A stretch of 34,945 nt of DNA from Desulfuromonadales bacterium (lineage in GTDB: Bacteria; Desulfobacterota; Desulfuromonadia; Geobacterales; DSM-12255). Of this stretch, positions 1-34,945 are shown one piece after another. How positions within the stretch are numbered: position 1 is the stretch's first letter; the number at the start of each line of letters is the position of its first letter. Under the pieces are notes generated by a model. The model ran no database searches and was not told where the DNA came from. It saw only the letters and a list, made by a program, of their open reading frames with translations. The translations under genes and the position numbers were made by a program. The stretch spans positions 1 to 34,945 of the forward strand of contig WQYY01000003.1 of assembly GCA_009780995.1 (NCBI GenBank), read 5' to 3'.

Positions 1-627
1 CCCTGCCGTCATTGGGAAAATGGTCGATTTATAGAAACACCGCCCCTTTCAACAAAGCGTACATTTAACTTTCCTGAGGGGATAGGAGAGATGAACATAT
101 ACCGTCTCTATCACGAAGAGATGGAATCCCTTGTAAAAAATATTCCGACAATTAAGAAAGCGCAGTTCTGGATGACATTTTCAGACAACTACCTTAAACA
201 TTTGGAAGTCCTCCAAAATGTAGGAATGACAAGAATTGACGAAGTAGAGTACAACGGCCAGAAAATAGTACCTATTCAGTTTCTTAAAGCCCTCCTCCCT
301 GATCCAAGTTCCCTGGGCCCTCTTACAAAAGGGAGGACTTGTATCGGTGTAATAGCAAGAGGCCAGAAGAACGGAAAACCTCACCAAGTATATATCTATA
401 ACATCTGCGACCATGAAGCAGCATACAAAGAGGTAAAATCTCAGGCAATCAGCTACACTACAGGCGTACCTGCCGTTACAGGGGCTATAATGATGCTTAC
501 AGGTAAATGGTATAAACCAGGGGTATGGAACATGGAACAGTTCGACCCTGAACCGTTCCTTGAAGAGCTTGGGCCAATGGGACTGCCAACTGTTGTAGTG
601 GATGGCAGGGATTGGGAAAAGTTATAA
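1..627 (+). CDS. Carboxynorspermidine/carboxyspermidine synthase, C-terminal part (5' end outside window)
   Basis: The frame is open from base 1 and reads into the ATG at 91 without a stop, so that ATG is internal and the gene begins upstream of the window. The 209 visible codons match the C-terminal half of the saccharopine dehydrogenase-like family (COG1748), in particular carboxy(nor)spermidine synthase: an FPEGIG stretch, YHEEMESL, LGPLTKGRTCIGV and a TTGVPAVTGAIMM segment near the end. The enzyme condenses aspartate semialdehyde with putrescine or diaminopropane and reduces the product with NADPH in the cytoplasm. The N-terminal Rossmann domain is outside the window. The matching decarboxylase (nspC) and arginine decarboxylase lie about 18 kb away, which favours the polyamine role over lysine metabolism. 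A saccharopine dehydrogenase is the alternative. Confidence 0.85.
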   Translation, partial: PCRHWENGRFIETPPLSTKRTFNFPEGIGEMNIYRLYHEEMESLVKNIPTIKKAQFWMTFSDNYLKHLEVLQNVGMTRIDEVEYNGQKIVPIQFLKALLPDPSSLGPLTKGRTCIGVIARGQKNGKPHQVYIYNICDHEAAYKEVKSQAISYTTGVPAVTGAIMMLTGKWYKPGVWNMEQFDPEPFLEELGPMGLPTVVVDGRDWEKL

Positions 628-645
628 AAACATACAGGAGACAAA

Positions 646-1404
646 ATGGCAAAAACAGCTTTAGTAACAGGCGCCAATAAAGGAATTGGCCTCGAAATCG
701 CCAGAGAATTGGGTAAAAAAGGATATAAAATTTTACTTGGCGCCAGGAGCGAAATCCGTGGAGAAGCTGCGGTAAATGAATTGATAAATGAAGGTATTTC
801 AGCGAGTTTTATTAAAATTGATCTGAATGACTTTAAAACGCTGAAAGCAGCTTCCGCTAAGATAGAAAACCTTGATATCCTGGTAAATAATGCCGGTATT
901 CCGGGTAACCTGAAAACCGAAAAGTCAGATCTGGATATGGGTAAGCCGGCTTTTGCCTATACAACAAACGAGTTGCGCGAAACAATGGAAGTAAACTTTT
1001 TCGGTACCCATGAGTTAATCAAGAACTTGCTCCCCAATCTGATAAGTGACGCGAAAATAGTCAACGTTACGGTTCCTGTTTCTGACAATAACTTTTGGCA
1101 CCCTTTAGCTTATAAAACCAGTAAAGCCGCGCAAAATGTTATGACTATGGTATTTGGCGGTGAATTCAGAAGAACCGGAAGTAATCGCCAGATTTTTGGC
1201 GTAATGCCAGGCGCTGTTGCAACCGATTTGAATGGTATGAGTGCCGGAGGTGCTGTAAAAACTGCATCTGAAGCCGCTAAATTAATAGTAGATTTTATTT
1301 TTGACATAAAGAATCACAATGGGCATATCTTAAATTGGGATGGACTTGAAATTCCAAGCTATGAACCGGAAGCTTTTAATACTTCAGGAACAAAAGCTAA
1401 ATGA
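646..1404 (+). CDS. Short-chain dehydrogenase/reductase (SDR family)
   Basis: A 252-residue protein, the usual length of classical SDRs. The NAD(P) glycine motif TGANKGIG is at residues 8-15, NNAG at 81-84 and the catalytic YxxxK as YKTSK at 156-160. It is a cytosolic NAD(P)-dependent oxidoreductase with no substrate I can assign. The usual catalytic serine, 13 residues before the tyrosine, falls in VNVTVPVSD: the expected position is valine, with Thr142 and Ser146 nearby, so the active site may be altered. It starts 18 bp after the polyamine synthase, with GGAG upstream, and is probably co-transcribed with it. The RGE-x-AV stretch after the second strand resembles carbonyl-reductase-like SDRs. 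Confidence 0.85.
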   Translation: MAKTALVTGANKGIGLEIARELGKKGYKILLGARSEIRGEAAVNELINEGISASFIKIDLNDFKTLKAASAKIENLDILVNNAGIPGNLKTEKSDLDMGKPAFAYTTNELRETMEVNFFGTHELIKNLLPNLISDAKIVNVTVPVSDNNFWHPLAYKTSKAAQNVMTMVFGGEFRRTGSNRQIFGVMPGAVATDLNGMSAGGAVKTASEAAKLIVDFIFDIKNHNGHILNWDGLEIPSYEPEAFNTSGTKAK

Positions 1405-1422
1405 GATGTCCGGGTTTTTAAA

Positions 1423-1758
1423 ATGAAAGAAAAAAGCATCAGCAACCAGACAATCCTTAACGCCGTAGCATTTACCATTCTCCTGATTGGCTTGGCAATT
1501 TCTGTTATTATATATCTTAAAGCGGGAAACACGCCTGACAGCCTCATACCGACTATAGACGAAACAAAAAAAGGCATACATGATATGGAAGAAATCGGCG
1601 GGACCTTGAATCTTCTCATGTACCAGTTCCTGGCGTGGTTTAAAAAGCTGTGGCAGGGGCAAAACCTGGCTTATACGGTGGCTTTCATAACAGTAGTAAT
1701 ATCCGCGATCATATTTTGGGTAGCATATCAGAGTGAAGATACTTCTCCTGATGATTAA
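1423..1758 (+). CDS. Small two-helix inner membrane protein, unknown function
   Basis: A 111-residue protein I do not recognise. It has a hydrophobic segment at about residues 14-32 and a second at about 85-102, with a roughly 50-residue hydrophilic loop between them and an acidic C-terminus (SEDTSPDD). Both ends are probably on the same side of the membrane. It lies 18 bp downstream of the SDR gene and is followed at once by a hairpin terminator, so it is the last gene of that transcript. Codon use resembles its neighbours. The absence of overlap with repeats and the placement inside an operon support it as a real gene. Confidence 0.65.
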   Translation: MKEKSISNQTILNAVAFTILLIGLAISVIIYLKAGNTPDSLIPTIDETKKGIHDMEEIGGTLNLLMYQFLAWFKKLWQGQNLAYTVAFITVVISAIIFWVAYQSEDTSPDD

Positions 1759-1767
1759 CGATAAAAA

Positions 1768-1807
1768 CCTGTGAGGTCAGATTACGACTGGTTTCACAGG
1801 CTTTCTT
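1768..1807 (+). terminator. Rho-independent terminator after the 111-residue membrane protein
   Basis: Arms 1768-1780 and 1788-1800 (CCTGTGA... / ...TCACAGG) form a 13-bp stem with three G-U pairs and a 7-nt loop, followed by CTTTCTT. It lies 10 bp past the stop codon. Confidence 0.6.
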
Positions 1808-1809
1808 AC

Positions 1810-2040
1810 GTAGGGGCGGCATTCTGCCGCCCGTGTTATCGGGCGATTGGGGACAGTCGCCCCTACAAGTCTTACGTTATATTTTCATGCTTTTCGTGTC
1901 TTTCGTGGTCATTGTTTTGTTGTTGCGGGCGCACACTGTGCGCCCCTACGGTATTACGTTTTATTTTCACATTTTTCGCGTGTTTCGCGGTTGAAGGTTT
2001 TAACTCCACACTCCACTCTTCACACTCCACACTCCACACT
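1810..2040. repeat. Intergenic repeat cluster: GTAGGGG pair, CGTG/CGCG strings and CTCCACA tandem
   Basis: No credible gene. 1810-1866 is a full GTAGGGG...CCCCTAC element with two inner hairpins. 1889-1950 holds a composite (TTTTCGTGTCTTTCGTGG, then a GGGCGCACA/TGTGCGCCC hairpin and CCCCTAC) that recurs at 6978-7038. 1970-1995 carries another TTTCGCGTGTTTCGCGG string. About 1998-2040 is a short degenerate tandem array of CTCCACA-type units that runs to the yeiH stop. Small ORFs across this block are repeat translations. Confidence 0.75.
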
Positions 2041-2043
2041 ATT

Positions 2044-2976
2044 TCAGTTTATCCACCCATACATTATCGACGCACAACTGGCTATTGAAACTACTATCCA
2101 TAACAATACCCCCTGAGCAAGGGGTTTTGCTCCTGTTTTTCTCAGAACTTCTCTTGTAAGGCCACTGCCTATAAGAAAGAGAGTAACCACAAGGCTCTGC
2201 TTCGCAATAGTGGTAATTATATGCCAAACCACCTTTAATTGCGGTAATAGAGTGCTTATAACAGCCGCAACTAAAAACCCGATTATAAACAAAGGAATTT
2301 TGACTTTACCATCGGATTTTGTAACCCATGAAGCTATAAGAGAACATGGCATAACCCATAACGCTCGTGTAAGCTTGACAGTGGTGCCTACCGCAAGTGC
2401 AACCGCGCCATATGTTGCCGCCGCTCCTACAACACTGCTTGTATCGTGAATGGCCAGAGCAGACCAGAGCCCGAACTGCCTCTGCTCCATGCCAAGCAGA
2501 TGACCTATTGGCGGGAACAGAATAAGCGCGATGGAATTAAGCGTAAAAATTGTTGCCAAGGCAATTCCTGTCTCTTCATGCTCAGCTTTTATTACAGGAG
2601 CCATGGCAGCTATGGCGCTCCCGCCGCATATTGCAGTACCGAAAGAAATAAGAGTTGAGGTCTTGGCAGGCGTTTTGAACATACGGCCGAGAAGATAACC
2701 AAGAATCATCGTTACGCTTATGCTTATAACAGTGTATAAAAGGGCGTCCTTACCTGTCTTAAGGACTTCAGAAAGATTCATTCCAAAGCCAAGGCCCACA
2801 ACAGAGAGTTGCAACAGCCGCCTGGTCCAGGTCGAAACAGTTTTTTCCCATGGATTTCCGGCAACTATACCAAAAGTCACGCCACCTGCCAGAGCTATCG
2901 GAGCGGTAATAACAGGGATGCAACTTCCAAGTATTAAAAGCCAGAAAATTATTCTGAGTTTTTTTTCTCTCTCCAT
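2044..2976 (-). CDS. yeiH: YeiH/UPF0324 family putative sulfate/sulfite exporter
   Basis: A 310-residue polytopic inner membrane protein with about ten hydrophobic segments, matching the YeiH/UPF0324 family in length. Family-like stretches include GLGFGMNL (about 60-68), FGTAICGGSAIAA (about 111-123) and AIHDTSSVVGAA (about 174-185). Database annotation calls the family a putative sulfate exporter, but transport has not been proven for most members. The ATG at 2976 has GAGG 5 bp upstream. It is divergent from a LysR gene, the same layout as yeiH/yeiE in enterobacteria, where the regulator has been linked to sulfite. Regulation by that neighbour is inferred. Confidence 0.85.
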   Translation of the reverse strand: MEREKKLRIIFWLLILGSCIPVITAPIALAGGVTFGIVAGNPWEKTVSTWTRRLLQLSVVGLGFGMNLSEVLKTGKDALLYTVISISVTMILGYLLGRMFKTPAKTSTLISFGTAICGGSAIAAMAPVIKAEHEETGIALATIFTLNSIALILFPPIGHLLGMEQRQFGLWSALAIHDTSSVVGAAATYGAVALAVGTTVKLTRALWVMPCSLIASWVTKSDGKVKIPLFIIGFLVAAVISTLLPQLKVVWHIITTIAKQSLVVTLFLIGSGLTREVLRKTGAKPLAQGVLLWIVVSIASCASIMYGWIN

Positions 2977-3073
2977 AAGAACCTCGCCTTAGAATCTATT
3001 TTTGTTGCCATATTACACAAAAAATATTATATAAAAAAGTGATTAATTTTTATTATTTCAATCAAAAAAAATT
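2977..3073. promoter_or_regulatory. Divergent yeiH/LysR promoter region with AT-rich dyad
   Basis: A 97-bp, very AT-rich gap between divergent genes. A dyad ATAAAAA (3031-3037) / TTTTTAT (3047-3053) with a 9-nt centre is a candidate LysR operator. The LysR start at 3074 has no Shine-Dalgarno sequence before it (only A/T), so it may be leaderless or weakly translated. Which dyad is bound cannot be told from sequence. Confidence 0.4.
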
Positions 3074-3952
3074 ATGATAACTCTAAGACAACTGAAAATA
3101 TTTGAAAAAGTTGCTTCAACAGGTCATGCAACAAAGGCTGCTGAAGAGCTTTTTTTGACTCAATCGGCAGTAAGTATGGCTATTGCAGAGCTTGAGCGTT
3201 TTGCAGAAGTTCCTCTGTTTCATAGACAGGGGAAAAAACTTATCCTTAATGACAGAGGCAAGATGATACTGGAAAGCGTCAGGGATATTCTGCAAAAAGC
3301 AGGCACAGTTGAGAGGCTTTTAAAAGAATCGGCTGATGAACCCTCAGGAACTCTTCATATCGGTGCAAGTACAACAATAGGAAATTATCTTCTTCCAACC
3401 ATTGTTGGCAGCTTTTCAAAACAGTATCCAAAGGGAAAGGCGGTGCTTCATGTAGGAAACAGCGAACAGGTAGAAGCTGCTGTGGAGAGCGGAGATTACG
3501 ATATAGGCCTTATTGAAGGGCCTTCACATCGTCCCGCGCTTCTTTCGCAAATATGGCAGGATGATGAGTTGGTCGTTATTGCCGGCAAAGAACATCCCTG
3601 GGCTTTGAAAGGGAGAGCAACGGCAAAAATGCTCTCAACCGCTTTATGGATAATGAGAGAGAAAGGCTCAGGCACAAGGGAGATCTTTGAGGGGGCTATG
3701 GCAAAGAAAAACATAGCTTTTCAGATCGCTATGGAGCTTGGACATACGGAAGCAATAAAAAAAGGGGTAGAAGCGGGCCTTGGGGTTTCATGCTTCTCCA
3801 GAATGGCGGTAACCCGCGAAATTAATGCAGGATGGCTTGTAGAAATAGCAACTTCCCTTGATTTAAAGAGAAAACTAATGATTGTAACAATGAAAAATTC
3901 TTTCCAGACAAAGCTTTTCAAGGCATTTTTAGATCTTCTGGAGAAAAGATGA
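3074..3952 (+). CDS. LysR-type regulator, YeiE-like, divergent from yeiH
   Basis: A 292-residue LysR-type transcriptional regulator. The winged helix-turn-helix is at about residues 1-60 (ITLRQLKIFEKVASTG..., LTQSAVSMAIAELE), followed by a linker helix and a periplasmic-binding-like effector domain (about 90-290, starting LHIGASTTIGNYLLP). The GASTTIGNYLLP and KEGSGTRE-like (EKGSGTREIF) stretches are typical of the CysB/CbbR/YeiE branch that senses small anions or metabolites. It is a dimeric or tetrameric DNA-binding protein, probably controlling the divergent yeiH-like gene and itself. Assignment to YeiE rests on both sequence style and gene neighbourhood. A CbbR-like regulator is the alternative. 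Confidence 0.85.
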   Translation: MITLRQLKIFEKVASTGHATKAAEELFLTQSAVSMAIAELERFAEVPLFHRQGKKLILNDRGKMILESVRDILQKAGTVERLLKESADEPSGTLHIGASTTIGNYLLPTIVGSFSKQYPKGKAVLHVGNSEQVEAAVESGDYDIGLIEGPSHRPALLSQIWQDDELVVIAGKEHPWALKGRATAKMLSTALWIMREKGSGTREIFEGAMAKKNIAFQIAMELGHTEAIKKGVEAGLGVSCFSRMAVTREINAGWLVEIATSLDLKRKLMIVTMKNSFQTKLFKAFLDLLEKR

Positions 3953-4083
3953 TTTTTCTCTTATGCAGAATTTAAGTTTATCTGTAATGAATCCTTTCTG
4001 TTGAATTTTTTTTGTAAAAAAGCGATACTGCGCAAAATTTGAGCTATGGATTTATACTTCCCCGGAAATAAAAGGAGAAAACT

Positions 4084-4674
4084 GTGACAAACTTTCTAAT
4101 TTTTGCGGTTGTTGCTGTAGTCATAATAATCTTCTATTTTATATTCCTGTACAATAAACTGGTACGCCTCAGAAACGAATACAAAAATGCCTATTCACAG
4201 ATAGATGTACAGCTTAAAAGACGTTATGACCTTATCCCCAACCTTGTTGAAACAGCCAAAGCTTATATAACACATGAACGGGAAACCCTTGAAGCTGTTA
4301 TAGCTGCCCGTAACCATGCTGTTTCCTCGGCATCAAAAGCAGCAGCAACGCCGGGAGATATCGGCGCCATGCAGGGATTAGCAGGGGCTGAAGGAGCACT
4401 TAACGGAGTATTGGGAAAGCTTTTTGCCCTTGTAGAATCGTATCCTGATCTTAAAGCAAATGAAAACATGAAGCAGTTAAGTGAAGAACTCACCTCAACG
4501 GAAAACCGAGTGGCCTTTGCCCGCCAGGCTTATAATGATGCCGCAACAGAATACAACACAGCTTGCGAAGTTTTCCCTGAAGCGATTATCGCTTCCTCAT
4601 GCGGATTCAGAAAAGCCGGACTTTTGGAAACAGAAAAAGCAGAAAAAGAAACGCCGAAAATATCCTTTTCATAA
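4084..4674 (+). CDS. lemA: LemA family membrane-anchored protein
   Basis: A 196-residue LemA protein. An N-terminal transmembrane helix (about 2-22) is followed by the diagnostic NKLVRLRNEYKNAYSQIDVQLKRRYDLIPNL region, then a helical-bundle domain ending AFARQAYNDAATEYN. The start is GTG at 4084, preceded by AAGGAG (4072-4077) at good spacing. The protein is anchored with its N-terminus out; its biochemical role is not settled. It lies 3 bp before an M48 protease gene, a pairing seen in many bacteria and consistent with a shared membrane quality-control function. The C-terminal tail after FPEAIIASSCGFRKAG is the usual LemA ending plus a charged extension. Confidence 0.93.
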   Translation: MTNFLIFAVVAVVIIIFYFIFLYNKLVRLRNEYKNAYSQIDVQLKRRYDLIPNLVETAKAYITHERETLEAVIAARNHAVSSASKAAATPGDIGAMQGLAGAEGALNGVLGKLFALVESYPDLKANENMKQLSEELTSTENRVAFARQAYNDAATEYNTACEVFPEAIIASSCGFRKAGLLETEKAEKETPKISFS

Positions 4675-4677
4675 ACC

Positions 4678-6627
4678 ATGAAAAATTTTTTTGAACAACA
4701 GCGAAAAATGCGCAGCCAGAGTATGCGGCTTATATTCCTGCTCTCCTTCGCTGTTATCTTCATTATCTTCTCAATTTATCTGCCTATAGCTACTATTCAC
4801 AGCCATATTATCATTAACGCAAACGAACCTGTAACAGAGCTACCCCCTTTCTGGAACTTAAACCTCTTTTTATGGATAGCCGCTATCATAATCTCCTTTA
4901 TCACAATAGTATCCCTCTGGAAAATCAGGGAGCTTAAAATGGGGATAGCTTCTATTGCCATATCACTAAACGCTAAACTGATACCACCGGAAACAGATGA
5001 TCCTGAAGAGAGGAAACTGAGAAATGTAGTGGAAGAAATGGCAATCGCATCAGGTATCTCCGTACCTGATATTTTTCTTCTGGAAGATGAAAGCGGAATA
5101 AATGCCTTTGTAGCGGGGTATAGCCCAAACGAAGCCATAATATGTGTAACCAGGGGCGCAATTCAGCTCCTTAACAGGGACGAGCTTCAAGGGGTAGTAG
5201 CCCATGAATTCAGCCATATTTTTAACGGCGATATGCTCCTTAATATAAAGCTGCTGGGGTGGCTAAACGGAATACTTGTCATCAGTAAAATGGGAGCTTT
5301 GCTGAGAGATAGGAGTTCCTACTCAGATGAAGATGATAGCTATTTTACCAGAAGAAGAGCTGATATTTTTGGTTACCTTATTGGCCTCTTCCTCTATATC
5401 GTAGGATATGTGGGATACTTTTTTGCCCAGATTATCAAAAGCGCTGTCTCAAGAAAAAGGGAATTTCTGGCTGACGCAGCCGCGATGCAGTTTACCAGAA
5501 ATCCCCATGCACTGGCGGAAGCGCTAAGAAAAATAGGGCTTCTTGAAGAACAGGGAGAAATCAAAAACCCCAGGGCAATTGAACTTAGTCATATGTTTTT
5601 TGTAAATGGAGTAAAAAAGAAATGGTACCATCTTTTTGATACTCACCCCCCGCTGATTGAGAGAATACAGGTCATCTACCCCAGATTTCAGTGGAATTTT
5701 CCGGAACATATCACCAAAGAAGAAGAGGAAAGCCTTTTAGGCTTTGCCCCTTCTGAATCCGGAGATTATTCTCAAAAAACAGCCCCTTTAACTCATGAAA
5801 CAGCAAAGCAATCCCTTCTGGAAACAGCAGGAATGCCTCTGCAGGAACATCTGGAACTAACACAAAACTTTATACAAAATCTTCCTAAAAGCTTAATTGA
5901 CGCCACTCATGATCTGAATATGGCTCAGGCGCTGATTTACGGCCTGATCCTCATACAGAACAAAAGCACAATAGACTCCCATAAACAGACAATTAAAGAG
6001 AAAGATGATGAAACTGTTCTTCAGAGGGTAGATAGCCTTTTACCCGATCTTGAAAATATAACACCTCGTGTTCGTATGCCTTTAATAGACTTATCTCTTC
6101 CCATACTCCGTACAATGGATATTCAGCAGTTTTCAAAATTTAAAGGGACTATTGAGGAGCTTATAAAAGAAGAGAGCACAAAGACTCTTTTTGACTTTGC
6201 CCTCAGTCTCTTTATCCAGAAGCACCTTGAGCCCAGGTTTTACCCGCCTGCAAAACGCCAAGCCCAAATCCAAAATATTAAAGATGTTCAGGATGATTGT
6301 TCTGCCGTATTAACAGCAGTTGCCAGAATCGGCGATAAAGATGAAAACAGAGCAAAGCTTGCCTTTGAAAGCGCTATTCCTCTATTAAAAGAGCCGACAG
6401 CAAAATTTCGTTTTCTGACAAAAGACGAGTTAAAGCAGTCTCCTTTAGGCAAAGGCCTTGCAACACTTGATAAGACAACCCTTGAAACAAAACATGATTT
6501 TCTCGCAGCAGCGCTTCAGTGCATCTCTTACGATAAACATATTACACCTGAAGAAATTGAGCTTTTTAGGGCGATAGCGGATGCGATAGAGTGCCCTATA
6601 CCGCCATGGCTTTACACCGCTTCCTAG
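4678..6627 (+). CDS. M48 family membrane metalloprotease (HtpX-like) with long C-terminal domain
   Basis: A 649-residue integral membrane zinc protease. Two N-terminal hydrophobic segments (about 18-40 and 60-80) precede the M48 domain. The zinc motif HEFSH is at 176-180, a further hydrophobic segment lies at about 233-258, and the third ligand region is KREFLADAAA just after it. The first half is HtpX-like, but the protein is more than twice HtpX length: the C-terminal 300 residues are helical, repeat-free and of unknown function. It follows lemA by 3 bp, so the two are co-translated. Its likely role is degradation of damaged or misfolded membrane proteins. The substrate is not known. Confidence 0.9.
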   Translation: MKNFFEQQRKMRSQSMRLIFLLSFAVIFIIFSIYLPIATIHSHIIINANEPVTELPPFWNLNLFLWIAAIIISFITIVSLWKIRELKMGIASIAISLNAKLIPPETDDPEERKLRNVVEEMAIASGISVPDIFLLEDESGINAFVAGYSPNEAIICVTRGAIQLLNRDELQGVVAHEFSHIFNGDMLLNIKLLGWLNGILVISKMGALLRDRSSYSDEDDSYFTRRRADIFGYLIGLFLYIVGYVGYFFAQIIKSAVSRKREFLADAAAMQFTRNPHALAEALRKIGLLEEQGEIKNPRAIELSHMFFVNGVKKKWYHLFDTHPPLIERIQVIYPRFQWNFPEHITKEEEESLLGFAPSESGDYSQKTAPLTHETAKQSLLETAGMPLQEHLELTQNFIQNLPKSLIDATHDLNMAQALIYGLILIQNKSTIDSHKQTIKEKDDETVLQRVDSLLPDLENITPRVRMPLIDLSLPILRTMDIQQFSKFKGTIEELIKEESTKTLFDFALSLFIQKHLEPRFYPPAKRQAQIQNIKDVQDDCSAVLTAVARIGDKDENRAKLAFESAIPLLKEPTAKFRFLTKDELKQSPLGKGLATLDKTTLETKHDFLAAALQCISYDKHITPEEIELFRAIADAIECPIPPWLYTAS

Positions 6628-7086
6628 AGTGACTTCGGCTTTTGGTCATATGCTGCGGCTGTAGGGGCGCGATTTATAGCACCCGATGGTATAACCGACT
6701 GATTGCATCTTTAGCCTGTCAGCTCAGGTTATACCTGAGCTAATCTATTTCCGACTGATCTATATTTTAGCCCGGCAGGGCTCAATTTTCATAACCGCAG
6801 GTCAACGACCTGCGGCTGAATAATGCAATCATACTCCTGCCTGAAAGGTAGTACCAGGTAGTTCTGCCTTCCAGGCAGATATGTTTTTTATCGTATCTCC
6901 GCAGGCCAACGGCCTGCGGTTATGAAGATCTGGCAACTTCGTTGCCCTTTCTCCAACGATGGCAATAATTCTTTTGCGCTTTTCGTGGCTTTCGCGGCTG
7001 TTGTTTGCTGTTGCGGGCGCACAATGTGCGCCCCTACGCTTCACACTCCAAACTCCACACTGACTTACAGCCAAAAGCCTGTGCCA
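6628..7086. repeat. Palindrome-rich intergenic block between convergent genes
   Basis: No gene in 459 bp. It starts with a GACTTCGGCTTTTGGTC element at 6630-6652 and ends with an inverted relative at 7068-7091 that overlaps the ABC-F stop. Between them: a GTAGGGGCGC half-element (6661), an AGCTCAGGT/ACCTGAGCT palindrome (6721-6741), and CGCAGGTCAACGACCTGCG-type palindromes at 6795-6815 and 6899-6919. There are also CTGCCT/AGGCAG at 6864-6878, GGCAAC/GTTGCC at 6932-6946, and the composite CGTG-string plus GGGCGCACA hairpin at 6978-7038. Any of these hairpins could terminate transcription from either side. Confidence 0.7.
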
Positions 7087-8988
7087 TCATGAAGTCAAAG
7101 CCTCCCACTCTTGATAAAACTCTGCTAGCCTACTACTAGCCTCCCTATGCTCGTCCCCTATTTTTTGCAGCAATACATAATCATTCGCAGTTTCAGGATC
7201 AGCAAGCCTCTCCTCAAGCTCTCTTATATCCTTTTCAGCAGCTTCAATACTCTTTTCAAGTTCTGCAACTTTTTTAAGACGGCTGCGTTCCTCCTTCTGC
7301 TGCCGTTTCTCCTCTTCCTTCTCCTTTAAACGCTCTTCTTTCGTAACAACTTGAGACTTTGCTGCTGTTTCAGTAACAACCGCTTCAGCTCCGTTTTTCT
7401 TAGCAAGGTAATATTCGTAGTCACCAATATAAGAGTTCAGGTTCCCCTTATCCACCTCCACAACCCTTGTTGCCAGGCCATCTATAAAATGTCTGTCATG
7501 GGATACAAATACTACCGTCCCTTGAAAGTCCCTGAGAGCGTCAAGAAGCATCTCTTTGCTGAAAAGATCAAGATGATTGGTAGGTTCGTCCATAAGGAGG
7601 AGATTAGATGGCCTTAAAAGCATCTTTGCAAGGGCAAGCCTGTTTCTCTCCCCTCCTGAAAGCACACTTACTTTCTTCTCAATATCATCTCCCGAAAAAA
7701 GAAAGGCCCCAAGCATATCCCGTAATTTTGGAACCATGTCGTATGGAGCCTCTGAATATAGCTCTTCATATACTGTTTTGCTACCATCCAGACTGTCCGA
7801 CTGATCCTGGGCAAAGTAATCTATAACAACATTATGCCCTGCTGTACGTTCCCCAGCTTGGAACTCTCCACCGGCAAGAAGCTTCATGAGCGTGGATTTA
7901 CCAGCTCCGTTATGTCCTACAAGGGCAATCCTCTCCCCCTTTTCAATAGTAAGACTGACTCTGTCCAGCACTTTCAGGCTGCCGTAACTTTTGGTAACTC
8001 CATTAAGCTCCATAGCAATTCTCCCGCTTTTAGGAGGCTCAGGAAATTTAAAATGTATCTTCCTTCGTTCAGGAGGAATAATAATCCTCTCTATCTTTTC
8101 AAGCTGCTTTATACGGGATTGAACCAAAGCAGCCTTATCCGCTTTATAACGGAAGCGATTGATAAAATCCTCAAGCTTTTCAACTTCCTCATCTTGCCTT
8201 TTCTTTGCTTCACGTATCGCGTCAACTCTGGCTTCTCTCTGCACCAGATAGTTGGTGTAATTGCAGTGATAATCTGTAATAGTATGGTTCCAGACCTCTG
8301 AAATCTTATGACAAACAGCATCAAGGAAGAAATGGTCATGAGATACAAGAATTACTGAAAATGGATAACTGCAAAGGTAGCTTTCAAGCCAGTTTCTGGC
8401 TTCTATATCAAGATGGTTTGTAGGCTCGTCCAGCAGGAGTAAGTTTGGTTTTTTAAGCAGAAGCTTTGCAAGGGCTATCCTCATTTGCCATCCGCCTGAA
8501 AAAGTACCGCAGTCCTTATCCCACTCTGAAGTGAGAAACCCAAGACCATTAAGGACTATAGCAACTTCAGACTCTTTGGAGTATCCACCCTTTATTCTGA
8601 ATTCTTCCTGAAGGCCTCCGTATTTCTCAAGCATACCTGTATAATCCGGAGAGTTATGCGAGACCTGTTCAAGTTCTTTTGTCAGGCTATCCAGTTCCTT
8701 TTCCATTTGTTGTAAATCTGCCAATGCACCCATAACTTCCTGAAACAAGGGCTTTCCCCTGGTAATTATTCCATCTTGGGGGAGATACCCCGCTGTAGCC
8801 CCCTTGGCAAACTGTGTCTCACCGGAAGAGGCCTCTACTTCACCCGCAATAATCCGCATTAAAGTGGTCTTACCCGCTCCGTTCTCTCCTACAAGCCCTA
8901 CTCTCTCACCTTTTTTAAGGTGCCATGAGATACTGGAAAACAGAGGTTTACCCACAAAATCTTTAGAAAAGTTTTTAAGATGTAACAT
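7087..8988 (-). CDS. ABC-F family ATPase (Uup/YheS-like)
   Basis: A 633-residue soluble protein with two ABC ATPase domains and no transmembrane segment, the ABC-F layout. The first Walker A is GENGAGKT (about 36-43) with signature SGGWQMR and a LLLLDEPTNHLD Walker B. The second is GHNGAGKS with SGGERNR and LLLMDEPTNHLD. The roughly 80-residue charged linker between the domains (P-site tRNA interaction motif region) and a C-terminal coiled coil (about 560-630) are present. Members act at the ribosome in translation or antibiotic protection. Which subfamily this is cannot be fixed here. It stands alone between repeat blocks, and its stop codon overlaps a repeat element. Confidence 0.92.
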   Translation of the reverse strand: MLHLKNFSKDFVGKPLFSSISWHLKKGERVGLVGENGAGKTTLMRIIAGEVEASSGETQFAKGATAGYLPQDGIITRGKPLFQEVMGALADLQQMEKELDSLTKELEQVSHNSPDYTGMLEKYGGLQEEFRIKGGYSKESEVAIVLNGLGFLTSEWDKDCGTFSGGWQMRIALAKLLLKKPNLLLLDEPTNHLDIEARNWLESYLCSYPFSVILVSHDHFFLDAVCHKISEVWNHTITDYHCNYTNYLVQREARVDAIREAKKRQDEEVEKLEDFINRFRYKADKAALVQSRIKQLEKIERIIIPPERRKIHFKFPEPPKSGRIAMELNGVTKSYGSLKVLDRVSLTIEKGERIALVGHNGAGKSTLMKLLAGGEFQAGERTAGHNVVIDYFAQDQSDSLDGSKTVYEELYSEAPYDMVPKLRDMLGAFLFSGDDIEKKVSVLSGGERNRLALAKMLLRPSNLLLMDEPTNHLDLFSKEMLLDALRDFQGTVVFVSHDRHFIDGLATRVVEVDKGNLNSYIGDYEYYLAKKNGAEAVVTETAAKSQVVTKEERLKEKEEEKRQQKEERSRLKKVAELEKSIEAAEKDIRELEERLADPETANDYVLLQKIGDEHREASSRLAEFYQEWEALTS

Positions 8989-9489
8989 CTTTTGATCCTG
9001 TATAAATTTTAGATGTTTCTATATAACAAATTTCCTTACCGTATAGAATTTTTTTAAAAGGAATCATGTGTGGACGAATGAAATGAAACGCGTAGGGGCG
9101 CGATTTATCGCGCCCGATGAACTTTCGAGCAATTTGTTTTTGCGGCTTCGGGATGCCTGGTTTTTTATTTAGACCACAGAGAAAACCTTTTATTTTTTAA
9201 CCGCAAGGTGCGCAAAGGTTTCGCAAAGAGCACGAAGTTACTGCGGCCTTTGAGCCGCAATCCCCTGCTCTTGGAAGATTGCGGGTCAAGCCCGCAATGA
9301 CGTCTTTTTTTGTGTCCTTTGCGTACCCCTTGCGTTCTTTGCGGTTTATGTTTTTGTTTCTCTTTAGCTGATCGACCAATTGTATTTTTTACCTGTTAGC
9401 TCAGGTAATACCTAAGCTTACCTATTCTCGACCAATTTGTTTTCTGTCACTTACAAAGTAGGGGACACACACCGAATGTCCCGAAATAC
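8989..9489. repeat. Intergenic repeat block upstream of the ABC-F gene
   Basis: No gene. 9092-9117 is a GTAGGGGCGCGATTTATCGC hairpin element. 9170-9355 is a large imperfect palindrome: degenerate strings of CGCAAAGG/CACGAAG type on the left (from about 9175) and their complements (CCTTTGCG, TTCTTTGCGG) on the right. An ATTGCGGGTCAAGCCCGCAAT hairpin-type element (about 9238-9303) appears inserted in the middle. 9385-9440 repeats the CCTGTTAGCTCAGGTAATAC palindrome flanked by CGACCAAT copies. The promoter of the ABC-F gene should be within about 100 bp of 8988, but I see no convincing boxes. Confidence 0.6.
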
Positions 9490-9637
9490 TTTGCCCATAG
9501 GGCATTCATATCAATAGAAAATAACATACACGATACCAGTAGTCCGTAGGACTTTAACAAAATCAAAACGTTGAAGTCCTACGGACTACATGAGTATGGT
9601 ACGATTTCCCTATTGATATGAATGCCCTACGGGCAAA
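9490..9637. repeat. Nested-palindrome element, copy 1 (REP/MITE-like)
   Basis: Outer 28-bp arms at 9490-9517 and 9610-9637 are inverted copies with one mismatch and carry the ATATCAATAG / CTATTGATAT ends. Inner 16-bp arms at 9539-9554 (GTAGTCCGTAGGACTT) and 9574-9589 are perfect inverted copies. Each arm holds its own small hairpin (GCCCATAGGGC, GTCCGTAGGAC). A related copy lies at 23574-23705. The form resembles REP sequences moved by RAYT transposases. No transposase is in the window. Confidence 0.8.
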
Positions 9638-9688
9638 TCAAAAACCATCTTCACTATCCACGCTGGATTATGACCAAAAGCCGAAGTC

Positions 9689-9720
9689 AAAAAAGGCCCC
9701 GTCGGAGAACCGGCGGGGCT
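9689..9720 (-). terminator. Strong rho-independent terminator of the phosphoesterase gene
   Basis: On the minus strand, GCCCCGCCGG, loop TTCT, CCGACGGGGC (9696-9719) form a 10-bp GC-rich stem with one G-U pair, followed by a run of six or more T. It lies 38 bp past the stop codon at 9758. Confidence 0.85.
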
Positions 9721-9757
9721 GAAGATAGTCAGATATGAGACTGGTTTCAAACCGTCA

Positions 9758-11092
9758 TTAATTTGCCCGTGGAGCAAGGGAAATAGTTCTGGAAACACCC
9801 CATGTTTTCGTATCCCAGAGATATTCCCGTACAGTCATATGTTTCGCACCGGCATCTATAGAGATTACCTGAAAAGAAAGCTTAGTTGGGTCAGGTGTAC
9901 TGGTACCAAGACCGGAAATATCCCCTTTCATAGGAGAGTCTACGCGGAACGTCGGGAGGCTGATGTCATTGTCCGGACCGGTAAAATCATAGAACTGGTT
10001 ATAATTGTCATGGCCGTTGAACCATGCCACGATGTTCTTGTGAGTCTTGAGCCAGGCGACCAATGCCCGCTGGTTGCCTAAAACCTGATATTCTACGCTA
10101 TTAGTGGGAGGATCAGAATACGGAGTAACTGAAGTAGGGGCTGGAGAAGTTGGCGGAATAAAGACATCGGAGATTACAGCTTCGAACATGTTAGTTGAGT
10201 TGATTGACATTGTACCGACCGGAAATGCAGCAGCCGGTGGGGTGTACGGGTTGGTGAGGATCTTGGCTTCAGCTTCCGGCGGAGCGTGGGTGAACAGGAC
10301 TACCGGCGTAGTTGGAGAAACCTTGGCCAGGTCAGCGTCAATTAAATTGCGGTTAATAGCATCAGGCCACATGCCAACGAAGAGGAAATGCACACCATTG
10401 ACGTCACGTGATGTCACGGTGCGATTTGCCGGAGTAGTGTAGCTAGCGCCGCCTGTCGTCATCCCTGCCGTATAATTGGCGGTATCGGCAAACTGTATCG
10501 GAGCGGAGGATCCAATAAAGGAAGCACTTGTCATTGATGTAGCAGGATTCATCATCAGGTTGTAGATGTTAGCATACGCAGTGGCGTCAAGTACGCTACC
10601 GGCCTTATAGTAACCGATGGAATCAGAAATTTCATGGTTACCTGGTGCCAAGTACAAGGGAGCCTGCTTACCGGAACGGTCAGTAACATCGAGCCGGGTG
10701 AAGTAGTCGGCCTGGAACTGAGCCCATATAGCCGCAGCAGGAGCGTTTTTATATGGGTATACTGCTCCTTCAGAACGGTTAATCGTATCGCCGGTGTGTG
10801 CAACGAAATCTACCTCTACAATAGACTGGCCGGCATTGACACCGTCGTCATTGGGGAGCTTAACGCCCTGTTGCTGCAAGCGGTCCATCTCGTCTATCAT
10901 GGCTTCGTTAACCTGCTGGGCGCTGCTCATCCCCGAAAACGCAACCCTCTTGAGACCGTAATGGGTATCAGACGTATAAAAGATTGTGGTAGTCTTGGCC
11001 GGAGATCCCGAATCGGAGCCACCGCATCCGGACAGGAGCAACGCCGTTACCAGCGCAACCAATGTAACTTTGAGACAAGAAACTAAACGCAT
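9758..11092 (-). CDS. Secreted calcineurin-like metallophosphoesterase lipoprotein
   Basis: A 444-residue protein with an N-terminal signal peptide and lipobox (LLLSGC at about 18-23), so it is lipid-anchored in the envelope. Metallophosphoesterase metal-binding motifs appear in order: SDTHYG (about 40), HTGDTINR (about 98), APGNHE (about 148), FTHAPP (about 270) and NGHDNYN (about 360). These would bind a dinuclear metal centre and hydrolyse phosphomono- or diesters. The substrate is not predictable. The region between the motifs is Thr/Pro/Ser-rich, as in exported proteins. AGGAGG lies 6 bp before the ATG at 11092. It is monocistronic, with a strong terminator. Confidence 0.88.
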   Translation of the reverse strand: MRLVSCLKVTLVALVTALLLSGCGGSDSGSPAKTTTIFYTSDTHYGLKRVAFSGMSSAQQVNEAMIDEMDRLQQQGVKLPNDDGVNAGQSIVEVDFVAHTGDTINRSEGAVYPYKNAPAAAIWAQFQADYFTRLDVTDRSGKQAPLYLAPGNHEISDSIGYYKAGSVLDATAYANIYNLMMNPATSMTSASFIGSSAPIQFADTANYTAGMTTGGASYTTPANRTVTSRDVNGVHFLFVGMWPDAINRNLIDADLAKVSPTTPVVLFTHAPPEAEAKILTNPYTPPAAAFPVGTMSINSTNMFEAVISDVFIPPTSPAPTSVTPYSDPPTNSVEYQVLGNQRALVAWLKTHKNIVAWFNGHDNYNQFYDFTGPDNDISLPTFRVDSPMKGDISGLGTSTPDPTKLSFQVISIDAGAKHMTVREYLWDTKTWGVSRTISLAPRAN

Positions 11093-11268
11093 TTTGCTTC
11101 CTCCTATTAAGTAATGTAAACAATTTATTTAATGAGTAGCATGCAATTGTTGCGGCACAACCTCTATTGGGCAACGATATGATTACAAAACAAAAAAAGA
11201 AGTCAGCAATCATAACGCCTGTAAACTCAGGCTATTCCTGGCTTCACAGATTTTCACGCCCTTAAACA

Positions 11269-11298
11269 TTTACATTACCTAACCATAAATGATATAAA
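11269..11298 (+). promoter_or_regulatory. Candidate sigma-70 promoter for the RNase E/G gene
   Basis: TTTACA (11269-11274), an 18-bp spacer and TATAAA (11293-11298) lie about 65 bp before the RNase E/G start. This agrees with a housekeeping promoter, though 18 bp is slightly long. The rest of the 269-bp gap (11093-11361) shows nothing else I can name. Confidence 0.4.
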
Positions 11299-11361
11299 GT
11301 GAAAGTTTTACAATAATTTTATAGGGTTTCACAAACCTAATAACAGAGGATTTTGAGTTAT

Positions 11362-13641
11362 ATGCCAAAAAAAATGCTAATCAACGCCCTCCACCCCGAA
11401 GAATCAAGAGTTGCCATAGTTGACGAAAACGGGCGGTTGGTAGACCTTGATGTAGAAATCACCGATAAAAAACAGATCCGGGGTAACATATATAAAGGAA
11501 CTGTTATCCGTGTAGAGCCTTCTCTTCAGGCAGCTTTCGTTGATATCGGATTAAAAAAACCTGCCTTTTTGCAGATGGGAGAACTGCACCCTGATTTCTG
11601 GCAGTGGAGAGAAGATATTCCTGAAGACCAGAGGAAAAAACGCCCAAGAATTCAGGAAGTGTTAAAAAGAGGCCAGGAGCTTCTGGTACAGGTGGAAAAG
11701 GACGAGCGGGATTTAAAAGGCGCCGCAGTTACCACATATCTCTCCCTTCCGGGACGCTACATGGTTATTATGCCTGGGAACGGAACAACATCGGGTATAT
11801 CAAGAAAAGTTGAAGGCGAAACGGAACGTAAAAAACTTAAAGATATGGCGAAGGAACTGGATATACCTGAAAATATAGGCTACATCATTCGCACAGAGGC
11901 GGTAGGGCAAAACGTTGGAGAAATTCAGAAAGACCTGGATAATCTGGTTAATCGTTATAACAGTATTCGCGATGAGTGGGAAAAGAGCGGCTCTCCTAAA
12001 CTTATATATCAGGAACACCCTGTTGTTATAAGGACAATAAGGGATTATTTCAACGCTGACATTAATGAAGTTTTGGTCGACAGCAAAGAGGTCTTCAAAG
12101 AGACAAAAGAGTTTTTTAAAGAGATAATGCCTAAATTTGTACGGCGTCTTAAACTCCACCAGGAAAAACGCCCTATTTTCTCAAAATTTCAAATTGAAGA
12201 GCAGATTGACCAGATTTATGAAAAGAGAGTACCCCTTAAATCCGGCGGCTCACTGATTATTGAACCAACAGAAGCCCTTGTCTCCATTGATGTAAACTCA
12301 GGAAAATCCATAGCTGAAAAGAGAGTAGAAGATACCGCCTTTCATACAAATATGGAAGCGGCAGAAGAGGCAGCCAGACAACTGCGTCTCAGAGACCTTG
12401 GCGGGCTTATTGTGCTGGATTTCATAGATATGCAGGAGATGAAGCATATAAAAGAAGTTGAAGGAAAACTAAAGGAAGCTTTAAAAGGTGATAAAGCCAG
12501 GGTAACCGTGGGGCGTATATCACAATTCGGCATGTTGGAGATGTCCAGGCAGAGAATAAAACAGACTCTTGAGCAGGGAAGTATTCTTGACTGCCCCCAT
12601 TGCAACGGACGAGGAAAAGTCAAAGGAGTGGAGAGCATGGCTCTCTCTTTCCTGAGAAAGGTGCATGCCTCAGCAGCAAAAGGTAACGCTACCGAAGTTC
12701 GTGGCGGTCTCCCTCTTGAAGTCGCATATTATCTGTTAAACCGGAAAAAGAGAGAGCTTGCCCAAATAGAAAATGATTACGACATCTCAATTACAATAAA
12801 AGGGAAACCTTCTTTCCTTATGAACCAGCTTGAGCTGGAAGTTATCAAAAAAGAGAAACCTAAAGAACAAAAAGAAGAAGATAAGCCTTCTGAGCAGAAA
12901 GCCGAAGCAGATGTTAAGCCTGAAACCGCTGTTGAAGAGGCTAAACAGGAGCAGCCTTCCAAGAAAAAAACAAAAGGTAAAAAGTCCAAGCCGGAAGTTG
13001 CTACAACCGGTTTGAAAGCAGAAGGAGAAGAAAAGCCTCTGAGCACAGTATCGGAAACCCCTGCAGAAGATGAGCTCCCTGTAGAAAAAGGGGAAGAAAC
13101 TCCGGAAGCACCGAAGAAGAAAAGGAGACGCAGGCGTCATAAAAAGCCCAACGCCGGACTCAATACGCCGGAAGTAGCTACAACAACGGAAGAAAGCAGT
13201 GAAAGTCTTCCAAATACAGAACCGGCAAGTCAGCCTGTTGAATCAGAGGAAAAAACGGAACAGAAAGAAGATCCGGCTAAAAAGAAAAAATACCGTAACA
13301 GAAAACATTTTTCTAAAAAGTCTGATAAAGAGGCTGTTCAGGAAGCAGCGACCGTTGCCAATGAAACAGAAACTGGTTCAGATCCTGTAACAGCTGAAAC
13401 GGAAACAAAAACAGGAAAAAAACGGCCTGCTACAAGAAATAAGAAAATTTCCGCTTCTCAAAAGCCGGAGGAAAAAACGGAAAAGAAAGATTCTGAAAGC
13501 GTCAAACCAAAAAAGGCAAAAAAGAACGTCAACTCTGAGGAGACTGCTGAATTGGCTAATTTAACAGATTCCGATGAAACGACAAGGAAGAAAAGGCCGC
13601 AAAACCGGAGCAAAAAACCGTCAGCGAAAAAGGAAGAGTAA
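11362..13641 (+). CDS. rng: Ribonuclease E/G (Rne/Rng family)
   Basis: About 759 residues. I choose the ATG at 11362 over an upstream TTG at 11353, because AGAGGA (11345-11350) would be only 2 bp from the TTG but 11 bp from the ATG, and the protein then starts MPKKMLINA as in relatives. An S1-like domain (about 35-125) is followed by the catalytic RNase E/G core with SIDVNSGKS and GGLIVLDFIDM, which carry the metal-binding aspartates. The zinc-link CPHCNGRGK is at about residue 413. After about residue 500 comes a long Lys/Glu/Pro-rich, low-complexity tail. This is the single-strand-specific endonuclease that starts mRNA decay and processes rRNA and tRNA. The tail could bind RNA or partners, like that of RNase E. 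Symbol rng versus rne is uncertain. Confidence 0.92.
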   Translation: MPKKMLINALHPEESRVAIVDENGRLVDLDVEITDKKQIRGNIYKGTVIRVEPSLQAAFVDIGLKKPAFLQMGELHPDFWQWREDIPEDQRKKRPRIQEVLKRGQELLVQVEKDERDLKGAAVTTYLSLPGRYMVIMPGNGTTSGISRKVEGETERKKLKDMAKELDIPENIGYIIRTEAVGQNVGEIQKDLDNLVNRYNSIRDEWEKSGSPKLIYQEHPVVIRTIRDYFNADINEVLVDSKEVFKETKEFFKEIMPKFVRRLKLHQEKRPIFSKFQIEEQIDQIYEKRVPLKSGGSLIIEPTEALVSIDVNSGKSIAEKRVEDTAFHTNMEAAEEAARQLRLRDLGGLIVLDFIDMQEMKHIKEVEGKLKEALKGDKARVTVGRISQFGMLEMSRQRIKQTLEQGSILDCPHCNGRGKVKGVESMALSFLRKVHASAAKGNATEVRGGLPLEVAYYLLNRKKRELAQIENDYDISITIKGKPSFLMNQLELEVIKKEKPKEQKEEDKPSEQKAEADVKPETAVEEAKQEQPSKKKTKGKKSKPEVATTGLKAEGEEKPLSTVSETPAEDELPVEKGEETPEAPKKKRRRRRHKKPNAGLNTPEVATTTEESSESLPNTEPASQPVESEEKTEQKEDPAKKKKYRNRKHFSKKSDKEAVQEAATVANETETGSDPVTAETETKTGKKRPATRNKKISASQKPEEKTEKKDSESVKPKKAKKNVNSEETAELANLTDSDETTRKKRPQNRSKKPSAKKEE

Positions 13642-13671
13642 TTCTTTAATAGCTTCATCACTCAGAATTAA

Positions 13672-13702
13672 TTCAGGGGGGCTTGAAGCCCTGAACAATT
13701 TT
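13672..13702 (+). terminator. Probable terminator after RNase E/G
   Basis: TTCAGGG (13672-13678) and CCCTGAA (13689-13695) pair around an inner GGGCTTGAAGCCC palindrome, followed by CAATTTT. The T-run is short, so read-through into lipA is possible. Confidence 0.5.
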
Positions 13703-13751
13703 GCATTTCCCGTAGACGAGTTGAAGAGGAAGACAGCGGAAAATTAAGGCA

Positions 13752-15122
13752 ATGAGAAGCGAAAGAAAAAATTCCCCTCCTGTGGAGGGGTGCCCGAAGG
13801 GCGGGGTGGTTGCTCCTGTAGAGGAGGCGTCCGACTTGCCCACTAGCAGGCAAGAGAATGGGGTAGCTAAATCCTCTAAAAGAACCCTTAAAAATTATAA
13901 TTCCCTGCCCTATAACCCCAAGCTAAAAGAACGCGCAAAAGAACTTCGCAAGGCTGGAAACCTTTCCGAAGTACTGCTATGGCAACAATTAAAGAATGGA
14001 CAATTTAAAGGTTTTGATTTTGACAGGCAAAAAATCATAGGGAATTACATTGTAGACTTTTATTGTACCAATAACAATGTAGTGATAGAGATAGACGGCG
14101 TTTCACATGACTATAAAGTTGCATATGATATGGAGCGTGATGCTTTTCTGTCAGGCCTTGGTTTAACTGTTATTCATATAGACGATGCGTCGGTTAAACA
14201 GAATTTAGCCGGAGTTATGGCTATGCTTAGTAACCACCCCGCCCTTCGGGCACCCCTCCACAGGAGGGGAATTTCCCAAAGAAAGCCTGTATGGCTCAGG
14301 AAAAAGATTAACCTGGCTGAAAACAGGGAGATGGAAGACCTTCTGAAAGGACTTAATCTCAATACAGTCTGCCAGCAAGCTTCCTGCCCTAATATATCCG
14401 AATGTTTCAGCAAAAAGCAGGCTACTTTTTTAATTATGGGTAAAGAGTGCACCCGTAAATGTACTTTTTGCAATATATCACAGGAAATGCCCAGCCCACT
14501 GGACAGCGGCGAGCCAAAAAGAGTGGCAGAAGCCGTTATAAAGCTAAACCTATCGCACGTTGTAATTACAAGCCCCACAAGAGATGATTTAACTGACGGA
14601 GGGGCCGCCCACTTCGCCATAACTGTAGATGCCATAAGAAGTGACTCAATTAATACAAAAATCGAACTCCTTATTCCGGATTTTGGCGGAAATATTGACT
14701 CCCTTAAAACCGTTCTTTCAAGTCAGCCGGATATAATTGCCCATAATATTGAGACAGTGCCAAGACTTTATAAAATACGTAACGGAGCGGATTACAAGCG
14801 CTCCTTAGACATTTTACGCCGCTCAAAAACTATGGCACCAGAAATACCGTGTAAATCAGGTATAATGCTGGGACTTGGGGAAAAAGAAGATGAAATAATT
14901 GATACTATAAGAGATATAGCCGAAACAGGCTGCGATTATCTGAGTATAGGCCAGTACCTCCCGCCAAGCAAAGCGCATACCCCTGTTATGGAATTTATAA
15001 CGCCAGCGAAATTTGCGGAATTTAAAGGAAAAGCTATGACACTTGGTTTTGAACATGTAGAAAGCGCCCCTTATGTAAGAAGCTCATATCATGCCAAACA
15101 GTACGGAAAAGCGGATAACTAA
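13752..15122 (+). CDS. lipA: Lipoyl synthase with in-frame DUF559 nuclease insertion at its N-terminus
   Basis: The open frame codes 456 residues. Residues 177-456 are lipoyl synthase: auxiliary cluster cysteines C207, C212 and C218 (CQQASCPNISEC), radical-SAM CTRKCTFC at 233-240 and the C-terminal RSSYHA motif. The enzyme inserts two sulfurs into octanoyl-protein to make lipoate. Residues 7-175 are not LipA. They come from an inserted element coding a DUF559 domain (about 53-160), with repeat-coded peptides at both ends (NSPPVEGCPKGGVV, NHPALRAPLHRRGI). Deleting 516 bp gives MRSERKPVWLRKK..., a normal LipA start of 284 residues total. Ribosome-binding sequence before 13752 is poor (GCGGA or TAAGG). 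No suitable in-frame ATG/SD pair exists for an independent LipA start, so a fusion protein is the simplest reading. Confidence 0.85.
   Translation: MRSERKNSPPVEGCPKGGVVAPVEEASDLPTSRQENGVAKSSKRTLKNYNSLPYNPKLKERAKELRKAGNLSEVLLWQQLKNGQFKGFDFDRQKIIGNYIVDFYCTNNNVVIEIDGVSHDYKVAYDMERDAFLSGLGLTVIHIDDASVKQNLAGVMAMLSNHPALRAPLHRRGISQRKPVWLRKKINLAENREMEDLLKGLNLNTVCQQASCPNISECFSKKQATFLIMGKECTRKCTFCNISQEMPSPLDSGEPKRVAEAVIKLNLSHVVITSPTRDDLTDGGAAHFAITVDAIRSDSINTKIELLIPDFGGNIDSLKTVLSSQPDIIAHNIETVPRLYKIRNGADYKRSLDILRRSKTMAPEIPCKSGIMLGLGEKEDEIIDTIRDIAETGCDYLSIGQYLPPSKAHTPVMEFITPAKFAEFKGKAMTLGFEHVESAPYVRSSYHAKQYGKADN
13762..13768 (+). repeat. Putative 7-bp target duplication, left copy (AAAGAAA)
   Basis: AAAGAAA immediately before the left terminal repeat. 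The same 7 bp occur at 14278-14284 just after the right end. Joining the flanks with one copy restores the lipA frame. A-rich sequence makes chance identity possible. Confidence 0.6.
13769..13811 (+). repeat. Left 43-bp terminal inverted repeat of the DUF559 cassette
   Basis: Perfect reverse complement of 14232-14274. It contains hairpins CCCCTCC/GGAGGGG (loop TGT) and GCCC/GGGC (loop GAA). In the lipA frame it has no stop codon. Confidence 0.9.
13822..13838 (+). promoter_or_regulatory. Ribosome-binding site and TTG start for the DUF559 protein
   Basis: AGGAGG (13822-13827) lies 8 bp before an in-frame TTG at 13836, corresponding to residue 29 of the fusion. This would let the element express its own nuclease wherever it lands. 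Two small hairpins (CTCCT/AGGAG at 13813-13826, CTTGCC/GGCAAG at 13835-13854) overlap the site and could modulate it. Confidence 0.5.
13836..14231 (+). CDS. DUF559 domain endonuclease carried by the inserted element (no stop of its own)
   Basis: This is the nuclease part of the fusion, reading from a likely TTG start. In fusion numbering it has LSEVLLWQQL (E73), RQKIIGNYIVDFYC (D102) and VIEIDGVSH (E113, D115), followed by YDMERDAFLSGLGLTVI. This is the conserved DUF559 (PF04480) layout with the acidic PD-(D/E)XK-type active-site residues intact, so it is probably a competent DNA endonuclease. The frame has no stop before the right repeat and runs on into lipA. In other genomes DUF559 proteins are usually 110-130 residues and free-standing. 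Function is inferred from the fold family, not from experiment. Confidence 0.8.
14232..14274 (-). repeat. Right 43-bp terminal inverted repeat of the DUF559 cassette
   Basis: Perfect reverse complement of 13769-13811. Read on the plus strand in the lipA frame it codes NHPALRAPLHRRGI without a stop. Confidence 0.9.
14278..14284 (+). repeat. Putative 7-bp target duplication, right copy (AAAGAAA)
   Basis: Matches 13762-13768. The LipA sequence resumes directly after it with the Pro-Val-Trp-Leu codons. Confidence 0.6.
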
Positions 15123-15226
15123 CCTTTAAATAACAACTTTATGTTGACATAAAGCTATTTTTACAATAAATTTCGTAATTATTTCGTATACATCACTTTT
15201 CAGGCTCTTAGAGGAGAATTCGATCT

Positions 15227-15679
15227 ATGAAGTTTGTCACTCTTGAAGAAGTCATAAAATTTGCCGTAGAGCGTGAAGACGACGCGTATAAGCTTTATAA
15301 ACATGCTGCAGAAATTACCACCAGTATATCCGCCAGAAAAATGTTTGAAGAGCTTGCAACAGAAGAAGCAGGCCATAAGGTCGTTTTCAGTAAATTTAAC
15401 GCGGAAAAGGCAGCAGAATATAAAAAAATTCAATTAACTGATATGAAAATAAGCCAGTACCTTGTTAATGTACCATTCAAACCTAATATGACATATCAGG
15501 AGATCCTTATATTCGCCATGAAAGCCGAAGAAGCAGCATACAAACTGTACGAAGCGGCAGCGGCAGAAGTAGAGGATCCGAAACTCAAAAATGTACTCCT
15601 TGTATTCGCAGATGTTGAAAAAGCTCACAAACTCAAAATTGAAAATTTGTATGATGAGCATGTTCTGACAGAAGGCTAA
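15227..15679 (+). CDS. Ferritin-like diiron protein (rubrerythrin-type, no rubredoxin domain)
   Basis: A 150-residue four-helix protein. Metal-ligand positions of the rubrerythrin/ferritin-like family are visible as an early Glu in FAVEREDDAY, EEAGHK at about 46-51, KAEEAAYKLY at about 102-111 and DVEKAHK at about 128-134. There is no C-terminal rubredoxin Cys4 domain. Such proteins bind two irons and take part in peroxide reduction or iron handling in the cytoplasm, often in anaerobes. GAGGAG (15211-15216) lies 10 bp before the ATG, and a strong terminator follows, so it is a single-gene transcript. The function is inferred from the fold. The reductant is unknown. Confidence 0.85.
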   Translation: MKFVTLEEVIKFAVEREDDAYKLYKHAAEITTSISARKMFEELATEEAGHKVVFSKFNAEKAAEYKKIQLTDMKISQYLVNVPFKPNMTYQEILIFAMKAEEAAYKLYEAAAAEVEDPKLKNVLLVFADVEKAHKLKIENLYDEHVLTEG

Positions 15680-15699
15680 AATTTCGGCTTATATTTAAT

Positions 15700-15734
15700 A
15701 AAAAAGCGGTTGCTTAAAGGCTACCGCTTTTTTT
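15700..15734 (+). terminator. Rho-independent terminator of the ferritin-like gene
   Basis: AAAAAAGCGGT (15700-15710) and ACCGCTTTTTT (15723-15733) form an 11-bp stem with a 12-nt loop and a T-run. It works in either direction. It overlaps the first codons of a longer reading of the next gene, one reason to reject that longer start. Confidence 0.85.
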
Positions 15735-15793
15735 GTAGCTTACGACATAAACTATATAAACCTGCTTCAATCCGTATCATGGAGTTCCATACT

Positions 15794-17005
15794 ATGAACA
15801 GTTACAGAATTGTATTAGCTGGCAAACTCAGCGAAGGTACTGACGCGGAAACAGCTATAATTCAATTTATGAAGCTCACTCGTATTGACCGTACAAAGGC
15901 GGAGAAGCTGCTTACTTCAGGCAACTCCATAGTAATAAAGAAAAACATAGATAAAGAAACAGGAGAGAAAATTATAAACGCCCTGACAAAGATCGGGGTA
16001 GACGCTATACTGATTGATGAGCCTTCGCCAAAATTTGAAGCCGCTCTGCCTATTGATAACTTTGAGAACGAACCTTCGGTGCAGACTCCACCCACCGTCG
16101 GTAATCTAACCAACGCAGAGAATACCCGTGTACCATTCCGCCCGCCGGCATACATTCCTTCCAGTAGCAATCTCACTTCAAAATCGGGCTCAGGATCTTC
16201 CGCAGAATTCAGAATTGTTCCTGCCGGTAATGCCATACGATGGTTTGAGGCGGCATTTAAAATGTTTTTTGAAGAGCCATGGCGTTGGCCGCTTATGTTT
16301 ATTATAGTAACGGCAATATATCTTGTAATTGGCTTTGTTTTTGGCTCTATACCCGGGCCAGGGGCACTCTTTGGCACACTCTTTTCTTATGCAATAGGGC
16401 AAACCTCACTTGGCGCAATTATGATTGCCGCTTCAACTCAGCAAGATAGTCTTAAAATAGGAAATCTTCTTCTCGTATTTCAGCGAAAATGGCGGGAATT
16501 ATGGCGAGTAGGCGCTTTCCAATGTATTATCAGTCTCATTGTAGCTACAGTAATGGTGATTCTTTTCTTTATACTTGCTCCCAAATTCGATCCCCATAAT
16601 CATAAAGAAGTAGTAGCTGCCATACTTGCTGTTTTATTGGCAAATCCTGTTATAGTTATAATTTTTCTTTTAACTGCATTCATTATAAAGATTCTTTGCT
16701 TAATGGCATTCTACTTTGCTCCCGCTCTTATTACTCTTAGAAACCGCGACGCGTTAGAGAGCGTGCGTATAAGTTTTAAAGCTGTTCTTAGGAACTGGGC
16801 GGCATTTGTCATCGCCGGAATTATAATAACACTCTTTCTTATAGCAATATTTGGCATTATAGTAGGTATTACAATCGCGACACATGGGTCTTCTACACTG
16901 TTACCAATCTTATATCTCGCATTAATACTGCTAATACTGCCATTATCTATTGTAATATCACCAGTTATATATACCAGTTTTGAGGATATATTTTATATTG
17001 AGTAA
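15794..17005 (+). CDS. BPSS1780-type polytopic membrane protein, copy A
   Basis: 403 residues, starting at the ATG at 15794 with GGAG 9 bp upstream. Upstream in-frame starts would lie inside the terminator, and the paralogue starts with the same MNSYR sequence. A small N-terminal alpha/beta domain (about 1-75, YRIVLAGKL...VIKKNIDKETGEKIINAL) resembles the ribosomal-L7/L12-like module seen in BPSS1780-family proteins. A Pro/Ser-rich linker follows, then a six- or seven-helix membrane domain starting VPAGNAIRWFEAAFKMF and containing FYFAPALITLRN and FKAVLRNWAAF. The function is unknown. It is 24 bp before a paralogue, apparently a tandem duplication. Confidence 0.7.
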   Translation: MNSYRIVLAGKLSEGTDAETAIIQFMKLTRIDRTKAEKLLTSGNSIVIKKNIDKETGEKIINALTKIGVDAILIDEPSPKFEAALPIDNFENEPSVQTPPTVGNLTNAENTRVPFRPPAYIPSSSNLTSKSGSGSSAEFRIVPAGNAIRWFEAAFKMFFEEPWRWPLMFIIVTAIYLVIGFVFGSIPGPGALFGTLFSYAIGQTSLGAIMIAASTQQDSLKIGNLLLVFQRKWRELWRVGAFQCIISLIVATVMVILFFILAPKFDPHNHKEVVAAILAVLLANPVIVIIFLLTAFIIKILCLMAFYFAPALITLRNRDALESVRISFKAVLRNWAAFVIAGIIITLFLIAIFGIIVGITIATHGSSTLLPILYLALILLILPLSIVISPVIYTSFEDIFYIE

Positions 17006-17029
17006 AAAGCATACTAGGGAGTACATACT

Positions 17030-18259
17030 ATGAACAGCTACAGAGTTGTATTAGCCGGAAAACTCGTGGAAGGCAGTGGCGCAGAAACAGCTATTACACA
17101 ATTTATGCAGCTTACGAATACCAACCGGCCGGAAGCGGAAAATCTGCTTACTTCAGGAAAGCCCACAGTAATAAAGAAAAACATAGATAAGGAAACAGGA
17201 GAGAGGTATATAAACACCCTGACAAATATCGGGATAGTAGTTGAGCTGATTGACGAACCGGAATCTGAGGGTACTTTACCTATTGATAATTCCGGAAATC
17301 AACCTCCGGCATACACTCCTCCCACAGGCAATCTTACTCAAAAACCAGTTTTGGAGCCTCTCCCTGCGGAGTTCAGAGTTGTTCCTGCCGGTAATGCCAT
17401 GCAGTGGCTGCGGTCAGCATATAAAATGTTTTCTGAAGAGCCATGGCGCTGGCCGTTTATTTATATTATATATATGGCAATAATATTGGTACTTGCTCTT
17501 GTCCCGTTTTTAGGCTCTCTGGTAGTACAACTAAGCGGACCAATCTTTATTGGCGCGATTATGATTGCCGCTTCAACTCAGAAAGATGGCCTTAAAGTGG
17601 GAAACCTCTTCCTTGTATTTCAGCAAAGATGGCAGGAATTGATACTGTTAGCAATTTTTGGAATTGTTGCCACTTTAATTACACTTATACCAATGATAAT
17701 TCCATTCGGCATGATGTTTACCAAATTAATCGCTATTGGAAACAGTTTTAACCCCAATAATCAAAAAGAAGTAGCAGATGCTATGCTTGGTATTATATTG
17801 GCAAACCCTGTTACAGTTGTAATCTCTTTTTTAATTTATTTCATCATACTGGCTCTTTGGCTAATGGCATATTACTTTGCTCCAGCTCTTATCACGCTCA
17901 GAAACCGTGGTGCGTGGGAGAGTATATGTATGAGTTTTAAAGCAACCCTTAAGAACTGGAAACCATTCCTTGTCGCTGGAATTGTAATCCCACTCCTTTT
18001 GATAGTAGCAATTGTGATTATAAGTGCCATTATTACAGGTATTATAGTGGGTATTGCCTTTGCAACAAAGGCAACACATAGTGATGGGAGCACAGTTATC
18101 GTATTATCTACTATACTTGGAATAATTTTATGTTTCGTATTAATGATACCATTAATGAGTATACTAACCCTGTTTCAATACACCAGTTTTGAGGATATTT
18201 TTTATATTGAAGAAAAAGAGGAAGTGGCAGCGGAGAACGACACGCCAATTATTGCCTAA
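17030..18259 (+). CDS. BPSS1780-type polytopic membrane protein, copy B
   Basis: 409 residues, paralogue of the preceding gene with the same architecture: N-terminal alpha/beta module (YRVVLAGKLVEG... about 1-75), linker, VPAGNAMQWLRSAYKMF, then six or seven membrane helices including YYFAPALITLRN and FKATLKNWKPF, and a shared TSFEDIFYIE ending. The C-terminus has an extra acidic tail (EEKEEVAAENDTP). Identity to copy A is high in the N-terminal module and in the loops but low in several helices, suggesting an old duplication. GGGAG lies before the ATG. The stop codon lies within the arm of a 38-nt hairpin. Function unknown. Confidence 0.7.
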   Translation: MNSYRVVLAGKLVEGSGAETAITQFMQLTNTNRPEAENLLTSGKPTVIKKNIDKETGERYINTLTNIGIVVELIDEPESEGTLPIDNSGNQPPAYTPPTGNLTQKPVLEPLPAEFRVVPAGNAMQWLRSAYKMFSEEPWRWPFIYIIYMAIILVLALVPFLGSLVVQLSGPIFIGAIMIAASTQKDGLKVGNLFLVFQQRWQELILLAIFGIVATLITLIPMIIPFGMMFTKLIAIGNSFNPNNQKEVADAMLGIILANPVTVVISFLIYFIILALWLMAYYFAPALITLRNRGAWESICMSFKATLKNWKPFLVAGIVIPLLLIVAIVIISAIITGIIVGIAFATKATHSDGSTVIVLSTILGIILCFVLMIPLMSILTLFQYTSFEDIFYIEEKEEVAAENDTPIIA

Positions 18260-18423
18260 TCCTACGAGTAATCGGAGAATTAGGCAATACAAATATTATT
18301 GTAATATATGATTCTAATTCTCTATTAGCTCAGGTATTACTGCATCTAGTAGAAATTATACCATGGGGAAAGCTGTTAAGATATAATTGCCTAATTGTAT
18401 AAGCAGCAAGAGGATTAGGCAAT
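18251..18423. repeat. Pair of 38-nt hairpins with identical arms
   Basis: 18251-18288 and 18386-18423 are both exactly 38 nt, with arms ATTGCCTAAT/ATTAGGCAAT and different 18-nt loops. The first begins inside the last codons of the preceding gene. Between them is AT-rich DNA with half of an AGCTCAGGTATTAC palindrome. They may act as terminators, though no T-run follows. Confidence 0.6.
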
Positions 18424-18564
18424 AAATTTGCGGTTGCATTTTATGTAGGGGCGCACAGTGTGCGCCAGATTATTGGGCGGTCAATAACCGCCCCTACCGG
18501 CATCGACGACTTTAATACGCAGGCGACACCTCATATGACCAAAAGCCGAAGTCATATAAAATCT
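18424..18564. repeat. GTAGGGG pair and CCAAAAGCC element downstream of speA
   Basis: 18445-18497 is a complete GTAGGGG...CCCCTAC element with inner hairpins. 18535-18557 is ATGACCAAAAGCCGAAGTCA, bounded by ATGAC/GTCAT, ending 8 bp before the speA stop. An inverted relative lies at 20497-20520, on the other side of speA. Confidence 0.65.
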
Positions 18565-20472
18565 CTACTCCTCTAGATACGTATACCCAAGCAGCGTCTT
18601 ATCCAACAACTCAATAAAATGACTACTCTCTTCTATTGAAACTTTCTTTTTAGCAACACCCTTTTCAAGGTGCTCCCTTACGCGCTTAAGTATTTCAGGC
18701 CCTTTATACTGTACATATTTGAGAGTTTCCCAGCAGGCGTCACCCTTTATTACCGTATCTATCATATATCCTGTCTTTTTGTTAAAGGTTATATGCACAG
18801 CGTTTGTGTCTCCGAAAAGGTTATGCAAGTCTCCCAGAATCTCCTGGTACGCACCGATAAGGAAGAAACCAATATAGTAATCCTCACCTTTTTTCAGCTT
18901 GTGCAGAGGGAGGAATTTGGCTCTTCCGTTTTCTCCCACAAAGCTTGTTATTTCTCCGTCTGAGTCGCAGGTTATATCAGCCACTGACGCTATTACATCA
19001 GGCTTTTGGTTAAGCCTCTGAATCGGCATTATCGGAAAAAGCTGGTCAATAGCCCATGAGTCGGGAATAGACTGAAACAGGGAGAAATTCGCGAAATATG
19101 TCTGTCTAAGGGCCAGCTGAAAGTTTTGAAGCTCCTCAGGTATAGGCTTTATCTTTTCAACTATGCTGTTTATCTTTTGTATTATCTTGCCATAAAGCCA
19201 TTCCGCCATTGCCCGGTCTCTTAAATTAAGATACCCGAGGTTAAACAGGCTCACAGCTTCCTGAATAAGCTGCATGGTATCATGATAATCTTCCCTTAAA
19301 CTGTACCTGTCTATGCTTTTATGTATATCCACCAGTTTTTTTACTGTCGGAGCCAGATTTTCAGAGGCTTCAATATCCTCTTCAAAGTCCGGAGCAAGGC
19401 GCTGAGTCTTGGTGTCAAGTATATTGGTTACTAAAACAGAGTAGTGGGCAACTGTTGCCCGTCCTGATTCTGAAATTATATTGGGGCACTCTACTCCGGC
19501 ATTATCGCATATATTTTTAATCTGATAGATTACGTCATTGGCATACTCTTCTATCGAGTAGTTAACACTGGAAAAATAGCTGGATTTTGAACCGTCATAA
19601 TCAACGCCAAGTCCACCGCCTATATCAACATTTTCTATATTTACCCCTGTTTTTCTGAGCTCTGCGTATATACGTGCCCCTTCAATAAGAGCGGTTTTAA
19701 TCTTATCTATCTTGGTAATCTGGCTCCCTATATGAAAATGCAGTAGCTTAACCTGATCAAGTAGTTCATTCTCCTCCAAGAGGTCTATGGCTGTTATGAT
19801 TTCAGCCATCTTTAAACCGAATTTTGCGTCCTCACCGCCGGATGTTGCCCATTTCCCTGTACCTTTTGATGATAGCCTTACCCTTATCCCCAATTTGGGA
19901 CGTATGCCTGTCTTTTTTACAAGCTCTATTATCTTCTCCAGCTCAAAGAGCTTCTCTACCACAATTGTTATGTCATAGCCGATTTTCGTGGCATAGAGAA
20001 CTGTCTCAATATACTGGGTGTCTTTGTAACCATTGCAGATAATAGGAAGGTTATTCCCGCTGGATATACCTATTCCCGCCACAAGCTCAGGCTTTGAACC
20101 GACCTCAAGACCAAGGTTGTAACGCTTACCGTATGTGGCAATAGCCTCAACCACCTGCCTTTGCTGGTTTACTTTTATAGGGAAAAAAGTCTGATATGTG
20201 GCGGGGTAGTCATTCTCTGTTATAGCGCCTTTAAATGCTCTATTAATGCTGGCAATACGGCCCTGTAACACGTCCATGAATCTTAGAAGTATTGGCGGTT
20301 TTATCTTCCTTTTGATAAGGTCATCTATTAGCACCCGTAAATCTATAGAGCTCTTAGAGGTCGCGGACGGGTGTACACATGCATTACCCTTCTTATTTAT
20401 CGTAAAGAGGTCAGCACCCCAGTTATCTATGTTGTATATTCTCGCAGAGTCAGCAATGTTCCATCTTTCCAT
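18565..20472 (-). CDS. speA: Biosynthetic arginine decarboxylase
   Basis: 635 residues, standard for SpeA. It is a PLP-dependent fold-III decarboxylase making agmatine from arginine. It starts WNIADSARIYNIDNWG, has the Schiff-base lysine in FFPIKVNQ (K100), HFHIGSQ (about 246), GGGLGVDYDG for phosphate binding, and ISESGRA. The C-terminal residues specific to SpeA are present to the end. Translation initiates at the ATG at 20472 with a weak AAAGG about 10 bp upstream. It is flanked on both sides by repeats and is 273 bp downstream of nspC on the same strand, so co-regulation is possible but separate transcription is likely. Confidence 0.96.
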   Translation of the reverse strand: MERWNIADSARIYNIDNWGADLFTINKKGNACVHPSATSKSSIDLRVLIDDLIKRKIKPPILLRFMDVLQGRIASINRAFKGAITENDYPATYQTFFPIKVNQQRQVVEAIATYGKRYNLGLEVGSKPELVAGIGISSGNNLPIICNGYKDTQYIETVLYATKIGYDITIVVEKLFELEKIIELVKKTGIRPKLGIRVRLSSKGTGKWATSGGEDAKFGLKMAEIITAIDLLEENELLDQVKLLHFHIGSQITKIDKIKTALIEGARIYAELRKTGVNIENVDIGGGLGVDYDGSKSSYFSSVNYSIEEYANDVIYQIKNICDNAGVECPNIISESGRATVAHYSVLVTNILDTKTQRLAPDFEEDIEASENLAPTVKKLVDIHKSIDRYSLREDYHDTMQLIQEAVSLFNLGYLNLRDRAMAEWLYGKIIQKINSIVEKIKPIPEELQNFQLALRQTYFANFSLFQSIPDSWAIDQLFPIMPIQRLNQKPDVIASVADITCDSDGEITSFVGENGRAKFLPLHKLKKGEDYYIGFFLIGAYQEILGDLHNLFGDTNAVHITFNKKTGYMIDTVIKGDACWETLKYVQYKGPEILKRVREHLEKGVAKKKVSIEESSHFIELLDKTLLGYTYLEE

Positions 20473-20745
20473 AAGTAGTTAACCTTTCATAATATTATGT
20501 GGCACAGGCTTTTGGCCATATACAGCAACTGTATGGGCGCACAGTGAGCGCCCGTGTGTTGGTCTTTAACCACCCTGCCCTACGGGCACCCCTCGCAAGT
20601 CGGGGAATTTACCCTTGCCTTTGCTGTGTCATGTTTGCGTAGGGGCGGCAACCTGCCGCCCGTGTTGTTTATCGGGCGCACACTGTGCGCCCCTACATGT
20701 TTTGTTTTTCATTTTCGCGCTTTTCGCGTGTTTCGCGGTTAAATA
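20473..20745. repeat. Repeat cluster between nspC and speA, with solo DUF559-type terminal repeat
   Basis: 20497-20520 holds GGCACAGGCTTTTGGCCATA. 20533-20553 is a GGGCGCACAGTGAGCGCCC hairpin. 20568-20609 is a solo relative of the DUF559 cassette terminus. 20639-20696 is a GTAGGGG...CCCCTAC pair. 20707-20740 holds CGCG strings (CGCTTTTCGCGTGTTTCGCG). No gene seen. Confidence 0.7.
20568..20609 (+). repeat. Solo diverged copy of the DUF559 cassette terminal repeat
   Basis: 42 nt, aligning gap-free to 14232-14273, with 7 differences by eye. Both ends (AACCACCC and GGGGAATT) and the GCCC/GGGC hairpin are kept. Most differences fall in and around the loop of the CCCC/GGGG hairpin. No DUF559 gene and no second repeat lie nearby. 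Confidence 0.75.
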
Positions 20746-21894
20746 TCAAGAAAGTTTGTTCCGAAAATCCATATAATTAAACTTTTTAACCACTTTAAGT
20801 TCTCCGCTCTCAGGTTCAAAAGTGCAAATTGCCGGATGCTCTATACCATTAAAAGTAGTTGTTTTTACCATGGTATAATGGGACATGTCCAGAAAAGCGA
20901 GACGCTTCCCGGGATAAAGAGGCGTTTCAAAAGACCAGTCCCCTATTATATCTCCCGCAAGACAAGAAGGGCCTCCAAGGCGATAGGTGTAAGGTTTCTT
21001 TCCAGGATCATACCCGTCCTTAATCCCCGGTCTGTAAGGCATCTCCAGAATATCCGGCATATGGCACGTTGCTGAAACGTCCAAAATAGCAATATCCATC
21101 TGGTTATGGACTATATCCAAAACTTCGCCCACTAAAATACCTGTATTGATCACAAAGGCTTCTCCCGGCTCCAGATAGAGTTGAACATTATATTTTCCCT
21201 GAAAATATTTTATCAACTCCACCAAACCGTCAATATCATAACCATCTCTGGTAATATGATGCCCACCCCCGAAGTTAAGCCACTTCATCTGGTGCAAATA
21301 TTTGCCAAACTTCTCTTCAAATACTTTTGCCGTTCTTTCCAAAGGCTCAAACAGTTGTTCGCACAGAGTATGAAAATGAAGCCCTTCAACACCATCAAGA
21401 GAGTGCCCTTCAAATTCCGACAGAGTGATACCTAATCTCGATTTAGGAGCAGAAGGGTCATACATAGGGGTATCCCCTTCTGAATGCTCAGGATTCACCC
21501 TCAACCCTATGGATACTTTTTCTTTTTCCCAAAGATGCCTGAACCTCTCTAATTGGTTAAATGAATTAAAAACAAGATGATCGGAAATTTTAAGAAGCTC
21601 TCTAACATCGCTCTCTTTAAAGGCCGCGGCAAATGAATGTACTTCTTTTCCAAACTCTTCTCTCCCAAGCCTGGCTTCCCACGGAGATGAAGCGCATACG
21701 CCATAAAACCTTTCACTTATTAACGGGAAAACGCTCCACATGGAAAAAGCTTTAAGAGCCATGAGGATTTTTGCCCCGCTCCGCTTCTGCACCTGATCCA
21801 GAATAGCCAGGTTGTGCCTGATTCTTCCAAGATCCACAACATAGGCGGGAGATGGCGCAAGCTCAAGAATCTTGTCTATATCAATACCTGTCAA
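20746..21894 (-). CDS. nspC: Carboxynorspermidine/carboxyspermidine decarboxylase
   Basis: 382 residues, the usual NspC size. It is a PLP-dependent fold-III enzyme that removes CO2 from carboxyspermidine or carboxynorspermidine. It starts with PSPAYVVDLGRIRHNL and has the PLP lysine in MALKAF (K48). GLHFHTLCEQ (about 170) and LNFGGGHHITRDGYD (about 206) are both typical of NspC, and ATCHMPD and the GGPSCLAGD segment with the active-site cysteine follow. It partners the carboxyspermidine synthase at the left edge of the window. It is transcribed toward speA with a repeat block between them. Whether the main product is spermidine or norspermidine cannot be told from sequence. Confidence 0.95.
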   Translation of the reverse strand: MTGIDIDKILELAPSPAYVVDLGRIRHNLAILDQVQKRSGAKILMALKAFSMWSVFPLISERFYGVCASSPWEARLGREEFGKEVHSFAAAFKESDVRELLKISDHLVFNSFNQLERFRHLWEKEKVSIGLRVNPEHSEGDTPMYDPSAPKSRLGITLSEFEGHSLDGVEGLHFHTLCEQLFEPLERTAKVFEEKFGKYLHQMKWLNFGGGHHITRDGYDIDGLVELIKYFQGKYNVQLYLEPGEAFVINTGILVGEVLDIVHNQMDIAILDVSATCHMPDILEMPYRPGIKDGYDPGKKPYTYRLGGPSCLAGDIIGDWSFETPLYPGKRLAFLDMSHYTMVKTTTFNGIEHPAICTFEPESGELKVVKKFNYMDFRNKLS

Positions 21895-21989
21895 ACCAGA
21901 GCACCTCGTAAAAAGCTTTAATTTTATCTTTTCAGAGTTTGTAACAATCTCATGTATCTATATAAAATTTCAAGCATTTAAATAAAAAA

Positions 21990-22018
21990 TTTATTTAGCA
22001 GGTTTTCTGTCTTATAAT
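21990..22018 (+). promoter_or_regulatory. Candidate sigma-70 promoter for queC-folE2
   Basis: TATAAT at 22013-22018 with a 17-bp spacer to a weak TTTATT (21990-21995), 46 bp before the queC start. I looked for a preQ1 riboswitch here and saw none. Confidence 0.45.
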
Positions 22019-22064
22019 AAATAAAAAAATCGCCAGAAATTCCCCTTATTTTAAAAGGTAAAAA

Positions 22065-22742
22065 ATGAATAAAAAAGCTGTAATCCTGTATAGCAGCGGC
22101 CTTGATTCCACAACATGCCTGGCAATCGCCAAATCAGAGGGATTCGATCCATACGCGATAAGCTTCTCCTACGGCCAACGGCACTCTGTTGAACTGGAGC
22201 TTGCAAAAAAACAGGCGCCAATTATAGGGGCAATAGATCACCTTATAGTAGACTTTGACTATAGCAAAGTCGGCGGAAGCGCCCTTACAACAGACGCGCC
22301 TGTTCCAAAAGATGGAGTTAAAGATGAAATACCAGTAACCTATGTACCTGCAAGAAACACAATATTCCTCTCTTTCGCCCTGGGCTGGGCGGAGGTTCTT
22401 GGGGCTTTTGACATATTTATAGGGGTAAACGCACTGGATTATTCAGGCTATCCTGACTGCCGCCCTGAATATATAGCTGCTTTTGAGACCCTGGCAAACC
22501 TTGCTACAAAAGCAGGAGTAGAAAAAACCGGAAAATTCAACATACGCGCACCTCTCTTGAATATGACAAAAGCGGAAATCATAAAAAAAGGGCTCTCTCT
22601 CGGAGTGGACTATAGCCTGACCCACTCCTGTTATGACCCTACGCCTGAAGGAATAGCCTGTGGAAAGTGCGATTCATGCAGGTTAAGGCTTAAAGGATTT
22701 GCAGAAGCTGGGCTTAAAGACCCTTTGCAGTATATGGAGTGA
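22065..22742 (+). CDS. queC: 7-cyano-7-deazaguanine synthase
   Basis: 225 residues. An ATP-pyrophosphatase (PP-loop) motif lies near the N-terminus (YSSGLDSTT, about 9-17), and a C-terminal zinc site carries [17 protein letters not shown] (four cysteines). QueC converts 7-carboxy-7-deazaguanine to preQ0 with ammonia and ATP, in queuosine synthesis. FSYGQRH and [11 protein letters not shown] are conserved family stretches. The ATG is preceded by AAAGG. It is followed after 7 bp by folE2, which feeds the same pathway, so this is a two-gene operon. Confidence 0.96.
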
Positions 22743-22749
22743 AATAATA

Positions 22750-23517
22750 ATGATTGATGTTCAAAAAACCCATGACCCACGGAATATCCCCATAAACAAA
22801 GTAGGTGTAAAGGATATATCGTATCCTATAGTAGTAATGGACAGGAAAAACAAGTTCCAGCACACCGTAGCCAGGATCAATATGTATGTTGACCTGCCTC
22901 ACCACTTTAAAGGGACACATATGAGCCGCTTTGTGGAGATTCTCCATAAATACAGAGATGAAATAGCTCTTGATAAACTTGAGATAATCCTGCAGGAGAT
23001 GAAAGAACGTTTAGGAGCTTCAACAGCCCATCTGGAGATTGAATTCCCATACTTTATAGAAAAAAAAGCTCCCGTCTCGGGGGCAGACAGCCTTATGGAG
23101 TATACCTGCGCATTTAACGCAAGCCTTGGGGAAAAACTGGACTTCGTACTGGGGATAAAAATTCCTGTAACATCTCTATGCCCATGCAGCAAGGAGCTTT
23201 CTCAATACGGCGCTCATAACCAGCGGTCAATAATCTCAGTCCATGTGAGGTACAGCGATTTTATATGGATTGAAGATCTTGTGCAGCTTGTGGAAGAGTG
23301 TGGCTCAAGCCCTCTTTACTCAGTTCTTAAACGGGTTGATGAAAAGTATGTTACGGAAAAAGCCTATGAAAATCCGAAATTTGTGGAAGATATAGTAAGG
23401 GAAGTAACGCTGAAGCTTACTGATTTGAAGAATGTAGAGTGGTTCAGCGTAGAGGCGGAGAATTTTGAATCAATACATAAGCATTCGGCATATGCTTGTA
23501 TAGAGAAGAGTCTGTAG
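22750..23517 (+). CDS. folE2: GTP cyclohydrolase I, type IB (FolE2)
   Basis: 255 residues from the ATG at 22750. GGAG (22736-22739), within the queC end, lies 10 bp upstream, and the protein then starts MIDVQKTHDPRNIPINKVGV, as in the family. An upstream in-frame start at 22699 would overlap queC and is rejected. FolE2 (COG1469) makes dihydroneopterin triphosphate from GTP for folate and for queuosine. The metal-site segment TSLCPCSKELSQYGAHNQRS (about 150-170) and the C-terminal ESIHKHSAYA are present. Type IB enzymes can use metals other than zinc, often being induced under zinc shortage. No Zur-like site was recognised here. Confidence 0.94.
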   Translation: MIDVQKTHDPRNIPINKVGVKDISYPIVVMDRKNKFQHTVARINMYVDLPHHFKGTHMSRFVEILHKYRDEIALDKLEIILQEMKERLGASTAHLEIEFPYFIEKKAPVSGADSLMEYTCAFNASLGEKLDFVLGIKIPVTSLCPCSKELSQYGAHNQRSIISVHVRYSDFIWIEDLVQLVEECGSSPLYSVLKRVDEKYVTEKAYENPKFVEDIVREVTLKLTDLKNVEWFSVEAENFESIHKHSAYACIEKSL

Positions 23518-23573
23518 GGAGAGGTTTGAAACCCGCTCCTACAACAGTACGCCAGGTATGCGCCATTAACATT

Positions 23574-23705
23574 GCCCTTAGGGCATTCATATCAATAGAA
23601 AAACCGTACATAACAAACAGATAGCCCATAGGGCTTTAACGGTTAATGTCCTACGGACAAAAAACCAATATTTTTCTTATTCTATTGATATATAACGCCT
23701 ATGGC
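23574..23705. repeat. Nested-palindrome element, copy 2
   Basis: Same layout as 9490-9637. Left hairpin GCCCTTAGGGC followed by ATTCATATCAATAG (23574-23598); inner GCCCATAGGGCTTTAAC and GTTAATGTCCTACGGAC; right CTATTGATATATAACGCC plus hairpin (23682-23705). The arms share the ATATCAATAG end, but the hairpins have diverged. Confidence 0.75.
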
Positions 23706-23725
23706 GTATATCACCTAAAACTCTG

Positions 23726-23750
23726 TGAGCTCAGACTATACCTGAGCTCA
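23726..23750. repeat. AGCTCAG palindrome
   Basis: TGAGCTCAG (23726-23734) and CTGAGCTCA (23742-23750) form a perfect 9-bp dyad. Relatives lie at 6721-6741 and about 9396-9420. It may terminate the convergent transcripts. Confidence 0.6.
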
Positions 23751-23774
23751 TAGGGTTTTACCCTTCTGTTTTCT

Positions 23775-25148
23775 CTACTCCGCTGTTATTTTGCGGATAC
23801 GGTTGTTACCTTTGTCTGCCACATATACGTTACCCGCAGCGTCAACTGCTACACCAAAGGGGTTGTTGAACTGTGCCGTCAAGGGTGTGCCGTCGGCAAA
23901 GCCTGCCGAACCGCTTCCAGCAAGGGTACTCACCACGCCTTTTGGGGTGATTTTGCGGATACAGTTGTTAAACTCGTCTGCCACATATACGTTGCCAGCA
24001 GCATCAACTGCCACGCCTGAGGGAAGGTTGAACTGCGCTGTCGCGTCCGCGCCGTCGGCAAAACCTGTCAAACCGCTGCCTGCAAGGGTACTCACCACAC
24101 CTGTGGAGGTGATTTTGCGGATACGATTGTTATATAAATCAGCCACATATACGTTGCCAGCAGCGTCAACTGCTACGCCCGTGGGGACATTGAACTGCGC
24201 CGTTGCTTCCGCGCCATCGGCAAAACCTTCCGTGCCACTGCCTGCAAAAGTACTTACCACGCCTGCAGGTGTAATCTTGCGTATACGATGGTTAAGCGCG
24301 TCTGCCACATATACGTTGCCAGCAGCATCAACTGCTACACCGTAGGGATTGTCGAACTGTGCTGCTGCACCTATACCGTCGGCAAAGCCTCCCACCATAC
24401 CGCCTCCTGCAAGGGTACTCACCACCCCTGAAGGAGTGATTTTGAGGATACGATTGTTATCTTGGTCTGTCGCATATACGTTGCCCGCAGCGTCAACTGC
24501 TACACCAAAGGCCTCATCGAATTGCTCCGCTACGTCAGTTCCGTCGGCAATAGGTGCCGTATAGCTTTCTGCAAAGGTACTCACCACACCTGTGGGAGTG
24601 ATTTTACGGATAACATTGTTACCGTAGATCATACCGCCAAAGGCGTTAACCCCTATTAAGTAATCCGTCACATATACGTTGCCCGCAGCATCAACTGCTA
24701 CGCTTATAGGAGCATCGAACTGCGCCGTCGTGCCTATACCGTCGGCAAAACCTACCATACCACTTCCTGCAAGAGTAGTTACACTGTAAGTAAGCAGATA
24801 GGTAAAGTCGACAGCAGAAGTTACCGTTTTCCCTGCCACGGTTACATTCAGCTTCCCGCTGCAAAGCGTGTTTTTAGGGACGGTTACCTTAAGCTCTGTA
24901 GGCGTAGCCGAAGTAACTACGGCGGCCACGCCATTGAAGGTAACGCTGTTTTCGGCAGAAACGCTGCTGAAGTTTTGACCTGTAATGATAATCGTTTCGC
25001 CATAGGCAGCCGAAGTGGGAGCGAAAGAAGTGATCTCTACCTGTTGTGCTATCGGTTTGCTGTTTTTTTCTGATGTCCCACCCCCACCGCCACAACTGAA
25101 CAGAAACGCTGTCATACACGCAACTGCCGATAGTTTCCAAATTTTCAT
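23775..25148 (-). CDS. Secreted lipoprotein with IPT/TIG domain and NHL-repeat propeller
   Basis: About 457 residues from the ATG at 25148, which has GGGAGG 4-5 bp upstream. An in-frame start at 25181 lacks a site and would precede the signal peptide. The N-terminus is a lipoprotein signal with lipobox AFLFSC (about 14-19) and a run of glycines. An IPT/TIG immunoglobulin-like domain follows (about 38-120, FAPTSAAYGETIIITGQNF). Six NHL units, each with GVAVDAAGNVYVAD and IRKITPxGVVSTLAGSG, form a likely beta-propeller (about 125-457). The protein is probably outer-membrane or cell-surface anchored and binds proteins or glycans; no catalytic motif is seen. The repeats are nearly identical at the DNA level. 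Confidence 0.88.
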   Translation of the reverse strand: MKIWKLSAVACMTAFLFSCGGGGGTSEKNSKPIAQQVEITSFAPTSAAYGETIIITGQNFSSVSAENSVTFNGVAAVVTSATPTELKVTVPKNTLCSGKLNVTVAGKTVTSAVDFTYLLTYSVTTLAGSGMVGFADGIGTTAQFDAPISVAVDAAGNVYVTDYLIGVNAFGGMIYGNNVIRKITPTGVVSTFAESYTAPIADGTDVAEQFDEAFGVAVDAAGNVYATDQDNNRILKITPSGVVSTLAGGGMVGGFADGIGAAAQFDNPYGVAVDAAGNVYVADALNHRIRKITPAGVVSTFAGSGTEGFADGAEATAQFNVPTGVAVDAAGNVYVADLYNNRIRKITSTGVVSTLAGSGLTGFADGADATAQFNLPSGVAVDAAGNVYVADEFNNCIRKITPKGVVSTLAGSGSAGFADGTPLTAQFNNPFGVAVDAAGNVYVADKGNNRIRKITAE

Positions 25149-25403
25149 TCTTCCTCCCTTTTCTGAATTGACCCATTCCAAATTGTTTTGAATATTCGTT
25201 AAGCATCTTTACCACAAAGTTCACAAAGTATTTTCACAAAGGACACTATTCTTGGTTTCTCACAGAGACACAGAGTTCACAGAGAAAACCTTTTTATTTT
25301 TTTGTGTTCTTTGCGAATCCTTTGTGTTCATTGTGGTTTATGCTTTTTTCGCACCTTTCGCGTGTTTCGCGGTTCAAATAAAAAAAGCCGAAGTCATATA
25401 AAA
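25149..25403. repeat. Degenerate CACGAAA/CACAGAG string repeats
   Basis: A 255-bp gap with no gene. 25250-25345 forms an imperfect palindrome of strings such as CACAGAGACACAGAG and TTCTTTGCG...TTTGTGTTC. 25355-25375 is TTTCGCGTGTTTCGCGG. 25382-25399 (AAAAAGCCGAAGTCATAT) is half of the GGCTTTTGG-type element, ending 5 bp from the threonine ammonia-lyase stop. Confidence 0.6.
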
Positions 25404-26615
25404 CTAACTCATGGCTTCTACTTTATACCCCGCAACTTCTCTCAGATGCTCTATTATCTCTTTTATATGCTCATACCCTCTTGTCTCAAGCTCAATATTC
25501 ACCTCTGTTTTCCCTATAGGAAGGGATTTAGCTCTTCTATCGTGGGTGATTATTGAAATATTCGCCTTTACGGTAGCAATCTCAGCAGAGAGCCGTGCAA
25601 GAGCGCCCGGTACATCGTCCAGCTCTATTCTCAATTTAAGATAACGGCCTGCAGCAAGAAGTCCCCGCTCTACCACAACAGAGATAGTCTTAACATCTAT
25701 GTTCCCGCCGGAAAGGAGACAAACCGTTTTCCCTGAAAGCCCTTCGATACTCCCTGAAAGCAGCGCCGCCAACGGAACCGCCCCTGCCCCCTCTACAAGA
25801 AGTTTGTTCCGCTCCAGAAGCGCGACAATGGCAAGGGCAATATCCTCTTCCTGTACAAGGACTATATCGTCCACAAGTTCTTTTACTATCGGGAATGTAT
25901 TCTCCCCAACTTTTTTCACTGCTATGCCATCTGCCAATGTCACAGATATGGGCACTTCGGTAACACTGCCGGATTCTACCGCATGATACATGGAAGGGGC
26001 AACGGCAGTCTCTACCCCAATAACACGGACGTTGGGGTTTATCCCTTTCACAGCAGCGGCAATGCCCGCAATAAGGCCGCCGCCGCCCACAGGGACAAGA
26101 ATGTTTGAAACATCAGGCATATCTTCCAGGATCTCAAGCCCTATAGTCCCTTGCCCGGCCATTACAAGAGGATCATCAAAAGGGTGGACATAAAGAGCTC
26201 CGCTCTTTTCCGATGCCATAATAGAGGCTGTATAGGCTTCGTCAAAGTTCTTGCCTTCTAGAACGACCTCTGCGCCGTAATCTTTCGTAGAGAATACTTT
26301 TTGCGGCGGCGTAGTTTCAGGCATATAAACAGTAGATTTTACTCCTAGAAGATCGGCAGAAAAAGCCACACCCTGAGCATGATTACCTGCAGAAGCAGTA
26401 ATAACGCCATTTTTTAGAAGCTCCTTTGGCTGACAAGTCATAAAATTCATTGCACCACGAATTTTAAACGCACCTGTACGCTGAAGATTCTCGCATTTAA
26501 AGTAAATCGGAAGCCCAAGCTGTTCGCTAAAACGTTGGGCTTTTATTATCTCTGTCCGTCTTACCCGTTTTTCAAGGCGGTCTTTAGCTTCTGTTATAAG
26601 GTTAAAATCAAGCAC
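25404..26615 (-). CDS. ilvA: Threonine ammonia-lyase with C-terminal ACT domain
   Basis: 403 residues, the medium-length type (a PLP fold-II core of about 320 residues plus one ACT domain). The PLP lysine is in TGAFKIRGA (K51), the phosphate-binding loop is PVGGGGLIAG (about 175-184) and SGGN lies near 305. The ACT domain (about 325-400, LRIELDDVPGALARLSAE) is the regulatory part. It deaminates threonine to 2-oxobutyrate, feeding isoleucine synthesis or catabolism. The start is a GTG at 26615, with AAAGGAG about 13 bp upstream, a longish spacing. The symbol follows the common annotation of this form; tdcB is an alternative. Confidence 0.92.
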   Translation of the reverse strand: MLDFNLITEAKDRLEKRVRRTEIIKAQRFSEQLGLPIYFKCENLQRTGAFKIRGAMNFMTCQPKELLKNGVITASAGNHAQGVAFSADLLGVKSTVYMPETTPPQKVFSTKDYGAEVVLEGKNFDEAYTASIMASEKSGALYVHPFDDPLVMAGQGTIGLEILEDMPDVSNILVPVGGGGLIAGIAAAVKGINPNVRVIGVETAVAPSMYHAVESGSVTEVPISVTLADGIAVKKVGENTFPIVKELVDDIVLVQEEDIALAIVALLERNKLLVEGAGAVPLAALLSGSIEGLSGKTVCLLSGGNIDVKTISVVVERGLLAAGRYLKLRIELDDVPGALARLSAEIATVKANISIITHDRRAKSLPIGKTEVNIELETRGYEHIKEIIEHLREVAGYKVEAMS

Positions 26616-27906
<1,291 letters not shown>

Positions 27907-27921
27907 TTTCCTGAGGTTTCT

Positions 27922-29454
27922 ATGCTTTCAAAAGTCCTTAGCGCTGCGCTTCTTGGGATAGATGCCGTAATAGTAGAAGTTGAAATTGATATTGCAATGG
28001 GGCTTCCGCAGTTTTCAACTGTAGGGCTCCCTGACGGCGCGGTAAAAGAAAGCAAAGACCGTGTAAAAGCCGCATTAAAGAATTCAGGATACAATTTCCC
28101 ACCTACAAGGATAACCGCAAACCTTGCTCCAGCTGATCTTAAAAAAGAAGGCGCTGCCTTTGATCTCCCAATTGCCATAGGAATATTGGCAGCAACCGGA
28201 GTTGTTAAAAAAGATAAACTTGCGGATTATATTATCCTGGGTGAGCTATCCCTTGACGGCTCTGTAAAACCGGTAAAAGGTTGCCTTCCCGTATCTGTAA
28301 TGGGAGCTTCCAAAAGATTTAAAGGGATTATTATCCCTGAAGGTAACGTAAACGAGGGCGCTATTGTTGAAAAAATTGATATAATCGCTGTAAAAGAGCT
28401 TTCAGAAGTTGTTGCCTTTTTAAACGGAGCAAAAGAGATTACGCCGCATAAAATAGACCTTCATAGGCTATTTCAGCAAGACAGCGAATATAATGAAGAT
28501 TTCTCCGAAGTAAGGGGACAGGAACACGCAAAACGGGCGCTGGAAGTAGCGGCGGCAGGAGCCCACAATATCCTTATGATAGGCCCTCCTGGATCAGGAA
28601 AGACAATGCTGGCCAAACGCCTTCCGACAATACTCCCTCAAATGTCCTTTAACGAAGCCATTGAAACCACAAAAATATACAGCATAATGGGGCTCATTGA
28701 CCCAAGCAGGCCTCTTATTGACACAAGACCTTTCAGATCCCCGCATCATACTATCTCAGATGTTGGGCTTATTGGCGGCGGCAACTCCCCGAAACCGGGG
28801 GAAGTCTCTTTGGCACATCACGGAGTTCTGTTTCTTGACGAGCTTCCTGAATTTAAAAAGCATGTTCTTGAAGTTTTGCGCCAACCGCTGGAAGATGGTA
28901 AAGTTACCATATCAAGAGCATTAGCCTCCATAACCTATCCTGCCCGTATAATGCTGGTCTCCGCTCTCAACCCATGCCCCTGTGGTTACCTGAATGATCC
29001 GGGGCACACATGCAGTTGTTCTCCAAGAGATATTCACCGGTACCGGTCAAGAATGTCAGGACCTCTTCTGGACAGAATTGATATACATATAGAAGTCCCC
29101 GCCGTAAGTTACAAAGAGCTGTCCGACAGGAGTGAAAGCGAAAGCTCAGCATCAATAGCAAATCGGGTAGAAAGCTCCAGAGAATTTCAAAGAGAACGGT
29201 TTAAAGGAACAAAAATACATTGCAACTCTCAGATGACCCCGAGATTCATAAGAAAATATTGTGAGCTTGACGCAAAGGGTAACAGACTACTAGAGCTTGT
29301 TACAGAAAAACTCGGCATCTCTGCCAGGTCATATAATCGTATTCTTAAAGTAGCAAGAACAATAGCAGACCTTGACCACACAGAAAATATAATGGAACAA
29401 CATATTGCCGAAGCCATACAGTATAGAAGTCTGGATCGGCGGAAAACTCTTTAA
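27922..29454 (+). CDS. comM: YifB/ComM family Mg chelatase-like AAA+ ATPase
   Basis: 510 residues. An N-terminal Lon-protease-like/ChlI domain (about 1-180) is followed by an AAA+ core with Walker [14 protein letters not shown] (about 215), then [10 protein letters not shown] (Walker B). A Cys-rich insert ([17 protein letters not shown], about 353) and the Mg_chelatase C-terminal domain follow. In Haemophilus and Vibrio the orthologue ComM is a helicase that extends branch migration during natural transformation. In non-competent bacteria its role is less clear. It follows trxB by 15 bp and is likely co-transcribed. The symbol rests on family membership. Confidence 0.9.
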
Positions 29455-29743
29455 AGCTTTTACGGCTTCCGCTTTTTGTACACAACTGTGTTGGTTGCGT
29501 CGCAGGTCGCTCAACGTAGTTATACGCTACGCCTCGCAATCCGCTCCTTGCCGGCCTTGTTGGAGCACAAAAATCGAAAGCCTTTATTTGAATTAGGATT
29601 TTGACCATATATTAAATAATGTGGAGTGCGGAGTTAAACTACACACTTCATACTGGATACAGCCAAAATCCTGTGTCATTCTATTTTTGTAAACTTTTTT
29701 AAAATGACTTGTTATCATTTTCAAATTGCTTTATTTTAATTTT
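29455..29743. repeat. Intergenic palindromes downstream of yifB
   Basis: No gene seen. 29515-29531 is CGTAGTTATACGCTACG, set in a wider imperfect inverted region (about 29485-29570). 29594-29612 and 29660-29680 are inverted relatives of the GGCTTTTGG element (AGGATTTTG... and ...CAAAATCCT). Between them is a GTGGAGTGCGGAG string that resembles the CTCCACA tandem of 1998-2040. Confidence 0.55.
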
Positions 29744-29769
29744 TGTAACCATTGTCTCCTTTATTCGTC
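29744..29769 (+). promoter_or_regulatory. Candidate ECF sigma-factor promoter of the Spy-sigma operon
   Basis: TGTAAC (29744-29749), a 16-bp spacer and CGTC (29766-29769) fit the ECF-type consensus known for SigW/X/M-like factors (TGAAAC-N16-CGTC). It is 38 bp upstream of the Spy-like gene and precedes the sigma gene itself, so autoregulation is likely. The region between is AT-rich with no sigma-70 boxes. Confidence 0.55.
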
Positions 29770-29807
29770 TTGCAGATATAGATTCGAAATTTAAAGGAGG
29801 AAGTACA

Positions 29808-30323
29808 ATGAACGCAGGATTAAGAAAATTTGCAATAATAACAGCAACAGTAATGGCACTTGGCGGAACAGCGGCGGTTTCTCAGGCAGCAGGATGCCCT
29901 GGTGGCCCAGGTGGCTGCCCCGCTGGCCAGCATGGTAAGTTTTTTGACAAAATGGCAACTAGACTGAACCTGACAGATGCTCAGAAACAACAGGCAAAAG
30001 ATATTTTCACAAAGAGCAGAGAAGCAGCAAAACCTCTTATGCAACAACTTCGCGAAGAGAGCGGTAAAATGCGCGATCTTATGAAAGCCGATACACTTGA
30101 TGAAGCTGCTATAAAGGCACAGGCAGCAAAATTGGCGCCAATTAAGGCTGACCTTGGTATATTAAGAGTAAAAGCCGAGAGGGAATTCAGACAAATATTA
30201 ACTCCGGAGCAGCAGCAACAACTGAAAGCTATGAGAGAACAACGCGCAAACCGCTTTAAAGGACATAAAAGACAAGGCGCAGCACCGATGAACAATGCAC
30301 AAACGAATCAAAATCCTCAATAA
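29808..30323 (+). CDS. Periplasmic Spy/CpxP-like refolding chaperone
   Basis: 171 residues from the ATG at 29808, with AAAGGAGG (29793-29800) 7 bp before. A longer in-frame reading from 29709 has no site and would hide the signal peptide. The Sec signal (about 1-26, ending VSQAAG) is followed by a Gly/Cys-rich stretch (CPGGPGGCPAG). Then comes the helical Spy/CpxP fold with two LTxxQ motifs: LNLTDAQKQQAKDIF (about 55) and ILTPEQQQQLKAM (about 127). Members are periplasmic, ATP-independent chaperones or stress sensors. The two cysteines might bind metal. It is the first gene of a four-gene operon and 20 bp before the sigma factor gene. Confidence 0.85.
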   Translation: MNAGLRKFAIITATVMALGGTAAVSQAAGCPGGPGGCPAGQHGKFFDKMATRLNLTDAQKQQAKDIFTKSREAAKPLMQQLREESGKMRDLMKADTLDEAAIKAQAAKLAPIKADLGILRVKAEREFRQILTPEQQQQLKAMREQRANRFKGHKRQGAAPMNNAQTNQNPQ

Positions 30324-30342
30324 AATGTAAGCAAAGGATTTT

Positions 30343-30906
30343 ATGGCTGTAGAGCAGGAACATACAGATGAAAGCCTCATTAAAGCAGTAATTGAAGGAG
30401 ATAATGAGGCTTTCTCCTTTCTTGTAATTCGTTACAAGAAAAAGATATTCGGTATGGCTTACCGCTTTACGCAGGATTACGACGAGCTGGACGATATATG
30501 CCAGGATGTGTTTATAAAGGTATTTGACAACCTTAAAAAATTCAGAGGTGACGCGCCTTTTGAACATTGGATAACAAAGATTGCAATACATACCTGTTAT
30601 GACGCACTCAAAAAGAAGCAACGGCATACAAATCGTATGATGGATATAGAAGATCTTCCTATAAGGGATACTTCAATTGAAGCGAAACAAAGTGCGGAAG
30701 AAGCCACTGATTTCCTTATGTGGGCAATGTCCCATCTTAAGGCAGAAGAAAGAATGATTATAACCCTGTTGGAACTTGAAGAAAAAAGTGTAAAAGAGAC
30801 TGCTGCCTTAACAGGCTGGAGCGAATCAAATGTGAAAGTCCGGGCACACAGAGCAAGGCTCGCATTAAAAAAAGTCCTGGAGGCTAACAATGAAAGATCT
30901 TTATGA
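30343..30906 (+). CDS. ECF-type RNA polymerase sigma factor (RpoE-like)
   Basis: 187 residues with the two ECF regions. Region 2 (about 10-90) contains AYRFTQDYDELDDICQDVFIKVFDNL. Region 4 (about 120-180) ends with ETAALTGWSESNVKVRAHRARLALKK. It directs RNA polymerase to stress promoters and is normally held by an anti-sigma factor. The following gene overlaps its 3' end by 17 bp, which fits sigma/anti-sigma coupling. A candidate ECF promoter sits in front of the operon. Its placement next to two Spy/CpxP-like proteins suggests an envelope or metal stress response. The signal is not known. Confidence 0.92.
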   Translation: MAVEQEHTDESLIKAVIEGDNEAFSFLVIRYKKKIFGMAYRFTQDYDELDDICQDVFIKVFDNLKKFRGDAPFEHWITKIAIHTCYDALKKKQRHTNRMMDIEDLPIRDTSIEAKQSAEEATDFLMWAMSHLKAEERMIITLLELEEKSVKETAALTGWSESNVKVRAHRARLALKKVLEANNERSL

Positions 30907-31195
30907 TGATAAACTAAATGAACTGTTTAAAACCGCAAGGGAGATAAAACCTGATCTTGATAAGGCTCAAATGCATTTTGAGACAAGGGTTATGGCAAGA
31001 ATAAAAGAGCTTAAAAATGCAAAACCATGGTATCTTTTTATATGGCGGAGCGTACCTCTTTTTGCAATTATTGCCATAATCAGTACAATAATCAGCTTTA
31101 CTTTCGCCCCTGCTACTTCTGCTGATCCACTTGCCCCTTTGATGCATCAGGATGACCAGGTAAATGCTAATTATCTGTTTGGAGAGCAACAATGA
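30890..31195 (+). CDS. Small membrane protein, likely anti-sigma factor
   Basis: 101 residues; the ATG at 30890 lies inside the sigma gene. The N-terminal 45 residues are charged and helical (MKDLYDDKLNELFKTAREIK). One transmembrane helix (about 47-70) and a short C-terminal periplasmic tail follow. It has no HxxxCxxC zinc anti-sigma motif, so it resembles CnrY-type short anti-sigma factors. The assignment is based on position, topology and the 17-bp overlap with the sigma gene; the sequence itself is not recognised. Confidence 0.6.
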   Translation: MKDLYDDKLNELFKTAREIKPDLDKAQMHFETRVMARIKELKNAKPWYLFIWRSVPLFAIIAIISTIISFTFAPATSADPLAPLMHQDDQVNANYLFGEQQ

Positions 31196-31581
31196 AAAAT
31201 TTTAAGGCTGTTATAGGCCTGATTATTGTTTTTATATTGGGAGGAATCTCAGGTAGTTTTATAACTTATAAAATAAACTGCCCAAAACCAGAGTTAAAAG
31301 GGAGTCCAAAGATTAAGGAAGAAGCTGTTGTTACCAAACTCTCTGAAAAACTCAATCTCAATAATCAACAGAGAGATCAGGTAAAAGGGATAGTTCACGA
31401 AAACTTTTCTACAATGCAGTATATAAAGAGTCAAACAAAACCTCAGATAAAAGCAGTTATTAAACAAGGACAAGGTAGAATTTTTTCGGTTTTAACCCCT
31501 GAACAGCAGAAAGAGTTTCAGAAAATAATAGATGAGTATAAGCAAAAACATGAGCAGAAGCAAAACAACGCAGGCAAGTAG
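31192..31581 (+). CDS. Membrane-anchored CpxP/CnrX-like periplasmic sensor
   Basis: 129 residues, overlapping the anti-sigma gene by 4 bp (ATGA). An N-terminal hydrophobic anchor (about 5-25, GLIIVFILGGISGSFIT) precedes a helical periplasmic domain. That domain has two LTxxQ-like motifs, LNLNNQQRDQVKGI (about 59) and VLTPEQQKEFQKI (about 103). The form matches the CnrX/CpxP-type metal or envelope-stress sensor that modulates an anti-sigma factor. No His/Cys-rich metal site is obvious. Its gene order after sigma and anti-sigma supports this reading. Confidence 0.65.
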   Translation: MKNFKAVIGLIIVFILGGISGSFITYKINCPKPELKGSPKIKEEAVVTKLSEKLNLNNQQRDQVKGIVHENFSTMQYIKSQTKPQIKAVIKQGQGRIFSVLTPEQQKEFQKIIDEYKQKHEQKQNNAGK

Positions 31582-31600
31582 CTAATAATTTATATATGAT

Positions 31601-32899
31601 TTAGTCAGAATCGCTTTTGGAAGTTTCAATGCCTGAAGGTGTTTCTGTTATTAATCCTAACTTAATATAAATAGGCTTTACACTCTCACGAAGGTATGGA
31701 AGCTGCCTGGCAAAAAAGACAGCAACGACAAGACAGGCAGCTGCCCCAAGCAGTACCGTGTATTGGATACCCAGCATTTTAGCCAAAAATCCCGCCGCAA
31801 GATTTCCAAAAGGTGTCATTCCCATAAAAGACATTGCAAAGAGACTCATTACCCTCCCACGTTTATCTTCTTCAACAATTGTCTGGATGAGAGTATTACT
31901 TGACGCTACAGTGGTCATTGCTCCAAACCCTGCAAAAGCAAGGGCGCCCAGAGAAAGATAATAATTTTTTGAAACGGCAAACAGAGCTATAGAAAGCCCA
32001 AAAACAGCTACGCCCTTCATAATACCCTTACCAAGCCCGATCACATTTTTACGGGAAGCAAGAAAAAGAGTACCTAAAAGAGATCCGAAACCTGCTGAAG
32101 CCATAAGAGTCCCATATGTATGGGCATTACCATGCAGAACTGTTTTTGCGAAAGCTGGTATAAGAGTCACATATGGCATACCCATTAAACTCTGAACAGC
32201 AACAATAAATAAAATATATTTAATTGGCTTAAAACTGAAAGCGTAACTAATCCCTTCTGCTAATTCCTCAAACAGCTTGCTTTCAGATCTGATTTTCTCT
32301 TTTGGTTTAATATGCATTGCAAGGAGAGCAATAATAACTCCAAGATAACTCATACTGTTAATAACAAAACATACCCCTTCTCCCACAGAAGCTATCAGAA
32401 TCCCGGCAATAGCCGGCCCTATAAGACGCCCTGCCTGCACAAGAGAAGAGTTAATGGCAATGGCATTACCGAGGTCTTCACGATGCTCTACCATTTCTAT
32501 AACAAATGATTGTCTCAAAGGGTTGTCAAAAGCGTTTATAAACCCTGTCATAAGGCTTAAAATAATAATATGCCATACATGTATTATGCCGAGAAAATAT
32601 ATTACAGCAAGAATGGCAGCCTGCAACATGGCAAATGACTGGGTTATTACAATGGCACGCCTTCTGTTCCACCTGTCTGCAAAAACACCGGCAAAAGACG
32701 CAAATAAAAAGGTCGGGATCTGGCTTGCAAAGCCAGTAACTCCCAACCAAAGAGGTGAACCGGTTAAGCGGTAGACAAGCCAACTCATAGCTACCTGTTG
32801 CATCCATGTGCCTAACAGAGAAATCCCCTGGCCTGTTGCAAATAACCTGTAATTACGTGAACGGAGAGCCCGCAGCAAGTTTCCTAAATCTTTAGGCAT
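31601..32899 (-). CDS. MFS exporter (DHA3/EntS-like)
   Basis: 432 residues, with about 12 hydrophobic segments and the cytoplasmic loop sequence FADRWNRRRA (about 74-83) typical of major facilitator motif A. The early Q-G-x-S-x-x-G-T-W-M-Q segment places it in the MFS_3/DHA3 family, near enterobactin or multidrug exporters. It is an inner-membrane proton-driven exporter of unknown substrate. It starts 3 bp after the AaeA-like gene on the same strand, so it belongs to the efflux operon. Its stop is 19 bp from the convergent CnrX-like gene. Confidence 0.85.
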   Translation of the reverse strand: MPKDLGNLLRALRSRNYRLFATGQGISLLGTWMQQVAMSWLVYRLTGSPLWLGVTGFASQIPTFLFASFAGVFADRWNRRRAIVITQSFAMLQAAILAVIYFLGIIHVWHIIILSLMTGFINAFDNPLRQSFVIEMVEHREDLGNAIAINSSLVQAGRLIGPAIAGILIASVGEGVCFVINSMSYLGVIIALLAMHIKPKEKIRSESKLFEELAEGISYAFSFKPIKYILFIVAVQSLMGMPYVTLIPAFAKTVLHGNAHTYGTLMASAGFGSLLGTLFLASRKNVIGLGKGIMKGVAVFGLSIALFAVSKNYYLSLGALAFAGFGAMTTVASSNTLIQTIVEEDKRGRVMSLFAMSFMGMTPFGNLAAGFLAKMLGIQYTVLLGAAACLVVAVFFARQLPYLRESVKPIYIKLGLITETPSGIETSKSDSD

Positions 32900-32902
32900 T
32901 TC

Positions 32903-33778
32903 TTATTTTCTTTTTAAAGGTTTCACGATAACTGTACAGGTCATTCCGGCAGCTATATGAACGTTATCAGGGATATCTTTTATCTTTATTCTTACAGGAA
33001 CTCTCTGGGCAAGACGTACCCATGTAAAAGTAGGGTTAACATCGGAAAGAAGCTGACTCCCGGTTGCATTCTCACGGTCTGAAATTCCATGGGCAATGCT
33101 CTGAATTTCACCATTAAGGCGGGTCTGACCATTCATAAGGCGAATTTCAACCGGATCCCCCACTTTTATCAGATGCAGCTTGGTTTCTTCAAAATAACCA
33201 TTAACCCAAAATGAATTCTTATCTATAACAGCCAGTAAGGCGGCTCCTACGTTTACATAATTCCCGGTATAGACATTAAGGTTTGTTATATACCCGTCTA
33301 CGGGAGCACGCACATTAGTCCTTTCAAGGTTAAGCTTGGCTATTGCCACCTCTGCTTCTGCTTCCCTATAGGCAGCCTCTGCCAAATTACTCTGAAAAAC
33401 AGCTCTTTCACGGTTTTCTACAGAAACAATCCCCTCTTCAAGATTTTCCCGTCGTTCGGCCTCCCTGCCACTCATCTGCACGTCTACTTTTCTAGTTGCA
33501 AGCCTAGCCTCTGCATTGGCCAAAGCGAGCTGATACTCTTTCGGATCTATAGAAAAAAGAATATCCCCCTTATGTACCAGCTGATCATCTCTAACAGCCA
33601 CACTAACAACTCTGCCAGACACATAAGAAGCAATTTTGATTACATCGGCTCTTACTTTTCCATCCCTGGTCCAGGGGGAATTCATATACCGATTCCACAA
33701 AAGGATACTTAAAATAACCGCTATTAATACAACAACAAATGTAATTCCGAAACGCACAAATTTTCTCAGCTTCATCAT
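32903..33778 (-). CDS. AaeA/EmrA-like membrane fusion protein
   Basis: 291 residues. A single N-terminal transmembrane helix (about 10-28) is followed by a periplasmic HlyD-type body: SPWTRDGKVRADVI (about 34), a lipoyl-like half (VSGRVVSV..., QLVHKGDILFSID), a coiled-coil hairpin (about 78-140) and VRAPVDGYITNLNV. The FWVNGYFEETKL and NPTFTWVRLAQRVPVRI segments are close to AaeA of the p-hydroxybenzoate efflux pump. It would couple the AaeB-like pump to the outer membrane. Two adjacent ATGs (33778 and 33775) are possible; the second has the better spacing to AGAGG. Confidence 0.85.
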   Translation of the reverse strand: MMKLRKFVRFGITFVVVLIAVILSILLWNRYMNSPWTRDGKVRADVIKIASYVSGRVVSVAVRDDQLVHKGDILFSIDPKEYQLALANAEARLATRKVDVQMSGREAERRENLEEGIVSVENRERAVFQSNLAEAAYREAEAEVAIAKLNLERTNVRAPVDGYITNLNVYTGNYVNVGAALLAVIDKNSFWVNGYFEETKLHLIKVGDPVEIRLMNGQTRLNGEIQSIAHGISDRENATGSQLLSDVNPTFTWVRLAQRVPVRIKIKDIPDNVHIAAGMTCTVIVKPLKRK

Positions 33779-33802
33779 CTAACCTCTTACAAACAAAGAA
33801 AG

Positions 33803-34003
33803 CTATCTGTAAATCATTAATCCAACAGCAGCAAAAATAGATACAAAAATTGACAGCCTGAACAGCGGTGGATGCCACACATAACGATATATCCCTATTT
33901 TACCCATTATCCTGTCCAGGATAATTTGTAAAACTATACTTATAAGAAACACCGGTAAGAGCCCCGGCATAAGAGTCCCTAAAAACTCAACTTCACGAGA
34001 CAT
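33803..34003 (-). CDS. AaeX-like small membrane protein (DUF1656)
   Basis: 66 residues from the ATG at 34003. GGAGG lies 9 bp upstream, and the gene overlaps the end of the AaeB-like gene by 11 bp. A longer in-frame start at 34066 lies well within that gene and is rejected. It has two hydrophobic segments (about 11-29 and 49-65) separated by a short charged loop with WHPPLF, which matches the DUF1656/AaeX family encoded beside aromatic-acid efflux pumps. The function is not known. Confidence 0.8.
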   Translation of the reverse strand: MSREVEFLGTLMPGLLPVFLISIVLQIILDRIMGKIGIYRYVWHPPLFRLSIFVSIFAAVGLMIYR

Positions 34004-34945
34004 TAAAAATTGCCTCCCCCTGTTTACCGGCCATTTTGCTCTCCGGATTAAGAACTGATTCTTCATCCAACAGAGATGTTCTTATGATATATAACTCCCT
34101 TGATATACGTCTGTATCTTTCAACCATTGATTCACTGAATGTTTCATTTGCTAACAAATAATTTATAATGCTGACCGTATTCTCAACAGAAGCTAACGCG
34201 TTATTCATATTAAGTTCTGTTGGCTTTTTAAAGTAACGTGCCACTAAATTGATACTACTCTCTATTTCGCCGGTAATCATCTTATAATTCAATCCAACTG
34301 ATTCCTGACGAAGGAGAATCACAGCTTTTCCTACTTCAAGAACAGATAGCATTAATGATAGTTCTCTACCCTTATCCGCTTCCTGTGTGGATACAAGTGT
34401 ATGAAACAACTCCCTGGTACTGCTCTCAAAACCATAAGGCAAGCCGGTAAGCGGCGCAGAACTGACTAACTCTATCTGGGAGCGTAACCGTTTTGACATA
34501 CGCTCCTTCTGCCAATGGCTTGTCTTCGGAATAAGGGCACCAAACATAACGGCAGAGAATGCCACACCTGCAACCTGAGCCATACCATTGTTAATTGTTG
34601 CAACAGGATTAAAGTTCATAACATTCAACGGAGCAAGGGTTGTAGAGAAAAAGAGACGTATCCCGGAACCAAATGCAGCATATTTTTTAATTGTGCATAT
34701 ATATGAGCCAACAAACATAACCGGAGCAACAGCCATACAGAGGAGCCAGAAACCATCTATAGACGGTAAAATAAAAAATTTCACAAACAACGCAACAACA
34801 AATCCTACGGAAAATCCATAAGTCATAAAGCGCGCTGCCCTGGACGGGTTAGGATATGTTGCGTACAGAGCGCTGAATATGCCTGCTTCAAGCACTGCAT
34901 ACAAACCGCTGGGCCATGCTGAAAATATCCAGAAGCATCCAAGGA
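33993..34945 (-). CDS. AaeB-like aromatic acid exporter / FUSC family, C-terminal part (5' end outside window)
   Basis: The frame remains open to the right edge of the window (codons FWIFSAWPSGLYAV... precede the first listed start at 34904, a TTG), so the gene is cut. The visible 317 codons give a membrane half (about five helices) and a long cytoplasmic helical domain, the FUSC/AaeB arrangement. SAWPSGLYAVLEAGIFSALYA is typical of the FUSC core. In E. coli AaeB pumps hydroxylated aromatic acids with AaeA. Order here is aaeB, aaeX, aaeA-like, then an MFS gene. The substrate is inferred, not shown. Confidence 0.8.
   Translation of the reverse strand, partial: LGCFWIFSAWPSGLYAVLEAGIFSALYATYPNPSRAARFMTYGFSVGFVVALFVKFFILPSIDGFWLLCMAVAPVMFVGSYICTIKKYAAFGSGIRLFFSTTLAPLNVMNFNPVATINNGMAQVAGVAFSAVMFGALIPKTSHWQKERMSKRLRSQIELVSSAPLTGLPYGFESSTRELFHTLVSTQEADKGRELSLMLSVLEVGKAVILLRQESVGLNYKMITGEIESSINLVARYFKKPTELNMNNALASVENTVSIINYLLANETFSESMVERYRRISRELYIIRTSLLDEESVLNPESKMAGKQGEAIFNVS

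Follow-up and report, generated by a model that had tools for sequence, protein, structure and literature searches.

REPINs and BIMEs with their RAYTs (PMC3116915, PMC8266576) are inverted, extragenic hairpin pairs with a TAG-containing tag, served in trans by a Y1 transposase. In REPs, the GTAG at the foot of the hairpin is thought to be a guide, with cleavage at CT. PATEs of Haloquadratum (PMC3119063) are gene-less derivatives of IS200/IS605-type elements (subclass 1.1/IS605-type) that have near-terminal palindromes, no terminal inverted repeats and no target duplication. Members of IS200/IS605 itself (IS608, ISDra2) carry small hairpins, and their two ends do not form inverted repeats of one another. 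TnpA-Y1 subclass 1.2, by contrast, was described as 'REP: no', generally without terminal structures and with no IS properties (Quentin et al. 2018, PMC6006769); the published survey left these genes without a DNA partner.

We describe an element that shares the inverted extragenic hairpins, the TAG-containing tag and a putative Y1 partner in trans with REPINs, but differs from them in tag position, hairpin size, hairpin number (four rather than two) and a linked transposase that is IS200-like rather than of the Y---NP type. Like PATEs, it is gene-less, has palindromes near its ends and shows no target duplication; unlike PATEs, it has inverted ends, with four hairpins and a box. It is very probably a non-autonomous, REPIN- or PATE-like element that arose by internal gene loss from a complete transposon with the subclass 1.2 signature. 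Matching ends are now found around subclass-1.2-like genes, and gene-less copies in several phyla are now linked to a likely enzyme.

Anatomy of the element and its conserved parts

The stretch of DNA that was analysed (34,945 nt; hereafter the window) holds two copies of the element, with the following parts:

9490..9637, + strand: copy 1, a symmetric four-hairpin element; type A core without the one-sided type A/B extension
9492..9504, + strand: copy 1 HP1, outer left hairpin, TGCCC-ATA-GGGCA
9508..9517, + strand: copy 1 left box ATATCAATAG, whose ATAG tag and the loop of HP1 are 14 nt apart
9541..9553, + strand: copy 1 HP2, inner left hairpin, AGTCC-GTA-GGACT
9575..9587, - strand: copy 1 HP3, inner right hairpin, inverted; the + strand reads AGTCC-TAC-GGACT
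9610..9619, - strand: copy 1 inverted box ATATCAATAG; the + strand reads CTATTGATAT
9623..9635, - strand: copy 1 HP4, outer right hairpin, TGCCC-TAC-GGGCA
23575..23705, + strand: copy 2 (first annotated as 23574-23705), type C, with asymmetric ends (left GCCC-type, right CGCC-type)
23574..23586, + strand: copy 2 HP1, TGCCC-TTA-GGGCA
23589..23598, + strand: copy 2 box ATATCAATAG
23624..23636, + strand: copy 2 HP2, AGCCC-ATA-GGGCT
23648..23660, - strand: copy 2 HP3; the + strand reads TGTCC-TAC-GGACA
23682..23691, - strand: copy 2 inverted box; the + strand reads CTATTGATAT
23696..23708, - strand: copy 2 HP4, ACGCC-TAT-GGCGT, with three pairs changed compensatorily relative to copy 1

The first-pass annotation had proposed a mobile element of nested palindromes in two copies, and both copies are real, well beyond chance. 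The folding energy of copy 1 is -49.2 kcal/mol, where shuffled sequences average -11.1 (z -14), and copy 2 folds with a z of -7. GGGCATTCATATCAATAG, for which chance predicts 0.04 occurrences in the window, is present three times. The outer arms of copy 1, annotated as 28 bp with one mismatch, measure 28 nt (9490-9517 and 9610-9637; 96% complementary), as described. The inner pair, annotated as a perfect 16 bp, does exist, but only as the core of a 20-nt pair (9539-9558 and 9570-9589) that is 95% complementary. Copy 2, which lies between convergent reading frames at 22699-23517 (+) and 23775-25181 (-), has the same parts in the same order, as had been claimed, although complementarity between its arms reaches only 75% over 28 nt.

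The annotation had called for a genome-wide search, and had considered that a lack of other copies would speak against the element. In the assembly to which the window belongs (1.72 Mb in 135 contigs; completeness 81.5%), we found 31 distinct places, 28 of them with both ends. An oriented copy reads HP1 (TGCCC-NTA-GGGCA), ATTC, ATATCAATAG, ~25 nt, HP2 (AGYCC-NTA-GGRCT) and a short centre, followed by HP3 (inverted), ~25 nt, the inverted box and HP4. Both outer hairpins are of the GCCC type in types A and B; type C has one GCCC end and one CGCC end.

In 25 aligned copies, 98.4% of cells in the four local 5-bp hairpins are paired, against 87.9% in shuffles, and pairing collapses when the hairpins are shifted by one to three columns. 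Stem changes without compensation had been named as the other observation that would count against the element; instead, both partners of the pair had changed in 45 cells, compared with 17.2 in shuffles (0/500), an excess that is partly inherited, since the counts take related copies as independent. The long stems show no such excess: pairing is 80.8% for the outer 28-bp stem, against 80.3% in shuffled columns, and 79.5% for the inner 20-bp stem, against 79.6%. In the outer stem, the box half is invariant and the hairpin half breaks in type C. We therefore rejected the two-level palindrome as a conserved structure. The conserved unit is four small hairpins, with the box ATATCAATAG inside each outer hairpin; the long palindromes belong to the symmetric copy only. 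Thus, the suggestion that selection acts on structure holds for the local hairpins and not for the long palindromes, and selection on local hairpins and box is what would be expected for single-strand recognition.

Transposase genes between matching ends

When the reading frames around the motif were compared all against all, a Y1 transposase family, found in five genomes, proved to be the one shared most widely. In Bacteroidota, a Y1 (HUH) transposase sits between inverted hairpin-box ends identical to those of the element. A complete transposon begins with the outer hairpin, the box, a spacer and the inner hairpin; tnpA follows, and after it come the same four parts in mirror order, with the hairpins and the box inverted. 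The annotation had suggested looking for a RAYT gene flanked by the same ends; a flanked Y1 gene does exist, but its signature is Y---Q--HH rather than the RAYT Y---NP. The linked proteins score 76 bits against an IS200 cut-off of 55, and 33 bits against a REP_Tyr_transpos cut-off of 80. For the enzyme encoded on contig C24 of the window's own genome, the closest solved structures are of IS200-type transposases (2xm3, the TnpA of ISDra2; E 1.4e-7). Small hairpins at the ends are a further likeness to IS200/IS605. Six aligned linked proteins share DH[IV]H, SWQEG and YI(E/...)xQxxHH followed by ~30 residues, and so carry the subclass 1.2 signature of DH[IV]H, W-Q, Y---Q--HH and a short C-terminal extension (PMC6006769, Table 1). 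The genes that share the element's ends also agree with subclass 1.2 in length (~150 aa) and in their occurrence in Bacteroidetes; they differ from its published description in having inverted hairpin-box ends, and in gene-less copies across several phyla.

These ends follow a measurable rule. At 48 of 60 subclass-1.2-like loci, 20 of them on both sides, 13-15 nt separate a hairpin loop from RTAG, in most cases exactly 14; part of the 60 loci come from genomes chosen by motif, for which reason the set was split, and all are best protein matches to a motif-seeded alignment, so that the wider subclass is under-sampled. Over both flanks of the 60 loci, a loop-to-RTAG distance of 14 nt was counted 66 times, against 0-8 times for any other distance, and inverted flanks exceed the 99% shuffle level at 41 of the 60. 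Among Bacteroidota drawn regardless of motif, the rule was found at 22 of 27 loci, all at exactly 14 nt (dinucleotide shuffles, 0.13), and in other genomes of the window's phylum at three of six. The hairpin-13..15-RTAG layout was seen at none of 21 RAYT-type loci and none of 23 IS200-type loci, the latter control being taken from the window's own phylum since Bacteroidota gave only two IS200 loci.

Box type follows transposase clade. On a tree of 60 transposases, all box types together require 14 changes, against 29.3 when shuffled (0/200); the TCAATAG box requires two, against 7.6, and the GCTCGGTAG box forms one clade (98/94). Mere presence of the gene in a genome says less: an A1 match at 1e-10 is absent from 14 of 47 motif-bearing genomes, and 92 of 198 Bacteroidota have an A1-type gene at 1e-20. 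Same-genome presence is therefore weak evidence, and the flanks and the tree carry the case.

The published absence of REP-like or IS-like flanks is not what we observed at subclass-1.2-like loci; it is a negative finding, not a defining feature, and we argue that the description should be revised. On balance, we favour the view that subclass 1.2 is the transposase of a distinct and widespread mobile family, with inverted ends, a loop-14-RTAG arrangement, a second hairpin before the gene, a box that coevolves with the transposase clade, and gene-less copies that multiply and cross phyla, rather than a set of domesticated or element-less enzymes. Judging from the biochemistry of IS200/IS605 and TnpA-REP, the transposase would act on single-stranded DNA, as on the lagging-strand template, where it would bind the RTAG box and the small hairpin and nick the strand through its tyrosine; the element would move without target duplication, and deleted copies would be mobilised in trans. 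RTAG may be a guide, a contact or part of the cleavage site; its place differs from that of the REP tag. The end rule makes function testable at the bench, as it defines a single-stranded substrate, and it offers annotation a search rule for a class of repeats that GTAG-based REP finders would miss.

Gene remnant, copy number and distribution

One copy in the window's own genome, on contig C111, retains part of a gene. Between its HP2 and HP3, where tnpA starts in complete elements, lies ATGGCAAACAGATACACGCAAATTTACATTCATTACGTTTTT, which corresponds to MANRYTQIYIHYVF, 17 codons of the start of tnpA. A genome search with the protein P0006 found this place independently (76% over residues 1-17), with an E-value that is 0.037 when taken alone, the elements making up ~0.3% of the genome. 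The remnant fits the TCAATAG clade (YTQIYIHYVF) and not the C24 gene (FTQIHIHAVF). Together with the end rule and the box-clade tree, it ties the window element to the subclass-1.2-like gene family.

The C24 gene is the genome's one intact subclass-1.2-like gene. It falls in the GCTCGGTAG clade, on a short branch among Bacteroidota genes, and carries GCTCGGTAG at both of its ends, where the only two exact matches in the genome lie. We rejected it as the direct parent of the element, given these ends and an N-terminus unlike the C111 remnant. An intact TCAATAG-type tnpA was not found in the assembly, and the element's own parent type is represented in the genome only by the 17-codon remnant. 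Hence, movement of the 31 copies has probably ceased, save in the event that the unassembled part of the genome holds such a gene or that they are cross-recognised by the C24 enzyme. Of 297 genomes sampled from the window's phylum, 8 have an A1-type gene, against the 92 of 198 in Bacteroidota. The simplest reading is that the element was probably gained from Bacteroidota, a direction that we infer.

A genome search gave no element match in 37 relatives, and the pattern SCCNTAGGSSWTNNATATCAATAG, with 40 occurrences in genome G000, had none in 296 other genomes of the same phylum. Beyond the phylum, the hairpin-plus-box pattern was found in at least 111 stretches of named bacterial genomes; among the matches listed, these are mostly Bacteroidota, with others in Myxococcales, Kiritimatiellaeota and Spirochaetes. 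Among the same matches, which contain 133 pattern hits, an inverted partner lies at a distance of 40-260 nt from 51 hits and at a gene-sized distance (400-800 nt) from five; the gene-less form is thus not unique to the window's genome. Tandem arrangements also occur: in Myxococcales CAMKRB (L075, L141), a hairpin, box and second hairpin (ATATCAATAGCCCCCGGCAACGCCGGGGG) recur head to tail every 72 bp near contig ends, and in Odoribacteraceae (L113, 4905-4977) and at L082 (5091-5164), single hairpin-plus-box units stand in direct tandem ~50 nt apart. The tandem single units suggest that half an element can duplicate alone. The box sequence retrieved only unrelated papers from the open-licence literature; ISfinder or a subscription journal may already contain an account of it.

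Within the window's genome, 21 of 23 tested copies sit outside long reading frames. A T directly precedes the hairpin at every type C end, and most GCCC-type ends of type C adjoin CCCCTAC or a near variant, which is the foot of a resident GTAG REP. Most type A/B copies carry a one-sided extension, YTGCYTTTCCAC, that is absent from copy 1 of the window. We rejected the idea that GCCTTTCCAC, which adjoins type A/B copies, is a target site; in 808 kb it lies only next to elements (four other hits look like chance), and it is therefore read as part of the element, extending it on one side. Of 28 copies, 20 could be parsed and scored for target duplication, stem detection having failed or shifted in some, and none of the 20 shows a duplication of at least 5 nt. 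A clean empty site was sought for the copy on C106: its joined flanks match a composite host repeat at several places that lack the element, one of them at 20507-20554 of the window. The sequences at the junctions are not the same, differing by several bases, so that the location of the element is known and not its base-exact insertion. One contig end (C14:26168-26197) falls inside an element, immediately past the box, which suggests that the repeat breaks the assembly and that copies are undercounted.

Alternative explanations and neighbouring repeats

Three other origins can be set against gene loss from a subclass 1.2 transposon. A classical REPIN, made of paired GTAG REPs moved by a class-2 RAYT (TnpA-REP), would account for the inverted paired palindromes, their extragenic dispersal and the RTAG-like tag, and Y---NP proteins are present in the genome (C71 and C1). 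The first-pass annotation had likewise compared the element to GTAG-plus-hairpin REPs, but it is not a canonical REP of this kind. REPs carry GT[AG]G at the 5' foot of the hairpin, whereas here the tag is RTAG (ATAG in this element), ~14 nt inside the hairpin loop; the linked gene encodes Y---Q--HH and matches IS200 rather than REP_Tyr_transpos, the layout is absent from the RAYT-type loci, where a cognate Y---NP class-2 gene flanked by the repeat would be expected, and C111 preserves a gene remnant. The REPIN reading is largely refuted, and we regard it as very unlikely. Still harder to credit is a MITE of a DDE transposase. A small element without a gene, whose copy 1 has a near-perfect 28-nt terminal inverted repeat, would suit such an origin, which calls for a conserved terminal inverted repeat and a target duplication; however, type C ends differ and have lost the long terminal repeat while keeping the local hairpins, no target duplication was detected, the ends belong to a Y1 gene, and no DDE gene was seen among the frames near the motif.

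It is also improbable that the element is a host-functional RNA or terminator (a bidirectional terminator or mRNA stabiliser), kept for its hairpins and mobile only formerly. Compensatory change does conserve the hairpins, and the placement of copies outside long frames, with copy 2 between convergent frames, would fit this function, but an Rfam search of the window gave no match, the element's presence across phyla is patchy and genome-specific, and association with a transposase explains both the conserved box and the spacing. The hairpins may nevertheless have a secondary use for the host. With respect to described classes, the C111 remnant and the lack of target duplication agree with a PATE, a gene-less derivative of an IS200/IS605-type element, but PATEs have no terminal inverted repeats and this element has inverted boxes and hairpins at both ends. 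Since it lacks defining features of both PATEs and REPINs, we class it among derivatives of a subclass 1.2 transposon that have lost the gene.

A separate, unrelated and far commoner repeat in the genome consists of GTAG-tagged REP pairs (TGTAGGGGCG ... CGCCCCTACA), which look like genuine REPINs. In the window they lie at 1810-1941, 18445-18489 and 20639-20688, and also at 6661, 7029, 9092 and 26811; their inner stems vary (GGCGCACACTGTGCGCC, GGCGATCAATGATCGCC, GGCGGCAATCTGCCGCC), and their GTAGGGGCG occurs 187 times in 808 kb (~231 per Mb). Possible partners are the two Y1 proteins with the RAYT Y---NP motif on C71 (L062) and C1 (L063); a further gene, on C97 (L060), is of the IS200 type. 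At C74:1349-1463 and on C20 (L035, L053), the inner hairpins of the element have been swapped for a REP hairpin of the GTAG-GGCGCGATTTATCGC type, so that both repeat families are joined in one chimera. Yet another palindromic repeat, the third in the window, has the form AGCTCAGGTATTACCTGAGCT; it adjoins both window copies (at 9395-9430 and 23716-23760) and also lies near two of the Y1 genes (L060, L063).
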